From Geothrix sp. (GTDB lineage: Bacteria > Acidobacteriota > Holophagae > Holophagales > Holophagaceae), in contig NZ_CP126625.1 of the NCBI RefSeq assembly GCF_030219325.1, positions 1,786,857 through 1,850,856 of the forward strand: 64,000 nt of DNA. Reading direction: 5' to 3'. The notes under the pieces are model-generated. The model was given only the letters and a program-made list of their open reading frames with translations. It made no database searches and was not told the origin of the DNA. Every line of letters begins with the position of its first letter. The stretch's first letter is position 1. Shown here in pieces: positions 1 to 64,000 of the stretch. A program made the translations under genes and the position numbers.

Positions 1-1232
1 ATCTCCCGGATGAGATCGTGGCCAGAGCCCATGCCGATGTAGCGGCCGCTCCTGGTCAGGATGAAGCCGTGCAGGATGTGGCGTGGATCCGATTCCACCA
101 CCCGCTCGCTGAGGGCATGGATGGTGAGGTTCTGATCCACGACCAGGAAGTCCCGCTCCATGAACTGAGTGCAGGGCCGCTTGCCGTACAGCTCGGGGCT
201 GTAGGGGCGCGACATCATGTCCGTGAAGGCGTAGCGGTTCAGGAGCCCCAGAGGAATGCCATCCAGGACGACCGGCAGGGACTGGAGCTCGGGCTGGCTG
301 ATGAAGCGGGCCAGGACCTCCTGGTTGCTGACCTCGGGGGAGACGGGAAGGGTCGGCACCAGCAGGCGTTCAGCCGTGGCCCGGCTGGAGGTCTCGAGCG
401 TCCGGGACGCGGGCCTCTCCTTGCTGGGGCGCAGGCGGCGCACGAGGGAAGGGGACTGCCGGGAGTTGGGCTGGGGCGCGGGACGGCCGAGGAGGAAGCC
501 CTGCCCGAAATCGATGCCCAGTTCCTGGATGACGGCCAGATCACCGTCCGTCTCGATGCCCTCGGCGATGACGCGAGCACCGGTCCGATTCGCCAGCTCA
601 TGGATGGATCTCAGGAAGTGGAGCTTCACGGGGTCCGAGCCCACTCCCTGCACGAAGTGCTTGTCCACTTTGATGAATTCGGGGCGGAGCTCGGACCAGA
701 GGCGAAGGCTCGAGAAGCCCTCGCCCAGGTCATCCAGGGCGATGGTGAAGCCGAGCGCCCGCAGGTATTCGGCAGCCTCCAGCAGCGGGCCGTACTCGAA
801 GGTGGGCTGGCTCTCTGTGAGCTCGATCACCACGTTCCCCGGCAGCAGGCCCAGCTGCTCCACCAGGTGGGTTCCGTTGGTGGCCCGGCCCTTGGCGTCG
901 AGCAGCGCGCTGGGGCTCAGGTTGACGAAGATCCGGTAGTGCTGGGGCGCCTTGGCCCAGGTGCCCAGGATGGCCTCGATGCAGGACCGCTCCAGCTCCG
1001 GCAGGAGCCCGCCCTGACGGGCCGCGCCCAGGAGGTTCAGCGGCGCATGCAGGATGGAGTCGCTGGGCCCTCGGATGAGTCCTTCGAACCCGTACAGCTC
1101 CCCGATCCGCAGGTCCAGGATGGGCTGGAAATGGGGGGTCAGCGCCTTCCGGTCCAGGATGGCCCGCAGCTCCGCAAGGTAGCCGGTCGGCTCCACGGCG
1201 GGGTCGCAGTCGGCGTGGGTGCACTGGTCCAT
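1..1232 (-). CDS. EAL-CBS cyclic-di-GMP phosphodiesterase, 3' end outside window
   Basis: The minus-strand frame is open from an ATG at 1232 to the left edge, so the C-terminus is missing. The first ~245 residues are an EAL domain. The signature reads YGFEGLIRGP (EGL rather than EAL), and later motifs ALDDLGEG, VIAEGIET and QGFLLGRP are the metal- and substrate-binding elements of active c-di-GMP phosphodiesterases. It is followed by a region that looks like a CBS pair (LPVVLDGIPLGLLNR and HGFILTRSGRYIGMGSG). In related proteins a GGDEF domain follows the CBS part, which would lie outside the window. There is no signal peptide or membrane helix, so it is probably cytoplasmic. It is divergent from the chemoreceptor at 1609. 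The EAL call is firm; whether a GGDEF domain follows is inference. Confidence 0.85.
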   Translation of the reverse strand, partial: MDQCTHADCDPAVEPTGYLAELRAILDRKALTPHFQPILDLRIGELYGFEGLIRGPSDSILHAPLNLLGAARQGGLLPELERSCIEAILGTWAKAPQHYRIFVNLSPSALLDAKGRATNGTHLVEQLGLLPGNVVIELTESQPTFEYGPLLEAAEYLRALGFTIALDDLGEGFSSLRLWSELRPEFIKVDKHFVQGVGSDPVKLHFLRSIHELANRTGARVIAEGIETDGDLAVIQELGIDFGQGFLLGRPAPQPNSRQSPSLVRRLRPSKERPASRTLETSSRATAERLLVPTLPVSPEVSNQEVLARFISQPELQSLPVVLDGIPLGLLNRYAFTDMMSRPYSPELYGKRPCTQFMERDFLVVDQNLTIHALSERVVESDPRHILHGFILTRSGRYIGMGSGHDLIRE

Positions 1233-1608
1233 GAACTCGACCTCCCTGGAATTCGTGGAGAGAGGAAAACACCATCAATGTCCACTATTCGTTCCATCAG
1301 GGACCTGACTCGATGGTCCAGGGGTGAATAGCCTGTAACAAACTCGGGTCGCCTCCCGAAGCCGCAGTGAGAGCGCCCCACGACCCCAAGAAGGGGCCGG
1401 TCATGAGCTGCCGAGGCTGGTCCTATGCACCCGATGGACTTATCTTCTGCCAGCAGTTCCCGTTGGCCTTCATTGGCCGGTTCTGGGTGGCCTCCCGGGC
1501 AGGGCTGGGGTGCTTTCCGGGAGTGGGACAGCCGCGAAGAAATGGCTGGGAATCATGTCATTACAGCAAGTTGACGAAAACAGGTCTGGATGAGCATCTG
1601 GAGGATCC
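1233..1608. other. divergent intergenic region, no gene seen
   Basis: This 376-base gap separates the leftward EAL gene from the rightward chemoreceptor. Open frames across it have no recognisable protein and no good ribosome site, so I read it as non-coding. A ribosome-binding GGAGG sits at 1600-1604 for the GTG at 1609. I looked for c-di-GMP riboswitch elements and for sigma-28 or sigma-54 promoters and saw no convincing match. Confidence 0.5.
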
Positions 1609-3228
1609 GTGCGCCAGTCAATTCTCGATCGAATCTCCGTTCGCGCGAAGCTCTGGCTGCTGGCGGGAAGCCTCATGCTGGCTGCCCTGACGCTGGGCAT
1701 CGCCGGGTTCTGGGTGGCCTACCGGCTCACGGTCCAGTCCACCGAACTGGCGGACACCATGCTGAAACTGGCCCAGGCCGGGGATCTGGCGCGAGAGGCA
1801 CAGAACGATTTCAAGACCCAGGTCCAGGAATGGAAGAACATCCTCGTCCGGGGGCACGATCCGGCGCAGATGACCAAGTACCGGACGGCGTTCGACACGA
1901 GCGAGAAGGAAGTGGAAGCCGATCTGGGCAGGCTCAAGGTGGCGCTGAAAGATCTGGACATCCCGACTCAGCCGCTCGACAAGACCCTGCAGGAACTCCA
2001 CGCGCTGGGGGCGAAGTACCGGGAGGCGCTCGGCACCTGGAAGGACAAGGACCCCCTGGCCTATCGGGCGGTGGATGCCCAGCTGAAGGGCATCGACCGG
2101 CCCATGAATGAAGCCATCAAGGCCCTGGCCGAGACCACCTTCACGGAAGCGAAGAAGATCGAGGCCAGGGAGAAGGCGGAGATGGCTGCCGTGGTGCGGC
2201 AGGGGGCGATCCTCAAGGGCGCCATCCTGGTGATCAGCCTGGCCTTCGGCATCGTCATCTCGAGGGCCATCATGGGGCGCATCCTGCGCTCCCTGAAAGA
2301 GGCGACCGATGGCATGGAGCGCATGGTGGCGGGGGACTTCACCAGGGGCGTCGAAGTCCGGTCAGAGGATGAGCTCGGACGCATGGCAACGGACTTCAAT
2401 GCCATGCTGACGCGCTTCCAGGAGCTCTTCAGCCAGTTGCGGAACGCGAGCACCCGCGTGGCCGAGGGCTCGACGGAGCTGAGTGCCACGGCCGGCGAGG
2501 TGGCCCGAGCCACGGGGGAGATCGCCCAGTTCGCCGAGGGGCAGCGGATCGCCTCCGAGCGCACCGCCGCGGCCATGACCGAGTTCGCGGCCTCCATCCA
2601 GCAGGTCGCCGGGAACGCGAAGACAAGCCACGCCCGCACCGAGACCATGGTGAAAGCCGCGGCGGAAGGAGCCCGGCAGGGCGAGGCCACCGTGATGGCC
2701 ATGCAGGCCATCCGGGAATCCACCCAGCAGATGGTGAAGGCCGTCCAGGTGATCCAGGACCTGGCACGGCAGACGAACCTGCTCGCCCTGAACGCGGCCA
2801 TCGAGTCGGCCAAGGCGGGCGTGCACGGCAAGGGCTTCGCGGTGGTGGCCGAGGAGGTCCGCAAGCTGGCCGAACACAGCGCCGGTGCCGCCAAGCAGAT
2901 CGGCGACCTCATCCACAAGACCGAGGAGGCCATGCAGGAAGGCATCCGGACCGTCGAGGCCACGGACGCCACCATCCGGACCATCGAGGAGAACATCTCC
3001 GCGGTGGTGAATGCCGCCCGGGAGATCGGAGCCGCCACCGAGGAGCAGGAGCGTACCTCGGATGAGGTGGCCCGGCAGGTCGAGGAATCCGCACAGTCCA
3101 CCGAGCGCAGCGCCGCGGCTTCCACCGAGCTGGCCCAGACCGTGGAGGAGGTGAACCGCACCGCGGAGCACCTGGCCCGGATCGCCGAGGACTTGTCGGC
3201 TTCACTGGCAAGGTTCAAGACTTCCTGA
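1609..3228 (+). CDS. methyl-accepting chemotaxis protein
   Basis: A 539-residue chemoreceptor. The start is a GTG at 1609 with GGAGG a few bases upstream. A membrane helix lies at about residues 14-38 (LWLLAGSLMLAALTLGIAGF). A periplasmic segment of ~150 residues, probably a four-helix ligand sensor, follows, then a second helix at ~196-216 and a HAMP linker. The rest is the cytoplasmic signalling coiled coil, with the hairpin tip (QTNLLALNAAIESAKAG, then GKGFAVVAEEVRKLAEHS) around residues 385-410 where CheA and CheW dock. No cheA is adjacent; the nearest is at 29740. The ligand cannot be read from sequence. It sits between c-di-GMP-related genes, which hints at motility or attachment control. 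Confidence 0.93.
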   Translation: MRQSILDRISVRAKLWLLAGSLMLAALTLGIAGFWVAYRLTVQSTELADTMLKLAQAGDLAREAQNDFKTQVQEWKNILVRGHDPAQMTKYRTAFDTSEKEVEADLGRLKVALKDLDIPTQPLDKTLQELHALGAKYREALGTWKDKDPLAYRAVDAQLKGIDRPMNEAIKALAETTFTEAKKIEAREKAEMAAVVRQGAILKGAILVISLAFGIVISRAIMGRILRSLKEATDGMERMVAGDFTRGVEVRSEDELGRMATDFNAMLTRFQELFSQLRNASTRVAEGSTELSATAGEVARATGEIAQFAEGQRIASERTAAAMTEFAASIQQVAGNAKTSHARTETMVKAAAEGARQGEATVMAMQAIRESTQQMVKAVQVIQDLARQTNLLALNAAIESAKAGVHGKGFAVVAEEVRKLAEHSAGAAKQIGDLIHKTEEAMQEGIRTVEATDATIRTIEENISAVVNAAREIGAATEEQERTSDEVARQVEESAQSTERSAAASTELAQTVEEVNRTAEHLARIAEDLSASLARFKTS

Positions 3229-3319
3229 AGCCCCCGGGCGGGAGTCGAAGTTACGGCTGCGTCACCCAAGAGACACGCTGGTGTTGAACGCCCGCCCGAT
3301 AAGTGGGGTGGAGCCGCTC

Positions 3320-3769
3320 ATGCCGTCACGCCCCCATTTCCTCACCAGACTTCGACGGAAGGAGCTGGGAATCGCGATCCTGGTCTGCCTGCTCCCGACG
3401 GCCCTCACAGCTCAGGGGGTTCCCGTGGAGGAGGCGGCCAAGTTCCTCCTGATCCTGGCCAACAGCGCGGGGTCGGAAGGCCGGGTCGCCTGCAAGGAAC
3501 TGGACATGGTCATGCAGCTGAAGAAGTCGGAGATTTCTGTCGACGCCAAGGCCAATGTCGCCTGGTCCTTCACACCGGAGCAGACGAAGTTCTACGCAGG
3601 CCAGGGGAAGCTGGTGGTCTGCAGCAGCCGGAAGCTGTTCGCCGAGGGTGGGGTCATCGCCTTCGAGCGCATCAATGGCCGCCTGACCATCTTCGTCCAC
3701 CAGGCGAATCTGGGGCGAAGCGGGGTCACGCTTCCGGATTCCTTCCTGCGGATCGCGGTGAAGCAGTAG
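3320..3769 (+). CDS. YfiR-like (DUF4154) secreted protein
   Basis: A 149-residue protein. I chose the ATG at 3320 because GGTGGAG lies upstream and a signal peptide begins there, ending near LLPTALTAQG; an earlier start at 3281 would bury that peptide. The C-terminal half, with KLVVCSSRKLF, an FERINGRLTIFVHQANL strand pair and the closing SGVTLPDSFLRIAVK, resembles the YfiR/DUF4154 family. In Pseudomonas YfiR is a periplasmic repressor of the diguanylate cyclase YfiN. No YfiN-type cyclase is adjacent, though an EAL protein and a chemoreceptor are close. Its 3' end faces the DUF2911 gene with 18 bases between the stops. The family assignment is by pattern only and the partner is unknown. Confidence 0.6.
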   Translation: MPSRPHFLTRLRRKELGIAILVCLLPTALTAQGVPVEEAAKFLLILANSAGSEGRVACKELDMVMQLKKSEISVDAKANVAWSFTPEQTKFYAGQGKLVVCSSRKLFAEGGVIAFERINGRLTIFVHQANLGRSGVTLPDSFLRIAVKQ

Positions 3770-3787
3770 CCGCGGCAGGACAGTCGG

Positions 3788-4639
3788 CTACTTCCAGGTG
3801 GCCAGTTCCTTCACCAGGTTGTCCGTGTATTCCTTCGGAGCTCCGCCGGGCTTCGACAGGTCGATGGCTTTCTGGAGGTGGGCAAGCGCCTCGGGCATCC
3901 GCTTCGCTTCCTTGTAGATTCGCGCGGCGGTCTCATGGTTCCAGAAGCTCTCGCCGATTTTCAGGCTCTTTTCGATCCAGGCCAGGGCCTTCTGGGGCTC
4001 GATGGCCTGGTCCTGGCAGTACTTGGCGGCCTGGTACCAGGGCACCCAGTCGGTCTCGGGGGCCTGCTTCAGCTTGTCCTCGAGGTGGCTCCAGTAGATG
4101 GCCCTGGTGTCGAAGGCCACGGGGAAGCTCACGCGCACCTTCTCCCAGCCCAGTTCCACCACGGCACCATCCAGGCCCGTGGGCAGCACGCGGTATTCCA
4201 GGTACTCCTGGTGGGGGACCGCCATGGGCGTGACCTCCCAGCGCATCACGTCCTCTTCCTTCTTGTATTCGTAGGCGCCCCACTGCTTGGCCTTCCTGTT
4301 GAGGATCAGGGTCCAGGTCTTTTCACTGGGGATCACGAAGAAGCCGTAGCTCCCGGCAGGCACGTCCTTGCCCGCGACCTTGGCGGCGTGGCTGAGGGTG
4401 ATCACCGTGGCGCTGTTGGCACCGGCCCGCCAGACCTGGCCGAAGGGCACCACCTCGCCCCAGATCTTCCGGCCCTTCACGGCTGGACGGGCGAAGGTGA
4501 GGTCGATCTTGCTGATGCCGATCTCCTGCGACAGCGTGCTGGCGGGGCTCACGCGCAGGGGCGTCAACCGCACTGGCGCCGGCTTGTCCTGGGCGGCCAG
4601 CGAGCAGACGACGAGGGCGGGGAGCAGCAGGTTACGCAT
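3788..4639 (-). CDS. DUF2911 secreted protein
   Basis: A 283-residue protein. The ATG at 4639 follows AGGAG and opens a signal peptide (MRNLLLPALVVCSLAAQ). Residues ~35-180 match the DUF2911 pattern, with LTFARPAVKGRKIWG, PFGQVWRAGANSAT and AGSYGFFVIPSEKTWTLI, a predicted beta-rich fold of unknown function common in Bacteroidota and Acidobacteriota. The C-terminal ~100 residues (YQAAKYCQ, ALAWIEKSL, EALAHLQKAIDL) are helical and TPR-like. The start overlaps the 3' end of the upstream Gcr-family gene by 8 bases, so it is probably the last gene of the six-gene minus-strand run. The role is unknown. Confidence 0.8.
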   Translation of the reverse strand: MRNLLLPALVVCSLAAQDKPAPVRLTPLRVSPASTLSQEIGISKIDLTFARPAVKGRKIWGEVVPFGQVWRAGANSATVITLSHAAKVAGKDVPAGSYGFFVIPSEKTWTLILNRKAKQWGAYEYKKEEDVMRWEVTPMAVPHQEYLEYRVLPTGLDGAVVELGWEKVRVSFPVAFDTRAIYWSHLEDKLKQAPETDWVPWYQAAKYCQDQAIEPQKALAWIEKSLKIGESFWNHETAARIYKEAKRMPEALAHLQKAIDLSKPGGAPKEYTDNLVKELATWK

Positions 4640-6560
4640 GGGGATCTCCTGGGTGGGGGGATTCGAGGGTAGCACCGGTGGCTGGGGGCAGGAGGAACCG
4701 CCCGGGCTGGCGGTTGAAGGCACGGAGGATGTTCCACCAGAGGTGGCGGCTGGCACGGCCACTGAGCCCGCGGGCGCGGAGGGCGGTCCAGAGGGCCAGG
4801 GCGAAGGACACGGCGAAGTTCATGGCGCCGATGAGGGCGACGCCCAGCAGGCCCCAGAGCACATCCGCCCAGGGCAGGGCGCCCTGGGCCCAGAGGCTCG
4901 CCGAGGCCAGGGCCAGGGCCGCGGACTGGAGCGTCACGTGGCGCACCTCCAGGTGGATGCCGGCGAACGCGAAGGCCATGGGCACGAAGACCAGCAGGCC
5001 ACCAAGGACGGCATAGCCCACGAACCCGGATATGTGACGGTGGACGAAGCGGCCAAGGGCGGTGGCCCGGTCCGCGCCGAGGAGGGCCCGGATCCGATGG
5101 CTCTGGGCCAGGGCCTCGGGCAGCCGGCGATAGGCGCTCCAGTTGGCGGCCCAGCCGGAGGCCAGGCTGGACAGCCACAGCAGCACGCCCGTGGCGGCGG
5201 CGAAGACCAGCGTCCAGCCATGGAAGGGATGGTTGCCGTGAAGGCTGTGCAGGGCGGTATCCAGGTTGAGGGGGCCGTGTCCACTCAGCCAGATCCACAG
5301 AGCGGAGATGCCCAGGGCGGCGGGGATGGCGGCGAAGACATTGCCCAGGGTGGCGATGACCTGGGTGCGCGTGATGGCCGCGACGAGATCGATTTCGCGG
5401 GTCTGGTCCTCGTCGGCCTCCAGGGCCCTGGCGAGGGCCGCCGCAGTCATGGCCGGCTGCTTCGAGGCCAGGCTGAACCCCAGCAGCTGCATGAGGCAGA
5501 AACTCGCGGCGTAGTTGAAGCTGAGGGAGAGGCCCAGCAGCAGGGGCGCCAGGGGCAGGGCGGAGAGACCGTACTTGAACAGGGCCGTGCCGGCGGTGAG
5601 GACCCCGCCCCCCGCGGCGGACCAGCCCATGAGTCGCCATTCCCTGCGGTCGCGGGCGATGTAGTGCTCGCCCGTCTCGCCGGTGTGCTCGACGACCTTC
5701 CGGGCCAGGCGCTTGACGGTGGTGCGGAGCAGGGCCATGAAGCCATGCTGGGAAGCGCTTCCGCGCACCAGCTCCACGGTGAAGGCCGGGCCATCACCAT
5801 CACCCGAGACGAAGGCCAGCAGCTGGGCGATGCGCTCCAGCTGGGCCTGCAGCAGCTCGAGACGGAAGACCAGGTCGGTGGATACGCCCTTCTCCTCGAT
5901 CCGATCGTGGGCCTGGTCCAGGGCTCTGGCGCATTCAGCCCGGCAGTGCTCCCAGGCCAGGCGCGCTTCGGGATCCTGCGGTCGTTCGCCGCGCTCTCTC
6001 ACCGCCCTGGTCAGGTTGAAGAAGGGGGAATCCGCATCGCTGCCAGCGGGATCCAGGCTGAGCAGATCCCTGGACAATCCCACGGCCGCGGCCCGGTGGG
6101 CGAGCAGCCGCGCGGCATGCACCCAGATGTCCGTCGGCGGCCGCACCAGGCTGGCCCAGGCCGTCCGCAGATCCTCGGGCAGCCCCTCGATCCAGACGGC
6201 ATCGGCGTCATCCAGATCCAGCCGGTCCAGCAGGGCGTAGAGGTCACCCTCGGCATCAAGGCGGGGGATGATCCGATCCACCAGCCGGAGGAAACCCTCG
6301 CCCAGCAGGGAGGTCCGGTCCGGCAGGCCGGTCTCCGCCAGGAGCCGGATGGCCGAGGCATGGTTCCACTCCTCGGCCAGGACGGCGGCCAGCTCCCGCT
6401 CGTCCAGAGCCCCCTGCAGCCTCCGCAGGCGGCTCGTGCGACGGGCCTCGCCATCCACGGAAGCCACCGGGGAGGCCTCCAGCAGCCAGCGGAGCAGAGG
6501 CTCCAGCTTGGGCCCCTTTCCGCTGAGCAGACTGTCCAACCTGGGGTCTGGCAGGGCCAT
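4632..6560 (-). CDS. Gcr-family polytopic membrane protein (so-called site-specific recombinase)
   Basis: A 642-residue protein from the ATG at 6560, preceded by GGAG; an ATG at 6590 would add ten residues but has a weaker ribosome site. The N-terminal ~330 residues are soluble and helical. The C-terminal half has several strong membrane helices, for example in GLSALPLAPLLLGLSLSFNY, LVFAAATGVLLWLSSLASGW and YAVLGGLLVFVPMAFAFAG. The pattern matches the family databases label site-specific recombinase Gcr (PF10136). I see no tyrosine- or serine-recombinase catalytic motif, and a multi-span membrane protein is an unlikely recombinase, so that name is probably historical. Its neighbours (acyltransferase, ureohydrolase) point to an envelope role, which is inference. 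Confidence 0.7.
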   Translation of the reverse strand: MALPDPRLDSLLSGKGPKLEPLLRWLLEASPVASVDGEARRTSRLRRLQGALDERELAAVLAEEWNHASAIRLLAETGLPDRTSLLGEGFLRLVDRIIPRLDAEGDLYALLDRLDLDDADAVWIEGLPEDLRTAWASLVRPPTDIWVHAARLLAHRAAAVGLSRDLLSLDPAGSDADSPFFNLTRAVRERGERPQDPEARLAWEHCRAECARALDQAHDRIEEKGVSTDLVFRLELLQAQLERIAQLLAFVSGDGDGPAFTVELVRGSASQHGFMALLRTTVKRLARKVVEHTGETGEHYIARDRREWRLMGWSAAGGGVLTAGTALFKYGLSALPLAPLLLGLSLSFNYAASFCLMQLLGFSLASKQPAMTAAALARALEADEDQTREIDLVAAITRTQVIATLGNVFAAIPAALGISALWIWLSGHGPLNLDTALHSLHGNHPFHGWTLVFAAATGVLLWLSSLASGWAANWSAYRRLPEALAQSHRIRALLGADRATALGRFVHRHISGFVGYAVLGGLLVFVPMAFAFAGIHLEVRHVTLQSAALALASASLWAQGALPWADVLWGLLGVALIGAMNFAVSFALALWTALRARGLSGRASRHLWWNILRAFNRQPGRFLLPPATGATLESPHPGDPHA

Positions 6561-6594
6561 CGGCGCTCCGGAGGTCCTCCAGAGTGCCATGAAC

Positions 6595-7098
6595 CTAGGA
6601 GGCGGCTCCGAAGCGTCTGATCCCGCTGCGCGAGCGGTCCAGGAAGCGCTGGACGGCGGCGGGATCCACCGTGGCGGGCGTGCCGGACCAGGCCTGGGAG
6701 GGCTTCAGCATGCCCAGCATGTCCTCGGGGCAGCCCACCTGCTCGTAGAGCCGCTCCACCCGCGCGGCCAGCTGGGCGGCGGTGGTCTCCGTGGCCAGCG
6801 CCTCGCGCAGGAGCGCCTCGCGCCAGCGGTCCTGGGCCTGGGACCAGCGGGAGCTGCCGGGCCGCGGGGTCTTCCCCACCGCCTCGGTGCAGGCGGCCCA
6901 CAGGTGCGCCTCGAAATGCTTGAGGGCGGATCCTTCCAGGGCCCGCAACCGCTGGACAGCCGGACCTTCGCCGGGTGCCGCGATCTGGATCTCCAGGGAG
7001 GTGAGGAAGCCGAAATCGTAGCCCGTGACCAGGTCATCCCAGGTCAGGGGGCCGATGTGCTGGAGGAAGGCGTCGATGGGGGAACCGGTGGGCATCAT
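6595..7098 (-). CDS. hypothetical protein of the six-gene run
   Basis: A 167-residue soluble protein that I do not firmly recognise. The ATG at 7098 has GAGG five bases upstream. The N-terminus (LTWDDLVTGYDFGFLTSLEIQ) is faintly like DUF2247 proteins, but I would not assign it. The middle is helical and rich in Ala, Glu and Arg, with no signal peptide, membrane segment or metal motif. It starts 7 bases after the ureohydrolase stop and ends 34 bases before the chosen Gcr-family start, so it is clearly cotranscribed with them. High third-position GC supports it as a real gene. Confidence 0.65.
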   Translation of the reverse strand: MMPTGSPIDAFLQHIGPLTWDDLVTGYDFGFLTSLEIQIAAPGEGPAVQRLRALEGSALKHFEAHLWAACTEAVGKTPRPGSSRWSQAQDRWREALLREALATETTAAQLAARVERLYEQVGCPEDMLGMLKPSQAWSGTPATVDPAAVQRFLDRSRSGIRRFGAAS

Positions 7099-7105
7099 GG
7101 CGACC

Positions 7106-8044
7106 TCAGGCGAGCAGGTGGAGGGCGAGGTGGACGGCGACGCGGGCGCTGGCTTCGGCGCCGTCGAGCGTGGGGGCCAGCTCCATGAGGTCGGCTCCGA
7201 CCCACGGTTCAGGCCACAACCGGGCCGCGTGGATGAGGCGCAGGGTTTCGGCCAGGCTCAGCCCGCCTGGCACGGGTTCAGCCACGGCGGGTACGAGGAT
7301 GGGATCGAGGGCGTCCAGGTCCAGGCTCAGGTAGGCCGGCCCACGGCCCACGGCCGCGAGATCCTCCTTCAGGCGGAGCGACATCAGGGGGTCGCGCAGA
7401 TCCGCCGGCGTCCACATGCGCACGCCGACGCCCTGCAGGAAGGCCAACTCCTCATCGTCGAAGCGGGGGGCCCGGAGGCCGGCCTGCATCACGCGCTCAG
7501 GGTCCAGCAGCCCCTCCTCGAGGGCCTGCCGCAGCCAGGTGCCGTGGTGGATGTCCGTGCCCCAGGCCGCGCCATCGGCGGCGTCGGGGTGGGCGTCCAG
7601 GTGCAGGAGGCCCAGGGGCCCGTGCTGGCGGGCCAGGGCGCGGAGGGCGCCGAGGGTGAGCGAGTGGTCGCCGCCGAGCATCAGGGTGCGGCTGCCGGTC
7701 ATGGCCCAGGCGCCCACGGTGGCCTGCACCGTTTCGAGCGCTTCACTCAGCGAGAAGGGCAGGGTGGGGATGTTCCCTCCGTCGAGCCAGCCCCCGGCAG
7801 CCGAGGGACCGAGCTCGGGACGGCCTTCCCGCAGCCGCTCGGGCATGGGATGGGAGCCGACGCCCATGGAGGCGGCCCGCATGGCCCAGGGGCCGAGCCG
7901 TGCGCCAGGCCGGTTGATCACGCCCGCATCGCAGGGCACGCCCAGCACCACGCCCGTGGCGGGTCGGGGATCGATGCACAGGGGCAGCCCGAGGAAGGGC
8001 GTCAGTCCCGTACGGAGGCCCTGCATGAGGGTTTCAGCGGACAT
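7106..8044 (-). CDS. ureohydrolase (arginase/agmatinase family)
   Basis: A 312-residue enzyme from the ATG at 8044. It carries the binuclear manganese motifs of the family in order: LGGDHSLTLG (metal His), LLHLDAHPD (DAHxD) and LSLDLDALDP (SxDxDxxDP). HHGTWLRQALEEGLLDPER is typical of agmatinase-like members, which split agmatine to putrescine and urea; arginase or formiminoglutamase activity cannot be excluded. The start overlaps the 3' end of the acyltransferase gene by 11 bases, so translation is probably coupled. Cytoplasmic. The family is firm; the substrate is inference. Confidence 0.85.
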   Translation of the reverse strand: MSAETLMQGLRTGLTPFLGLPLCIDPRPATGVVLGVPCDAGVINRPGARLGPWAMRAASMGVGSHPMPERLREGRPELGPSAAGGWLDGGNIPTLPFSLSEALETVQATVGAWAMTGSRTLMLGGDHSLTLGALRALARQHGPLGLLHLDAHPDAADGAAWGTDIHHGTWLRQALEEGLLDPERVMQAGLRAPRFDDEELAFLQGVGVRMWTPADLRDPLMSLRLKEDLAAVGRGPAYLSLDLDALDPILVPAVAEPVPGGLSLAETLRLIHAARLWPEPWVGADLMELAPTLDGAEASARVAVHLALHLLA

Positions 8045-8714
8045 CGGAACTCCGGGGGGCGAGGGCGGACCTGAAGGCGGCGATCCAGGACGTGGGATCA
8101 CAGAAATCGGCGGGGTAGAGCGTCTCCTCAGCCGCGACGGTGACCCGGGTGCGGGTGCCGAAGAGGGTCCGGAGGTGGGGCAGGAGCGTTTCGCTGCCGG
8201 TCCAGGGGTAGTGCGGCGCGGGACTGGAGATCCGCAGCGGCTGGGCGGGCAGGCCCAGGTCGAAGGCCGCCCGCAGGCCGCCCTCATAGAAGCCGGCCAG
8301 GCGATCACCGCGGGTGGTGGTGCCTTCGGGGAACAGCAGCATGTCGCGGCCGCCATGGAGGGAGGCCGCGAAGCTGGCTAGGGCCGCGGCGCGGCTGGTG
8401 GCGTCCTCCCGCTCGACGAAGTGGATGCCGGATTTCTGCGCCCAGCGACCGATGAAGGGGTAGCCGGCGACCTCGCCCTTGGCGATGGTGCCCATGGGCC
8501 GGAGGCTCATGAGGATCACGGGGTCCACCCAGCTCAGGTGGTTCGATACCCAGAGTTGGATGTCGGACCGGGGGTTCCCGATGACTTCCAGGTCCACACC
8601 GAGGGCCGGCACCATGCGCCGCGCCCAGCGGTGCATGCCGGACTGCGGCTCCGCGCCTGCCGCCAGATGCGGCAGGATGGCGAAGGTGGGCCAGAGGACC
8701 CCGGTCCAGCTCAT
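8034..8714 (-). CDS. plsC: 1-acyl-sn-glycerol-3-phosphate acyltransferase-like
   Basis: A 226-residue PlsC-family acyltransferase. The catalytic NHxxxxD box is NHLSWVDPV at about residue 58 and the glycerol-phosphate box is FPEGTTTRGD at about residue 130. These enzymes move an acyl chain to lysophosphatidate at the inner membrane, the second step of phospholipid synthesis, although paralogues use other acceptors. The ATG overlaps the stop of the upstream acetyltransferase gene by one base (TAATG), a coupling arrangement. The family is clear; the symbol is a family-level call since the acceptor is not proven. Confidence 0.8.
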   Translation of the reverse strand: MSWTGVLWPTFAILPHLAAGAEPQSGMHRWARRMVPALGVDLEVIGNPRSDIQLWVSNHLSWVDPVILMSLRPMGTIAKGEVAGYPFIGRWAQKSGIHFVEREDATSRAAALASFAASLHGGRDMLLFPEGTTTRGDRLAGFYEGGLRAAFDLGLPAQPLRISSPAPHYPWTGSETLLPHLRTLFGTRTRVTVAAEETLYPADFCDPTSWIAAFRSALAPRSSDVR

Positions 8715-9250
8715 TACGAAACCAATTTCAGCCGGGTGTACCGGGCCCGCACGCGCTCGAGGTCATCCTTGGTGATGGCTGACCAGAGGCGCGTGTCGCC
8801 AGGGCCGTAGAAGTCCTGGACCTCTTCCACCACGCGGGCCCCGAGGGCGTTGTGGACGCTGCGGGCGTCGTTGTTACCGGGCTCCACCAGGAAGCGGCAT
8901 TCTTCGACGTTCTCGTTGAGGAGCTTGGACACCATGGCGCGGATGAGCAGGTAGTTGACCCGGCCCTTCTGGTATTCGGGGTGCACGGCCAACGTCGCGC
9001 AGTAGACCGTGGTGCCGGCCACGAAGTTCAGCACGTAGCCCACCGGGCGCTCGCCGTCGAAGGCGAGGAAGCACCAGTCGCGGTACAGCTCGGTGCAGAG
9101 CCGCAGGTAGTGGGGGCAGAGCTCGCCAGCGCCGTCGCCGGACCAGATCTCGGCCTCCAGACGGCGGAGGTGGACATAGTCTGCGCTGCCCAACGCGCGG
9201 ACGGTGTAGCGCGCACCTTCTGGATGCTGGGTGAGGGTCTCGATCGTCAT
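8714..9250 (-). CDS. GNAT-family N-acetyltransferase
   Basis: A 178-residue acetyltransferase. The GNAT core is visible as LAFDGERPVGYVLNF (strand 4), then CATLAVHPEYQKGRVNYLL (acetyl-CoA pyrophosphate loop, here QKGRVN), then NNDARSVHNALGARVVEEV. GAGG-rich sequence (CAGGGAGG) precedes the ATG at 9250. It is the first gene of the run that continues with the acyltransferase and ureohydrolase, so the promoter is expected in the 187-base gap 9251-9437, where I could not pick a convincing -35/-10 pair. The acetyl acceptor is unknown. Confidence 0.8.
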   Translation of the reverse strand: MTIETLTQHPEGARYTVRALGSADYVHLRRLEAEIWSGDGAGELCPHYLRLCTELYRDWCFLAFDGERPVGYVLNFVAGTTVYCATLAVHPEYQKGRVNYLLIRAMVSKLLNENVEECRFLVEPGNNDARSVHNALGARVVEEVQDFYGPGDTRLWSAITKDDLERVRARYTRLKLVS

Positions 9251-9437
9251 GGTCGTGCCTCCCTGGGTTCAGGACCAGGATCGGCTTCGGCGGTGACGGC
9301 GGCATGGCGGCCGCGCCAACATCACGGAAATACGGTGAGACCAAGCGGTGACGGGCATCCGCAGCGCAGGGAAGGCAAGTGTCGGGCGGTGGTGTGACGG
9401 GAGGATGTTCCCTCCGCCACATTCCGGGAATATCCGC

Positions 9438-10454
9438 TCAGAAGTAGGGCGCCACCAGCTTGAGGAAACCGGCTGCCAGAAGGGCACTGATGGGAATGGT
9501 CAGGACCCAGGCCACCACGATGTTCCCGGCCACGCCCCAGCGCACGGCACTGGCGTTCATGGTCGCGCCGACGCCCATGATGGCGCCGGTGATGCTGTGG
9601 GTCGTGCTGACGGGAATGCCGAAGTGCGCGGTGGTGAAGAGGACGGCCGCCGCGGCGGTCTCGGCGGCAAATCCGTGGATGGGCCTGAGCTTCACGATCT
9701 TCGAACCCATGGTCTTGATGATCTTCCAGCCGCCGGAGGCGGTACCCAGCGCCATGAAGCTGGCGCTGCCGATCTTCACCCACAGCGGGACGATCACTTT
9801 CAGCTTCGCGTCCAGGGGCAGGTGGAACTTGTAGGCGATCAGGGCCAGGCAGATGATCCCCATGGCCTTCTGGGCATCGTTCTGGCCGTGGGTGAATGAC
9901 ATGGCCGCGGCGCTGACCAGCTGCGCCTTCCGGAACACCACGTTGACCCTGTGGCCGGATCTGCGCCGCACGATCCACAGGATGATCAAGATGAGCAGCA
10001 TGCCCACCACGAATCCCATGGCCGGGGAGATGATGATGAAGGCCCCGATCTCCTTGAGCTTCTTCATGTGCAGGGCGTCGAAGCCCGCGTGGGCCACCAC
10101 GGCGCCAGCGAGCCCGCCCAGCAGGGTGTGGCTGGTACTGGAGGGGATGCCGAACCACCAGGTGAGGAGGTCCCAGGTGATGGCGGCCATCAGGGCGGCG
10201 GCGATGACTGCCGGGACCACGTGGTTGCTGTCGGCGATGCCCTTGGCGATGGTGGTGGCGACGGAGGTTCCGGCCAGGGCGCCAGCGAAGTTCAAGGTCG
10301 CGGACATCACCAGCGCGTACTTGGCGGGCAGCACGCCCGTGCTCACGACCGTGGCGATGGAGTTGGCAGTGTCGTGGAACCCGTTGATGTAGTCGATGCC
10401 CCAGGACAGCAGCACCAGCACCGCCAGGGATGGGATGAGGAAGACTTCGATCAT
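9438..10454 (-). CDS. pit: PiT-family inorganic phosphate transporter
   Basis: A 338-residue polytopic inner-membrane permease that imports metal-phosphate driven by the proton gradient. The duplicated family signatures are present: YINGFHDTANSIATVVSTG near the N-terminus and FGIPVSTTHSITGAIMGVG near residue 275, each followed by long hydrophobic helices. It starts 7 bases after the stop of the DUF47 partner gene, the usual pit-accessory pairing. It lies beside phoR and the pst operon, so it is the low-affinity arm of a complete phosphate uptake locus. Confidence 0.93.
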   Translation of the reverse strand: MIEVFLIPSLAVLVLLSWGIDYINGFHDTANSIATVVSTGVLPAKYALVMSATLNFAGALAGTSVATTIAKGIADSNHVVPAVIAAALMAAITWDLLTWWFGIPSSTSHTLLGGLAGAVVAHAGFDALHMKKLKEIGAFIIISPAMGFVVGMLLILIILWIVRRRSGHRVNVVFRKAQLVSAAAMSFTHGQNDAQKAMGIICLALIAYKFHLPLDAKLKVIVPLWVKIGSASFMALGTASGGWKIIKTMGSKIVKLRPIHGFAAETAAAAVLFTTAHFGIPVSTTHSITGAIMGVGATMNASAVRWGVAGNIVVAWVLTIPISALLAAGFLKLVAPYF

Positions 10455-10461
10455 GAATGCC

Positions 10462-11109
10462 TCAAGCGTTCTTCATGACCGTGGAGCCCACCACCTTGGC
10501 TACGAGCTCGATCCTGTCCGTCGCCTCCTCGATGCGGTTGAGAAGTTCCTTCCACTTGATGATCTCGATGGCGTCCTTGGGATCCTCGAAGACCTGGGCC
10601 AGAGCCGCGTGGTAGATGGAGTCGGCCTTGTTCTCCAGGGTGTGGACCCGCCGGATGCGATCCCGGATCTCCTTCTGGTTGGACATGTTTCGCAGGGAGC
10701 GGATGAGGTGCAGGATCTCGCCGGAACCCTCGACGATGATGGAGCTGATCTCCGTGACGGCCGGCATGATGTGGGTGATGCGGTAGAGGATCAGACGCTC
10801 ACAGACCGCGTGGAGGGAATCGACCACATCGTCGAGGGCATGGGCCAGGGCCATGATGTCCTCCCGTTCGATGGGCGTGACGAAGGTCTGGTTCAGCCGG
10901 TCCATGATCTCGCGGGTGAGATCGTCGCCAATGTGCTCCAGGTCCTTCATCTGCCGCCGCAGCTCGGCGAAGCGGACGGGGTCCCCGGTGCGGATCTCCA
11001 GGTCGAACAGCTGCGAGGCCTGGTAGGCGTTGGCGGCGGCGGATTCCAGAAGGTCGAAGAAGACCATCTCCCGGGGTTTGAGCCAGCGCATCAGGGCATT
11101 CAAGGACAT
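10462..11109 (-). CDS. DUF47 phosphate transport regulator (Pit accessory protein)
   Basis: A 215-residue PhoU-like helical protein. I placed the start at the ATG at 11109 because GGAG lies six bases upstream; a TTG at 11121 in the same frame has no such site. Features typical of DUF47 are the PREMVFFDLLESAAANA opening, LEHIGDDLTREIMDRLNQTF and LENKADSIYHAALAQVFE, with paired acidic metal-binding helices. Proteins of this family sit next to PiT transporters and are thought to modulate them. The gene is divergent from phoR with about 110 bases between the starts. The fragment GTTACA in that gap also occurs in the pstS regulatory region. Confidence 0.88.
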   Translation of the reverse strand: MSLNALMRWLKPREMVFFDLLESAAANAYQASQLFDLEIRTGDPVRFAELRRQMKDLEHIGDDLTREIMDRLNQTFVTPIEREDIMALAHALDDVVDSLHAVCERLILYRITHIMPAVTEISSIIVEGSGEILHLIRSLRNMSNQKEIRDRIRRVHTLENKADSIYHAALAQVFEDPKDAIEIIKWKELLNRIEEATDRIELVAKVVGSTVMKNA

Positions 11110-11222
11110 GGGGATCTCCAACGTTCAACCTTCAACTGTAGTGGGTCGAAGGGTGTAACTGGAGCGTAAATTTGGCCACGGCCGCTGGGCGCCGAACCTG
11201 CCTCGGTGTATGGTCGGAAGGC

Positions 11223-12590
11223 ATGGATGAGCCGGAATCTCAGCGTGACGGTGGATCGGGGATTCCGGTCTTCTTTGGACGTGCGCTGATCTGTCTGGTT
11301 TCCATGACCTTCCTTGGCTTCGGACTGGGGCTGAGTGTCCAGAAGGGGGCCTCTTTCCTCTGGACAGTCGGCTTCCTCATCACCCTGGCTTTGGTCCTGG
11401 TCCTCATGGCGCGTTGGCAGGTCGGGCCTCTGGCTGAACCCCTGGGACAGCTTCTGGGTGGGAGCCGTCCCCAGGCCATCGAGGATCTCCCCCGGGCCTG
11501 GTTCGCGCTGGAACGGGAGAACGACGACCTCAAGGAGAAGGCGGCGCGGGAAGATCGGCTGCTGCCTGGCATCATGGCGCGCCTGGAGGAGGGCGTGCTG
11601 CTCTTCGGCCCTTCGGGGAACCTGGAGCAGTTCAATCCGGCGGCGCAGCGGCACCTGGGCCTGGGCGCCCCCCTGGCCAAGGGGATGGGCGTGGGTGAGG
11701 TGTTCCGGGACCAGGCGGGCCAGGACGCGATCCAGCGGGCCTTCCGGGGGGCGTCCTGCGAATGGCGCCTGGCGCGGGCGGGCCGGACCCTGCGAGTCCG
11801 TGCCATTCCCTTCGCACCCTTGGGGGCCGTGAGCGGCGTGCTGCTCACCCTGGATGACGTCACGAGCCAGGAGGCCCTGGAGACCACCCGCCAGAAATTC
11901 ATCTCCAACGTGAGCCATGAGCTCAAGACGCCGGTGACCGCCATCCGGATCGCCGCGGAGAACCTCCAGGAGGAGCGCCTGGAGGGCTCTGCGCGGGCCA
12001 GCGCCCAGTCCATCATGCGCTCCGTGGATCGGCTCACCCTGTTGCTGGGGGATCTCTCGGAGCTGAGCCGGATCGAGAGCGGCGCCCTGCATCTGGCTCC
12101 GGTGGCCTTCGACCTCGGGGGTTTCCTGGAGACCCTGATGCGGGACCTTCAGCCCCGGGGGGTGGCTTGTGGCGTCGAGCTGGCCCTGCTGGTGGATGCC
12201 CCTGAGGGGACGACGATCCTCGCGGATCCGCTGCGGCTCCACCAGGTGCTGGAGAACCTGCTGTCCAACGCCCTGAAATTCAGTCCGGCGGGGGGACGGG
12301 TCGAGCTGGTCGTGCGGGTCACGAGCCAGGGACAGATCTGGGAAGTGCGGGACCAGGGGCCGGGCATCCCCGAGTCCGAGCAGGGGCGGATCTTCGAGCG
12401 CTTCTACCGGGCCCAGGCGGCGAAGGCCAAGCCGGGCACGGGGCTGGGGCTGGCCATCGTGAAGCACCTGTGCCGGCTGATGGGTGGGGAGGTCGCGGTG
12501 GAGAGCCGTCCTGGAGAAGGCGCCACCTTCCGGGTGATCCTGCCGCCCCAGGCCGAGCCTCAGGAACCGGCGGGTCCGCCCAGTCGGTAG
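11223..12590 (+). CDS. phoR: phosphate sensor histidine kinase PhoR
   Basis: A ~455-residue sensor kinase. Two close membrane helices (PVFFGRALICLVSMTFLGFG and LWTVGFLITLALVLVLM) are followed by a PAS-like segment, a HisKA domain with phospho-acceptor His near residue 232 (NVSHELKTPVTAIR), and an ATPase domain with N box NLLSNALKFSP, G1 DQGPGIPE and G2 GTGLGLAIVKHL. There is almost no periplasmic sensor, as in PhoR, which listens to Pst/PhoU. The start is uncertain: ATG at 11223 or an in-frame TTG at 11172 with GGAG seven bases upstream. Its 3' end overlaps the convergent phoB gene by 31 bases, so kinase and regulator are cotranscribed with neither each other nor the same promoter. Confidence 0.88.
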   Translation: MDEPESQRDGGSGIPVFFGRALICLVSMTFLGFGLGLSVQKGASFLWTVGFLITLALVLVLMARWQVGPLAEPLGQLLGGSRPQAIEDLPRAWFALERENDDLKEKAAREDRLLPGIMARLEEGVLLFGPSGNLEQFNPAAQRHLGLGAPLAKGMGVGEVFRDQAGQDAIQRAFRGASCEWRLARAGRTLRVRAIPFAPLGAVSGVLLTLDDVTSQEALETTRQKFISNVSHELKTPVTAIRIAAENLQEERLEGSARASAQSIMRSVDRLTLLLGDLSELSRIESGALHLAPVAFDLGGFLETLMRDLQPRGVACGVELALLVDAPEGTTILADPLRLHQVLENLLSNALKFSPAGGRVELVVRVTSQGQIWEVRDQGPGIPESEQGRIFERFYRAQAAKAKPGTGLGLAIVKHLCRLMGGEVAVESRPGEGATFRVILPPQAEPQEPAGPPSR

Positions 12591-13264
12591 CCGACGCCCA
12601 CCACGGTCTCGATGGATTCTGCGGCCGCCTCGCCGATCTTGGCCCGGACCCGCCGGACGTGGGCATCGATGGTGCGGCTCTCGCCCAGGTACTCGAGGCC
12701 CCACACCTGCTGGAGGATCTTCTCCCGAGTCAGGACCCGGCGCGGATTGGCCAGGAAATAGGCCAGCAGCTCGAACTCCCGCCGGGTCAGTTCCACCAGC
12801 TGCCCGTCCACCCTGGCGGCGTGCATGTCCAAGTCCACGGTGATGGGACCGAAGGACAGCTGGGGGGCGCGTTCGGAACCTTCGAAAGGCGTGGATCTCC
12901 GCAGGATCGCCCGGAGGCGCGCGGCCAGCTCCCGGGCCGAGAAGGGTTTGGAGATGTAGTCGTCGGCACCGAGTTCGAGGCCGAGCACGCGGTCGATCTC
13001 TTCGCTCCGGGCCGTCACGAGCAACACCGGGAGGGCCCGGAGGGTCGCATGGGTGCGGATGGCGCGGAGGACATCCAGACCATCCATGTCGGGCAGGCTG
13101 AGGTCCAGCAGCGCGGCGTCGAGCTTGGGCCCGCTGGCGTTGAGGGCCAGCATGGCATCGCGGCCCGTGCCGACGGGAATGAGGCTGAAGCCCTCCCGGC
13201 GGAGGTGCTGTTCCAGGCCCAGCCGGATTTCGGTGTCGTCTTCGAGAAGGAGGATGCGCGGCAT
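12560..13264 (-). CDS. phoB: phosphate response regulator PhoB (OmpR family)
   Basis: A 234-residue regulator with an N-terminal receiver (acidic pair LLLEDDTE, phospho-acceptor Asp in LLDLSLPDMDG, switch Lys in DDYISKPFSARE) and a C-terminal winged helix (ELTRREFELLAYFLANP, TIDAHVRRVRAKIGE, GVGYRLGG). The ATG at 13264 follows AAGG. It starts 14 bases after phoU, so it is the distal gene of the pst-phoU run; activation of that operon by PhoB would be autoregulatory. The PhoB call rests on context, since OmpR-type regulators are alike in sequence. Confidence 0.9.
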   Translation of the reverse strand: MPRILLLEDDTEIRLGLEQHLRREGFSLIPVGTGRDAMLALNASGPKLDAALLDLSLPDMDGLDVLRAIRTHATLRALPVLLVTARSEEIDRVLGLELGADDYISKPFSARELAARLRAILRRSTPFEGSERAPQLSFGPITVDLDMHAARVDGQLVELTRREFELLAYFLANPRRVLTREKILQQVWGLEYLGESRTIDAHVRRVRAKIGEAAAESIETVVGVGYRLGGPAGS

Positions 13265-13278
13265 GGTCACCTTTGTCC

Positions 13279-13944
13279 CTATTCTGCCGCATCGCCCTGG
13301 AGGTAGGGGTGCTTGGCGCTCCGTCCCTCCAGGATGAACAGCACTTCCTCAGCAATGTTGGTGGCCTGGTCGGCGATGCGCTCCCAGTTCTTGATGACCA
13401 GGATGAGGTGGCTGGCCCGCTCGATGCAGAGGGGGTCGGACATCATCAGGCGCAGCAGTTCCCGGTAGATCGAGCCATAGAGGTCATCCACGGAGTCGTC
13501 CGCCTGGATCACGGTCCGGGCCAGACCCGCATCGCTGCCGATGAAGGCGTCCACGGCCATCCGGACCATGCCCCGGGTCTCCTGGCCCAGGCGCTCAAGC
13601 GAGCCGCTGGAGAGGATCGGCGGATGGACATACGTCGCCCGGCGCGCGATGTTGCAGCAGTGATCGCCAATGCGCTCCAGCTCCGGGACGATCTTGAGGC
13701 TGGAGGCGATGAGCCGAAGGTCGCCCGCCGCGGGGGCCCGCAGGGCGAGCAGGTCCACGCAGAGGCGGTCCAGCTTCAGCTCCCACTCGTCCAAGCCGCG
13801 GTCCATGGTCATCACATGATCGGCTTTGGCTTTGGAGCGTTCGGTGAGGGCCTGGATGGTCAGGTCGATCATCTCCTCGGCCAGGCCCGCCATGGCCAGG
13901 ATGCCGTCCCGGAGATCCCTCAGTTCCTGGTCGAATTGACGCAT
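13279..13944 (-). CDS. phoU: phosphate signalling protein PhoU
   Basis: A 221-residue all-helical protein made of two PhoU repeats. Typical metal-binding motifs are LERIGDHCCNIARR at about residue 88 and NWERIADQATNIAEE at about residue 190. PhoU links the Pst transporter to PhoR and keeps PhoR in phosphatase mode when phosphate is plentiful. Its ATG overlaps the pstB stop by one base (TGATG), so it is translationally coupled to the ATPase gene. Confidence 0.95.
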   Translation of the reverse strand: MRQFDQELRDLRDGILAMAGLAEEMIDLTIQALTERSKAKADHVMTMDRGLDEWELKLDRLCVDLLALRAPAAGDLRLIASSLKIVPELERIGDHCCNIARRATYVHPPILSSGSLERLGQETRGMVRMAVDAFIGSDAGLARTVIQADDSVDDLYGSIYRELLRLMMSDPLCIERASHLILVIKNWERIADQATNIAEEVLFILEGRSAKHPYLQGDAAE

Positions 13945-14828
13945 CAGCCGAACCTCCCTGTGATGTAGTCCTCGGTCATGCGGTGTCCGGGATTGGTGAA
14001 CATCTTCTCGGTGAGCCCCGTCTCGATCAGCTTACCCATCCAGAAGAAGGCCGTGTGATCGCTGACCCGAGCGGCCTGCTGCATGTTGTGGGTGACGATG
14101 ACGATGGTGAACTCCCGCTTCAGCTCGAGGATCAGTTCCTCGACCCGGGCGGTGGCGATGGGATCGAGCGCGGAGCAGGGCTCGTCCATGAGGATCACCT
14201 CAGGGCGGACGGCCAGGGCCCGGGCGATGCAGAGGCGCTGCTGTTGGCCGCCGGAGAGCCCCTGGGCCGAGTCCTTCAGGCGGTCCTTGACCTCCTCCCA
14301 CAACCCGGCGCCCTTCAGGCTGCGCTCCACGGCCTCATCGAGGACCGCGCGGTTCCCCTCGCCCTGGATCCGCAGGCCGTAGGCCACGTTCTCGAAGATG
14401 GATTTCGGGAAGGGATTGGACTTCTGGAACACCATGCCTGCCCGTTTCCGGAGCGCGATGACATCGGTTTCCGGGGCGTAGATATCCGTATCCCCCATGA
14501 GCACCCGTCCCTCGATCCGGACGTCGTCGATGAGGTCGTTCATGCGGTTCAGGCAGCGCAGCAGCGTGCTCTTGCCACAGCCCGAAGGGCCGATGAAGGA
14601 CATGACGGAGTTGCGGGCCACCTTCAGGTCGACGTCGAACAGGGCCTGCTTGCTGCCGTAGTACAGGTTGAGCCGGTCCACCTGCACCATGGTGGGCGAG
14701 GTCAGCACGGCCGGGTCGGTGAGGGGCAGGTCGGGCTTCACGAAGCTCGCGGGACGCATGCCGGCATCAGGGGGCGGCACCTGCAGGTGCGCGGGCTCCG
14801 TAACAGGACGGGGGTCGTCGATTTCCAT
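13944..14828 (-). CDS. pstB: phosphate ABC transporter ATPase PstB
   Basis: A 294-residue ATPase with Walker [11 protein letters not shown] loop [13 protein letters not shown], signature [15 protein letters not shown], Walker [14 protein letters not shown] and switch His in IVTHNMQQ. I chose the ATG at 14828 because GGAG lies eight bases upstream; the frame continues to a TTG at 14855 that overlaps the pstA stop. The first ~45 residues are a Pro/Asp-rich extension ([15 protein letters not shown]) not found in typical ~255-residue PstB proteins. It energises phosphate import with PstSCA. Confidence 0.95.
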
Positions 14829-14851
14829 GTCGATGGCTCCAGGGTTCTCGA

Positions 14852-16450
14852 TCAAAAGGTGCTCCCCCCCAGGCGCTCACGCAGCTTGCGCCTGAGGTTC
14901 AATGCGAAGAGGTTCAGGACCACCACCACGAGGAGGAGGAGGAAGGAGGCCATGAAGACCATGGGCTTGGCGGCTTCGGAATTGGGACTCTGGAAGCCCA
15001 CGTCGTAGATGTGGAATCCGAGGTGCATGAACTTCCGGTCGAAATGGAAGAAGGGGAAGGTGCCATCCAGCGGCATGGCCGGGGCCAGCTTGACCACGCC
15101 CGTGAGCATCAGTGGGGCAACCTCGCCGGCGCCGCGGGCGATGGCCAGGATGAGGCCCGTGAGGATGCCCGGTGTGGCACTGGGAAGCACCACTTTCCAG
15201 AGGGTCTGCCACTTGGTGGCACCCATGGCGAGGCTGGCCTCCCGCTGGGAGCGCGGGACCGCGCCGAGGGCCTCTTCCGTGGCGACGATGACCACGGGGA
15301 CGGTCAACAGGGCCAGGGTGAGCGAAGCCCAGAGGATGCCGCCGGTGCCGTAGGTCGGGGTCGGCAGGCTGTCGGCGAAGAAGAGCTGGTCAATGGCCCC
15401 GCCCAGGCCATAGACGAAGAACCCGAGGCCGAACACGCCGAACACGATGGAGGGCACCCCGGCCAGGTTGTTCACGGCGACGCGCACGGCCCGGACGAGC
15501 CAACCCTGCTTGGCGTACTCCCGGAGATAGAGGGCCGTGACCACGCCCAGGGGGACCACCAGGATGGACATCACCAGCACCATCATCACGGTGCCGAAAA
15601 TGGCCGGGAAGATGCCGCCTTCGGTGTTGGATTCTCGGGGATCGTCGGCCACGAACTCCCAGAGACGGGAGACGTAGACGCCGAACTTGTCGAGGGGGCC
15701 CATGGCATTGGCCGGCACCATCCGGACGACGCTGCCGAGGGGCCAGTCCTTGAGCTGGCCCTCCGCCGTCTGCAGGTTGAGGGTCCAGGCCCTGGCCTCG
15801 GAGCGGGCCTGCTCCAGGCCGGCCTGGACCTGGTCGTAGGTGGTCTGGATCTCCGCGGTCTTGGCGTCCAGGGCCTGGAGCGCCGGCTGGTCGCCCTTGG
15901 CCTCCAACCGTCGGCGGGACAGGCGGAGCTTCTCGATGCGGCGGTTCAGTTCGCCCACCTGGCCCTTCTCGATGGACTGGATGTGGCGCCGAAGCCGGTT
16001 GGCCTCCGGAAGGCGGCTCAGGGCATCGGCCATGGCCTGGGGACCGGTCGCCACCACCTTGCCATCGTGGCTCAGGGAGGCGATCCGGCCGATGAAGGGG
16101 CCGTATTCCAGGCGCTCGATGAGCAGGGCGTCCTTCGGGTATTCGGGGGCGCCCATGCTGGCGCCGGGAATCCAGCGGAAATCCTGGCCGTAGATGTCGC
16201 GGTTCCCGACCCGGAACTGGATCTTTTCGGTCTCCTCGCCGCGGGCGGGCTCATGTCCCGTGATCTCGCCTAGGACCGGCCCCTCCGGCGTCTGCACCTG
16301 GACCAGCGTGGCGGGCCAGAAATAGCCCATGCCCTTGGCCACGATGAAGCCCACCAGGCTGAGGATCATGGCGAGGCAGAAGGCCAGCAGGGTTCCGGAG
16401 AACCACACGAAGATCCCGCCCTGTCGGAAGCGATCGGCCAGCCGGCTCAT
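14852..16450 (-). CDS. pstA: phosphate ABC transporter permease PstA, long form
   Basis: A 532-residue permease, nearly twice the usual ~290. One membrane helix lies at about 15-40, then a ~240-residue insert that includes a charged coiled coil ([32 protein letters not shown]) probably in the periplasm. The normal five-helix permease core follows, with the coupling loop [20 protein letters not shown] and [20 protein letters not shown]. Long PstA proteins of this kind are known from gamma-proteobacteria such as Vibrio. The ATG overlaps the pstC stop by one base. The function of the insert is unknown. Confidence 0.93.
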
Positions 16451-18624
16451 CAGATGGACTCGTAGCGGCGGCGCAGGCGCTGGCGGACCAGCTCTGCGAC
16501 GGTGTTGAGGATGAAGGTCAGGACGAACAGCAGGAAGGCCGCCAGGAACAGCACGCGATAGAGGGATCCGTGCAGCGGTGCTTCCGGGATCTCCACGGCG
16601 ATGTTGGCGCTGAGGGTGCGCATGCCGTTGAAGGGGCTCCAGTCCATGACCGGCGTGTTGCCCGTGGCCATGAGCACGATCATCGTTTCGCCGATGGCGC
16701 GGCCAAGGCCCACCATGGTGGCCGAGAAGATGCCAGGGCTGGCGGTGGGCAGCACGATGCGCCAGGCGGTCTGCCAGGGGCTGGCGCCGCAGGCGAGGCT
16801 GGCGGAGGTCAGCGACTTGGGCACGCTGGAGAGGGCGTCCTCGCTGATGGTGAAGATGATGGGGATGACGGCGAAGCCCATGGCGAACCCGACCACCAGG
16901 CTGTTGCGCTGGTCGTAGGTCACGCCCATGGCCGTCTGCAGCCAGGTCCGGTAGCTGCCACCCATGACCACGCGCTCGACCCAGGGGCCGGCCAGGCTGG
17001 TCAGCCAGACGGCCAGCAGCAGCACCGGGACCATCCAGAGGACCTCACGCCCGTTGCCGTAGCCGTTGCGGAAGGGGAGTGACATGCGCCCCCAGAGCGG
17101 TGCGATCAGCAGGGCCAGCAGGAGCACGACGAAGGGAAAGACGAAGACCTCGACGGCCATGCGCTCGAGGAGCGGAGCCATGACCAATCCGGCCAGGAAT
17201 CCGAGTACCACCGAAGGCAGGGCGGCCATGATCTCGATGGTGGGCTTGATGGCGTTCTTCAGCCGCGGCATGGCGAACTGGGAGGTGTATAGCGCGCCGA
17301 GGACCGCCAGGGGGAAGGCGAAGAGCATGGCGTAGAGCGTCCCCTTGAGGGTGCCAAACACCAGCGGCACGAGGCTGAACTTGGGTTCGAAGTCATCCGT
17401 TCCACCCGTGCTCTGCCAGACATATTCGGGTTTTTCGTAGCCCTCGTAGTGCGTCTTGCCCCACAGCAGGCCGAAGCTGACCTCAGGATGGGGGGCGTCG
17501 AGGGACCAGAGGCGCATGGCCCCCGAAGCCGCGCTGGCGTGGAGGATCAGGTCGCCCCGGGGGGCCAGGGCGGCGATCCCCGGGCCCTCGAGTCGCGCGG
17601 AGAACATGCGGCGCTCGGTGGTCAGGTGGTCCACGACCAGGTCTGTCGGTGTCCAGGTGAGGAACCGCTTGTCCCGCTGACTGGCCTGGAAGCCCAGCAC
17701 CGGCCCCTCAAGTCGCGGGAAGGCGTGGAAGGCCTGGAGCTGGAATGCCTCGTTCACCCGCACGCGCTGGTAGGCGGCCAGCTTGCCCTTGATGCCACCG
17801 ACCAGCAGGCTCGACTGGCCCAGGGCGAAACCAAGCGACTGGATGGGCTCTGCGAAATCGGCAGAGGACAGGATCGCGTCGGATTCAGGATCGAGGTCCA
17901 GCAGCCGTCCTTCGCTGGTGCCCACGAAGAGGTTCCGCCCGTCCGAGCTCCAGGCCGCGGCCGTGGCATGCAGGGAGGGATCCCGGAGGACCGGCCTCCA
18001 GGACAGCACTGCGGGAGCGGCATCCAGCTGAGTCTCCGCCCAGGCGAGACCATCCTGGGTGGAGCTCACGATCCTCATGGCAGAGCCACCGCCCAGGCCA
18101 CCGCTTTCCATCAGCCTGAAATGGAGGATCTGGCCCGCACCCATGTCCAGGGATGGGCCACCTTGCCAATGGGGATCCAGGGTCCATTGGGCGGGATCGT
18201 TCTCCCCGGCGGGTTTGGACCAGGCCATCCGCGTGAAGAAGAGACGGCCATCCGCCCCGACGACCAGGGCCTCGCCCTTGGGATTGAGGGGCGTGACGCT
18301 GCGCCAGGGCAGCGCCGGACCGTCGCTGGGAGCAGCAAGCGCCGAGCCTTGCGGGAACCTCAGGGCCTTCACCCCTTCCGTCCGGGACATGAGCACGATG
18401 GCTTTTCCGGATTCGTCGGCCCAGGCACCGACGGCTGGCGCCGTCTGCAGGGTCCCCAGGGACCGAGACTGGGGCGGCAGGAAGAGCGGCACTGATTCCT
18501 TCATGATGAACAGGAGCATGGCCAGCACGGCCCCGATGATCGTCAGGCCGCCGCTGGAGATGGCGAAGGCCATGAACCGGTCGACGCGTTTGGCACGGGC
18601 CTGGTGTGAAGGGATGCTGGACAT
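16450..18624 (-). CDS. pstC: phosphate ABC transporter permease PstC, long form
   Basis: A 724-residue permease; the usual size is ~300-340. After a first membrane helix (~20-42) comes a ~370-residue domain with repeated strand-turn patterns such as SSDGRNLFVGTSEGRLLDLD and GQSSLLVGGIKGKLAAY, reminiscent of a beta-propeller and predicted periplasmic. The C-terminal ~310 residues hold the permease core with the ATPase-coupling loop TSASLACGASPWQTAWRIVL. It starts 87 bases after pstS, a gap containing a strong hairpin, and overlaps pstA by one base. Confidence 0.93.
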   Translation of the reverse strand: MSSIPSHQARAKRVDRFMAFAISSGGLTIIGAVLAMLLFIMKESVPLFLPPQSRSLGTLQTAPAVGAWADESGKAIVLMSRTEGVKALRFPQGSALAAPSDGPALPWRSVTPLNPKGEALVVGADGRLFFTRMAWSKPAGENDPAQWTLDPHWQGGPSLDMGAGQILHFRLMESGGLGGGSAMRIVSSTQDGLAWAETQLDAAPAVLSWRPVLRDPSLHATAAAWSSDGRNLFVGTSEGRLLDLDPESDAILSSADFAEPIQSLGFALGQSSLLVGGIKGKLAAYQRVRVNEAFQLQAFHAFPRLEGPVLGFQASQRDKRFLTWTPTDLVVDHLTTERRMFSARLEGPGIAALAPRGDLILHASAASGAMRLWSLDAPHPEVSFGLLWGKTHYEGYEKPEYVWQSTGGTDDFEPKFSLVPLVFGTLKGTLYAMLFAFPLAVLGALYTSQFAMPRLKNAIKPTIEIMAALPSVVLGFLAGLVMAPLLERMAVEVFVFPFVVLLLALLIAPLWGRMSLPFRNGYGNGREVLWMVPVLLLAVWLTSLAGPWVERVVMGGSYRTWLQTAMGVTYDQRNSLVVGFAMGFAVIPIIFTISEDALSSVPKSLTSASLACGASPWQTAWRIVLPTASPGIFSATMVGLGRAIGETMIVLMATGNTPVMDWSPFNGMRTLSANIAVEIPEAPLHGSLYRVLFLAAFLLFVLTFILNTVAELVRQRLRRRYESI

Positions 18625-18669
18625 GTCGGCTCTTGGGGGCGAAGGGTAAAAGGCCTGATCAACAAACGG

Positions 18670-18696
18670 GCGTGCCGGAGGATCCCCCCGGCACGC
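18670..18696 (-). terminator. hairpin between pstS and pstC
   Basis: A perfect 9-bp stem, GCGTGCCGG paired with CCGGCACGC around a 9-base loop, lies just after the pstS stop. In the transcribed strand it is followed by CCGTTTGTTG, only a weak U tract. It probably acts as a partial terminator or a 3' stabiliser, giving more PstS mRNA than PstCAB mRNA, as in many pst operons. The structure is seen; the function is inferred. Confidence 0.55.
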
Positions 18697-18711
18697 TCGA
18701 GTCCAGATTCA

Positions 18712-19686
18712 CTACTTCAGCTTGGCGATCTCTTCGGTTTCCATCTTGGCGGTGAGGGGCAGGAAGCCGTCCTTCACGACGATCTCCTGGCCTTCCTTGC
18801 TGAGCACGAACTTGAGGAACTCGCTGGTCAGGGGATCCATCGGCTTCTTGGGATCCTTGTTGATGTAGATGTAGAGGAAGCGGGCCAGGGGGTACTTGCC
18901 ACTCAGCGCGTTCTCGTAGGTGGCGGCGAAGGCGGCCCCATCATTCTTCTTGGCATCGGACAGGGGGACCGCCCGGACGCCGGAGGTGGCATAGCCGATG
19001 CCGCTGTAGCCGATGGCGAACTTGTCGGAACCCACGCTCTGGACCACAGAGGAGGAGCCCGGCTGTTCCTTCACGGTGTCCTTGTAGTCGCCCTTGAAGA
19101 GCGCGTGCTCCTTGAAGTAGCCGTAGGTGCCGCTGGCGCTGTTGCGGCCGTAGAGGCTGAGGGGGCGGTTGGCGGCATCCCCGGTCAGGCCCAGGTCGCC
19201 CCAGGTCTTGATGTCCTTCTCGAGGCCGCCCTTGCGGGTCTTCGAGAAGATCGCATCCACCTGCTGCATGCTGAGGGCCTTGATGGGATTGCCCTTGTTC
19301 ACGAACACCGCGAGGGTGTCGATGGCCACGGCCACCTTGGTGGGCTTGTAGCCGAACTTCTTCTCGAACTTGTCGGCTTCCTCGTTCTTCATCTCACGGC
19401 TCATGGGGCCCAGCTGGCTGGTGCTCTCGATGAGTGCCGGGGGGGCGGTGGTGGATCCCTTGCCTTCCACCTGGATCTTCACGTTGGGGTATTTCTTGTT
19501 GAACCCCTCGACCCAGTAGGCCATCAGGTTGTTCAGGGTGTCGGAACCGATCGAGTTGAGGTTTCCGCTGATGCCGGAGACCTTCTTGTAGGTGGTGAGC
19601 TTCGGGTCCACCTTGACGGTCTGGGCGGTCGCGGTCAGACCAACCAGGGCGGCCAGAACGGTCTGGGCCAGGAATCGGATCCTCAT
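18712..19686 (-). CDS. pstS: phosphate-binding protein PstS
   Basis: A 324-residue periplasmic phosphate-binding protein. The signal peptide MRIRFLAQTVLAALVGLTATA is followed by QTV. Phosphate-site motifs include IGSDTLNNLMAYWVEGF, GKGSTTAPPALIE and YGRNSASGTYGYFKEHAL. AGGAGG precedes the ATG at 19686. There is no lipobox, so it is free in the periplasm. It is the first gene of the operon continuing with pstC, pstA, pstB, phoU and phoB. A candidate Pho box lies 50-76 bases upstream of its start. Confidence 0.95.
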   Translation of the reverse strand: MRIRFLAQTVLAALVGLTATAQTVKVDPKLTTYKKVSGISGNLNSIGSDTLNNLMAYWVEGFNKKYPNVKIQVEGKGSTTAPPALIESTSQLGPMSREMKNEEADKFEKKFGYKPTKVAVAIDTLAVFVNKGNPIKALSMQQVDAIFSKTRKGGLEKDIKTWGDLGLTGDAANRPLSLYGRNSASGTYGYFKEHALFKGDYKDTVKEQPGSSSVVQSVGSDKFAIGYSGIGYATSGVRAVPLSDAKKNDGAAFAATYENALSGKYPLARFLYIYINKDPKKPMDPLTSEFLKFVLSKEGQEIVVKDGFLPLTAKMETEEIAKLK

Positions 19687-19735
19687 GGATGCCTCCTAAG
19701 TAGCCTTGATCCTGGGTCCCGGGGGTGAATCCCTT

Positions 19736-19762
19736 TGTTACGGCCCGTGACATCCCTGTAAC
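19736..19762 (-). promoter_or_regulatory. candidate Pho box upstream of pstS
   Basis: Read towards pstS the strand shows three related hexamers, GTTACA, GTCACG and GTAACA, starting 11 and 10 bases apart. On the other strand the same bases read TTGTTAC, CCGTGAC and CTGTAAC, close to the CTGTCAT half-site of PhoB boxes. The helical-turn spacing and the position ahead of pstS fit PhoB binding. The match is by eye and not perfect. Confidence 0.5.
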
Positions 19763-19779
19763 TTCATTCCCGAACCAGC

Positions 19780-19808
19780 TTGCCCTCGAGCAAATAAGTG
19801 GGTTTAAT
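19780..19808 (+). promoter_or_regulatory. candidate sigma-70 promoter for the RNase E/G gene
   Basis: TTGCCC at 19780-19785 and TTTAAT at 19803-19808 are separated by 17 bases, an optimal spacing. Transcription would begin near 19815 and leave a ~200-base leader before the TTG start at 20013. Long leaders are common for RNase E genes, which often control their own message. Confidence 0.45.
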
Positions 19809-20012
19809 GCTTGGAGATCCTGCGTGCTGATCGAGGCACCGCCCGCGCACGGGGATCGCGACCATCCAGTTTTTTCCTACGGGTGGCCGAAGTCAGGGCA
19901 GGGCCCCCTTCGGTTTCCCGATCCACCATCCCAATCCATCACCACACCCAAGGCCGCTGAGCCTGCCGGGCGTAAGCCGCAGCCAGAACCCTGGGCCCCA
20001 AGAGGAGCCTCC

Positions 20013-22244
20013 TTGAGCCCCAAGAAAACCATGATGATCAACGCCACGGATCCCGAAGAGATCCGCGTCGCCACCCTGATCGACGGCGTGTTGTTCGACT
20101 ACGACGTCGAGTTCCTGCACAACGAGAAGATCAAGGGCAACCTCTACAAGGCCCGGGTGGTCCGCGTGGACACCAGCCTGCAGGCGGCCTTCGTCCACTT
20201 CGGCGGCCAGAAGAACGGCTTCCTGCCCCTGGGCGAACTGCCCCGCGAGCTGAGCGGCGACGGCCGCCGCGCCCGCATCCAGGACGTCCTGCAGCGCGAC
20301 CAGGAGATCCTGGTCCAGGCCGTCCGCGAGGAGCTGGGCAGCAAGGGCGCCATGATGACCGGCCAGGTCAGCCTGGCAGGCCGCTACCTGGTGATCACCC
20401 CCGGCAACCCCGTGAACGGCATCAGCCGGAAGATCGAGGCCACCGAGGAGCGCCGCCACTTCAAGCAGCTCATCGACACCCTCGAGATTCCCGAGGACAT
20501 CGGCGTCATCGTCCGCACGGCCAGCCTGGGCGTGACCAAGGAGGACTTCCAGCGTGACCTGGAGTACCTCCTGGACACCTACAAGGAAGTGCTGAACCGC
20601 TACAAGCACCGCCACGGCGTGGGCCTCGTGTGGCAGGAGGATGACGTCGTCACCCGCACCCTGCGCGACACCTTCACGGCCGACGTGGAGGAAGTGCAGA
20701 TCGACGACGAGGACACCTTCCGGGCCGCCCAGTCCTTCTTCAAGCGCACCATGCCCCAGCATCTCGACGTGCTGAAGCACTACAGCGGCAAGAAGCCGCT
20801 CTTCTCCCGCCACCAGCTCGAAGAGCAGATCGACCGCGTCTACGGCCGCAAGGTGGGCCTGCCCAGCGGCGGGGCCCTGGTGCTGGACCAGACCGAGGCC
20901 CTGGTGGCCATCGACGTGAACAGCGGCAAGACCTCCGGCGACGGCGTGGAGGACATGGCCTTCAAGACCAACATGGAGGCGGCCGAGGAAGTGGCCCGGC
21001 AGCTGCGCCTGCGTGATCTGGCCGGCCTCATCGCCATCGATTTCATCGACATGAAGCGCGAGTCCCACATCCGCTCCGTGCAGGACAAGCTGGTGGACTG
21101 CCTCAAGGCCGACAAGGCCCGCATGGAGGTTGGGAAGATCAACCGCTTCGGCGTGCTGGTCATGACCCGTCAGCGCATCCGCCCCAGCCTGCAGCACGTG
21201 AACCACGAGAGCTGCCCCACCTGCGCGGGCACCGGCAAGGTGAAGACCATCGAGGCCATGGCGCTCTCCGTGGTGCGCAAGCTGCACGGGATCCTGGCCA
21301 AGGGTGGCATCGGCGAGATCCGCGTGAAGCTGGCCCCGGCCATCGCCGCCGCGGTGCTGAACGAGAAACGCAGTGACCTGACGCTGATGGAGGAGGAGAG
21401 CGACGCCAAGATCCTCATCCAGGCCGACTGGTCCATGAGCTACGGCGAGATGTCGGCGGAGATCGAGCGGGCGGAAGAGGCCCCGGTCGAGAAGCCCGCG
21501 CCCAAGCCGCATCGCGAGAAGGGCGCTCCCGAGGACGAGACCGTGGTCCTGGGCGGTGACAGCCCCATCTCCTTCGAGAAGGCCCTGGGCCTCCATGGCG
21601 ATGGCCCGAAGGATGCCAAGAAGGAGGCCTTCAAGTACGATCGCCGCGACCTGCAGCGGGCCGCCCTGGATGAGCGGGAGCGCCTCCGCGCCCTGTTCGA
21701 GAGCGCCAAGCCCGAGGACGATGAGATGGAAGACGGCCCCGAGGAACCCGGAGACGAGTCCAAGGGCGATGGCACCAAGCGCAAGCGCCGGCGCCGGCGC
21801 CGCAAGGGCGGGGCGGACCGGGGCGAAGGAGCCACGCAGGCTGGATCCCCCGAAGGGGCCAGGCCCGTCGTGACTGAGCCCATGCCCGAGCCCCCCAAGG
21901 CCACCCCAGGCCTGGTGGCCAGCTTGCTGACGCCGAGCCCCCGGCCCCGGATTGGCGCTGCTCCCCAGGTCGCCGAGGCCGCCGTGGCGGAAGCCCCCAA
22001 GCCCAAGCGCACGCCCAGGGCCAAGGTGAGCTCGGCTCCCGAGCCCGCGGCAGCTCCCACTCCCGTGCCCGAGCCGATTCCTGAGCCGGCGGCCCCTGTG
22101 AAGAAGAAGGCTGCCCCGAAAGCCAAGGCCTCCGCCAAGTCCCCCGCGAAGAAGGAGAAGGCAGAGAAGGAGAAGGCCGAAAAGCCCGCCGAGACGGCCC
22201 CCAAGCCCAAGGCGACCCGCGCGAAGAAGGCCAAAGCCGAGTAG
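20013..22244 (+). CDS. rng: ribonuclease E/G
   Basis: A 743-residue endoribonuclease. The TTG at 20013 has AGGAG five bases upstream, and the family N-terminus (MMINATDPEEIRVATLIDG) starts six residues later. An S1 RNA-binding segment (YKARVVRVDTSLQAAFVHFG) is followed by the catalytic core with metal-binding Asp in ALVAIDVNSGK and LIAIDFIDMKR, then the zinc-link CPTCAGTGK. The catalytic part ends near residue 490. The last ~200 residues are low complexity: an Arg/Lys cluster (KRKRRRRRRKGG) then an Ala/Pro/Lys tail ending in KKAKAE repeats, like the unstructured scaffold or RNA-binding tail of RNase E. It processes rRNA and decays mRNA. Rne versus Rng is not decided by sequence. Confidence 0.9.
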   Translation: MSPKKTMMINATDPEEIRVATLIDGVLFDYDVEFLHNEKIKGNLYKARVVRVDTSLQAAFVHFGGQKNGFLPLGELPRELSGDGRRARIQDVLQRDQEILVQAVREELGSKGAMMTGQVSLAGRYLVITPGNPVNGISRKIEATEERRHFKQLIDTLEIPEDIGVIVRTASLGVTKEDFQRDLEYLLDTYKEVLNRYKHRHGVGLVWQEDDVVTRTLRDTFTADVEEVQIDDEDTFRAAQSFFKRTMPQHLDVLKHYSGKKPLFSRHQLEEQIDRVYGRKVGLPSGGALVLDQTEALVAIDVNSGKTSGDGVEDMAFKTNMEAAEEVARQLRLRDLAGLIAIDFIDMKRESHIRSVQDKLVDCLKADKARMEVGKINRFGVLVMTRQRIRPSLQHVNHESCPTCAGTGKVKTIEAMALSVVRKLHGILAKGGIGEIRVKLAPAIAAAVLNEKRSDLTLMEEESDAKILIQADWSMSYGEMSAEIERAEEAPVEKPAPKPHREKGAPEDETVVLGGDSPISFEKALGLHGDGPKDAKKEAFKYDRRDLQRAALDERERLRALFESAKPEDDEMEDGPEEPGDESKGDGTKRKRRRRRRKGGADRGEGATQAGSPEGARPVVTEPMPEPPKATPGLVASLLTPSPRPRIGAAPQVAEAAVAEAPKPKRTPRAKVSSAPEPAAAPTPVPEPIPEPAAPVKKKAAPKAKASAKSPAKKEKAEKEKAEKPAETAPKPKATRAKKAKAE

Positions 22245-22250
22245 TCGCGG

Positions 22251-22973
22251 ATGTCCATCTTCTGGATTGCACCTCTCGCCTCCCTGGCCACCCTTCTGGG
22301 TGGCTGGGGAGTGGTGCGCTTCCTCCAGGGCCGGGCGCAGTTCATGCGCCTGCTATCGGGCGTGGCGGCGGGGTACCTGCTGTCGCTGACCGTGGCCCGC
22401 ATCATCCCCGAATGCCTGGAAGCCAAGGGTGGGGAGCTCAACGCCTACTGGGTGCTGGCGGGCTACCTGCTGGTGCACGTCATGGAGCACGGCATCACGC
22501 TCCATTTCCACTACGGGGAGGAGACCCATACGGACGGATCGCCGCTCAGCGGCGTACTGGCCCTGGTCGGCCTGTCGCTGCACAGCCTCATGGATGGCGT
22601 GGCCATCGCTGCGGCCCTGGCGACGCATAGCAACCTCGGTCCCCTGGTCGTGCTGGGCATCCTCCTCCACCGCATCCCGGAGGGCGGAACCATCGCCTCC
22701 ATCTTCCTGGTGCGGGGCTTCGGGAACCGCGCGGCGATGCTGGCCGCGGGCACGCTGGCCCTGGCGGCCATGCTGGGATCGGCCGGACAATCGCTGCTCA
22801 ACCTGCCGACCGGTCCGGTCCTCGGACTGACGGCAGGACTGGCCCTCTACGTGGCGAGCTCGGACCTGCTGCCCGAGGTCCAGAAGGTCTCGGGCCTCCG
22901 CAGCACGATCGCCCTGCTGTCGGGAGTGGGGATCTTCCTCCTCAGCTCGCGGCTGCTGCCGCACCAGCACTGA
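22251..22973 (+). CDS. ZIP-family metal transporter
   Basis: A 240-residue inner-membrane protein with about seven or eight hydrophobic helices. The metal-binding helices show the ZIP signatures HSLMDGVAIAAALA (helix IV) and LLHRIPEGGTIASIFL (helix V). A short histidine-rich loop (HFHYGEETHTDG) precedes helix IV, as in zinc transporters. It starts 6 bases after the RNase E/G stop and ends 7 bases before the LptD-like gene. Zinc or another divalent cation is the likely substrate; direction and metal are inferred from the family. Confidence 0.88.
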   Translation: MSIFWIAPLASLATLLGGWGVVRFLQGRAQFMRLLSGVAAGYLLSLTVARIIPECLEAKGGELNAYWVLAGYLLVHVMEHGITLHFHYGEETHTDGSPLSGVLALVGLSLHSLMDGVAIAAALATHSNLGPLVVLGILLHRIPEGGTIASIFLVRGFGNRAAMLAAGTLALAAMLGSAGQSLLNLPTGPVLGLTAGLALYVASSDLLPEVQKVSGLRSTIALLSGVGIFLLSSRLLPHQH

Positions 22974-22980
22974 GTCCCGC

Positions 22981-25296
22981 ATGCGCCGTCTCGGGAGGAA
23001 AAGCAGAGGCCTGTTGCTGGGCGCCCTGCCGGCCCTCCTGGCGGCGCAGGGATTGCCGCCGGCCCCGGTCATCCCGCCCCTGGACGCGCCGACGCCGGCA
23101 GAGCTGCTCCCGCTCCGTCCCTTCCGCATCGAGCGGGGCCCCGGCAATTCCCGTGTGCCCTTCGACTGGCGGGGTGACCGGGTCCGGGAAGTGGGCGATG
23201 TCTGGATCCTCGAACAGGGGGCCATCCAGGCGGAAGGCCTGCTCCTCCTGGCCGACCGCATCGAATACCGCATCCCCGAGGGCCGGCTCATCGCCGAGGG
23301 GCACATCCGCCTGGAGGGCCCTGACCTGCGCCTGCGCGGGGAGCGCCTGCAGATGGACTGGGGCCTCCGCTCGGGCGAGGCCTGGGCCCTGCAGATGGAC
23401 CTGCCCCCCTCCTGGACCCTCAGGTCTGGCCATGTGGCCTTCGCCACCCTGCGCACCTGGTCCTTCGACGAGGTGGAGCTGAGTCCCTGCCCCGAGGAGA
23501 AACCAGGTTGGACGGCCAAGCTCACCAGCCTGAAGGTGGATCTCGACGGTTTCGCCACGCTCTGGAACGCCCGGGTCCTGCTGGGTTCCGTGCCCATCTT
23601 CTACCTGCCCTACGCCCTCTATCCGGCCCAGGCGGAACGCACGTCGGGGCTGCTCCCTCCGCGCCTGGGGCTGTCCAGCTCCTTCGGCTCCACCGTGGGG
23701 CTCTCCTACTTCCAGGTGCTGGGCGATTCCGTGGATACGACCTTCTCGCCGGAGTACCTGAGCAAGGAGGGCATGCTCTGGGGCGGGGAGCTCCGATGGC
23801 GTCCGGACCTGACCCACCAGGGCAGCTTGTCCGGGGAGACCATCCACCAGCGGAGCCTCGACACCCATCGCTACCGCTACAACCTGAAGGAGGTCTGGCA
23901 GCGCGAGGACGGCTGGCAGCTGACGGCGGACGTGAACCAGGCCTCGGACAACTTCGTGGATGCCGATTTCGGGAAGGGCCTCGGTTCCCTCGGCGCCACC
24001 AGCTTCGACTCGGCCCTGTATCTCGGGCGCAGCTTCACCTTCGGCAGCCTCAGCCTCTCCGCCGCGGAACAGCGCAGCTTCTTCTTCACCAAGGACCAGG
24101 GCGACCCCTTCTACAGCGCCCAGTTCCCGGCCTCCCTCCGGCGGCAGACCCTCCCCCAGGGCGAGTTCCGGTTCTTCCCGGTACCTCTCCTCGGGCAGCT
24201 GTACGTGGATGGGGGGGTGCGGCTGGGCCGCTTCGCCTACCGCATCGAGGGCAGCTCCTCCGTGCCCGACCAGAGCTACGCCTGGGATCGCCAGGACGCC
24301 AACACCCGCGTGCATGGACGGCTGGGGCAGTGGGGGCCGTTCCGGGCCGACTTCGAGCTCCTGGGGCGGGCCACCCACTACAGCTCCACGCTGTCCTCCG
24401 CCGTGTTCGATCCGGCGGGCGGGGCCGACGGCACCGTGGTGGACCCGGCCACCAGCCCCTTCCAGGTGGATGGCGTCCCGGCGACGCGGCTCCTGCTGTC
24501 CAGCCACCTGCGGCTGTCGGGGCCCCAGGTCGGCCGCAGCTATAAGGAGGTCTCCGTCCTGGGCTACGAGGGTGAGCTCAAGCACGTGGCCGAGCCCTAT
24601 TTCGGATTCACCGAGACCAGCCGCTATGGCGACGCCGGGCTGCTGCCCAGGTTCGATACGGTGGACTCCTTCCCCGGCGTCAACGACAGCGCCTCCGGTG
24701 AGCGGAGCTTCGAGGTGGGGCTCAAGCAGCACCTCCTGGGGCGTTCCGGCCTGGGATCCGGGTTCGCGGACCTGGCCCGGCTGCGGGTGGCCACGCGGTA
24801 CCACGCAACCCCGATCATCCTCAGCGACGGCCGCTACAAGAAGGGCTGGTCCTCCCTGGATACCGACCTGGACGTGGAACCGGACGATCGCTGGCGCATC
24901 AGCCTGCGCCGCTCCTCGGACATCGGGGCCGGGGGTTCCGACAACGCCCTCAGCGTGGACGTGAAGGCGAGGGACGGTGGCCGCTTCAACCTGGCCTACT
25001 TCTCCACCGGCATCAACCGGTTCCTGGTCCGCCAGCAGGGCCTCCAGTTCGGCGGCCTGCAGCGGCTCTGGGATGACCGGGTCCGTCTGGAGTTCAGCGC
25101 CAACTATGACTTCCGGAACCACGGCTTCGCCTCCAGCCAGGTGGCCCTGGCCTACGTCCAGCCCTGTGTGGCCTATGTCCTGAAATACAGCCATGTGGCC
25201 TTGAACACGGCCCTGGTGTCGGGGGGGCGTGAAGATCGCGTGGACCTGACCCTGACGCTGAGGGGGCTGGGCGACCTGTTCAGTTTCCGGCGCTGA
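22981..25296 (+). CDS. lptD: LPS-assembly protein LptD-like (OstA)
   Basis: A 771-residue outer-membrane protein. A signal peptide (LLLGALPALLAAQG) is followed by a Pro-rich linker and an OstA/LptA-like beta-jellyroll (ADRIEYRIPEGRLIAEGHIR, LRLRGERLQMDW). From about residue 190 the sequence has the LptD barrel pattern of alternating strands, including PIFYLPYALYPAQAERTSG, a typical LptD entry motif. The end (DLTLTLRGLGDLFSFRR) is aromatic, as for BAM substrates. LptD places LPS in the outer leaflet. Only two Cys could be placed with confidence, so the disulfide scheme of E. coli is not obvious. Its last 17 bases overlap the convergent GGDEF gene. Confidence 0.85.
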   Translation: MRRLGRKSRGLLLGALPALLAAQGLPPAPVIPPLDAPTPAELLPLRPFRIERGPGNSRVPFDWRGDRVREVGDVWILEQGAIQAEGLLLLADRIEYRIPEGRLIAEGHIRLEGPDLRLRGERLQMDWGLRSGEAWALQMDLPPSWTLRSGHVAFATLRTWSFDEVELSPCPEEKPGWTAKLTSLKVDLDGFATLWNARVLLGSVPIFYLPYALYPAQAERTSGLLPPRLGLSSSFGSTVGLSYFQVLGDSVDTTFSPEYLSKEGMLWGGELRWRPDLTHQGSLSGETIHQRSLDTHRYRYNLKEVWQREDGWQLTADVNQASDNFVDADFGKGLGSLGATSFDSALYLGRSFTFGSLSLSAAEQRSFFFTKDQGDPFYSAQFPASLRRQTLPQGEFRFFPVPLLGQLYVDGGVRLGRFAYRIEGSSSVPDQSYAWDRQDANTRVHGRLGQWGPFRADFELLGRATHYSSTLSSAVFDPAGGADGTVVDPATSPFQVDGVPATRLLLSSHLRLSGPQVGRSYKEVSVLGYEGELKHVAEPYFGFTETSRYGDAGLLPRFDTVDSFPGVNDSASGERSFEVGLKQHLLGRSGLGSGFADLARLRVATRYHATPIILSDGRYKKGWSSLDTDLDVEPDDRWRISLRRSSDIGAGGSDNALSVDVKARDGGRFNLAYFSTGINRFLVRQQGLQFGGLQRLWDDRVRLEFSANYDFRNHGFASSQVALAYVQPCVAYVLKYSHVALNTALVSGGREDRVDLTLTLRGLGDLFSFRR

Positions 25297-26659
25297 CGAT
25301 CCGGGGCGGGAGATCGCCCTCTCCGGACACCACGACGCGGTTCCGTCCCAGGCTCTTGGCCTGGTAGAGCGCCTTGTCCACCTGGGCCATCAGGGCGCTG
25401 ATGGTGGGCGCACCGGGCCCGCCCACGCCGAAGCTCATGGTGGGGAAGATGGTCTGGCCCCCGGGCAGCACGATGGGGTCCTCGTCGATGCGGCGCCGCA
25501 GCTTGTTGGCCACGTCCGCACCGGCCTTGAGGCTGGTTTCCGTCAGCAGCACGGCGAACTCCTCGCCGCCGATGCGGAAGGCGAGGTCGGATTTGCGGAG
25601 CGCGGAACGGATGCGTCCCGCCAGCTGCCGGAGGACCTCGTCGCCGACCGGGTGGCCGAAGCGGTCGTTGATCAGCTTGAAGTGGTCCACGTCGCCGAGG
25701 ACGAGGACGAAGGCGCGCCGGTGCCGTTCCCACTGCCGGACCGCGTGGTCGAGGTTCTGGTCGAAGGCCCTGCGGTTGAGCAGCTCCGTCAGCGGATCGG
25801 TCAGCACTTCGTTCCGCAGGGAGGCCGCCTCGATCTCCAGCATGCTGCGCCGTTCCCGCAGATCGTGGATGGCCGATTCGTACTCGGTCTGGATGCGGCG
25901 GGCGTGCATCCACTCGACGGCCCGCTTGCAGGCGTGGACCAGCCGGGGTGCCGGAAGGGGGAGCGGCACCCAGTCCGAGATGCCCGCCAGCAGCAGGCGG
26001 CGCTGATCGGCCTCGTTCTTCATCTGGCCCACCAGGATCGTGTAGGGCAGCCGGCCCTGCTCCCTGAGCTGGGACAGCACCGCCAGGGCGCCCTCCACCC
26101 CCCCGGAGGAGAGGCCCAGCAGGAGCACGGGCGCCTTCAGCGCACGCTGGGCTTCCACGGCATTGCGGACGGGCGGGGAATGCACCTCCATGCCGTAGTG
26201 GTGGAGCATGTCCCTGGCCTTCTGGGCGAGGGAGGACTGAAAGCCCACCGCCAGAACCGGGAGGCGCTGCCCCTCCTCGCGGGAGGTGCTGCCCGCCAGC
26301 ACGGGACCGAGGTGGTTGAGCAGCTGCTGGATGGTGTGTCCAGAGGCGAGGAAGCCGTCGGCCTGGGCTTCCTGCAGGGCCCTGAGATCCTGTTCCGTCG
26401 GGGCATGATCGAGGATCAGGAAGATGGGAAGGTTGTGGAAGAGGACCCGGGCCTCACCCCGCAGGAGCCGACAGAGGCGGTAGCCATCCATGGGGTCGCC
26501 ACCGGAGTCGACGAGGAGGACCTGAGCCTCCCCCCAGGCGTCCTGGGCGAGAGCTTCGAGGGGATCGGCGGCCTGCAGGATGCGATGGCCTGCGCCTTCG
26601 AACGCCATCCTCAGGCGTTCGACGAGGTCGTCATGGCGGGAGATGACCAGCAGGTTCAT
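25280..26659 (-). CDS. diguanylate cyclase with tandem pseudo-receiver domains
   Basis: A 459-residue cytoplasmic protein. The C-terminal ~170 residues are a GGDEF domain with an intact active site, RIGGEEFAVLL, and the inhibitory I-site RKSD four residues before it, so c-di-GMP synthesis with product feedback is expected. Two receiver-like folds precede it. The first keeps an Asp in LLVDSGGDPMDG but lacks the conserved Lys; the second has LLLGLSSGGVEG where the phospho-Asp would be. A coiled coil links them to GGDEF. Control by phosphorylation therefore looks doubtful. It is convergent with the LptD-like gene. Confidence 0.88.
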   Translation of the reverse strand: MNLLVISRHDDLVERLRMAFEGAGHRILQAADPLEALAQDAWGEAQVLLVDSGGDPMDGYRLCRLLRGEARVLFHNLPIFLILDHAPTEQDLRALQEAQADGFLASGHTIQQLLNHLGPVLAGSTSREEGQRLPVLAVGFQSSLAQKARDMLHHYGMEVHSPPVRNAVEAQRALKAPVLLLGLSSGGVEGALAVLSQLREQGRLPYTILVGQMKNEADQRRLLLAGISDWVPLPLPAPRLVHACKRAVEWMHARRIQTEYESAIHDLRERRSMLEIEAASLRNEVLTDPLTELLNRRAFDQNLDHAVRQWERHRRAFVLVLGDVDHFKLINDRFGHPVGDEVLRQLAGRIRSALRKSDLAFRIGGEEFAVLLTETSLKAGADVANKLRRRIDEDPIVLPGGQTIFPTMSFGVGGPGAPTISALMAQVDKALYQAKSLGRNRVVVSGEGDLPPRIVSAGN

Positions 26660-26706
26660 GAAGGGCCGAAATGAAGTCCTTCATGTTAGTGCGGATCAGC
26701 CCCGAG

Positions 26707-27846
26707 TTAAGGAAAATAACGGCGGGAGATCCGGCGATGGAGGGCACAGGTCAGCTCGTAGGGGATGGTGCCGAGGACCTGTGACAGCCGCTCGAGGCTG
26801 TGCGGCGCCGCCGGATCGGCGCTGAAGAGAGTCATGGGATCCCCCGGGGCCACCTGAGTGCCCAGGGGCAGGGCCACCGTCAGGTAGTCCATGGACACGC
26901 GGCCCACCACCGGGAAGGTCTGGCCGGCGAAGCCGACGACCCCGCGGTTCCCCAGGTCCCGCCGGTAGCCGTCAGCATAGCCGCAGGCCAGCGTGGCGAT
27001 CTGCATGGGCTGTGGCGCCACGAAGGTGCGGCCATAACCCACCGTGGTTCCGGCCGGAACGGTCTTGACACGGGCCACCTCGGCCACCAGGGCCAGGGCG
27101 GGCTCCAGTCCCAGTTGTCGGCCTTCCGGCAGGGTCGTGAGACCGAAGAGGGCCAGCCCGGGCCGGAGGTGGGTGTCCTGGTCCAGGAGGTTCCGGAGGC
27201 AGGCATCACTGTTGCCGTGGTGGCGCTGCACCGGGTGGATGCCGGCGTCCACCAGCTGGGCGAGGCAGCCTTCGAACACCCGGCGCTGCCGGAGGGCGAA
27301 GCCCAGGTCGGCGTCGTCGGCCGTGGCGAAGTGCCCCATGGCACCATCGATCCAGGGGGCCAGCTGCCGCAGGGCCGCCAGGCAGTCCCCCAGCTCGGAA
27401 GGCAGCAGGCCGAAGCGGCCCATGCCCGTGTCCAGCTTCAAGTGCAGCCGAACCGGGTGGCTGGGCAGGATCCGCGCGTACTCCGCCAGGTGCTCGGGCC
27501 CGACGACGGCGATGGTCAGGCCCTCCGAGCTGGCGGCGGGGAGGGCTTCCGGGCGGAGGCCACCCAGCACGAGGACGGGACAGCCGATGCCGCCCTGGCG
27601 CAGTTCCAGGCCCTCCTCGAGGCTGGAGACCGCCAGACCGTGGGCCCCGGCCGCGGCCAGGGCCCGGCCGACGGGTACGGCGCCATGGCCGTAGGCATTG
27701 GCCTTCACCACGCCCCAGACCTCCCGGCCCCCGGCGGCGGTGCGGATGCGCTCCAGGTTCCGCCCGATGCGGCCCAGGTCCACTTCCGCCCGGAGGGCCC
27801 GGCCCTCGGGATGCCGGATCAGGGGTTCGAGGTGCTGCTCATTCAC
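26707..27846 (-). CDS. alr: alanine racemase
   Basis: A 379-residue PLP enzyme that makes D-alanine for peptidoglycan. The PLP Lys is at about residue 48 in VVKANAYGHGA. LKLDTGMGRFG, HHGNSDACL, RPGLALFG and GYGRTFVAP (with the second catalytic Tyr) follow, and the C-terminal domain carries VGRVSMDYLTV. The GTG at 27846 gives the family length and lies 10 bases after the trxB stop; the frame stays open further upstream but that part has no racemase homology. It is probably cotranscribed with trxB. Confidence 0.92.
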   Translation of the reverse strand: MNEQHLEPLIRHPEGRALRAEVDLGRIGRNLERIRTAAGGREVWGVVKANAYGHGAVPVGRALAAAGAHGLAVSSLEEGLELRQGGIGCPVLVLGGLRPEALPAASSEGLTIAVVGPEHLAEYARILPSHPVRLHLKLDTGMGRFGLLPSELGDCLAALRQLAPWIDGAMGHFATADDADLGFALRQRRVFEGCLAQLVDAGIHPVQRHHGNSDACLRNLLDQDTHLRPGLALFGLTTLPEGRQLGLEPALALVAEVARVKTVPAGTTVGYGRTFVAPQPMQIATLACGYADGYRRDLGNRGVVGFAGQTFPVVGRVSMDYLTVALPLGTQVAPGDPMTLFSADPAAPHSLERLSQVLGTIPYELTCALHRRISRRYFP

Positions 27847-27856
27847 CTGTCGCTCG

Positions 27857-28825
27857 TCATTCGGCAAGACCCTGTTCCGCGAGCCAGCGTTCGGCGTCGA
27901 TGGCAGCCATGCAGCCGCTGCCGGCGGCGGTGATGGCCTGGCGATAGGTGTGGTCCTGCACGTCGCCGCAGGCGAAGACGCCGGGAATGGAGGTCCGGCT
28001 GGAGCCCTTCTCCACCACGAGGTAGCCGGTCTCGTCCATGGGCAGCTGGCCCTGGAAGAGGCTGGTGTTGGGCCGGTGGCCGATGGCCACGAACAGACCT
28101 TCCACGGGCAGCTCGGACTCGCTGCCATCCACCGTGTCTTTGAGCTTCAGGGCGCGGATCTTCTCCACCTTCTCGCCCATGGGCGTTTCGTGGGTGGCCG
28201 TGACCACGTCCAGCACGACCTTGTTCCAGAGGGGCTGGATCTTCTCGTTCTTGAAGGCGCGCTCCTGCATGGTCTTGGAGGCGCGGAGCTTGTCCCGGCG
28301 GTGGATGAGGTGGACCTTGGTGGCGAACTTGGTGAGGAAGGTGGCCTCCTCCAGGGCGGTATCGCCGCCGCCCACCACGGCGATCTCCTTGCCGCGGAAG
28401 AAGAAGCCGTCGCAGGTGGCGCAGGCGCTGACGCCGCCGCCGGAGCGGGAGAGCTGCTCGTCCTTGTCGATGCCCAGCCACATGGCCGACGCCCCGGTGG
28501 CGATGATGACGGCATCCGCGGTGTATTCGCCCTTGTCCGTGGTGAGGCGGAAGGGACGGCTTTGGAGGTCGGCCTTGAGCACCGTCTCGGACTTGATGGT
28601 GGTACCGAAGCGGAGCACCTGCTCCCGCATCTCCTCCATCAGGGCCGGGCCGTCGATGCCCTTGCGGAAGCCGGGGAAATTCTCGACCTCGGTGGTGATG
28701 GTGAGCTGGCCGCCGGGCTGGACTCCCTCGAACACGAGGGGTGCCAGGTTGGCTCGCGAGGTGTAGAGGGCGGCGGTGTACCCGGCGGGACCCGTACCGA
28801 TCACGATGACTTTATGGTGGTTCAC
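27857..28825 (-). CDS. trxB: thioredoxin reductase
   Basis: A 322-residue flavoprotein with FAD-binding GTGPAGYTAALYTSRA at the N-terminus, the redox pair CATC (Cys135/Cys138), the NADPH Rossmann motif VVGGGDTALEEATFL, and the closing VFACGDVQDHTYRQAITAAG. It moves electrons from NADPH to thioredoxin. AGGAG precedes the ATG. It is followed closely by alr on the same strand. Confidence 0.95.
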   Translation of the reverse strand: MNHHKVIVIGTGPAGYTAALYTSRANLAPLVFEGVQPGGQLTITTEVENFPGFRKGIDGPALMEEMREQVLRFGTTIKSETVLKADLQSRPFRLTTDKGEYTADAVIIATGASAMWLGIDKDEQLSRSGGGVSACATCDGFFFRGKEIAVVGGGDTALEEATFLTKFATKVHLIHRRDKLRASKTMQERAFKNEKIQPLWNKVVLDVVTATHETPMGEKVEKIRALKLKDTVDGSESELPVEGLFVAIGHRPNTSLFQGQLPMDETGYLVVEKGSSRTSIPGVFACGDVQDHTYRQAITAAGSGCMAAIDAERWLAEQGLAE

Positions 28826-28870
28826 GCGCTTCTCCTGGCAGGGGACGGGCCGGGGGCCCGGGTTCCGAGT

Positions 28871-29656
28871 CTACCGCGCCAGTCCCCGCTCCCGAAGCAG
28901 GGCCTCGGCTGCAGGCACGTCCGCCGGCACATCCACGCCCAGGCTCAGGTGGGGCGTGTCGGCCACGCCGATGGCCATGCCCGCGGCCAGCGCCCGCAGC
29001 TGTTCCAGCATCTCCAGCTGCTCGAGGGGGTGCGGCGGGAGCTGCGTGAAGGCGCGCAGGGCCTCGGGCCGATACGCGTAGAGGCCGAGGTGGCGCCGGA
29101 AATGGCTCAGCTGCCCGGGCTGCATCCAGGGCCGGAAATCCGGCTCGAAGACGGAACCGTTCCGCAGGTAGGGGATGGGGCTGCGGCTGAAGTAGAGGGC
29201 CCGCTGGCGGTCATCCACCACCACCTTCACGGCGTTCGGGTTGTAGAGCTCGTCAGGGTGGGCGAAGGGGCAGGCGGCGGTGGCGATGGGGAGGTCCGGC
29301 TGGGCCTGCATCAGGGCGACCACGGCCGCCACCGTGTCGGGATGCATGGCCGGCTCGTCCCCCTGGATGTTGAGAATGCAATCAAAGTCCTCCCCCAGGG
29401 ATGCCAGGGCTGCGGCGGCGCGGTCCGTGCCGGAGGGCAGGGCGGGGTCCGTCATGAGGGCCTCGCCTCCGAAGCCCCTCACGGCGGCCGCGATGCGATC
29501 GTCATCCGTGGCGACCACGACCCGGTCGACGCCCCGGGCCCGGTGGGCCGCCTCGAAAACCCACTGGATCATGGGCCTTCCGGCGATGAGGGCGAGGGGC
29601 TTGCCGGGAAACCGGGAAGCCTGGAAGCGGGAGGGCAGGACGGCGAGGGTGCGCAT
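28871..29656 (-). CDS. kdsB: 3-deoxy-manno-octulosonate cytidylyltransferase
   Basis: A 261-residue nucleotidyltransferase that activates Kdo as CMP-Kdo for lipid A core synthesis. Diagnostic motifs are LPSRFQASRFPGKPLA, VATDDDRI, LPSGTDRAA, ILNIQGDEP and ALYFSRSPIPYLR, with the late HLGLYAYR and PLEQLEMLEQLRAL. Its presence supports a Kdo-containing LPS. It is divergent from cheA, and a 41-base inverted repeat lies between the two genes. Confidence 0.95.
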   Translation of the reverse strand: MRTLAVLPSRFQASRFPGKPLALIAGRPMIQWVFEAAHRARGVDRVVVATDDDRIAAAVRGFGGEALMTDPALPSGTDRAAAALASLGEDFDCILNIQGDEPAMHPDTVAAVVALMQAQPDLPIATAACPFAHPDELYNPNAVKVVVDDRQRALYFSRSPIPYLRNGSVFEPDFRPWMQPGQLSHFRRHLGLYAYRPEALRAFTQLPPHPLEQLEMLEQLRALAAGMAIGVADTPHLSLGVDVPADVPAAEALLRERGLAR

Positions 29657-29670
29657 GGGCCAAGTGTAGT

Positions 29671-29711
29671 GCAGGGGGACCGCCGGGATTCCAGACCGGA
29701 GGACCCCCTGC
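29671..29711. repeat. imperfect 41-base inverted repeat between kdsB and cheA
   Basis: The outer arms GCAGGGGG (29671-29678) and CCCCCTGC (29704-29711) pair perfectly. After an A-A mismatch, CC pairs with GG, and after one more mismatch CCGG pairs with CCGG around a 9-base loop. It sits in the 83-base divergent gap, so it could be an operator or an mRNA leader hairpin. There is no T run, so a terminator is unlikely. Confidence 0.5.
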
Positions 29712-29739
29712 CGATGCCTCAGGAACCGGGGGCTTTCGC

Positions 29740-31770
29740 TTGGATCAATCCTTCGACGATGTATGGGCAGAGTTCGAGGACCTGTTTGCGCAGGCCCGGC
29801 AGACCCTTGCCACGCTGAAGGAGCCCCAGCCGGCCCACGTGGTCCAGGCCTCGGTGAACGCCCTGTTCCGGACCACGCACACCCTCAAGGGCATGGCGGG
29901 CATGCTGGGGTTTCCCAGCTTCAGCAAGGCCGCGCACCGCATGGAGGACATCTTCGACCTCATGCGCAAGGGGCGCCTGCGTTCGACGGATTCTCTGGTC
30001 GAGACCCTGGAGGCGGGCATCCTGGCCCTGGAATCGGGCATGGGCGGCCTGCGCCGGGGCCGCTCGGAGCCCGAAGACTACCTGCAACCCCTGCGGAAGC
30101 AGCTGGGGGAACTCGAGGCCCTGGCCCGACCCGCCGAGGGGGCGGCCCAGGACCTCACCTCGATGCTGGACCTGCCCCCCGACACCCTGAAGGCCCTCTC
30201 GGAATACGAGCACACCCGGGTGACCTCCCTCCTCATGAGCGGGATGCCGATCCATGGCGTGAGGATCTGCCTGGACTTCGCCACCTTCGACGAGCGCCTA
30301 CGGGTCTACAGTGAGGCCCTGGGCGCACTCGGCGAACTCATCTCCACGCTGCCCTGGGATGCCCCGGAGGATCGCGAGGGGCTGGCCTTCCTCCTGATGG
30401 TCGCCTGCCCGGACCTGGATCCGACCAGGCTTCCGGCCCTGGAGGGCGAGCTGCTCGGCATGGCCCTGCTGGCGGATCCCGTCCGGGTGCCAGCCAGCCT
30501 CCGGGCTGCGGAGCCCACCCAACTCCCGGAGGAAACTCCGCCCGAGCCGGCAGTCCCCGGGACACCGGCGCCAGTGTCACCGGCGCAGGAGGTGGAGATC
30601 CTCCGCCTTCCGGCCCACCGCGTCGAGGCGCTTGAGGCCCGACTGATGGCCGTCGGACAACTGCGGGACGCGGCCAGCCTGCTGCTGAACCGGAGCCGCC
30701 AGGCCACCGATGACGATCGGCCGATGGCCCTGCTGGGACAGATCGAGGATGGTCTCCTGGATGTCCAGAAGTCCCTGCTGCAGATGCGCATGGTCAAGGT
30801 GGAGAGCCTGTTTTCGCGCATCGAGCCCATGGTGAAGGGCCTCAGCCGGGACACGGGCAAGCCCGTCAAGCTGACCTTCCAGGGGGGCGATCTGGAACTG
30901 GAGCGGAGCATCCTCGGGCGTCTCACGGAACCCTTCCTCCATCTGGTGCGGAATGCCGTGGACCACGGCCTGGAACCACCTTCGGAACGCCTCGCCCTGG
31001 GGAAGAATGAAACCGGGTCCCTGCGGATCTCAGCCTCCCAGCGGGGGCGCAACCTCCGCTTCGACATCCGGGACGACGGGCGGGGCTTCCACCTGGAACG
31101 CATCGAGGCGCGCGGGGTCGAACTGGGCCTCCTGAAGGCTGGCGAGAACCACACGCCGGAGCGCCTGCACCGTCTGACCCTGGAACCAGGCTTCTCCACC
31201 CACGACCAGGCGACCCAGCTTTCCGGCCGTGGCGTGGGCATGGATGTCGTGCGGGCCGAAATCGAGGCCCTGGGTGGCGAGGTGCACCTCTCGAGCGAGG
31301 CCCGGCGGGGCAGCCTCATCCGCCTGAGCTTCCCCCTGAGCCGTGCGGTGGTGAGCTGCCTCAAGGTGCGCTGCGCCGGCCAGTCCTTCGGAATTCCGCT
31401 GAGCAGCGTGGTCCGGGTCCAGGCGGGGCGGCAGGTCTGCCATGGCGGGGACCAGGTCCAGGTGCTCGGCGAATCCCTTCCCATCGAATCCCTCCAGGCC
31501 TGTCTCGGCCTGCCGGAGCCGGACGGGCAGCGGGCCTTCGTGGTGCTGAGCCAGCAGGGCGCGGCTGCCAGGAGCGTCGAGGTGGCCCTCGGAGTGGACG
31601 AGATCGTGGGACGGGGGGAGGTGCTGCTGCGCAGCCTGCCCGAACTGGCGCACACGGCGGGCATCATGGGGGGCAGCGTCCAGGAGGAGGGCATCCTCTG
31701 GGTGCTGGATCCCGATGCCATGCTGGGGCTGGCCATGGATTCCCTGATGAGGAGGGTGGCCCGTGTCTGA
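29740..31770 (+). CDS. cheA: chemotaxis-type histidine kinase CheA
   Basis: A 676-residue CheA. The N-terminal Hpt domain carries the phospho-acceptor His47 in RTTHTLKGMAGMLGF. Residues ~155-250 form a domain seen in CheA/FrzE-like kinases (EYEHTRVTSLLMSGMPIHGV, GELISTLPWD). A Pro-rich linker leads to the dimerisation helices, then the ATPase domain with HLVRNAVDHGLEPP (N box), RDDGRGFHLERI and LSGRGVGMDVVRAEI, and the CheW-like regulatory domain at the C-terminus. The start is a TTG at 29740. The next gene, a CheW homologue, overlaps by 8 bases. No cheY, cheR or cheB is seen nearby, so its response regulator is not identified. Confidence 0.92.
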   Translation: MDQSFDDVWAEFEDLFAQARQTLATLKEPQPAHVVQASVNALFRTTHTLKGMAGMLGFPSFSKAAHRMEDIFDLMRKGRLRSTDSLVETLEAGILALESGMGGLRRGRSEPEDYLQPLRKQLGELEALARPAEGAAQDLTSMLDLPPDTLKALSEYEHTRVTSLLMSGMPIHGVRICLDFATFDERLRVYSEALGALGELISTLPWDAPEDREGLAFLLMVACPDLDPTRLPALEGELLGMALLADPVRVPASLRAAEPTQLPEETPPEPAVPGTPAPVSPAQEVEILRLPAHRVEALEARLMAVGQLRDAASLLLNRSRQATDDDRPMALLGQIEDGLLDVQKSLLQMRMVKVESLFSRIEPMVKGLSRDTGKPVKLTFQGGDLELERSILGRLTEPFLHLVRNAVDHGLEPPSERLALGKNETGSLRISASQRGRNLRFDIRDDGRGFHLERIEARGVELGLLKAGENHTPERLHRLTLEPGFSTHDQATQLSGRGVGMDVVRAEIEALGGEVHLSSEARRGSLIRLSFPLSRAVVSCLKVRCAGQSFGIPLSSVVRVQAGRQVCHGGDQVQVLGESLPIESLQACLGLPEPDGQRAFVVLSQQGAAARSVEVALGVDEIVGRGEVLLRSLPELAHTAGIMGGSVQEEGILWVLDPDAMLGLAMDSLMRRVARV

Positions 31771-32194
31771 GCGGGGGTCCTGGCTCCATGTGCGGGCCTC
31801 GGGAATGGATCTGGCGCTGTCCACGCTGGACCTCCGGGAGGTGGTGGCGATGGAAGCCGTCTCCCCCCTGCCTGGCCGCCCCCATGGCATCCAGGGCGTG
31901 GTGATCTTCCAGGGTGAATTCCTGCCTGTGCTCGCCTGGGGGGACCTTCCGGGCTGCACCGTCTCCGCAGCCATTCCCACGGCGATGGCCGTGCTACGGC
32001 CCCGGCTGGCGGTACCCATCGACCGGATGGTCGGGATGATCGACGTGTCCACGGCAACCCTTCACCAGGTCGAGGAAGCGGATCCGGCCAGCGGCTGGAC
32101 CGGCGGCCTGCTCCAGGTGGGGGATCTGAAGCTCCGCCTGCTGGATCCGGATCGCCTCATCGCGCTGCTGCGGCGCTTCCGGGGCGACCGCTGA
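31763..32194 (+). CDS. cheW: CheW-domain coupling protein
   Basis: A 143-residue single CheW domain. The GTG at 31763 lies inside the end of cheA. Family hallmarks are LDLREVVAMEAVSPLPGRP (first lobe), GVVIFQGEFLPVLAWGDL (interface strand) and a second lobe with LAVPIDRMVGMIDV. It would couple CheA to the MCP-like receptor at 33746. It is somewhat shorter than typical CheW (~155-170 residues) and the conserved core motif is degenerate, so it may be specific to this pathway. Confidence 0.8.
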   Translation: MSERGSWLHVRASGMDLALSTLDLREVVAMEAVSPLPGRPHGIQGVVIFQGEFLPVLAWGDLPGCTVSAAIPTAMAVLRPRLAVPIDRMVGMIDVSTATLHQVEEADPASGWTGGLLQVGDLKLRLLDPDRLIALLRRFRGDR

Positions 32195-32243
32195 CGCCAT
32201 GAAGCGCTTCGTGCGATGATGGCTGTTTCGTACCGGAGGCCCT

Positions 32244-33245
32244 TTGAACCGTCGTCTCGCCGCCCCCGTTGGCATCACCGGAACCGGACAGTGCTTTCCC
32301 CCTCGCGTGGTCACCAACGACGACCTCTCCAAGATCATGGAGACCAATGACGAATGGATCCGGACCCGCACCGGCATCCGCGAGCGCCGCTGGGTCGAGC
32401 CCGGCACCGGGGCCTCCCAGCTGGGGGCGCCCGCTCTGCAGATGGCGCTGGACAACCGCGGGATCAAGGCTTCCGAGCTGGATCTGATCCTGGTCACCAC
32501 CGTGACCCCCGACACCCTGTTCCCCGCCACCGCCTGCCGCATCCAACACATGGTGGGTGCCACCAATGCCTTCGGCTTCGACCTGAACGCGGCCTGTTCG
32601 GGCTTCCTCTACGCCCTCACCACCGCCGCGAGCCTGGTGGCCGCCGGCGGCGTCAAGCGGGTCGGCGTGGTGGGCGTGGACATCATGTCCACCATCATCA
32701 ATCTCGAGGACCGGGCGACTTCCGTGCTCTTCGGGGACGGGGCCGGTGCGGTCATCGTGGAGCGGGTCGAGGACGGCCTGGGCATCCTGGACTTCGAGCA
32801 CAAGGTGGACGGCTCCGGCGGCTGTTTCCTGTACATGCCGGCGGGTGGCTCCCTGAAGCCGGCCACGGCCGAGACGGTCGCCGCCAAGGAACACTACATC
32901 CACCAGGCGGGCAGCGAGGTGTTCAAGAACGCCGTCCGGGAGATGGCCGACAACAGCAAGCTGTTGATGGATCGGAACGGCTTCACCGGCGACCAGCTCA
33001 AGCTCTTCGTACCCCACCAGGCCAACATCCGCATCATGGATGCCGCGGCCAAGCGGCTGGAGCTCGACCCTTCCCGGATGATGGTGAACATCGACCGCTT
33101 CGCCAACACCACCACGGCCACCATCCCCACGGCCCTGCACCAGGCCTTCGAGGAGAAGCGCATGGCCAAGGGCGATTTGGTGGCCCTGGCCGCCTTCGGC
33201 GCCGGGTTCACCTGGGGGGCCACGCTGCTCCGCTGGGCCTACTGA
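32244..33245 (+). CDS. fabH: 3-oxoacyl-ACP synthase III
   Basis: A 333-residue condensing enzyme that joins acetyl-CoA and malonyl-ACP to start fatty-acid synthesis. The catalytic triad is visible: Cys118 in LNAACSGFLYAL, His in FVPHQANIRIMDA and Asn in RFANTTTATIPTAL. The N-terminus has the family TNDDLSKIMETNDEWIRTRT. The start is TTG at 32244 with GGAGG just upstream. It sits between cheW and rsmD on the same strand, an unusual place for a lipid-synthesis gene, and other fab genes are absent here. Confidence 0.94.
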   Translation: MNRRLAAPVGITGTGQCFPPRVVTNDDLSKIMETNDEWIRTRTGIRERRWVEPGTGASQLGAPALQMALDNRGIKASELDLILVTTVTPDTLFPATACRIQHMVGATNAFGFDLNAACSGFLYALTTAASLVAAGGVKRVGVVGVDIMSTIINLEDRATSVLFGDGAGAVIVERVEDGLGILDFEHKVDGSGGCFLYMPAGGSLKPATAETVAAKEHYIHQAGSEVFKNAVREMADNSKLLMDRNGFTGDQLKLFVPHQANIRIMDAAAKRLELDPSRMMVNIDRFANTTTATIPTALHQAFEEKRMAKGDLVALAAFGAGFTWGATLLRWAY

Positions 33246-33252
33246 CCCCTGC

Positions 33253-33783
33253 ATGCGGGTGGTCGCGGGAACCCTGAAGGGGCGCCGGCTGGTGGCGCCG
33301 CCCGCCGGGGACCTGAGCGTCCGGCCCACGGCCGACCGGGCCCGGGAGGCCCTGTTCTCCATCCTCCAGCGGTGGGGGCAGGGACCCTTTCTGGACCTCT
33401 GCGCGGGGACCGGGGCCGTGGGACTCGAGGCCCACTCCCGGGGGTTCGGGCCGGTGGTGTGCGTGGAATCCGGCGAGCCGGGCTGGACCTGTCTCCGGAG
33501 GAACCTCGCGGATGTCCCGGTACAGGCCCTCCGGGCGGATGTGAACCGGCTGAAAGCAGCGACCTTCCGGGATCAGGCCGTGATCTTCCTGGATCCGCCC
33601 TACGAGCAGGCGGCCGTCCTGTGGAGCAGGCTGTCCGGCCCATTGCGGTCCTGGATCGCCAGTGACGGGGTCCTGGTTTTCGAAACGGACCGGAAAACCA
33701 CGCTGGAATTACAGCCCGGATGGAACCTGGCCGAAACACGCGAGTATGGTGCAGCCCGATTCCATTTCTGGATCCCTGCCTGA
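33253..33783 (+). CDS. rsmD: 16S rRNA m2G966 methyltransferase RsmD
   Basis: A 176-residue SAM-dependent methyltransferase. The family opening MRVVAGTLKGRRLVAPP and RPTADRAREALFSIL is followed by the SAM-binding FLDLCAGTGAVGLEAHSRG and the catalytic FLDPPYEQA. It modifies guanine 966 of 16S rRNA. It begins 7 bases after fabH, and its last 38 bases overlap the start of the MCP-like gene in another frame. Confidence 0.9.
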   Translation: MRVVAGTLKGRRLVAPPAGDLSVRPTADRAREALFSILQRWGQGPFLDLCAGTGAVGLEAHSRGFGPVVCVESGEPGWTCLRRNLADVPVQALRADVNRLKAATFRDQAVIFLDPPYEQAAVLWSRLSGPLRSWIASDGVLVFETDRKTTLELQPGWNLAETREYGAARFHFWIPA

Positions 33784-36292
33784 ACTCAGGCTGCAGGCCC
33801 CCGTCCGTCTGGGCAGGGCCGAGAGCGAGCTGATCCTCGGCCGTCTCCGCCAGGGGACCTGGATCATCTGGGGGGCGGGCTTCATCGTCGCGACCATCCT
33901 CTTCCTGCTGGCCGCCCCGCCGGGCTTCCGCCTCAACGCCAAGGGGCTGGTGATCACCGCGGCCCTCCTAGGCCTGGTGGCCGGATCCTCCCTGTTCCAC
34001 GTCCGCCAGCTCGGGCGGCTGCTGGCGGACCAGCCGCTGGGGCCCGATGTCTACCGCACCCTGACGCGCTTCCCCCAGGTCTCCTCCCTCCTGCTGTTCC
34101 TGCTGGCCCTGGGCCTGTGCTTCGCGACCTACCTGTGGGTCAAGCTCTACCTGGGGCAGAGCCTCTGGGTCAGCTTCATCACCATGGCCATCTTCATGGT
34201 GCTGGCGGCCCTGGGCGCCGTCTGCCAGTACTTCCTGGCCAAGCGGAACCTGATGAAGGTCTACAAGATCCTGGCGGGACAGCCCGGATTCTCGGATTCA
34301 CTGGCGCGCTTCACCACCAGCCTGCGGGCCAAGTTCGGCTTCGGGGTCCTGGGGATCACGGGCGGCGTGCTGCTGCTCTCCATCCTCGTCTCGGGCCTCA
34401 CCCTGCAGTCCTCCATCCGCACCAAGGTGGCGAGCTACGCGGGCAACGAGCTGGCGAACCTCGCGGATTCCGTGGTGTTCGTGTCGGAGATGAACACCAC
34501 GCCCGAGGATCTGGATGCCTTCCTCAGCACCCTGAAGCTGGGGGCGGGCGGAGGCGTGTCCCTGCGCCTTCCCGCCGCAAGGGGCGGTGGCATCCTGGGC
34601 TCCAGGATCCAGCCGGCCGGAGGCGGGGACATCATCGTGAGCCAGAACCTCCCGGACGGTTCGGAACTCCGGGCCGTGATCCCGGAGGCGGAATACGCCG
34701 ACGCCATCTGGCGGGCCCTGCGCCCGAACATGGCCATCCTGGCTCTGGCGGCCATCTTCCTGATGTATTTCATCCCGCTGATCCTCCGCGACGTGCAGCA
34801 GCCGCTTCTGCTCCTGAGCCGCAACACCCAGCAGGTGGGCGAGGGACGCATCGACCGGCTCGAGCCGGTCTACAGCGACGACGAGGTCGCCTCCCTGGTG
34901 CAGGGGTTCGGGCACATGGTCGGCAGCCTGCGGGGGATGGTCGTCCAGATCCGGTCGGCAAGCCGCGACCTGGCCAAGGCCTCCGCCCTGATCCGGGAAT
35001 CGGGTGACGGCATCCGCCATTCGAACCAGGGTCAGAGGGAGCTCATCGAGGCCTTCCACCAGGAGATCAACGAGCTGACGGATACCTCCATCGGCATCAG
35101 CGCCAGTTCCATGGAACTCAGCCTGGCCTCGGAGAGCACCAACGCGACCATCGTGGAGATGGCCGCCAGCGTGCAGCAGATCAACCAGAGCATGGACGAG
35201 CTGCTGATGGTGGTGGAGGGCATCACCTCGGCCATCCGGGACTTCGACGTGGCCATCAAGAACGTGGGCAAGAACGTCGACCATCTGGCCGGGCACGCGG
35301 AGCACACCAAGGAATTCGCCGAAAACCTGGAGCAGAGCACCTCGGCCATCGACGACAGCGTCAAGATCGCGCAGCGCTACACCAAGAAGGTGATCCACAA
35401 TGCCGGTCGGGGGATGGAACTGGTGGCCCGGAACCGGGAGAAGATCCAGGTCATCGAGCGGGTCGTGCAGGATTTCCATGGGACCACCCGGACCCTGCTG
35501 CAGCTGGGGGCCGACATCGCCAAGATCCTCGACTACATCGGGGACCACGCCCAGCAGACCAACCTGCTGGCCCTGAACGCCGCCATCATCGCCTCCCAGG
35601 GGGGCACGGGAGACGGACAGGCCAGGGGTTTCTCCGTCGTCGCCGACGAGATCAAGCAGCTCTCCGAACAGACGGCCCGCTCCACCCAGGAGATCCAGCA
35701 GATCATCGGCACCCTCCAGTCCGAGATCCGCAAGGCCTACCAGCAGGTGGAACTCGGCCTGGACGCCGTCCGGGACGGGGCCGAGTCGGTCGGGCAGAGC
35801 CAGGAGGCGCTCCAGGCCATCCTGGAATCCGTCAGCGAGACCGACAGCGTGGTGGAGAGCATCCTCAGCGAGACCCTCCAGCAGGCCGGCCAGGCCTCCC
35901 TGATCCACGAGGCCAACCGGAACATCCACAACCAGGTGGAAACCATCCGGTCGGTCATCGAGGAACAGCAGCAGACCAGCAACTACATCCTCTCCCTGGC
36001 CATGAACGTCCAGCAGGCGACCGCCGTCGTGCGGGACTCGACCAAAGAGCAGAGCACCGGCAGCGACGAGATCGCCAAGGCCACCGAGCAGGTGCGGGCC
36101 CTGGCCAGCAACCTGCACGAGATCCTGGCCCGCCAGGAGGACCATGTGGTCTCGCTCAAGGAGACCATGAACCGGGTGCTGGGCAAGGCCATCGAGAGCG
36201 AGAAGGCCATCGAGGTCTCCAGCGGCGCCGTGGAGCAGCTCGGGGCCCAGGTCCACATGCTCAATCGGGAAGTGAACCTCTTCAAGCTCTAG
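33746..36292 (+). CDS. MCP-like chemoreceptor with multi-helix membrane domain
   Basis: An ~848-residue receptor from the ATG at 33746 (the frame is open further upstream inside rsmD, but with no homology). I count about six membrane helices: TWIIWGAGFIVATILFLLA, GLVITAALLGLVAGSSLF, LLLFLLALGLCFATYLWV, FITMAIFMVLAALGAVCQYF, VLGITGGVLLLSILVSG and NMAILALAAIFLMYFIPLIL, with a ~130-residue loop before the last. A HAMP domain and a long signalling coiled coil follow, with the tip QTNLLALNAAIIASQGG and GFSVVADEIKQLSEQTA. The architecture differs from the classic two-helix receptor. It lies downstream of cheA-cheW and is the likely input to them. Confidence 0.85.
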   Translation: MVQPDSISGSLPELRLQAPVRLGRAESELILGRLRQGTWIIWGAGFIVATILFLLAAPPGFRLNAKGLVITAALLGLVAGSSLFHVRQLGRLLADQPLGPDVYRTLTRFPQVSSLLLFLLALGLCFATYLWVKLYLGQSLWVSFITMAIFMVLAALGAVCQYFLAKRNLMKVYKILAGQPGFSDSLARFTTSLRAKFGFGVLGITGGVLLLSILVSGLTLQSSIRTKVASYAGNELANLADSVVFVSEMNTTPEDLDAFLSTLKLGAGGGVSLRLPAARGGGILGSRIQPAGGGDIIVSQNLPDGSELRAVIPEAEYADAIWRALRPNMAILALAAIFLMYFIPLILRDVQQPLLLLSRNTQQVGEGRIDRLEPVYSDDEVASLVQGFGHMVGSLRGMVVQIRSASRDLAKASALIRESGDGIRHSNQGQRELIEAFHQEINELTDTSIGISASSMELSLASESTNATIVEMAASVQQINQSMDELLMVVEGITSAIRDFDVAIKNVGKNVDHLAGHAEHTKEFAENLEQSTSAIDDSVKIAQRYTKKVIHNAGRGMELVARNREKIQVIERVVQDFHGTTRTLLQLGADIAKILDYIGDHAQQTNLLALNAAIIASQGGTGDGQARGFSVVADEIKQLSEQTARSTQEIQQIIGTLQSEIRKAYQQVELGLDAVRDGAESVGQSQEALQAILESVSETDSVVESILSETLQQAGQASLIHEANRNIHNQVETIRSVIEEQQQTSNYILSLAMNVQQATAVVRDSTKEQSTGSDEIAKATEQVRALASNLHEILARQEDHVVSLKETMNRVLGKAIESEKAIEVSSGAVEQLGAQVHMLNREVNLFKL

Positions 36293-36334
36293 GTCCACTG
36301 GTAGGCTGGAAGCCGGTTCCACAGGCTCCCCTCC

Positions 36335-38005
36335 ATGTATCGTCTGTCCATCAAGACCAAGCTGAGCGGCGTCATCAGCATCCTGGTCCTCTCGTTCATC
36401 GCCTTCAATCTGCTGTACTACCCCCGGTGGGTGGAGCATCAGATCCGCACCCAGGCTGAACTGAGCGCCCGCCAGGTTGCCGAGACGGCGAGCTATGCCC
36501 TGGGGCCGGCGGTCAGCACCGGGAACAGCCGGGACATCACCAAGGTGCTGCAGGGGGTGCAGAACATCCCCTCGTTCCGGTTCAGCGCCGTCTATGGCGC
36601 CAACGGGGAGGCCCTGGACAGCACCTCCACCACGCCCGACTGGGCCATGGGCCAGGTCCTGAAAGATGGGATCTCGCACACCTACACCCGGCGCGAGGAC
36701 AACATGCTCGTGGCGGTGGCTCCGGTCTTCTACGAGGAGCCCCGGGCCAACCTGGTGGGGACCCTGATCATCGGGTTCACCACCGAGGGCACCCAGCGGG
36801 CCGTGCGGGAGAACATCAAGGCCAGCCTTGCCGTGGGCCTGGTCACCCTGATCCTGGGCATCGGCGTGGCCATCTTCCTCTCCAACCGCTACCTCCTGCC
36901 GGTGATCCAGCTGACGGAGGCGGCCCAGAAGGTCGCCCAGGGCAACCTGGAGGCCGTCTCAGTGAAGGTCTACACGCGGGACGAGATCCAGGACCTCAGC
37001 CAATCCTTCGAAGTGATGACCGACAAGCTGCGGGTGTCCCGGGATGAGATCGAGCGCCAGAACCGGCTCCTCGAATACCGCGTCCAGGAGCGCACGCGGC
37101 AGCTGATGGAAACCATCTGGGAACTGGAGGAGATCCGGGCCAACCTCGAGCAGCTGGTCCAGGACCGGACCCGCGGCCTGGAGCAGAGCCGCTCCGAACT
37201 CAAGGCCTGGGCGAACACCCTCGAGGAGAAGGTCCATGAGAAGACCCAGGAGCTGCGCCAGCTCAACGACAACCTGCTGATCAGCTACCAGAAGCTGAAG
37301 GAGGTCGACCGCCTGAAGGATGAGTTCCTGGCCAACATGAGCCACGAACTGCGGACCCCCCTGAATTCCATCATCGGGTTCTCGGGCATGCTCATGCAGG
37401 ACCCGCAGGGCCGCCTCGGGATCGAGGCCCGCGAGGACCTCCAGATCATCTACCAGAACGGCCGGTCGCTTCTCAACCTCATCGATTCGATCCTCGACCT
37501 CTCCAAGATCGAGGCGGGCAAGATGGAACTGGAACTGGAGGAGGTCGATCCCGTGCAGCTGCTGGATGAAGTCAGGGCCATGGCGGTCGGGCTCATCAAG
37601 GGTCGCCCCATCGACCTCCAGTACCTCCGCCCGGAGGAGGACATCCGCGTCATGGGCGACCGGGACCGGCTGCGGCAGGTCTTCACGAACCTGGCCGGAA
37701 ACGCCATCAAGTTCACCGAGTCCGGGTCGGTGCGGATTTCCGCCAGCTGCGAGGGGAGACGCTTCAAGGTGCGCATCGAGGACACCGGCATCGGCATGAG
37801 CGAGGAGGAGCTGGACCGCCTCTTCAAGCCCTTCCAACAGGTGGACGGGAGCATCACGAGGCGTTTCGGCGGGACCGGTCTGGGCCTGGCGATCAGCCAG
37901 CGCTTCATGAGCCTCATGCACGGCCGCATCAACGCCACCAGCAGGAAGGGCGAGGGCAGCACCTTCATCGTCGAGATGCCCCTGGCCACTGGAGCGGGCC
38001 GATGA
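36335..38005 (+). CDS. HAMP sensor histidine kinase
   Basis: A 556-residue membrane kinase. Helix one (residues ~10-30) and helix two (GLVTLILGIGVAIFLSNRYL) flank a ~140-residue periplasmic sensor. HAMP and a long Glu/Arg-rich coiled coil (~235-320) follow. The HisKA domain has phospho-acceptor His337 in NMSHELRTPLNSIIGF, and the ATPase domain carries NLAGNAIKFTES, EDTGIGMSEE and GTGLGLAISQ. Its last 4 bases overlap the receiver-GAF-pseudokinase gene (ATGA), so the two products are made together and probably form a pair. Confidence 0.92.
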   Translation: MYRLSIKTKLSGVISILVLSFIAFNLLYYPRWVEHQIRTQAELSARQVAETASYALGPAVSTGNSRDITKVLQGVQNIPSFRFSAVYGANGEALDSTSTTPDWAMGQVLKDGISHTYTRREDNMLVAVAPVFYEEPRANLVGTLIIGFTTEGTQRAVRENIKASLAVGLVTLILGIGVAIFLSNRYLLPVIQLTEAAQKVAQGNLEAVSVKVYTRDEIQDLSQSFEVMTDKLRVSRDEIERQNRLLEYRVQERTRQLMETIWELEEIRANLEQLVQDRTRGLEQSRSELKAWANTLEEKVHEKTQELRQLNDNLLISYQKLKEVDRLKDEFLANMSHELRTPLNSIIGFSGMLMQDPQGRLGIEAREDLQIIYQNGRSLLNLIDSILDLSKIEAGKMELELEEVDPVQLLDEVRAMAVGLIKGRPIDLQYLRPEEDIRVMGDRDRLRQVFTNLAGNAIKFTESGSVRISASCEGRRFKVRIEDTGIGMSEEELDRLFKPFQQVDGSITRRFGGTGLGLAISQRFMSLMHGRINATSRKGEGSTFIVEMPLATGAGR

Positions 38006-39813
38006 GCACCGCCCCCCGCATCCTCTGCATCGAGGACAACCCCATGAACTGGCGCCTGGTGCAGCGCCTCCTGTCCCAGGCCGGCTATGAGATGCACTGG
38101 GCCGATGATGGCCTCAAGGGCTGCGATCTGGCCCTGGCGCTGAAACCCGCCCTGATCCTGCTCGACATCAACCTGCCGGGCCTGTCGGGCTTCGAGGTGG
38201 CCACCAAGCTCCGGCAGAACACCAGCATGGACGCCACGCTCATCGTCGCCCTGACGGCCAAGACCATGCGGAGCGACCGGGAGACGGCCCTGGTCACGGG
38301 GTGCGACGGGTTCATCCCGAAACCCATCGACCCCTTCCTGTTCGTCGCCCAGGTGGAGGCCTACCTGGGCGGCCGGCGGGACCACCTCGAGCAGGGGCGG
38401 GAAGGGGCCGCCCTTCGGCAGTTCAGCCAGCAGGTCGTGGAGCACCTGGAAACGCAGCTGAAGGAGGCCCAGGAAGGCAACCGGAAGCTCCTGGCCGCCC
38501 AGTCCGAGCTGGAGCAGCGCAGCCACCACCTCTCCCGCCTCTTGTCGCTCAGCAAGGAGATCATCCCCATCGTGAACGACGGGGACATCCTGTTTCGGGT
38601 CCTGGGGCAGCTCCAGGAGGAGCTCCACCTCGACCGACTCCGGGCCTACCGGGTGCATGGCAGCGGGACCTATTTCGAGGGGCTGGAGAAGACACCGGAC
38701 CATTTCGCCGAGACCACGGTCATCCCCTCCACCCACCCGCTGATCATCTGGGCCAATGGTCTTCCCGATGGCACGATCCTCACCGGCAGCGACCTTCGCC
38801 AATCGGCCCCCTGGGAGCAGGGCATCGACCTGGGGCTGTGGTCTCCCAGGGCCCAGGCCCTGCTGCTCCCCCTCCGTAGCCGGTCTGGGGACCAGCATCT
38901 CTGGGGGTTCCTGGCCGCCGATCGTCCGGACCAGCCCTTCCTGCCCTTCGAGACGGAGCTGGCGGCCCTCCATGCGGGCATCCTCCAGGTCAGTCTGGAG
39001 AACGCCGGGCTCATCGCCCACCTGGCCGACACCAGCCGGGCCCTGGGCACCAGCTACGAGGGGCTCGAATCCGCCTATGAGGCCCTGAAGGAGGCCCAGC
39101 GGGCCCTGGGGGCCCAGAACCAGAGGACCGCCCTGGGAACGCTCTTCATGAGCATGGCGCAGCGGCTCCAGTCTCCTGTGGGCGTGCTCAAGCAGGAGAG
39201 CGCTGCGCTCTCGGTCTTCATGGAGCGCCCAGAGGTTCCTGCCCCGGAGGACAGGGCGGAGTGCCACCGGTCCATGCACCAGATCTGCGAGGCCGTCTCC
39301 CAGGTGGATGGCCTGGTCCGGGGACTGCTCCGCCGCGCAGGGCAGGGCGAGGCGCGCTCCCCCGAATGGATCCACCTCCACGACCTCATGAGCCAGGAAC
39401 TGGAACTCCTCCGGGCAGAGGGCACGCTCCCGGAGTCCCTGGCGGTGGAGATGAACTTCCAGGCGCCCCGGGATCTCCTCTTCGGGGTGTATTCGGACTT
39501 TGCGGAGTTGCTCAGCCACCTGGTCGGCCACGCCGTGCAGGGCCAGGCCGGGCGGATCACCCTGCGAACCTGGGGGGGGAACAGCCACTTCCGCATCGAG
39601 CTGGAAGACGATGGCGCCGCCATCGATGAGGCGCTGCTCGACACGGCCTTTGAACCCTTCCCCGACCTTCGGGCAGGGGCCAGTGCCTCCGGCCGGAAGC
39701 CGGGCCAGGGGCTTCCCAGCTGTGGCCAGCTCATGAAGGCCTACGGCGGGGCGGTCCAGATCCTGCCGGCGGAACGGGGTTCCCTCGTGCGGATCAGTTT
39801 TCCGATGGAGTAG
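38002..39813 (+). CDS. receiver-GAF protein with degenerate histidine kinase module
   Basis: A 603-residue cytoplasmic protein. The N-terminal receiver is intact (IEDNPMNWRLV, phospho-acceptor Asp55 in LLDINLPGLSG, switch Lys in GFIPKPIDP). A coiled coil and a GAF-like domain (~185-345) follow. The last ~230 residues have the layout of a kinase, but the HisKA position reads SMAQRLQSPVG where active members have AHE(I/L)xNP, the N-box Asn is replaced (HLVGHAVQG), G1 is DDGAAID and G2 is GQGLPSCGQL. It therefore looks like a pseudokinase, perhaps a scaffold or a phosphorylation-gated binding module for the preceding kinase. Domain calls are by pattern; the loss of catalytic residues is directly seen. 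Confidence 0.82.
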   Translation: MSTAPRILCIEDNPMNWRLVQRLLSQAGYEMHWADDGLKGCDLALALKPALILLDINLPGLSGFEVATKLRQNTSMDATLIVALTAKTMRSDRETALVTGCDGFIPKPIDPFLFVAQVEAYLGGRRDHLEQGREGAALRQFSQQVVEHLETQLKEAQEGNRKLLAAQSELEQRSHHLSRLLSLSKEIIPIVNDGDILFRVLGQLQEELHLDRLRAYRVHGSGTYFEGLEKTPDHFAETTVIPSTHPLIIWANGLPDGTILTGSDLRQSAPWEQGIDLGLWSPRAQALLLPLRSRSGDQHLWGFLAADRPDQPFLPFETELAALHAGILQVSLENAGLIAHLADTSRALGTSYEGLESAYEALKEAQRALGAQNQRTALGTLFMSMAQRLQSPVGVLKQESAALSVFMERPEVPAPEDRAECHRSMHQICEAVSQVDGLVRGLLRRAGQGEARSPEWIHLHDLMSQELELLRAEGTLPESLAVEMNFQAPRDLLFGVYSDFAELLSHLVGHAVQGQAGRITLRTWGGNSHFRIELEDDGAAIDEALLDTAFEPFPDLRAGASASGRKPGQGLPSCGQLMKAYGGAVQILPAERGSLVRISFPME

Positions 39814-39817
39814 ACCC

Positions 39818-40510
39818 CTATCGGGTCACCCGCTTCTCGATGCGCTTCTCGTATTCCGCCCCGAGCACCAGGCGGTGGACGAAGATGCCCGGCGTGTGGA
39901 TGGCGTCCGGATCCAGCATCCCGACCTCGACGATCTCCTCCACCTCGGCGATGCAGACCTTCCCGCAGGTGGCTGCCATGGGGTTGAAGTTGCGGGCGGT
40001 CTTGCGGAAGACCAGGTTGCCGAGGCGGTCCGCCTTCCAGGCCTTCACCAGGGCGAAATCAGCGAAGATCCCGGTCTCCAGCACACATTCCCGGCCCCGG
40101 AGCAGGCGGGTCTCCTTGCCCTCGGCCACCCTGGTGCCGGCCCCGGTGGGGGTGAAGAAGGCCGGGATGCCGGCCCCGCCGGCCCGCATGCGCTCCGCCA
40201 AGGTGCCCTGGGGCACCAGCTCGACCTCCAGCTCGCCGCTGAGGAACTGCCGCTCGAATTCCGCGTTCTCGCCCACGTAGCTGCTGACCATCTTCCGGAT
40301 CTGGCGGTTCTTCAGCAGGATCCCGAGCCCGAAATCATCCACGCCCGCATTGTTGGAATAACAGGTGAGATCCCTCGCGCCGGACTGGGCCAGGGCCGCG
40401 ATGAGGTGCTCGGGAATGCCGCAGAGGCCGAACCCACCCACGGCGAGGTGGGCACCATCCGGTATGTCCTTCACGGCTTCCAGGGCACTGCTGACGCGCT
40501 TGTCGATCAT
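39818..40510 (-). CDS. scoA: CoA-transferase alpha subunit (SCOT/AtoD type), unpaired
   Basis: A 230-residue alpha subunit of a family I CoA transferase. I chose the ATG at 40510, with GAGG upstream, because the family begins at [20 protein letters not shown]. The CoA/oxyanion motif [16 protein letters not shown] and [17 protein letters not shown] are typical of succinyl-CoA:3-oxoacid transferases. The beta subunit that carries the catalytic Glu normally follows directly, but here the next sequence is the 3' end of a convergent signalling gene and no beta subunit is in the window. The protein can work only with a partner encoded elsewhere. Confidence 0.88.
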
Positions 40511-40610
40511 GAATCCGTCCTCGTCGGGGATTTGTTGGGCACTCTTAATCCAGTGTGCCACTTCTGCCATGCTTCTTCGAAGTCACTGTTGTGAAAGGCA
40601 GGTCGCATCC

Positions 40611-41696
40611 ATGATCCGGAACCTTCTCCTGCTGGCCGCCCTGGCGCTGCCCGCCGCGGCCCAGGCTCCCGCCCACGGTCAGCCCGCACCCTCCGAAGAG
40701 ACCGTTCCCGGCGATGGCCTCCGACACGTCAAGGAGGCCCACCTCCGCCATGTCCAGAAGCTCACGGGAACGGGCTCCAACGCCGAGGCCTACTGGTCGA
40801 ACGACGGGAAGAAGGTCATCTTCCAGAGCACCCGGGACGGCTATCCCTGCGACCAGCTCTACACCATGAACGCCGATGGGACCGAGCAGAAGCGCGTGAG
40901 CACCGGTAAGGGCCGCGTCACCTGCGGCTGGTTCCTGCCGGGTGACCGTCAGATCATCTTCGCGAGCACGCACGGAGCGGGGCCCGAGTGCCCCGAGGGA
41001 CCACCCTTCACGCCGGGCAAGTACCAGTGGCCGGTGTTCCAGGGCTACGACCTCTACCTTGCCAACGCCGATGGCAGCGATGCGAAGCCCTTTCTCGCCT
41101 CGCCGGGCTATGACGCCGAAGCCACTGTGGCACCCAATGGCAAGTGGATCATCTTCACCAGTGAACGCAGTGGCGACGTGGATGTCTGGCGCGTCGACCT
41201 GGACGGGAAGCACCTGCTGCGCCTCACCGACGGTGTGGGCTACGATGGCGGTGCGGTCTTCAGCCCCGATTCGAAGCTCATCGTCTGGCGCACCAACTAC
41301 CCCAAGGGCGAGGCGGCCTCGGCGAAATACCGCGACCTGCTGAAGCAGCACCTGGTGGAGCCCATGGACATGGACATCTGGGTGATGAACGCCGACGGCA
41401 GCGGCAAGCGGCAGGTGACGAAGCTGCCGGGCGCGGCCTTCGCACCCATCTTCACGCCGGACGGGAAGGGCATCGTCTTTGCCACCAACCACCACGACAA
41501 CGAAGGCAAGGGCAGGGGCTTCGACCTCTTCCGGATCAACCTGGACGGCACGGGCCTGGAGCGGATCACCTGGACCGGCGTGTTCAACTCCTTCCCCCAC
41601 TTCAGTCCCGATGGCAGGAAGCTGCTCTGGGTGAGCGGGAGGGCCCCCCGGGGCTCCCGCCAGTTCGACGTGTGCGTGGCGGAGTGGGTGAATTGA
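40611..41696 (+). CDS. TolB-like beta-propeller secreted protein
   Basis: A 361-residue protein from the ATG at 40611 with signal peptide MIRNLLLLAALALPAAA followed by Q. It contains five or six PD40/WD40-like blades with the recurrent pattern of SNDGKKVIFQSTRDGYPCDQ, MNADGTEQKRVS, PNGKWIIFTSERSGDVDVW and SPDGRKLLWVSGRA. This resembles the TolB propeller, but the TolB N-terminal domain is missing and no tol-pal genes are nearby, so a Tol role is not supported. Its stop overlaps the start of gmhB by 4 bases. Confidence 0.8.
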   Translation: MIRNLLLLAALALPAAAQAPAHGQPAPSEETVPGDGLRHVKEAHLRHVQKLTGTGSNAEAYWSNDGKKVIFQSTRDGYPCDQLYTMNADGTEQKRVSTGKGRVTCGWFLPGDRQIIFASTHGAGPECPEGPPFTPGKYQWPVFQGYDLYLANADGSDAKPFLASPGYDAEATVAPNGKWIIFTSERSGDVDVWRVDLDGKHLLRLTDGVGYDGGAVFSPDSKLIVWRTNYPKGEAASAKYRDLLKQHLVEPMDMDIWVMNADGSGKRQVTKLPGAAFAPIFTPDGKGIVFATNHHDNEGKGRGFDLFRINLDGTGLERITWTGVFNSFPHFSPDGRKLLWVSGRAPRGSRQFDVCVAEWVN

Positions 41697-42256
41697 GCGC
41701 GAAGCTGAAACCAGCCATCTTCCTGGACCGGGACGGCACCTTGAACGAGGAGGTCGACTTCCTCTGCGACCCGGAGCAGCTGGTCCTGGTTCCCGGCGCT
41801 GCCGGGGCGGTGGCGCGCCTGAACGCCAGGGGCATCCCCGTGGTGGTGGTCACCAACCAGAGCGGCATCGGCCGCGGCAGGTACGGGTGGCAGGATTTTG
41901 CCGCCGTCATGAGCCGCATGGGCACCCTGCTGGCCCTGGAGAACGCCCGCATCGACGCCGTCTATGCCTCCCCGCACCATGAGCACGCCCTCGGGGAGTA
42001 CGCCGTGGCGGATCATCCGGAGCGGAAGCCGAACCCCGGCATGCTGCTCCGGGCCGCCGAGGAGCACGGCCTCGACCTGACCCGCTCCTGGATGGTGGGC
42101 GACAAGGGCATCGATCTGGAAGCCGGCCGCCGGGCCGGTTGCCAGGTGGCCCTCGTCCGGACGGGGTACGGTTCCCGGGTGGATGGTTCCACCGCGGATC
42201 TGGTGGCGGAGAGCCTTCCTGAGGCCATCGACTGGATCCTGGCCCGGTGGCCATGA
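41693..42256 (+). CDS. gmhB: HAD phosphatase, GmhB-like
   Basis: A 187-residue HAD enzyme. The TTG at 41693 overlaps the previous stop and has GGAG eight bases upstream. Motif I is IFLDRDGTLNEE, motif II VVVTNQSGIGRG, motif III ERKPNPGML and motif IV MVGDKGIDLEAGRRAG, all as in D,D-heptose 1,7-bisphosphate 7-phosphatase, which makes ADP-heptose precursors for the LPS core. The zinc-binding Cys of E. coli GmhB (CPHH...CDC) are absent: the loop reads ASPHHEHALGEYAVADHPER, keeping only His. It may be a zinc-free variant or act on a related sugar phosphate. Its end overlaps sfsA by 4 bases. Confidence 0.78.
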   Translation: MSAKLKPAIFLDRDGTLNEEVDFLCDPEQLVLVPGAAGAVARLNARGIPVVVVTNQSGIGRGRYGWQDFAAVMSRMGTLLALENARIDAVYASPHHEHALGEYAVADHPERKPNPGMLLRAAEEHGLDLTRSWMVGDKGIDLEAGRRAGCQVALVRTGYGSRVDGSTADLVAESLPEAIDWILARWP

Positions 42257-42993
42257 TCCTGGTCGAGAAGCCGGGACTGGTGCAGGGCCGCCTGATCCAG
42301 CGCTACAAGCGCTTCCTGGCTGACGTGCAGCTGGAGGATGGCAGCGTCGTCACGGCCCACACCACGAACACCGGTTCCATGAAGACCTGCTGGGAACCCG
42401 GGGATCGCGTGCTCCTGGAGCCTGCCGCCAATCCCGAGCGCAAGCTGAAGTTCACCTGGCTGGCGGTGGAACGGCCCGGCGGCTGGGTGGGCGTGGAAAC
42501 GGGCATGCCCAACCGCGTCGTGGCCGAGGCGGCTCGCCGGGACGCGCTGCCCGGCCTGACGGGCCTCCACGGCGTTCACACGGAAGTCGCCTACGGGGGT
42601 GAGCGCAGCCGCATCGACGTGCTGGCCCTGGATGGAGAGGGGCGCCAGGTCTTCATCGAGGTGAAGAACACCACGCTGAAGGAGGGACCCTGGGCCCTGT
42701 TCCCGGACGCCGTCACGGAACGGGGCACCAAGCACCTGCGGGAGCTCCAGGCGATGGTGCGGGAGGGCCACCGGGCCGCCATCGCCCTGTTCGTGCACCG
42801 CATGGACGTGGACCGTTTCGACGCCGCGCGCGAGATCGACCCCGGCTATGCGGCGGAACTGGACCGCGCCGCGAAGACCGGAGTGATGGTGCTGCCCCTG
42901 GCTGTGCGCCTCGTCACAAGGCAGGAGCCAAGCGGTCTGTGGAACCTCGGGTGGGAATTACCGGGCCTTCTGCCCTGGGTTCCCCGGCGATAG
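42253..42993 (+). CDS. sfsA: SfsA family DNA/RNA nuclease-like protein
   Basis: A 246-residue protein; the ATG at 42253 overlaps the gmhB stop (ATGA). It has the SfsA hallmarks YKRFLADVQLEDG, AHTTNTGSMKTCWEPG, RIDVLALDGEGRQVFIEVKN and FPDAVTERGTKHLREL. The fold pairs an OB-like N-terminal domain with a PD-(D/E)xK-like core (D...EVK visible). E. coli SfsA was named for sugar-fermentation stimulation and binds DNA; its physiological role is unresolved. Confidence 0.9.
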   Translation: MILVEKPGLVQGRLIQRYKRFLADVQLEDGSVVTAHTTNTGSMKTCWEPGDRVLLEPAANPERKLKFTWLAVERPGGWVGVETGMPNRVVAEAARRDALPGLTGLHGVHTEVAYGGERSRIDVLALDGEGRQVFIEVKNTTLKEGPWALFPDAVTERGTKHLRELQAMVREGHRAAIALFVHRMDVDRFDAAREIDPGYAAELDRAAKTGVMVLPLAVRLVTRQEPSGLWNLGWELPGLLPWVPRR

Positions 42994-43018
42994 ACTGGGG
43001 AGTCCTGCTGGAGCCTCC

Positions 43019-44134
43019 ATGTCGATTGCTGCATCCGAACTGATGAAGACCCCACTGAATGCCGCCCACCGGGCCCTGAATGCCAAGATGGTGGATTTCG
43101 GCGGCTGGGACATGCCCGTGCAGTATCCCGCGGGCATCATCGCCGAGCATGAGGCGGTCCGCACCAAGGCTGGTCTCTTCGACGTGAGCCACATGGGCGA
43201 GATCCGCGTGAAGGGTCCCGGGGCCCTGGCCCTGGTGGAGCACCTGACGCCCAACGCCGTCTCCAAGCTGGCCATCGGCCAGGTCCACTACACGGCCTTC
43301 CTCTACGAGAACGGCACCTTCGTGGACGATCTGCTGGTCTACCGCGAGGGCGACGAGGAGTTCCTGCTGGTGGTGAACGCGGGCAACTCCGACAAGGACT
43401 TCGCCTGGGTGCAGCAGCACGCTCCCGCTTTTGATTGCACGGTGGTGAACGAAAGCCCCGCGACGGGGCAGATCGCCCTCCAGGGGCCCCTGTCCCTCGA
43501 GATCCTCCAGCCGCTCACGACGACGCCGCTGGAGCCCATCGGGTACTACTTCTTCACCCACGGCGAGGTGGCTGGCATCAAGTGCCTCATCAGCCGCACC
43601 GGCTACACCGGCGAGGACGGGTTCGAGCTCTACTGCGCCGCCGGCGACACCGAGAAGGTCTGGAACGCCGTCATGGCCGCCGGCACGCCCAAGGGCCTGC
43701 TGCCTGCGGGCCTGGGCTGCCGCAACACCCTGCGCCTGGAATGCAAGATGGCCCTCTACGGCCACGAGATCGACGACACCATCCACGCCCTGGAAGCCGG
43801 GCTCGGCTGGATCGTGAAGCTGGACCACAGCGACTTCATCGGCCGCGAGGCCCTCCTGGCCGCCAAGGCCGCGCCGGCCCCCCGCAAGCTGGTCGGGTTC
43901 AAGACCCTCGAGAAGCGCGACATCGCCCGCGACCACATGCCCGTGGTGCAGGATGGCAAGCAGATCGGCTTCGTCACGAGCGCGGCGCCCTCCCCCACCT
44001 GCGGCTTCAATCTCGGGCTGGCCTACGTGCCCACGGAACTGGCCAAAATCGGCGGCACCATCCAGATCGAGATCCGCGGCCGGGCCGTCAACGCCGAGAT
44101 CATCCCGACACCCTTCTACAAGCGGGCCAAGTAG
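43019..44134 (+). CDS. gcvT: glycine cleavage system T protein (aminomethyltransferase)
   Basis: A 371-residue folate enzyme. GGAG precedes the ATG at 43019. Family motifs include MVDFGGWDMPVQYPAGI, GLFDVSHMGEI, ISRTGYTGEDGFELYC and LPAGLGCRNTLRLECKMALY, with the conserved Asp/Arg contacts to tetrahydrofolate. It releases ammonia from the lipoyl-bound aminomethyl group and forms methylene-THF. gcvH follows 41 bases later; gcvP and lpd are not in the window. There is no room for a glycine riboswitch in the 25-base gap upstream. Confidence 0.95.
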   Translation: MSIAASELMKTPLNAAHRALNAKMVDFGGWDMPVQYPAGIIAEHEAVRTKAGLFDVSHMGEIRVKGPGALALVEHLTPNAVSKLAIGQVHYTAFLYENGTFVDDLLVYREGDEEFLLVVNAGNSDKDFAWVQQHAPAFDCTVVNESPATGQIALQGPLSLEILQPLTTTPLEPIGYYFFTHGEVAGIKCLISRTGYTGEDGFELYCAAGDTEKVWNAVMAAGTPKGLLPAGLGCRNTLRLECKMALYGHEIDDTIHALEAGLGWIVKLDHSDFIGREALLAAKAAPAPRKLVGFKTLEKRDIARDHMPVVQDGKQIGFVTSAAPSPTCGFNLGLAYVPTELAKIGGTIQIEIRGRAVNAEIIPTPFYKRAK

Positions 44135-44175
44135 CCTTTCCCCATCCGTGCATTCCACCCCCTCCCGGAGGATCC

Positions 44176-44559
44176 ATGTTCCCTGCCGACCTGAAATACA
44201 CCAAGGACCACGAGTGGCTGAAGCCCGCGGGCGATGGCACGGCCCTGGTGGGCATCACCCAGTACGCGCAGGAGGCCCTGGGCGACGTGGTGTTCGTGGA
44301 CCTGCCGGAGGCGGGCGCCTCCTTTGCCGAAGGCGAGGAGTTCGGGACGGTCGAATCCGTGAAGACGGTCTCCGAGCTGAACATGCCCACGGCCGGCGAA
44401 GTGCTCGAAGTGAACGCCGCGCTGGGCGATCATCCCGAGGCCGTCAATGAAGATCCCTATGGCAAGGGCTGGATGGTGAAGGTGAAGCTGACCGGCGAGC
44501 TGGCCGGTCTTCTGGATGCCACGGCCTATGCGGCCCTGGTGAGCGCGGAAAGCCACTAG
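44176..44559 (+). CDS. gcvH: glycine cleavage system H protein
   Basis: A 127-residue lipoyl carrier. GGAGG precedes the ATG at 44176. KYTKDHEWLKP starts the domain, ITQYAQEALGDVVFVDLPE follows, and the lipoylated Lys63 sits in ESVKTVSELNMP. It shuttles the aminomethyl group between GcvP, GcvT and the lipoamide dehydrogenase. It is transcribed with gcvT and the transglycosylase gene 4 bases downstream. Confidence 0.95.
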   Translation: MFPADLKYTKDHEWLKPAGDGTALVGITQYAQEALGDVVFVDLPEAGASFAEGEEFGTVESVKTVSELNMPTAGEVLEVNAALGDHPEAVNEDPYGKGWMVKVKLTGELAGLLDATAYAALVSAESH

Positions 44560-44563
44560 CCCC

Positions 44564-46474
44564 ATGCCAGCCCTGGTCCTGGCCAGCCTCCTTTGGGGGA
44601 TGGCGCCGCTGCAGGCGCCACCCCTGGCCCAGGTTCCAGTGACCACGGTCCCGGTGCGGGCCGCGGAGTCCGATGCCATCCGCATCCAGCGGCTGCGGGC
44701 GCTGGTGGAGGCCGCGGAGAAGGCCGTCGAAGACAGCGATGAGAAGGCGGCCGCGACCAGATTCGAGGAGGCGGACGTCCTCACCGCGGACTGGTCTCCC
44801 GAGCTGCTGAAGCTGGTCGAGGTTCAGGAACTCCTCCTCCGTCTGAAGGAGGTCCAGGAGCAGATCCCCGCCGGAGATGCCACCGAACCGGAGCCCGGCC
44901 TGAAGGCCCAGGAGGAGGTGGTCTCCATCACCGGCGAGGAGCTCCGCGCCGAGTCGGAGCTCGTGCGGTCTGCCGAGCAGGGCGCCAGCTACGACTACCC
45001 CATCGACCTCAATGACAAGGTGCTCACCTGGGTGAGCCTCTTCAGCAGCACCAAGCGTGGCTTCATGGAGAACGCCCTGGGTCGGGCCTCCCAGTACATG
45101 CCCATGATCCGGCAGGTCTTCGCCGAGGAAGGCGTGCCCTCCGACCTGGCCTACCTCGCCGTCATCGAGTCCGGTTTCCGGAACGAGGCCAAGAGCCGTG
45201 CGAAGGCCGTGGGGATGTGGCAGTTCATCCGCTCCACAGGCCGCATCTACGGGCTGAAGGGCACAGCCTGGGTGGAGGAGCGCCGCGACCCCGTGAAGGC
45301 CACGAGGGCCGCCGCCCGCTACCTCAAACGGCTCTACGAGATCACGGGCGACTGGTATCTGGCCGCCTCCAGCTACAACGCCGGCCCCCTCACCTTGGAA
45401 CGGGCCATCCAGAACGTGGGCACCCGGAATTTCTGGGATCTGGCGCGATCCCGGTGGCTGCGGACCGAGACGAAGAATTACGTTCCGGAGCTGTGCGCCG
45501 CCATCCTGGTGGGCCGGAATCCCGAACGCTATGGTCTCCGGATCCTCCCGCTCACGCCCTACGCCTATGAGACGGTCCCCGTCCCCTCCATGACCAGCCT
45601 CACGGTGCTGGCCCGCTGCGCGGGCACGGACGCCACCACGCTGAAGGCCCTGAATCCGGAGCTGCTGAGAGGCTCCACGCCCCCCGGGGCCTATCTGCTG
45701 CGCGTGCCGCCGGGCAGGGCCATGGATTGCCTGCGCCAGCTGGCCCACATGCCGAACGGGAAGCGACTGGATTTCCCGGGTTACACCGTGAAGAAGGGTG
45801 ACACCCTCGCGAAGGTCGCCCAGCGCTTCAAGCTGAGTCCCGAGGATCTGCTGCTGGCCAATGATCTGACGGTGAAGCAGTTCAAGCCCGGCAGGCGACT
45901 CCTGGTGCCCCCGCCTCCAGCGTCCCCCGTGGAAGCCCGGGACCTGGTCCCGGGCATCGAGCGGGTCAAGGCCCTCGGCGACCGGCCCCTGCCGCCGCTT
46001 CCTGCGGTGCCACGCGAGCTCGAAGGCCCCACGGAAAGCCCGGCCGCACCTCGCCAGGAACCTGCGCCCGTGGCGCAGACCAAGGTGCCGGATGGCCCCG
46101 GGGTCGTGCCGACCCTGGAGGCACCCGCGCCCGTTCCGACGGCGCCGGCTGCGGGCGCCACCCTGCGGGCGAAGGCGGGCGATACCCTGGCGAAGCTGGC
46201 GAGGCGCCACCAGGTGCCGCTGGGCGAGCTCATGCGCCTGAATCCCCAGGCCGCCAAGGCCCTGCACCCGGGGGATGAGGTCCGCCTTCCGGGCGCCGTG
46301 GCCGCCGTCCCAAGCGCAAGCCCAGTGGCCTCCTTCCACCGGGTGCAGAAGGGAGATGCCCTCGCCACCATCGCCCGCAAGTACGGGGTGGAGGCGAAGG
46401 ATCTCAAGGCCTGGAACGGGCTGAAGGGCGACCGCATCCAGGTCGGCCAGAAGTTGCGGCTGGCTCCCCGCTGA
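44564..46474 (+). CDS. mltD: MltD-type lytic transglycosylase with LysM repeats
   Basis: A 636-residue secreted murein hydrolase. A short signal peptide is followed by a helical region with Glu/Ala repeats. The SLT domain (~165-320) has the catalytic Glu in LAVIESGFRNEAKS and the motifs SKAVGMWQFI-like (AVGMWQFIRSTGR) and SSYNAGPLTLERA. Three LysM-type peptidoglycan-binding modules follow, starting near YTVKKGDTLAKVAQRFKLS, LRAKAGDTLAKLARRHQVP and HRVQKGDALATIARKYGVE, separated by Pro/Ala-rich linkers. It cleaves glycan strands with anhydro-muramyl ends during wall turnover. No lipobox is evident, unlike E. coli MltD. Confidence 0.9.
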   Translation: MPALVLASLLWGMAPLQAPPLAQVPVTTVPVRAAESDAIRIQRLRALVEAAEKAVEDSDEKAAATRFEEADVLTADWSPELLKLVEVQELLLRLKEVQEQIPAGDATEPEPGLKAQEEVVSITGEELRAESELVRSAEQGASYDYPIDLNDKVLTWVSLFSSTKRGFMENALGRASQYMPMIRQVFAEEGVPSDLAYLAVIESGFRNEAKSRAKAVGMWQFIRSTGRIYGLKGTAWVEERRDPVKATRAAARYLKRLYEITGDWYLAASSYNAGPLTLERAIQNVGTRNFWDLARSRWLRTETKNYVPELCAAILVGRNPERYGLRILPLTPYAYETVPVPSMTSLTVLARCAGTDATTLKALNPELLRGSTPPGAYLLRVPPGRAMDCLRQLAHMPNGKRLDFPGYTVKKGDTLAKVAQRFKLSPEDLLLANDLTVKQFKPGRRLLVPPPPASPVEARDLVPGIERVKALGDRPLPPLPAVPRELEGPTESPAAPRQEPAPVAQTKVPDGPGVVPTLEAPAPVPTAPAAGATLRAKAGDTLAKLARRHQVPLGELMRLNPQAAKALHPGDEVRLPGAVAAVPSASPVASFHRVQKGDALATIARKYGVEAKDLKAWNGLKGDRIQVGQKLRLAPR

Positions 46475-46481
46475 TCGGTGC

Positions 46482-46510
46482 TTGCAGAAGCGCGGAAGGG
46501 GTGTGATACT
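46482..46510 (+). promoter_or_regulatory. candidate sigma-70 promoter for tRNA-Ala
   Basis: TTGCAG (46482-46487) and GATACT (46505-46510) are spaced by exactly 17 bases and put transcription start near 46517, about 8 bases ahead of the tRNA. The match to consensus is 3 of 6 and 4 of 6, but the position is ideal. Confidence 0.5.
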
Positions 46511-46524
46511 GGTTCTTCCCGATT

Positions 46525-46600
<76 letters not shown>

Positions 46601-46603
46601 AAC

Positions 46604-46629
46604 AGAAGGCCACCGCAAGGTGGCCTTCT
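46604..46629 (+). terminator. terminator hairpin after tRNA-Ala
   Basis: AGAAGGCCACC and GGTGGCCTTCT form a perfect 11-bp stem around a GCAA tetraloop directly after the tRNA. The T run is short (TTCTTG), but the stem strength and the position support intrinsic termination before the ABC-F gene. Confidence 0.7.
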
Positions 46630-46653
46630 TGCTGAGAACGGACACGGCCGGAC

Positions 46654-48636
46654 ATGCTCGCATCCCTCAACCACGTCGATCTGCGCTTCGGCCCCCAGGA
46701 GGTGCTGAAGGACGTGACCTGGGCCATCCAGGAGGGCGAGTGCTGGGGCGTCATCGGCCGCAACGGCGCCGGCAAGAGCACGGTCTTCAAGCTGCTGCTG
46801 GGCCAGCTGGAGGCCGATGCCGGGACCGTCGTGAAACCCACGAGGGAACGCGGCATTCGCATGGGCCACTACGCCCAGGATCTGGTTCCCGAGACGCAGG
46901 GCAGCGTGCTGGAAGAGGCGCTGGCCGCCTTTGGCGACGTCGAGAAGCTGCAGCACGAGATGCGCGACCTGGAGCATCGCATGGGCGAGGCCGGCGCCGA
47001 TCTCACGGAGGTGATGGAGCGCTACCAGAAGGTGACCGAGGCCTTCGAGCACCTGGATGGCTTCACCATCCGTGCCCGGGCCGAGAGCATCCTGCAGTCC
47101 CTGGGTTTCAGCGCGGCGGATTTCGAGCGCTCCGTGGAGACGCTGTCCGGTGGCCAGAAGAGCCGCGTGATGCTGGCCAAGGCCATTCTCAAGGGCCAGG
47201 ACCTGCTGCTGCTGGACGAGCCCACCAACCACCTGGACCTGCCCAGCCTGCGCTGGCTGGAGGGCTTCATCCAGGAGGTGGATGCCACAGTGGCCATCAT
47301 CAGCCACGACCGCTACTTCCTGGACAAGATCGCCACCGAGATCCTGGAGCTGGAGCAGGGCCGTTCGCGGGTCTACGAGGGCAACTACTCCGAGTTCATG
47401 GAGAAGAAGGAACAGGAGCTGGAGCTGCTGGAGCGGCACTACGAGCAGCAGCAGGCCTACATCAAGAACCAGGAAGAGTACATCCGCCGCAACATTGCCG
47501 GGCAGAACACCAAGCAGGCCCGGGGCCGGCGCACGCACCTCTCCAAGCTGAACCGCATCCAGAAGCCCCTGCGGGACCGCCGGAAGGTGAAGTTCAGCTT
47601 TCCGGAAACCCAGCGCAGCGGCGACGTGGCGCTGGTGCTGGAGAACGCCAGCGTGGGCTGGGGCGGGAAGCCGCTCTACGCGCCCCTGGAGCAGCTCCAG
47701 ATCAAGCGCGGCCAGAAGATGGGCATCGTGGGTCTCAATGGCACGGGCAAGTCCACCCTGCTGAAGGCCATCTCCGAGGAGATCCCCTTCATCACCGGCC
47801 AGGCCCGCCTGGGCAGCCAGGTGAAGGTGGGCTACTTCGACCAGCACCACCGCAACCTGGATCCCCGGAACACGGTGTTCCAGCAGATCCATGGCGTGAC
47901 GCCGCAGGCCGTGAAGCAGGACGTGCTGGGCTTCCTCGCCAAGTTCCAGTTCCGGGGTGACGAGGTGGACAAGCCCGTCACGGCGCTCTCCGGCGGTGAA
48001 CGGGCGCGGCTCAGCATCGCCACGCTCATCCGTCACGGCGTGAACCTGCTGCTGCTGGACGAACCCACCAACCACATGGACATCCCCAGCATGGAGGCCA
48101 TGGAGGACACCATCCTCAGCTTCACGGGCGCAGCCATCGTCGTGACCCATGACCGCTACCTGCTGGGCCGCGTGGCGGATTCCCTGCTGCGCATCCACGA
48201 AGGCAAGGCCGAGTTCCGCGAAGGCGGCTATGAGGACCATCAGGCGTGGGTGGATCTCGACCTGGGCAGCGAAGACGAAGCAGGCAGTGCCGAGTCGGAG
48301 CCAGCCAAGAAACCCGCTTCGCCGCCGGTGAAGCACAGCCCTGCGGTGAAGCCGCAGAGTCATGAACCAAGGCCCGCCAAGCCCCAGCCCATCGACAAGG
48401 ACAAGCAGCGGGCCACCAAGCGCTTCGAGCGGCAGGTGGCCGAGGCCGAGGCCAAGGTGGCGGACCTGGAAGGCCGGTTGGCAGAGCTCCAGAAGGAGAT
48501 GGCCACCATGGATCCCACGGACTGGCAGGCCTTCAGCGCCCGCCTGGACGCGCAGAAGGCCCTGGAGGCTGACCTGGCCTATGCCATGAGCGACTGGGAA
48601 GCCGCCCAGGGGGCCCTGGAGGAAGCGCAGCGCTGA
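46654..48636 (+). CDS. ABC-F family ATPase (Uup/YheS-like)
   Basis: A 660-residue soluble protein with two ABC cassettes and no membrane helices. Cassette one has GRNGAGKST, LSGGQKSRVMLAKAI and LLLDEPTNHLDLPSL; cassette two has GLNGTGKST, LSGGERARLSIATLI and LLLDEPTNHMDIPSM. The inter-cassette linker (QQQAYIKNQEEYIRRNIAGQ, KQARGRRTHLSKL) is the P-site tRNA-interaction motif of ABC-F translation factors. The C-terminal ~70 residues are a charged coiled coil as in Uup. It probably acts at the ribosome E site; the exact subfamily is not certain. Confidence 0.9.
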   Translation: MLASLNHVDLRFGPQEVLKDVTWAIQEGECWGVIGRNGAGKSTVFKLLLGQLEADAGTVVKPTRERGIRMGHYAQDLVPETQGSVLEEALAAFGDVEKLQHEMRDLEHRMGEAGADLTEVMERYQKVTEAFEHLDGFTIRARAESILQSLGFSAADFERSVETLSGGQKSRVMLAKAILKGQDLLLLDEPTNHLDLPSLRWLEGFIQEVDATVAIISHDRYFLDKIATEILELEQGRSRVYEGNYSEFMEKKEQELELLERHYEQQQAYIKNQEEYIRRNIAGQNTKQARGRRTHLSKLNRIQKPLRDRRKVKFSFPETQRSGDVALVLENASVGWGGKPLYAPLEQLQIKRGQKMGIVGLNGTGKSTLLKAISEEIPFITGQARLGSQVKVGYFDQHHRNLDPRNTVFQQIHGVTPQAVKQDVLGFLAKFQFRGDEVDKPVTALSGGERARLSIATLIRHGVNLLLLDEPTNHMDIPSMEAMEDTILSFTGAAIVVTHDRYLLGRVADSLLRIHEGKAEFREGGYEDHQAWVDLDLGSEDEAGSAESEPAKKPASPPVKHSPAVKPQSHEPRPAKPQPIDKDKQRATKRFERQVAEAEAKVADLEGRLAELQKEMATMDPTDWQAFSARLDAQKALEADLAYAMSDWEAAQGALEEAQR

Positions 48637-48649
48637 CGCCTGCCAGGCA

Positions 48650-50053
48650 CTAGAAATGCTTCAGCGTCAGGTCGATCAGTCGCCGCACGAAGCCCGTATA
48701 GGGCGGGTACATGAGCTGGAGGGCTGAGAAGCGGGTGCGCTGGCGCAGGATGCCCCGGGCATTGGAGAAGGTCTCGAAGCCGTGGCGGCCGTGGGCCTTG
48801 CCGAAGCCCGAGGTGTTCACGCCCCCCGTGGGCAGGCCGGTGTGGGCGAAGTGCAAGAGGGTGTCGTTGATGCAGCCGCCCCCGGCGGTGGTGCGGCCGA
48901 TGAGGGCTTCCGCGTTCCGGCGGCTGCCGCTGAACACGTAAAGGGCCAAAGGTTTCGGCCGGGCGTTCACGAAGGCCACGGCCGCGTCCATGTCCTGCAC
49001 CTTCAGGATGGGGAGCAGGGGGCCGAAGATCTCCTCCTGCATGATGGGCGAGGCGGGATCCACCTCCGTGAGCAGGGTCGGTTCCATGTACCGGGTGGCG
49101 GGGTCGTTCTCGCCTCCGAACACCACCACCCCCCGGGAATCCTGTAGCAGGCGCAGCAACCGGGCGTGGTGATGGTCGTGGATGATGCGGGCCAGATCCG
49201 GGTTCAGCCTCCGGGTGTCGGCCTCAGCACCGTAGAAGTCCACCAGTGCCCGTTTCAGGGCCTCCACCAGGGCGGCATGCACCCGCTCGTGGACCAGCAC
49301 GTAGTCCGGGGCCACGCAGGTCTGGCCCGCGTTCACGCACTTGCCCCAGGCGATCTTGCGGGCGGCGTTCTCCAGGTCGGCGTCCGCGTCGACGAGCACC
49401 GGCGACTTGCCGCCCAGTTCCAGCGTCACGGAGCTCAGGTGCTCGGCGGCGGCCTTCATGACCACCTTGCCCACGGCGGGGCTGCCCGTGAAGAAGACGT
49501 GGTCGAAGGGCAGGGCCAGCAGGGCCTGGGCCGTGTCTGCCTCACCTTCCACCAGGGTCACCTCCTCCTCCGGAAACAGCCCACCCAGGAGTTTGCGGAG
49601 GAAGGCGTTGGTACGGGGCGTGAACTCCGAGGGCTTGATCACCGCGCAGTTGCCCGCGGCGAGGGCCGACACCAGGGGACCCAGGGTGAGGTAGATGGGG
49701 TAGTTCCAGGGGGCGATGATGAGCACCACGCCCCGGGGTTCGTGAATGATGGTGCCGGCGCTGCCGAGCAGGCCGATGGGGGTGGGCACCCGGCGGGGCT
49801 TCATCCAGCGGGGCAGATGGCGCAGGGCATCCTTGAGCTCGGAGATGACCGGATACAGCTCTGTCAGGTCCACTTCCTCCGGGGCCTTCCGGAAGTCTGC
49901 CGCCAGGGCCGCCTGGGCCTCGGCGCGGTGGGCCATGAGGGCCTCCAGGAGGGCCCGGAGCTTCGCCTTCCGCTGGTCGGCCGAGGTGGCGGCCACCCGC
50001 CACCGGGCGCCCTGCTGGCGGGCGAAGAGTGCTTCGATGGAGGGGGAGGCCAT
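48650..50053 (-). CDS. class 3 aldehyde dehydrogenase
   Basis: A 467-residue NAD(P)-dependent dehydrogenase. IIAPWNYPIYLTLGPLVSAL and AVIKPSEFTPRTN bind the cofactor, FTGSPAVGKVVM and LELGGKSPVLVD follow with the general-base Glu, and the catalytic Cys is in NAGQTCVAPDYVL. The C-terminal hydrophobic tail (ALQLMYPPYTGFVRRLIDL) is typical of class 3 enzymes, including fatty-aldehyde and coniferyl-aldehyde dehydrogenases. It oxidises aldehydes to acids; the natural substrate is unknown. It lies downstream of the CPBP protease gene on the same strand and is convergent with the ABC-F gene. Confidence 0.9.
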   Translation of the reverse strand: MASPSIEALFARQQGARWRVAATSADQRKAKLRALLEALMAHRAEAQAALAADFRKAPEEVDLTELYPVISELKDALRHLPRWMKPRRVPTPIGLLGSAGTIIHEPRGVVLIIAPWNYPIYLTLGPLVSALAAGNCAVIKPSEFTPRTNAFLRKLLGGLFPEEEVTLVEGEADTAQALLALPFDHVFFTGSPAVGKVVMKAAAEHLSSVTLELGGKSPVLVDADADLENAARKIAWGKCVNAGQTCVAPDYVLVHERVHAALVEALKRALVDFYGAEADTRRLNPDLARIIHDHHHARLLRLLQDSRGVVVFGGENDPATRYMEPTLLTEVDPASPIMQEEIFGPLLPILKVQDMDAAVAFVNARPKPLALYVFSGSRRNAEALIGRTTAGGGCINDTLLHFAHTGLPTGGVNTSGFGKAHGRHGFETFSNARGILRQRTRFSALQLMYPPYTGFVRRLIDLTLKHF

Positions 50054-50091
50054 GGGGACTCTGGTCAGTGGGTCCTGCCCATCCTACAGGA

Positions 50092-51096
50092 TCAGCCCTC
50101 CGGCAGGCTGGCCCGGGTTCGCGACGCCTCACGGCGCCACATCGTGATCAGCCAGAGGGCCAGGATGGCGTTGAAGATCAGCCCGAAGAGCGCCTCGCCA
50201 TTGAAGATGCGCACCTGTCCCCCGAAGAGCCCGGCATGGCCGGTGTAGACGTTGCCGAGCACGATGGGATTCCAGAGGTTCCAGCTGAGGTGCAGCACCG
50301 CGCAGGGCCAGACGGAGCGTCCCCAGAGGTAGAGGGCCGCGAAGGGCACGGCGGCGGCGGCGATGGAGAGGAGGAACACCGCGTTCAGCACCGGGTGTCC
50401 CTTCTGGGCCGAGGAGAAGATCACGGGCAGGTGGAAGCTTGCCCACACGGGCATGGTGATGGCCACGGCCACCAGGGGCCGATCCGCCCAGCGCCGCACC
50501 AGGTGGCCCCGCCAGCCCATCTCCTCGCCCAGTTCCCCTGGAAAGACCCCATGGATGAGGAAGGTGGGCACGAAAAGGGCCGCCCGGAAGGCGTGGTGCA
50601 GCCAGCTCCAGGGCGAGGGCAGGGCCGCCTTCAGGCGATCCGGCCACTGGGCCCGGTAGGCGGTGGCCACCAGCAGCCAGGGCAGCAGGAGGACCACCCA
50701 GGCCGCGGCCGCGAAGCCCAGGGCCGGAAGGCCCTGGAAGCCCAGGTTCTTCGAGATCCCGAACTTGAACTCGGCCAGGGGCCGCAGGTAGATGAAGTCG
50801 GCCCGGCCTGAGAGGGCGCGCCAAAGATAGGCTAGGCCCAGGCAGACCAGGATCATGATCCAGGGGTAGGCCATGGCCAGCAGCCAGGGACGCCAACCTG
50901 TGAACGCGAACCCCGCCGCCCTTGGCGCCTCCCGCCGGAAGGCCCAGGCGCAGCCCATGGCCACGAAGGCCGGGATGCACATGAGCAGGCGGATGAGGAT
51001 GAACCGGCGCTCGTCCAGCAGCCACCAGGCGCCCACGCCCCAGCTGAGCAGCAGGGCCAGGGCGATGAACCAGAGGGTCTCCTTGCGGGTGGGCAT
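50092..51096 (-). CDS. CPBP-family intramembrane glutamic protease
   Basis: A 334-residue polytopic protein of the CAAX-protease/bacteriocin-processing family. Motif 1 is GELGEEMGWRGHLVRR (EExxxR), motif 2 VWASFHLPVIF and motif 3 AVLHLSWNLWNPIV, which together form the intramembrane active site. About eight helices surround these motifs. Bacterial members process prenylated or bacteriocin-like substrates or act in membrane homeostasis; nothing nearby identifies a substrate. Confidence 0.85.
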   Translation of the reverse strand: MPTRKETLWFIALALLLSWGVGAWWLLDERRFILIRLLMCIPAFVAMGCAWAFRREAPRAAGFAFTGWRPWLLAMAYPWIMILVCLGLAYLWRALSGRADFIYLRPLAEFKFGISKNLGFQGLPALGFAAAAWVVLLLPWLLVATAYRAQWPDRLKAALPSPWSWLHHAFRAALFVPTFLIHGVFPGELGEEMGWRGHLVRRWADRPLVAVAITMPVWASFHLPVIFSSAQKGHPVLNAVFLLSIAAAAVPFAALYLWGRSVWPCAVLHLSWNLWNPIVLGNVYTGHAGLFGGQVRIFNGEALFGLIFNAILALWLITMWRREASRTRASLPEG

Positions 51097-51188
51097 GCGG
51101 GCTCCGGGTGGGGTTCGGAGTAGCCTACGCGCCTTCGCTTCGGGAGATGAGTCCCAAGTCCGGAAAATGGAACGGGTGTTTCAGGGCC

Positions 51189-52559
51189 TCAGACCCAGGC
51201 CATCTCGGCGGTGAAGTGGCGCAGATACTTGCTCTGCTTGACGATCTCCACGCCGCGGATCTCCCTGGCCTTGGCCTTCACCTCGGCGATGACTTCGGCG
51301 GCGAAGTCGAAGTGGCTCTGGGTGTACATGCGGCGGGGGAAGGCCAGGCGCACCAGCTCCATGCTGTGGTAGGTCTCCGTGCCATCGTCCAGGCGTTTGC
51401 CGAACATGACCGAGCCGATCTCCACGCCGCGGATGCCGCCTTCCAGATACAGCGCATTGCAGAGGGCCCAGGCCGGGTACTGCGCCACGGGCATGTCCGG
51501 CAGCACGGTCTTGGCGTCGATGTAGACGGCGTGGCCGCCCGTAGGCTTCACGAAGCCGACGCCCGCGGCCTCCAGCTTCTCGCCCAGATATTCAGCCGTG
51601 CGCAGGCGGTAGCGGAGGTAGTCCTCCTCCATGCCTTCTTCGAGCCCCACGGCCAGGGCATCCAGGTCGCGCCCGGCCAGGCCGCCGTAGGTGGGGAACC
51701 CCTCGGTGAGGATGAGCATGTTGCGGACGGGATCCAGCCACTCGTCGCTGCGCAGCATGATGAAGCCGCCGATGTTCACCATGCCGTCCTTCTTGGCGCT
51801 CATGGTGCAGCCGTCGGCGTAGCTGAACATCTCCTGGCAGATGGCCTTGATGGGGGTGTCCTGGTAGCCGTCCTCGCGCAGCTTGATGAACATGGCGTTC
51901 TCGGCGAAGCGGCAGACGTCCATGATGAAGGGCTTGCCGTGCTGCTTGAGGAGCTTGGCGTAGGCCCGGATGTTGGCCATGGAGACCGGCTGGCCACCCC
52001 CCGTGTTGTTGGTGACCGTGATCATGCCGAAGGGAATGCGGTGGCCCTCGGACTTCAGGACGGCCTCCACTCGCGCGAGGTCGATGTTGCCCTTGAAGGG
52101 GTGGATGAGGCTGGGCTGCAGGCCTTCGGGAATGACGAGATCCACGGCCTCCACGCCGTTGAATTCGAGGTTGGCCCGGGTGGTGTCGAAGTGGCAGTTG
52201 TTGGGGACCAGGTCCCCCTTCTTGCAAACGGCGCTGAACAGGACCTTCTCGGCGGCCCGGCCCTGGTGGGTGGGGATGAAGTGATCCATCCCGGTGATGT
52301 CCTTGAGCACCGCTTCCAGGCGGAAGAAGCTGCGGGAGCCGGCATAGCTTTCGTCGCCGACCATGATGGCGCCCCACTGGGCCGAGCTCATGGCGCCCGT
52401 GCCCGAGTCCGTCAGCCAGTCCAGCAGCACGTCCTCGGCCCGCAGCTTGAAGACGTTCAGCTTCGCGGCCTCCAGCATCCCCAGGCGCTCCTGGGAGGTG
52501 GTCATGCGGATGGGCTCGACGGACTTGATGCGGAAGGGTTCGATCATGGTGCGGGGCAT
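51189..52559 (-). CDS. tnaA: tryptophanase-like beta-eliminating lyase
   Basis: A 456-residue PLP lyase from the ATG at 52559, with GGAG five bases upstream. EPFRIKSVEPIRMTT, LTDSGTGAMSSAQWGAIMVG, IPTHQGRAAEKVL and the PLP Lys near residue 255 in GCTMSAKKDGMVNIGGF mark the tryptophanase/tyrosine phenol-lyase family. Tyrosine phenol-lyase has an Arg in a SMERGI motif that contacts the phenol ring; here that site reads GVEIGSVMFG, as in tryptophanase (AVEIGS), and FDTT also matches tryptophanase. Indole, pyruvate and ammonia are therefore the likelier products. No tnaB permease or tnaC leader is visible. It is divergent from coaX. Confidence 0.8.
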   Translation of the reverse strand: MPRTMIEPFRIKSVEPIRMTTSQERLGMLEAAKLNVFKLRAEDVLLDWLTDSGTGAMSSAQWGAIMVGDESYAGSRSFFRLEAVLKDITGMDHFIPTHQGRAAEKVLFSAVCKKGDLVPNNCHFDTTRANLEFNGVEAVDLVIPEGLQPSLIHPFKGNIDLARVEAVLKSEGHRIPFGMITVTNNTGGGQPVSMANIRAYAKLLKQHGKPFIMDVCRFAENAMFIKLREDGYQDTPIKAICQEMFSYADGCTMSAKKDGMVNIGGFIMLRSDEWLDPVRNMLILTEGFPTYGGLAGRDLDALAVGLEEGMEEDYLRYRLRTAEYLGEKLEAAGVGFVKPTGGHAVYIDAKTVLPDMPVAQYPAWALCNALYLEGGIRGVEIGSVMFGKRLDDGTETYHSMELVRLAFPRRMYTQSHFDFAAEVIAEVKAKAREIRGVEIVKQSKYLRHFTAEMAWV

Positions 52560-52670
52560 GGCGGCTCCAGGCAGAACCCCCAGGCTACCGAAGGCTGGCG
52601 GGAAGGAGGTCACAAGGGGACTGGTATCGCAGACCACCCTAGGCGATCCTGGATGGCTTGGAGCATGCGC

Positions 52671-53468
52671 ATGAGTCTTCTGCTGGCCGTGGATGTGGGC
52701 AATACCAACGTGGTGCTGGGGATCTTCGACCTGGCCCAGGGGCCGGACGCGCCGCTGCTCCACTCCTGGCGCCTGGCCACCAGCCGCGAGCGCACCGTGG
52801 ACGAGTACGGGCTCTCGGCCCTGGCCCTCATGCGCCACCAGGGCATCGAGGCCAGCCAGATCAAGCACGTGGCCATCTCCTGCGTGGTGCCCCCCCTGCA
52901 TCCCGTGCTCATGAGCCTCGCCAAGACCTTCTTCCACGTGGACGCCTTCTACGTCGAGCCCGGCGTGAAGACCGGCGTGAAGGTGCTCATCGACAACCCG
53001 TCGGAGCTGGGTGCCGACCGCTTGGTGAACGCCGTGGCGGGCATCGAGAAGTTCGGGGCGCCCCTCATCGTGGTGGACTTCGGCACCGCCACGACCTTCG
53101 ACGTGATCAATGCCAAGAAGGAATACCTGGGCGGCCTCATCTGCCCGGGCCTGAAGATCAGCGCCGATGCCCTGTTCCAGCGGGCCAGCCGCCTGCCGCG
53201 GGTGGAGATCGCCGAGCCCGACCGCCTGGTGGGCCGGAATACCGTCCAGGCCATGCAGTCCGGCATCTTCTACGGCTACGTGGGCCTGGTGGACGGCATC
53301 CTGGACCGCCTGCTGGAGGAGTGCCCCGAGGCCAAGGTGGCCGCCACGGGCGGTCTGGGGCAGGTCATCGCGCCCCACACCAGGCACATCAAGCACATCG
53401 CCCCGAACCTCACCCTGGATGGCCTGCGCATCCTCTGGTTCCGCAACCAGGGCAGCGGTCGGAAGTAG
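52671..53468 (+). CDS. coaX: type III pantothenate kinase
   Basis: A 265-residue kinase for the first step of CoA synthesis. I chose the ATG at 52671 because GGAG lies seven bases upstream and the family begins MSLLLAVDVGNTNVVLG; an ATG six bases earlier is too close to the GGAG. Other motifs are DNPSELGADRLVNAVA, VVDFGTATTFDVIN, GGLICPGLKISADALFQRA and ATGGLGQVIAPHT, which bind pantothenate, K+ and ATP. birA starts right after its stop. Confidence 0.95.
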   Translation: MSLLLAVDVGNTNVVLGIFDLAQGPDAPLLHSWRLATSRERTVDEYGLSALALMRHQGIEASQIKHVAISCVVPPLHPVLMSLAKTFFHVDAFYVEPGVKTGVKVLIDNPSELGADRLVNAVAGIEKFGAPLIVVDFGTATTFDVINAKKEYLGGLICPGLKISADALFQRASRLPRVEIAEPDRLVGRNTVQAMQSGIFYGYVGLVDGILDRLLEECPEAKVAATGGLGQVIAPHTRHIKHIAPNLTLDGLRILWFRNQGSGRK

Positions 53469-53469
53469 C

Positions 53470-54141
53470 ATGCCGGTGCCGCTGATCCGGCTGGCCGTGG
53501 TGGACTCCACCCAGGCCTTCCTCCGGCGGAACCCCCAACTGGGCTTCTGCACGGTACTCGCCGACCGGCAGAGCGAAGGGCGGGGTCGCCAGGGCAACCG
53601 CTGGGAGAGCGCCGCCGGAGAGGGCCTCTGGATGTCTGCCGCCCTGCCGGCCCCGGCCGGCGTGGCCCCGGGCCTCGTCCTCCAGCGGGCCATGGCCGCC
53701 ACCGCCCGAGTGCTGGATCCCGAGGGTCGAGCCCTGGGCCTCAAGTGGCCCAATGACCTGGTGGCCCGGAAAGAGGGCCGTCTGGTGAAGCTGGGGGGCA
53801 TCCTGGGCGAGCAGGTCGGCGGGCGGCTCATCCTCGGGCTGGGGGTGAACTTGACGGGGGCCCCGGAGATCCCCGGCCGGGCCGTGCCACCCGCCTGCCT
53901 GGCGGACCTGGGGTTCCGCGGCCTGGATCCAGTCGAGTTGGCTGGCGCTATCGTTCATCTATGGACTGATTTGACGGAAAACATTCAACTCCTTTTCCAG
54001 TGGCCGGAGTCGGGTGATGCCCTGCGCTGGGAGGACGGGCAGGGCACCTGTCTGGGCTGGGAGTCCGATGGGCGGCTGAAGGTGGCCACGGCCGAGGGGA
54101 TCCGGCGGCTCAGCGCGGGGGACGTGGCCGGGCTGGCCTGA
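53470..54141 (+). CDS. birA: biotin--[acetyl-CoA-carboxylase] ligase
   Basis: A 223-residue biotin protein ligase of the short type, without the DNA-binding domain that makes E. coli BirA a repressor. VVDSTQAFLRRN starts the catalytic domain, GRGRQGNRWES binds biotinyl-AMP, LKWPNDLVARK follows, and a small C-terminal beta domain ends the protein. GGAAG precedes the ATG, one base after the coaX stop, so the pair is cotranscribed: one gene for CoA synthesis and one for biotin attachment. Confidence 0.9.
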   Translation: MPVPLIRLAVVDSTQAFLRRNPQLGFCTVLADRQSEGRGRQGNRWESAAGEGLWMSAALPAPAGVAPGLVLQRAMAATARVLDPEGRALGLKWPNDLVARKEGRLVKLGGILGEQVGGRLILGLGVNLTGAPEIPGRAVPPACLADLGFRGLDPVELAGAIVHLWTDLTENIQLLFQWPESGDALRWEDGQGTCLGWESDGRLKVATAEGIRRLSAGDVAGLA

Positions 54142-55344
54142 TCAGAGTACCGACCGGATCTCGGTTTCGCTGAGGATCCTCGGACTGTTCTTGGCGGTCT
54201 GGAGGATGCGGTCGACGCGTTCGGGGCTGGGATCATAGCCGTTCATCTCGAGCCAGTAGACGACATTGCTGTGGCCGGCCATGGGGCCGATTTCGATCTC
54301 CTGGCGTCGGCCCACCAAGGCCGCTGGGACCCCGGAGTACACGGCATCGGCCAGTTCCACATCCCCGCGGTGCAGGGCCTTCACGATGGCGGCGGCATGG
54401 ACGCCGGTACCGGTGCGGAAGGCATCCCGGCCCAGCACGGGGTAGTTGGCCGGGATCTCCACGTCGCACAGTTCGGCCACCAGCTCGGCCAGGGCGGGCA
54501 GGTCCGAGAGGTCCCCCTTGGGAAAGCCCATGAGGTGCAGGTTGATCATGAGCTGATCCATGGCGACGTTGCCGCAGCGCTCGCCGATGCCGAGGATGCT
54601 GCCGTGCAGCCGGTCCGCGCCCGCCTCGAAGGCGGCGATGGCGTTGGCCACGCCCAGGCCCCGGTCGTTGTGGCCGTGCCAGTCGATGCGCACCGAGCGA
54701 TCCTTCACCACCTCGTCCTTGATGAACCGCAGCAGGCGCCGCACGCCATCGGGGGTGGCGTGGCCACAGGTGTCCGACAGGCAGATGGACTGGGCGCCCT
54801 CGTCCAGGGCGGCGCTGTAGATGGCCTTGAGCACATCCGGCCGGGCCCGGGTGCTGTCCTCGGTCACCATCATCACGGGCACTTCCTGACGGCGGCAGAA
54901 GGCGATGGCCTTGCGGGCCGTGGCCACCAGAAAGCCCAGGTCCCAGCCCTCCACGTCCATGCGGATGGGGCTGGAGCCCAGGAAGGCGCCCGCTTCGAGG
55001 GGCATGCCAGCCCGCTGCTGGATCTCGGCCACCTGGGCGAGGTCGGCCTCCAGGGTGCGGACGGCGACATTGGGGGAGATGGGCAGGCGGTGGTCCCGGA
55101 TCTCCACCATGAGGGCCCGCACGGCCGCCAGGGCCTTGGGGCCCGCGCCAGGCATGCCGAGGTCCACGGCATCCACCCCCAGGCGGGCCAGGCGATGGGT
55201 GAGATCCCGTTTGGCGGCGATGTCGGGATCGCGGACCGAGGGGCTCTGCAGGCCGTCCCGCAGGGTCTCGTCGTTCAGCAGGGGGATCCGGTCGCCCCTG
55301 GCGGGAAGGCCGTTCCAGTCGTTGATCAGTTCGTCGAGGGTCAT
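54142..55344 (-). CDS. DRE-TIM metallolyase, LeuA/homocitrate synthase family
   Basis: A 400-residue Claisen-condensing enzyme. NDETLRDGLQSP is the DRE-type substrate and metal motif, DWHGHNDRGLGVANAI supplies the HxH metal ligands, and GIGERCGNVAMDQLM is the downstream family signature. The length and the absence of a ~120-residue regulatory domain resemble LeuA-like proteins rather than full-length isopropylmalate synthase. Isopropylmalate, homocitrate, citramalate or Re-citrate synthesis are all possible and not decided by sequence. It starts 7 bases after the Ppx/GppA gene and shares its strand, with no leu genes nearby. Confidence 0.82.
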   Translation of the reverse strand: MTLDELINDWNGLPARGDRIPLLNDETLRDGLQSPSVRDPDIAAKRDLTHRLARLGVDAVDLGMPGAGPKALAAVRALMVEIRDHRLPISPNVAVRTLEADLAQVAEIQQRAGMPLEAGAFLGSSPIRMDVEGWDLGFLVATARKAIAFCRRQEVPVMMVTEDSTRARPDVLKAIYSAALDEGAQSICLSDTCGHATPDGVRRLLRFIKDEVVKDRSVRIDWHGHNDRGLGVANAIAAFEAGADRLHGSILGIGERCGNVAMDQLMINLHLMGFPKGDLSDLPALAELVAELCDVEIPANYPVLGRDAFRTGTGVHAAAIVKALHRGDVELADAVYSGVPAALVGRRQEIEIGPMAGHSNVVYWLEMNGYDPSPERVDRILQTAKNSPRILSETEIRSVL

Positions 55345-55351
55345 GGAGAAA

Positions 55352-56848
55352 CTAGACTACGGTGACTTCAATCCAGCGGTCCAGCAGGGTTCCCAGGAGG
55401 GCGCCCTTGTCGAGGAAGGCCTCCATCTCCGGATCGACGTCTCCGGCGGCATCCAGGATGAGGTGCAGGCGCTGGTCGTCCACTTCCACGGCCAGGTGGC
55501 GCACGGACTGCCGCCGCCGCCGGTCAAGGGCATCGGCGGCGCGGAGGATGGCCGCCAGCTTGCGCACCACCTGGCGGTGCCAGGGCGCCAGGGCCCGGAA
55601 GGCCTCGTGCTTCGCGTGATGGGGCGCCTTGCCCCGGTGGAAGCGCACCACCTGGGCCAGCAGGTCCACCTCCTCCGGCCAGAAACCGGGCAGGGCGGCA
55701 TTGCGGACGAGGTATTCCCCGTGCTTGTGATGGCCCTTCTCGGCGATGGAGAAGCCGATGTCGTGCAGACGGGCCGCGTAGGCCAGCCACTGGCGCTCGG
55801 TGTCGCCCAGCTCGAAGTGGGGCTGCAGGGAGGTGAAGAGCTCATCGGCCAGCCGGGCCACGTGGCGGCTGTGGCCCGGGTCCGGGTCAAGCCGGGCGGC
55901 TAGCTGTTCGACGGAGGCCCGGCGGCGGTCCGCCAGCGGCGGGATGGCGGCGCCGCCGTGCTTGAGGGCCTCCCAGATCATGCCCTCGCGCAGGCCCACG
56001 GGCAGGTGGCGCAGGGGCGGGCAGCCCAGCCACTCCATCAGCGAGAGTGCCCAGATGGCGCCCACGTGCAGCACCTCGGCTCGCTTGGGATCGATCCCCA
56101 GGCGCTCGATGCGCTGCTGGGCATCCGTGCGCCAGAGCCGGAGGGTGAAGTCCCGGAGCTGCTCGATGGTCAGGGGCTGGCCTGCCGGAACTCCCTTCAT
56201 GAGCTCCTCCAGGGTCCCGGAGGTGCCCAGAATCAGGGCCGGTTCGGGCAGGACGGAAGGCAGGTCCTTGCGGGCCTTCTTCAGGATGCGGCGGATCATC
56301 TTCCGGAGTTGCCTGAGGTCGGTCGCCGTGGGGGGATTGGCGGTCTGGGCCGCGTCCGCCAGCCGCTGCAGGCCCCAGGGCAGCGAGATGCTGGCCGCCA
56401 CGCGGCCGCCCTGCACCCAGGTCAGCTCGGTGCTGCCGCCGCCGATGTCCACCAGCGCCACGGGCTCCGGCGGGAAGGGGATCGCGTGGGAGACGGCCTG
56501 GTGGATGAGGCGGGCCTCCTCTTCGCCGGAGATCACCTGGATGGGAATGCCGAGCTTTTCGGCCTCCAGCACGAAGGCCTGGGCGTTGTTCGCGTCGCGC
56601 AGGGCCGCCGTGCCGCAGGCCATGATGGTGTCGCAGCCGAAATCCCGGATGAGCCTGGCCATCTGTCCCAGGGCCTCGAGGCCGGCGCGGAAGGCTTCGG
56701 GTCCGATCTCCCCCGACTTCGCCTCGCCCCTGGCCAGGCGCACCATGGCCTTCTCCCGGGCCATCACGCGCTGACCGCCCATGGGATCGGCTTCCACCAC
56801 CATCATGTGGATGGAGTTCGACCCGACATCGATGGCTGCGATCCGCAT
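55352..56848 (-). CDS. ppx: Ppx/GppA exopolyphosphatase-like with HD domain
   Basis: A 498-residue member of the ASKHA phosphatase family. The ATG at 56848 opens directly into AAIDVGSNSIHMMV; the frame remains open upstream but on the wrong strand of another gene. SGEEEARLIHQ, ALVDIGGGSTELTW and GTSGTLEELM form the active site, and the C-terminal HD-like helical domain has LHDIGFSIAEKGHHKHGEYL. It hydrolyses polyphosphate or pppGpp. Given the phosphate locus in this window, polyphosphate is plausible, but that link is inference. Confidence 0.9.
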   Translation of the reverse strand: MRIAAIDVGSNSIHMMVVEADPMGGQRVMAREKAMVRLARGEAKSGEIGPEAFRAGLEALGQMARLIRDFGCDTIMACGTAALRDANNAQAFVLEAEKLGIPIQVISGEEEARLIHQAVSHAIPFPPEPVALVDIGGGSTELTWVQGGRVAASISLPWGLQRLADAAQTANPPTATDLRQLRKMIRRILKKARKDLPSVLPEPALILGTSGTLEELMKGVPAGQPLTIEQLRDFTLRLWRTDAQQRIERLGIDPKRAEVLHVGAIWALSLMEWLGCPPLRHLPVGLREGMIWEALKHGGAAIPPLADRRRASVEQLAARLDPDPGHSRHVARLADELFTSLQPHFELGDTERQWLAYAARLHDIGFSIAEKGHHKHGEYLVRNAALPGFWPEEVDLLAQVVRFHRGKAPHHAKHEAFRALAPWHRQVVRKLAAILRAADALDRRRRQSVRHLAVEVDDQRLHLILDAAGDVDPEMEAFLDKGALLGTLLDRWIEVTVV

Positions 56849-56902
56849 GGGACGATTGTGGCCAATGCCGCCATCCTTGAGGCGGGAATCTTTGGAGGGA
56901 CC

Positions 56903-57832
56903 TTGCTGAAGCGACTGCTGATCCTGCTGATTACCCTGCCGCTCCCGGCGCAGAAGGTCGCCCTCAGCCTGGACGATGCCCCCTTCCTGCGGCCCGCGCC
57001 CCGGATGGCCGCACCGGCCCAGCACCAGGCCATGCTGGCTGCCCTGAAGGCACGGAAGGTCCAGGCCATCCTGTTCACCAACGGCGTCAATGGCGGCGAT
57101 TCCCGCGAGGGGAAGGCGATCTTCCAGGCCTGGAGCCAGGCCGGACACCTGCTGGCCAACCACAGCTACAGCCACTGGGACCTCAACCGCGACGAGGTGA
57201 CCCTCGATGCCTATGAGGCGGACGTCCTCAAGGGAGAGGCCCTGATCCGGGACCTGCCCGGGTTCACGAAGCGCTACCGCTACCCCTTCCTCCGGGCCGG
57301 CAATACGGCCGCCAAGCGGGACGGCTTCTATGCCTTCCTGACGGCCCGGGGCGACGCCATCGGCCACGTGAGCATCGACACGGCGGACTGGCTGCTGGAC
57401 GAACGCCTGCGGAAGCGCCTGGAGCGGGAACCCTCTGCGGATCTGGCGCCCTACCGCGACCTCTACCTGAAGCACCTCTGGGCCTGCGCCCGGTTCTACG
57501 ATGCCTGGAGTCGCGAGGTCTTCGGCCGGGAGATCCCCCACGTCATCCTCGTGCACAGCCGCCTGCTGAACGGCCTCTTCCTGGGGGACGTCATCGACTT
57601 CTTCCGCGCCAAAGGCTGGACGTGGATTGGACCCAGCGAGGCCTTCCAGGATCCGGCCTACGCCCTGATGCCGAAGAACTTGCCAGGGGGCGAGGCCCTG
57701 GCCGATGCCGTGGCCGCCGAACGGGGGCAGCAGGGGTTTGTGCAGGCCTGGCGAGCCAAGGCCACGGATCCCGACGACCTGCTGTTCTCTGAGGGCCGGC
57801 TGACGGAGCGCCTGGACAAGCTGGGACTGTGA
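56903..57832 (+). CDS. secreted polysaccharide deacetylase
   Basis: A 309-residue protein. The TTG at 56903 has GGAGG four bases upstream and opens a signal peptide (LLILLITLPLPAQ). The NodB-homology motifs are VALSLDDAPFL (motif 1, TFDD-like), NHSYSHWDL (motif 2, metal His) and YRYPFLRAGNT (motif 3). A long helical C-terminal part with HVILVHSRLLNGLFLGDVID (motif 5-like) follows. It probably removes acetyl groups from a periplasmic glycan. It is divergent from ppx, with 54 bases between the starts. Confidence 0.85.
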   Translation: MLKRLLILLITLPLPAQKVALSLDDAPFLRPAPRMAAPAQHQAMLAALKARKVQAILFTNGVNGGDSREGKAIFQAWSQAGHLLANHSYSHWDLNRDEVTLDAYEADVLKGEALIRDLPGFTKRYRYPFLRAGNTAAKRDGFYAFLTARGDAIGHVSIDTADWLLDERLRKRLEREPSADLAPYRDLYLKHLWACARFYDAWSREVFGREIPHVILVHSRLLNGLFLGDVIDFFRAKGWTWIGPSEAFQDPAYALMPKNLPGGEALADAVAAERGQQGFVQAWRAKATDPDDLLFSEGRLTERLDKLGL

Positions 57833-57892
57833 GCCGGGGCGCTGAACTGTGGTGAAATGGGGATCCATCCATCCACAAAGAAGGAGCCGCGC

Positions 57893-59089
57893 ATGCTTCA
57901 CCGTTGGCAGATCGGGTTCATCCTTGGCCTGGGCCTGCTGGCCGGCCAACCGGCCCAGCCCCGGAACCAGGCCTGGGTCCTGGCCCTGGACGGGCGCGGC
58001 GCCATGGTGGGCGACCTGAAGCCAGAAGAGTTCCGTGTGAAGGTCGATGGCAAGATACAAACCCCGATCCAGGTGAAGACGCCGGCCCAGACCGCGGAGG
58101 CCGCCCAGTCCTGGGTTCTGGTCTTCGAACCCATCCGGGATACGAACATGCGTGCCACGGCCTTCATCGCGGCGGCGGATTTCCTGACGAAGGTTCCGGA
58201 CGGAGACCGTGTATTCATCGTGATCCGGGGCAAGGACTCCCTGGAGTCGCTGATGCCGGGCTTTTCGTTGCGGCGCGGGCTCTGGGCAGAGGCGCTGGCC
58301 AAGGTGCCGAACCTGCTGCCCGAGGGACTAGTGGGGATCTCCAAGGAATCCCTCCAGGGCGCGGGATATCGAGCGGACTTCACGGATGCGGCGGACGGTT
58401 CACCGGGTCAGGAGGCCCTGACGGCCCTGCTCGTCCAGTTCCGGAGTGGCGCTCCCGGTTGGGCGAAGGGAACCATCGATCAGCGGGGAGTCAGCGTCCT
58501 CGATCGGCTCAACCTGAACAACCCTGGGTTTGTTTCTGGACTGCTCGCGACGGTGGCCCGCGAAGCGAAAGTTCTGGGTGGAATCATCGATCAGTTGGCC
58601 TCGATGCCCGGCCAAAAGCACCTGGTGGTCTTCTCTCGGTGTGAAGCAGACGATCTCACCCATCCGAGTGTCAAACAGGCTGCGACACGACCTGATCGCA
58701 GGCCCGGTGACACGACTGGCACAGGTTTCGTACGGGAAAGGGGCGACATGGGAGGGCCCGCCGAAGCGGCCTCCTTGGCCACCCGCGACTTGACTCTGCT
58801 CCAGGCCGATTTGAAGGCCAGGGCCGTCTCCGCTGGCGTCACGCTCTACTCCGTGGCGGGGGCCGGCCAGAATGTCATGGGGCAGATCGGCACCATTGCC
58901 CCCGCCACCGGTGGCTTCGCCTTTCCCCTGAGCATCGGAGTGGAGACCCAGTTCGGTCAGGGCATCCAGGTGTTCGGCTCCCGCTACCTGGTGCAATGGC
59001 GTGAGGATGCCGCCCCTGGCACACCCGTGACCCTGGAGGTCACCACCACCCGCAAGGATGTGAAACTGGTCGTCCAGTCTCTCCGGTAG
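57893..59089 (+). CDS. VWFA-related secreted protein (acidobacterial type)
   Basis: A 398-residue protein. AGGAG precedes the ATG at 57893, and a signal peptide follows. The first domain strand ALDGRGAMVGDLKPEEFRVK, then VDGKIQTPIQV, matches the start of the VWFA-related domain that is strongly expanded in Acidobacteriota. The VWA fold continues (RDTNMRATAFIAAADFLTKV, DRVFIVIRG, GQKHLVVFSRCE), but the metal-binding DxSxS site is replaced by FEPIRDTN, so a MIDAS metal is unlikely. The C-terminus (GSRYLVQWREDAAPGTPVTL) is usual for the family. The function of these proteins is not known. Confidence 0.8.
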   Translation: MLHRWQIGFILGLGLLAGQPAQPRNQAWVLALDGRGAMVGDLKPEEFRVKVDGKIQTPIQVKTPAQTAEAAQSWVLVFEPIRDTNMRATAFIAAADFLTKVPDGDRVFIVIRGKDSLESLMPGFSLRRGLWAEALAKVPNLLPEGLVGISKESLQGAGYRADFTDAADGSPGQEALTALLVQFRSGAPGWAKGTIDQRGVSVLDRLNLNNPGFVSGLLATVAREAKVLGGIIDQLASMPGQKHLVVFSRCEADDLTHPSVKQAATRPDRRPGDTTGTGFVRERGDMGGPAEAASLATRDLTLLQADLKARAVSAGVTLYSVAGAGQNVMGQIGTIAPATGGFAFPLSIGVETQFGQGIQVFGSRYLVQWREDAAPGTPVTLEVTTTRKDVKLVVQSLR

Positions 59090-59105
59090 GGGCAGGCCCA
59101 AAAAG

Positions 59106-59144
59106 TACGAACCGGTTCGTTGACAAATTACGAATCAGTTCGTA
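59106..59144 (+). promoter_or_regulatory. twin BlaI-type operators
   Basis: Two dyads stand 23 bases apart centre to centre. The first, ACGAACCGGTTCGT (59107-59120), is a perfect palindrome. The second, TACGAATCAGTTCGTA (59129-59144), has perfect 6-base arms. They flank and cover the promoter elements, so a repressor bound here would block RNA polymerase. The gene directly downstream encodes a BlaI/MecI repressor, the natural ligand. Confidence 0.8.
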
Positions 59145-59148
59145 TGTT
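59120..59148 (+). promoter_or_regulatory. sigma-70 promoter of the blaI-like gene
   Basis: A perfect -35 TTGACA at 59120-59125 is followed after 17 bases by TATGTT at 59143-59148. The start of transcription would be near 59155, 18 bases ahead of the coding ATG. It is the strongest promoter match I can see in the window and lies inside the twin operators. Confidence 0.75.
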
Positions 59149-59172
59149 GTTTCCAGATCCCCTGGAGGCCCC

Positions 59173-59559
59173 ATGTCCACCGCGCCCATCCGCCCTTCCG
59201 ATGGTGAGCTCGCCATCCTGCGGGTGCTCTGGTCGCAGGGCCCCTCGACCGTGCGGGACGTGCACACCGAACTGTCGAAGGACCGGGACATGGGCTACAC
59301 CACCGTGCTGAAGCTCATGCAGATCATGGTGGAGAAGGGCCTGGTGGCAAGGGACGAACGCGCGCGCTCCCACACCTACCGGCCACTCCAGGGTGAAGCC
59401 GAGACCCAGCGCTGCCTGCTGAAGGAGCTCCTGCACAAGGCCTTCGCCGGTAGCCGTCGGGAGTTGGTCCTCCAGGCCCTCGAAGCCGAGCCCGCCTCGG
59501 CCGAGGAACTGGAGGACATCCGCCAGCTGCTGAACCAGGCCAAGGGGAGGATCCGATGA
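59173..59559 (+). CDS. BlaI/MecI/CopY-family transcriptional repressor
   Basis: A 128-residue winged-helix repressor. DGELAILRVLWSQGPSTVRD and GYTTVLKLMQIMVEKGLVAR form the DNA-binding domain, with ERARSHTYRPL as the wing, and the C-terminal helices (LKELLHKAFAGSRRELVLQA) dimerise. In the beta-lactamase systems the M56 sensor protease triggers cleavage of the repressor. Here the next gene, overlapping by ATGA, encodes an M56 protease. GGAGG precedes the ATG. Autoregulation through the twin operators is expected. Confidence 0.9.
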   Translation: MSTAPIRPSDGELAILRVLWSQGPSTVRDVHTELSKDRDMGYTTVLKLMQIMVEKGLVARDERARSHTYRPLQGEAETQRCLLKELLHKAFAGSRRELVLQALEAEPASAEELEDIRQLLNQAKGRIR

Positions 59560-60866
59560 ACGAGCTGGCTTCGATCCCCCTCCTCCGGGCCATGGGCTGG
59601 ACCCTGCTCCACAGCCTCTGGCAGGGCGCACTGGCGGGTCTGCTGGCAGCCGTGGCGCTGCGTCTGGCGCGACACCGTTCAGCAGAATTCCGCTATGCCC
59701 TCGCCGCAGGGGCGCTCGGCCTGCTGGTGCTCGCCTTCGCGGGGACCCTGGTCTGGCTCTCTGCCGGCGGCGATCCCCTGGCTGGGGCCGACGCCGTGCT
59801 CATCACCCCCCTGGCTGAGGGGCGCGGGGCTTCCGGTTGGCTGCCCCAGCTGCGCCAGGCCCTAGGCCCTTGGATCCCCGGGCTGTTCCTGGCCTGGGTC
59901 CTCGGTTTTAGCCTGCGGCTCGTCCAACTGGGACGGTCCATGGCCTGGCTCTATGGCACCTGCCTCCGCAGCTTCCTGCCTCCGCCCGCCGAATGGCTGG
60001 CGCGCTTCGAGGCGCTGCGGATCCGCAGCCGCGTTCAGTTTCCTGTCCGCCTGGGGCTTTCCGACCAGGTGGATTCGCTGGTGGTGCTGGGTTGGCTCAA
60101 GCCCGTGGTGCTCGTCCCGGCTGCGGCCCTGCTGGCCCTTCCACCGGAAGGACTGGAGGCGGTGCTGGCCCATGAACTGGCCCATGTCCGCCGGGGCGAT
60201 TTCCTCGCGAACCTCGTCCAGACCTTCGCGGAAGCCCTTCTGTTCTACCACCCCGCTGTCTGGTGGCTCTCCCGGCGCATCCGCCAGGAGCGCGAGCATT
60301 GCTGCGATGACGCAGCCGTGCGGGCCTGCGGCGATCCGATCCTCTACGCCTCCGCCCTCGCCGGGCTGGAGGAACTCCGACTGCAACCCACGTTCGTTTC
60401 CGACCTGGCCCCCGCGGCCAGTGGAGGTCGTCTCATGTCCCGCACCCAGCGCCTGCTGCGCCCCCGAATCACCCACGATCCTGCGGCCCCCCTGGCCGCC
60501 CTGCTTCCCGCAATCCTGCTGGTGGCCGCCCTCGGGGCCGCCACCCTGGCCGCCTCCGACGCGCCGAAGGCCCCGACGGCAGGTCCCATGGAGACGGACT
60601 TCAAGAAGGTACGCATCAAGCACCAGCCCGAGGCCCCCCGCTATCCATCCGAAGCCAAGGCCGCCCGCATCCAGGGCACGGTGGTGGTGGTCGTCACCAT
60701 CGGCATAGATGGCAAGGTCACCGAGGCCAAGGCGGAGTCTGGTCCACCCGAGCTTCAGGCCTGCGCGGTGGACTATGCGAAGGCCTGGGAGTTCGAACCA
60801 GTCAGGGTGAAGGGGAAAGTGGTCCCCGCGCGCTTCAAGCTGACGATGCCGTTCCGTCTGAGATAG
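59556..60866 (+). CDS. M56-family metalloprotease fused to a TonB C-terminal domain
   Basis: A 436-residue membrane protein resembling BlaR1 in its first ~320 residues. Helices TLLHSLWQGALAGLLAAVAL, LAAGALGLLVLAFAGTLVWL and WIPGLFLAWVLGFSLRLVQL precede the zinc motif HELAHVRRGDFLANL (HExxH at residue 206), then REHCCDDAAVRACGD and a final helix (LAALLPAILLVAALGAATLA). Instead of a penicillin-binding sensor the C-terminus is a TonB-like domain (PEAPRYPSEAKAARIQG, VDYAKAWEFEPVRVKGKVVP). The protease should act on the BlaI-like repressor; the TonB part presumably detects or contacts an envelope partner. The domains are clear; the signal is unknown. Confidence 0.88.
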   Translation: MNELASIPLLRAMGWTLLHSLWQGALAGLLAAVALRLARHRSAEFRYALAAGALGLLVLAFAGTLVWLSAGGDPLAGADAVLITPLAEGRGASGWLPQLRQALGPWIPGLFLAWVLGFSLRLVQLGRSMAWLYGTCLRSFLPPPAEWLARFEALRIRSRVQFPVRLGLSDQVDSLVVLGWLKPVVLVPAAALLALPPEGLEAVLAHELAHVRRGDFLANLVQTFAEALLFYHPAVWWLSRRIRQEREHCCDDAAVRACGDPILYASALAGLEELRLQPTFVSDLAPAASGGRLMSRTQRLLRPRITHDPAAPLAALLPAILLVAALGAATLAASDAPKAPTAGPMETDFKKVRIKHQPEAPRYPSEAKAARIQGTVVVVVTIGIDGKVTEAKAESGPPELQACAVDYAKAWEFEPVRVKGKVVPARFKLTMPFRLR

Positions 60867-60886
60867 GGAATTCCCGTTTCCGGAGA

Positions 60887-60907
60887 GGGGGCCGAGAGGC
60901 CCCTTTT
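60887..60907 (+). terminator. rho-independent terminator after the M56-TonB gene
   Basis: GGGGCC-GAGA-GGCCCC followed by TTTT, starting 21 bases after the stop codon. A 6-bp GC stem, tetraloop and T run make a classic intrinsic terminator, closing the blaI-M56 operon. Confidence 0.8.
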
Positions 60908-61005
60908 CCGTCGGCGGGTGGGCATGGTGGAGCTTGACCTCTGGTAACCGTTGCGCGGAGTCCGAACGCCCGGCCATGCTCGATCCACAATCCCGAGGTG
61001 ATCTG

Positions 61006-62220
61006 ATGGCTTTGACGGTGGACGGCATTTTTGCGCTCATGCCCGAGCTCTTCCTGCCCGAGAAGGCCCAGGGTCTGACGGTCTCCGTCTACTACCAGGT
61101 GACCGGAGAAGGGGGCGGCGACTACACCTGCCTCATCGAGAACGGGGCCTTCTCCCTGAAGCGGGAGGCCAAGCCGGACGCCACCTCCGTGGTGGTGATC
61201 GCGACCGAGGATTGGATCGCCCTGAACGAAGGCAAGCTCGACCCCATGCAGGCCTTCATGACCGGCAAGCTCAAGGGAACCGGCGATCTGGGCCTGCTCC
61301 AGAAATTCCCCAAGTTCTTCAAGAAGCCCCAGAAGCAGGGCGGGCCGGTGAAGCCGCTCAAGGAGCTGGTGCCGGCGCGGCTGGCGCTGGCCGGGGCGGG
61401 CCTCAAGGTCACCATTGGCGGCGAAAGCTGGGGCGAAGGCGCCGAAGTGGCCGGAGACGAGACGGCGGTGCGCGGTCTGGTCTGCGGGGTGTCCGATCCG
61501 GGCCCGGCATTGTTGGGCGGCCAGCTCCGCTTTGCCGGCGACATGGTGGTGTTGCGCCAGGCCTGGAAGGCCTGGTCTGCCGAGCCCGAGATCAGCTTTC
61601 CCGACACGCCGGGAGGCAAGGCCCTGGCGACCCTGCGCCGCCGTTACCGGGGCGGGGCCAGCGGAACGCTGGAAGTGAAGGTGGACGGCGTGCCCTACCG
61701 CCTGGACTTCAGCCCCGGGGGCCTCTCTGTGCGTCCAGGCGAGGTGGAGGGTGGCGCGGCCCTGGGCATCTCCGATGCCGACTTCGCCGCGCTCAACGCC
61801 GGCAAGTTGAACCTGGTGGCGGCCCTGCTGGGCGGTGCCATCACCGTGAAGGGCGACATGAGCCAGGTGGCGGCCTACACAGCCCATTTCGATGCGGATG
61901 TGAACCCGGCCCAGGGCCTCCTCGAGTCCATGCCGGAGCGGTTCAACGCCGAGAAGGCCGGCGACCTGGAGGCCGTGGTGGGCTACCAGATCGACGACAT
62001 GGGCTACACAGTGTTAATCCGACACGGCGCCTGCATGGTCTTCCCCCGCCTGCTGAAGCCCTGTGATACGCTCCTCAAAGCGAAGGCTGATGACTTCGTC
62101 GCCATGAGCACCGGAACGCTGAACGCCCAGGAGGCTTTCATGACCGGCAAGATCCAGATCGAGGGTGATCCCCTGCTCATGCAGAAGGTGGCGAAGTCGT
62201 TCCGGCGGCCGGAGGCCTGA
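61006..62220 (+). CDS. triple SCP2 sterol-transfer domain protein
   Basis: A 404-residue soluble protein from the ATG at 61006, with GAGG upstream. It is built of three related SCP2-like modules. Module 1 (about 1-100) has CLIENGAFSLKREAKPDAT and ALNEGKLDPMQAFMTGKLKG. Module 2 (about 215-290) has YRLDFSPGGLSVRPG and ALNAGKLNLVAALLGGAITV. Module 3 (about 300-400) has VLIRHGACMVFPRL and STGTLNAQEAFMTGKIQIEG. The repeated G-x-L-x-x-x-x-A-x-x-x-G-x-I motif ends each fold, as in SCP2 proteins that bind hydrophobic ligands. A central segment (~110-210) is unassigned. No signal peptide is seen. The ligand is unknown. Confidence 0.82.
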   Translation: MALTVDGIFALMPELFLPEKAQGLTVSVYYQVTGEGGGDYTCLIENGAFSLKREAKPDATSVVVIATEDWIALNEGKLDPMQAFMTGKLKGTGDLGLLQKFPKFFKKPQKQGGPVKPLKELVPARLALAGAGLKVTIGGESWGEGAEVAGDETAVRGLVCGVSDPGPALLGGQLRFAGDMVVLRQAWKAWSAEPEISFPDTPGGKALATLRRRYRGGASGTLEVKVDGVPYRLDFSPGGLSVRPGEVEGGAALGISDADFAALNAGKLNLVAALLGGAITVKGDMSQVAAYTAHFDADVNPAQGLLESMPERFNAEKAGDLEAVVGYQIDDMGYTVLIRHGACMVFPRLLKPCDTLLKAKADDFVAMSTGTLNAQEAFMTGKIQIEGDPLLMQKVAKSFRRPEA

Positions 62221-62225
62221 CAGCC

Positions 62226-62432
62226 ATGCCCAGAGGGACCGCCCGCAAACCCCAGACCACCCCCAAGGCAGACATGGGGTCCGGGGTGGTGCGGATGGCG
62301 AAGGCGGTACCGACCATGGAACGACCGGCCCCCATGAAGGACCTGGATCCTCCCATGGACAATGGCCTGCCCTGTAGTGGACGGTGTGGACACTGCGACT
62401 GCCACCCGTGCCGGCTGCACGCTCCGATCTGA
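62226..62432 (+). CDS. small cysteine-rich protein
   Basis: A 68-residue protein I do not recognise. It starts 5 bases after the SCP2 gene, with GGAGG about ten bases upstream (inside the SCP2 gene). The first ~48 residues are basic and Pro/Met-rich. The end is CSGRCGHCDCHPC, five Cys and two His within thirteen residues, which looks like a metal- or cluster-binding tail. About three quarters of third codon positions are G or C, like real genes here. Its stop meets the stop of the convergent LytTR gene (TGATCA). It could still be chance. Confidence 0.5.
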   Translation: MPRGTARKPQTTPKADMGSGVVRMAKAVPTMERPAPMKDLDPPMDNGLPCSGRCGHCDCHPCRLHAPI

Positions 62433-63188
62433 TCAGGCCCCTTCCCAGAGTTCGCGGAGACGCTGGAATCCCGCCCGGCTCACGGGCAGGCGGGTGCCGT
62501 CCCGAAGGATGGCGTCGCGGTGTTCCTTGGAGTCCTGCTCGATCCGGACAAGGCGGTCGAGGTTCAGGATGTAACTACGGTGGATGCGGATGAAGCGGCT
62601 CGAATCGAGCTGGGTTTCCAGGCTCGCCAGGGTCTGCTGCTTGAGCAGGTTCTTCCCCTCGGTCCGCAGGAGCACATAGTCATCCTGGGCCTGCACCCAG
62701 TCGAGCCGGTCCAGGTGGACCACGGTGACCTTGGGCCCGTCCTTCACGACGATGCGTTCCAGGGGACGGCCTTGACGGGCGCTGGAGGCTAGGTCCGCGG
62801 CCGGGGCCGGAGGTGCTGTGGGTTGGGCCGACTGCAGGGCCCTCGCCTTGGCCAGGGCCGAGTCGAACCGTTCCTTCGAGAAGGGCTTCAGCAGGTAGTC
62901 CACCGCGTGGGCCTCGAAGGCCCGCAGCGCGTGCTGATCATAGGCCGTGACGAAGACCACCGCCGGGCGCTTGCCCTCGGCCTCGAGCAGCTCGAGCACC
63001 TCGAAGCCATCCAGCTTGGGCATCTGGATGTCCAGGAAGATCAGGTCCGGCTGGTGCTGGGCTGCCGCCTTGATGGCCTCGAAGCCGTTGGCGCACTCGC
63101 CCACGACCTCCACGTCCGGATGGGCCGCCAGGTGCTCGCGCACCACGGCGCGGGCCAGGTCCTCGTCGTCGATGATCAGGGCTTTCAT
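62433..63188 (-). CDS. LytTR-family response regulator
   Basis: A 251-residue regulator from the ATG at 63188. The receiver has the acidic pair LIIDDEDLARA, phospho-acceptor Asp in IFLDIQMPKLDG and switch Lys in DYLLKPFSKERF. An Ala/Pro linker leads to a LytTR DNA-binding domain (IHRSYILNLDRLVRIEQ, PVSRAGFQRLREL), which binds as a beta-type fold. It is co-encoded with the LytS-type kinase through a 4-base overlap (ATGA), so the two form a two-component pair. Targets are unknown. Confidence 0.93.
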   Translation of the reverse strand: MKALIIDDEDLARAVVREHLAAHPDVEVVGECANGFEAIKAAAQHQPDLIFLDIQMPKLDGFEVLELLEAEGKRPAVVFVTAYDQHALRAFEAHAVDYLLKPFSKERFDSALAKARALQSAQPTAPPAPAADLASSARQGRPLERIVVKDGPKVTVVHLDRLDWVQAQDDYVLLRTEGKNLLKQQTLASLETQLDSSRFIRIHRSYILNLDRLVRIEQDSKEHRDAILRDGTRLPVSRAGFQRLRELWEGA

Positions 63189-64000
63189 GGTTCCACCTCG
63201 AGCGGGAATACCAGGGTGACTCGATGGCTGCCGTCCTGCACACCGGCTTCGAAACGGGCCCGGCTGCCAAAGCGCCCCAGCAGGCGCTGGCGGACCTGCC
63301 GCAGGCCGATCCCGAGCCCCTGCGGGGCCGGTGAATCCGCGTCCAGGGGGTTGTCCACCTTCAGGACGACGTATCCCTCCAACACCTCGGCGGCCACGCG
63401 CAGGGTGCCGCCCTCGGGAAGGGCCGCAATGCCGTGCTTGATGGCGTTCTCCACCAGGGGCTGCAGCAGCAGGGTGGGCAGCAGCGCCGGCTCTGCCGCG
63501 GGATCCACCACCCAGGCAAGCTGCAGGCGGGCCCCGAACCGGATCTGCTCGATGGCCAGGTAGGCCCGCGCCAGCTCCAGTTCCTCGCGCAGCGCCACCA
63601 GCCGGCGTTCGCCCAGGCCCAGGCTGCGGCGGAGGAAATCGGAGAGCAGCACGCACATCTCCCGGGCCCGGGCCGGGTCCACAGCCGTCAGGGCCGACAG
63701 GGAGTTGAGGCTGTTGAAGAGGAAGTGGGGATTCAGCTGGGCGCGGAGGGCCTTGAGCTCGGACTCCTGGGCCAGCAGCTGCAGTTCCGCACCCTTGCGC
63801 TCGGCCTCGACGGCCCGGTCCTGGGCCAGCATCAGGTAGCTGAGGGCCACGGAGGCCAGGTAGAGGAGGATGCCCAGGCCCGTGAGCACCGGCAGAGCCG
63901 TGCCCACCCGCTGGGGCAGGGCGCCCAGGCCGGGAATCCAGGCCAGGAGGCGGGCCAGGATCCAGGCCAGGCCGGCCCACAGTCCGCCCATGAGGACGGC
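63185..64000 (-). CDS. LytS/YpdA-type sensor histidine kinase, 5' end outside window
   Basis: The frame is open to the right edge, so the N-terminus may be missing; an ATG at 63991 would give 268 residues but lies in a hydrophobic region typical of the middle of the membrane domain. Helices (GLWAGLAWILARLLAWI and PVLTGLGILLYLASVALSYL) precede the His-kinase motif LRAQLNPHFLFNSLNSLSAL with the phospho-acceptor His, then the ATPase domain with LLLQPLVENAIKHGI and GLGIGLRQVRQRL. It phosphorylates the LytTR regulator encoded next. Confidence 0.9.
   Translation of the reverse strand, partial: AVLMGGLWAGLAWILARLLAWIPGLGALPQRVGTALPVLTGLGILLYLASVALSYLMLAQDRAVEAERKGAELQLLAQESELKALRAQLNPHFLFNSLNSLSALTAVDPARAREMCVLLSDFLRRSLGLGERRLVALREELELARAYLAIEQIRFGARLQLAWVVDPAAEPALLPTLLLQPLVENAIKHGIAALPEGGTLRVAAEVLEGYVVLKVDNPLDADSPAPQGLGIGLRQVRQRLLGRFGSRARFEAGVQDGSHRVTLVFPLEVEP

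Follow-up and report, generated by a model that had tools for sequence, protein, structure and literature searches.

What does a BlaR1-type protease sense once a TonB domain stands in the place of its beta-lactam sensor? Proteases of this type are known for antibiotic sensing, yet they are widespread in bacteria and carry varied extracytoplasmic modules. In Geothrix sp., one of them is encoded in a 64,000-nucleotide stretch of DNA (hereafter, the window), together with a BlaI-type repressor and with a TonB C-terminal domain as its extracytoplasmic part.

A BlaI-M56 operon without a beta-lactamase

The repressor and protease genes form an operon with an ATGA overlap (Table 1), which bears out the original prediction that an M56 protease is paired here with a BlaI-type repressor. 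A BlaI gene adjoins m56 in all 80 relatives examined, and the blaI product is 87-95% identical in most close congeners. The Peptidase_M56 (PF05569) match of the protease lies above the curated cut-off. Residues H206, E207, H210, D215, E247 and D251 are invariant in 44 homologues and align with the catalytic set of BlaR1, namely H201ExxH205, D210 and E242xxxD246 (PMC9834060); R299 seems to align with BlaR1 R294 and is Arg in 36 and His in eight of these homologues. The AF2 model has an overall pLDDT of 83, and its transmembrane and protease part (aa 13-292) fits BlaR1 8EXS with a Z score of 19.3 over 246 residues (rmsd 5.6); taken over from BlaR1 through this fold match, the topology would be N-out/C-out.

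The resemblance to BlaR1 ends at the sensor. The blaR1_generic score is 54.6 versus a cut-off of 400, and searches with Pfam and NCBIfam found no penicillin-binding (class-D-like) sensor domain in the protease, where the TonB domain is found instead. The two PF00144-family (beta-lactamase-like) genes of the genome both lie far from the window, in agreement with the predicted absence of a beta-lactamase nearby.

Because the upstream VWA gene is unevenly present beside the operon and the downstream SCP2-like gene is always present, neither was counted as part of the unit: the former, tried as an operon partner, is not adjacent in four of 11 relatives with upstream DNA, and the latter occurs in 12 of 12. 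The hairpin behind m56 was graded weak as a terminator, since the terminator scan did not pick it up. A role in phage defence was considered and set aside, PADLOC having given no match for the protease and weak HTH matches for BlaI alone. Plasmid records gave nothing closer than remote, partial hits annotated as 'M56 family metallopeptidase'.

Table 1. Features of the blaI-m56 operon and its promoter (positions in the window).
Feature	Position	Strand	Remarks
Operator 1, TACGAACCGGTTCGTT, one mismatch	59106-59121	.	Immediately 5' of -35 and overlapping -35
Sigma-70-like promoter TTGACA-17-TATGTT	59120-59148	+	10/12 matches; both operators overlap it
Operator 2, TACGAATCAGTTCGTA, perfect dyad	59129-59144	.	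Between -35 and -10; 23 bp from operator 1
blaI, Penicillinase_R (BlaI/MecI) repressor, 128 aa	59173-59559	+	PF03965, E 1.3e-29; matches MecI structures
Predicted BlaI scissile bond Gln101-Ala102, LVLQ↓ALEA	59473-59478	+	Homology with MecI LVLN↓FVEK
m56-tonB, membrane zinc protease with putatively periplasmic TonB C-terminal domain, 436 aa, ATG start	59556-60866	+	
M56 peptidase domain, aa 110-268	59883-60359	+	Peptidase_M56, E 1.5e-24
HELAH, aa 206-210	60171-60185	+	Other active-site residues D215, E247, D251
Predicted autocleavage-loop segment LAPA↓ASG, aa 284-290	60405-60425	+	Alignment with BlaR1 LSHS↓F
Last transmembrane helix (TM4), aa 311-332	60486-60551	+	
TonB C-terminal domain, aa 347-436	60594-60863	+	Pfam, NCBIfam and fold match
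Hairpin after m56, 13-nt arms, T run inside 3' arm	60881-60910	+	Possible terminator of the two-gene operon (weak)

Predicted cleavage segments

The self-cleavage site of BlaR1 in Staphylococcus aureus is LSHS↓F, and BlaI of that species is cleaved at N101↓F102 (PMC9834060). In Geothrix sp., the protease loop aligns with these sites at LAPA↓A and BlaI at LVLQ↓A; the predicted P1' residue is Ala in both substrates, whereas it is Phe in both in S. aureus, and it departs from the near-invariant Phe of the BlaI proteins studied. Among 96 BlaI/protease pairs from several phyla, all retrieved by similarity to one query and therefore counting as few independent events, P4 is Leu in 95 of the BlaI proteins and P1' is Ala in 93 of them, and P1' of the protease loop is Ala in 79. 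Because P1' has shifted alike in the two presumed substrates, the pattern fits a single protease pocket that would act on BlaI and on the protease's own loop. From these sequence features, we regard BlaR1-like proteolytic derepression of blaI-m56 as highly probable.

Operator and regulon

Both dyads read TACGAA-N4-TTCGT(A/T) and lie over the -35/-10 region of their own operon. At up to three mismatches, 100 shuffled versions of the window all gave fewer dyad matches than were observed. The two dyads are kept in 19 Holophagaceae loci, other genera included, in which the outer dyad positions and the placement relative to the -35 element are conserved and the inner four nucleotides vary; this division into fixed outer and free inner bases points to a real binding site and supports an autoregulatory operator composed of two dyads at the operon's own promoter.

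The regulon had been expected to be limited to the operon itself, which holds in the window but not for the genome as a whole. The proposed scan for TACGAA-N4-TTCGTA dyads, which covered the whole genome (a single contig of 3.73 Mb), returned four sites with at most one mismatch, two at this operon and two at a paralogous blaI-m56 operon (~217-218 kb). At this threshold, no dyad was found outside blaI operons, and none at TonB-dependent receptor genes, anywhere in the genome; nor did the stricter motif TACGAAYYRRTTCGTW, at up to two mismatches, yield any credible further target genome-wide. Since the recognition-helix regions of the two repressors are near-identical (GYTTVLKLMQIM versus GYTTVLKMLQIM), the two blaI-m56 operons likely cross-regulate each other.

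In congeners, 20 stretches with sites at one mismatch or fewer gave no dyad that recurs upstream of one gene family; several of these stretches lie in an attC-like repeat, some near an integrase-like ORF, and others inside ORFs. In several congeners (L133-L137, L142 and L143), dyad-like TACGAA-N4-TTCG sequences are inside a repeat with GGATTAGGC...GTTAGGC ends, and the repeats holding such dyad-like sites are probably integron attC sites. One congener without the operon (G007; L145:1516-1560) retains one near-intact dyad and half of a second between the VWA and SCP2-like genes. Because the flanking genes and the remnant dyads have stayed, blaI-m56 was probably lost in this congener; a small Sel1-like ORF follows the remnant operator.

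Identity and origin of the TonB domain

The replacement of the beta-lactam sensor by a TonB C-terminal domain, as originally predicted, is confirmed. Pfam TonB_C (PF03544) matches aa 360-435 with an E value of 3.6e-15, above the curated cut-off, and NCBIfam TIGR01352 (tonB_Cterm) matches with an E value of 1.8e-12. The AF2 pLDDT is about 92-97 from aa 351 onward, and the modelled domain fits TonB in the FoxA:TonB complex 6I97 with a Z score of 10.6 over 85 residues (rmsd 1.7). The domain shares fold and sequence family with TonB of Pseudomonas aeruginosa and Escherichia coli and is close kin of the stand-alone TonB of the Holophagaceae: 49 of 92 residues (53%) are identical to the C-terminal domain of the genome's own 266-aa TonB, and the last strand, identical at 11 of 12 positions, is the best-kept part.

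M56-linked and stand-alone TonB domains of the Holophagaceae form one starred set in a quick tree (97; 93 columns); in a reduced tree the set reaches 90 and is not starred. In Terriglobus and Rhodanobacteraceae, too, M56-linked domains fall beside the stand-alone TonBs of the same genomes. A single origin of the M56-TonB fusions is rejected for the TonB domains: in an AU test, the M56-linked TonB domains as a whole were not accepted as a single clade (dlnL 332, p 8e-80); within the Holophagaceae, a single capture was not rejected. In the tree of the M56 core, the TonB label changes seven times, with at least four changes forced by starred branches. The AU rejection and the M56 core tree together indicate that TonB domains have been attached to M56 proteases more than once, in different lineages, or have been swapped for local ones.

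Other modules on the same chassis

The genome encodes three further blaI-m56 pairs. One of their M56 proteins ends in an SLT transglycosylase domain, another in a charged proline-rich tail and the third in a segment that matches no Pfam family. A single genome thus shows how the sensing part can be exchanged on a common chassis, and it offers a natural comparison of the TonB domain with three other modules. The protein with the lytic transglycosylase SLT domain (L015:4868-6604; genome about 1219867-1221603) has its own BlaI and a differing, TACACA-like upstream sequence, and its SLT domain contains ESGF, a motif of active SLT domains. The one with the long charged proline-rich tail, to which no Pfam family could be assigned (L014:5550-7820, minus strand), shares the operator type described above.

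Reach of the TonB domain and candidate signals

The original prediction let the protease sense the envelope through TonB-box contact. The TonB domain itself proved genuine; the case for TonB-like contact with receptors in the outer membrane was weakened. The linker from the end of TM4 (near aa 332) to the beginning of the TonB domain (near aa 345) measures about 12 residues; in the genome's own TonB, the transmembrane helix and the C-terminal domain are separated by about 110 residues, which include a poly-proline stretch. The SHLS motif is the motor-binding motif of TonB (PMC12204202); on reading the sequence of TM4 (LAALLPAILLVAALGAATL), no such ExbB-binding motif was found. Both hallmarks of a TonB energy transducer, a transmembrane helix with SHLS and a periplasm-spanning linker, are therefore missing from the protein, and a reach across the periplasm is unlikely. 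Judged from these lengths, the TonB domain would work close to the inner membrane, and contact with outer-membrane receptors is unlikely.

It is accordingly improbable that the domain reaches over the periplasm to the TonB boxes of outer-membrane receptors and thereby signals iron state or the occupancy of receptors, even though its C-terminal strand is its best-preserved part and is the edge at which strands are added in TonB complexes, and although the genome has eight plug-domain matches. Apart from the short linker and the lack of SHLS, receptor genes bear no dyads at one mismatch or fewer. A correlation of the gene with the number of TonB-dependent receptors was looked for and not seen: judged by eye, congeners with and without the gene show no visible difference. 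Still less can be said for a TonB-like energy transducer fused by chance to a protease relic; the TonB fold is genuine, but the zinc-binding and active-site residues are all retained, as are the BlaI partner and the operator, and we regard this explanation as extremely improbable.

Somewhat less improbable than receptor contact, and still doubtful, is a wall-proximal module that senses the state of peptidoglycan or the cell wall. The SLT domain of the M56 paralogue (E 6.9e-24) is a wall-related module in the same position, but this fusion is not directly informative on the TonB domain. The domain might also merely dimerise or anchor the protein, with the signal sensed by the transmembrane part or the loop at aa 73-104; other M56 proteins have quite different C-termini, and an extracellular loop takes part in BlaR1 signalling (PMC9834060). 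Across 17 congeners, however, mean identity is 0.82 for the protease, 0.77 for the TonB domain, 0.61 for TM4, 0.56 for the linker and 0.47 for the periplasmic loop, and the TonB-type strand edge is retained, so that mere dimerisation or anchoring appears unlikely as well.

We favour a one-step proteolytic relay of the BlaR1/BlaI type with the TonB domain as its sensor and consider this proposal, taken as a whole, reasonably probable. In this relay, BlaI dimers on the two dyads over the -35/-10 region would keep blaI-m56 expression low, as the conserved operator architecture suggests. The zinc site would be cytoplasmic and the TonB domain would lie just outside the inner membrane, where a partner would bind or leave it. 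The likeliest mode of contact is beta-strand addition of the kind seen between TonB and TonB boxes, and we give sensing by strand addition an even chance. The change of partner would move TM4 and the autocleavage loop, and the protease would then clip itself and cut the C-terminal half of BlaI at about LVLQ↓ALEA, thereby freeing the operators here and at the paralogous operon.

The outer part of the protease copies the host's own TonB nutrient-uptake domain, which suggests that the protease probably responds to envelope state and not to antibiotics. As a close relative of TonB that would be tethered about 12 residues off the membrane, the domain may share those partners of TonB that can approach the inner membrane; the likeliest would be ExbD or TonB itself, TonB-box segments of receptors before they reach the outer membrane, or peptidoglycan. 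That Ton-system partners near the inner membrane are the signal is a tentative suggestion. Equally speculative is a broader reading, in which M56-TonB is a recurrently invented surveillance receptor of the Ton system: several lineages would each have fused their own TonB domain to a BlaR1-type protease that keeps it at the inner membrane, and free or stalled TonB partners there would switch repressor cleavage. If this were true, a direct proteolytic route from membrane to repressor would join the ways already known by which bacteria monitor outer-membrane transport, as a counterpart of beta-lactam sensing.

Relation to known systems

With BlaR1/BlaI and MecR1/MecI of Staphylococcus (PMC9834060), the present system shares the M56 HExxH...ExxxD signature, the membrane/protease fold, an adjacent BlaI-type repressor, dyad operators at its own promoter and matched segments for self- and repressor cleavage, which are predicted here. 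It differs from them in having a TonB domain for the class-D-like penicillin sensor, an operon without a beta-lactamase and a host with an outer membrane. Unlike TonB, the protein has neither an N-terminal anchor with the motor motif nor a proline-rich spacer, and its TonB domain is placed behind a protease. DegS, an envelope-stress protease with a PDZ domain (PMC7593790), is alike in logic only, in that a peptide-binding domain in the periplasm controls a membrane protease; the protease itself is unrelated, and its substrate is an anti-sigma factor, cleaved in the periplasm, instead of a cytoplasmic repressor.

Both kinds of component are already known, and the M56-TonB fusion is common in genome collections, the architecture being widespread in Acidobacteriota and Pseudomonadota. 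Our search of mostly open-access journal literature on M56/BlaR1 proteins with TonB or other sensors found no paper on the fusion. The proteins of Massilia, Duganella, Terriglobus, Bryobacterales and others combine an M56 protease with one or more TonB domains behind an upstream BlaI gene, as here, but their TonB part is of separate origin, and some have two TonB domains. A module derived from the host's own TonB offers a testable lead on the signal of this large, uncharacterised branch of M56 proteases.

Two or three tandem TonB domains are found on the M56 proteases of other Holophagaceae (L041, L044, L046 and L048). In the Geothrix genome, a TonB C-terminal domain of this type also occurs in a Sel1-repeat protein (L017:1585-3216; genome about 728584-730215); this domain is very close to that of the genome's own TonB, and the protein is not transport-like in appearance.
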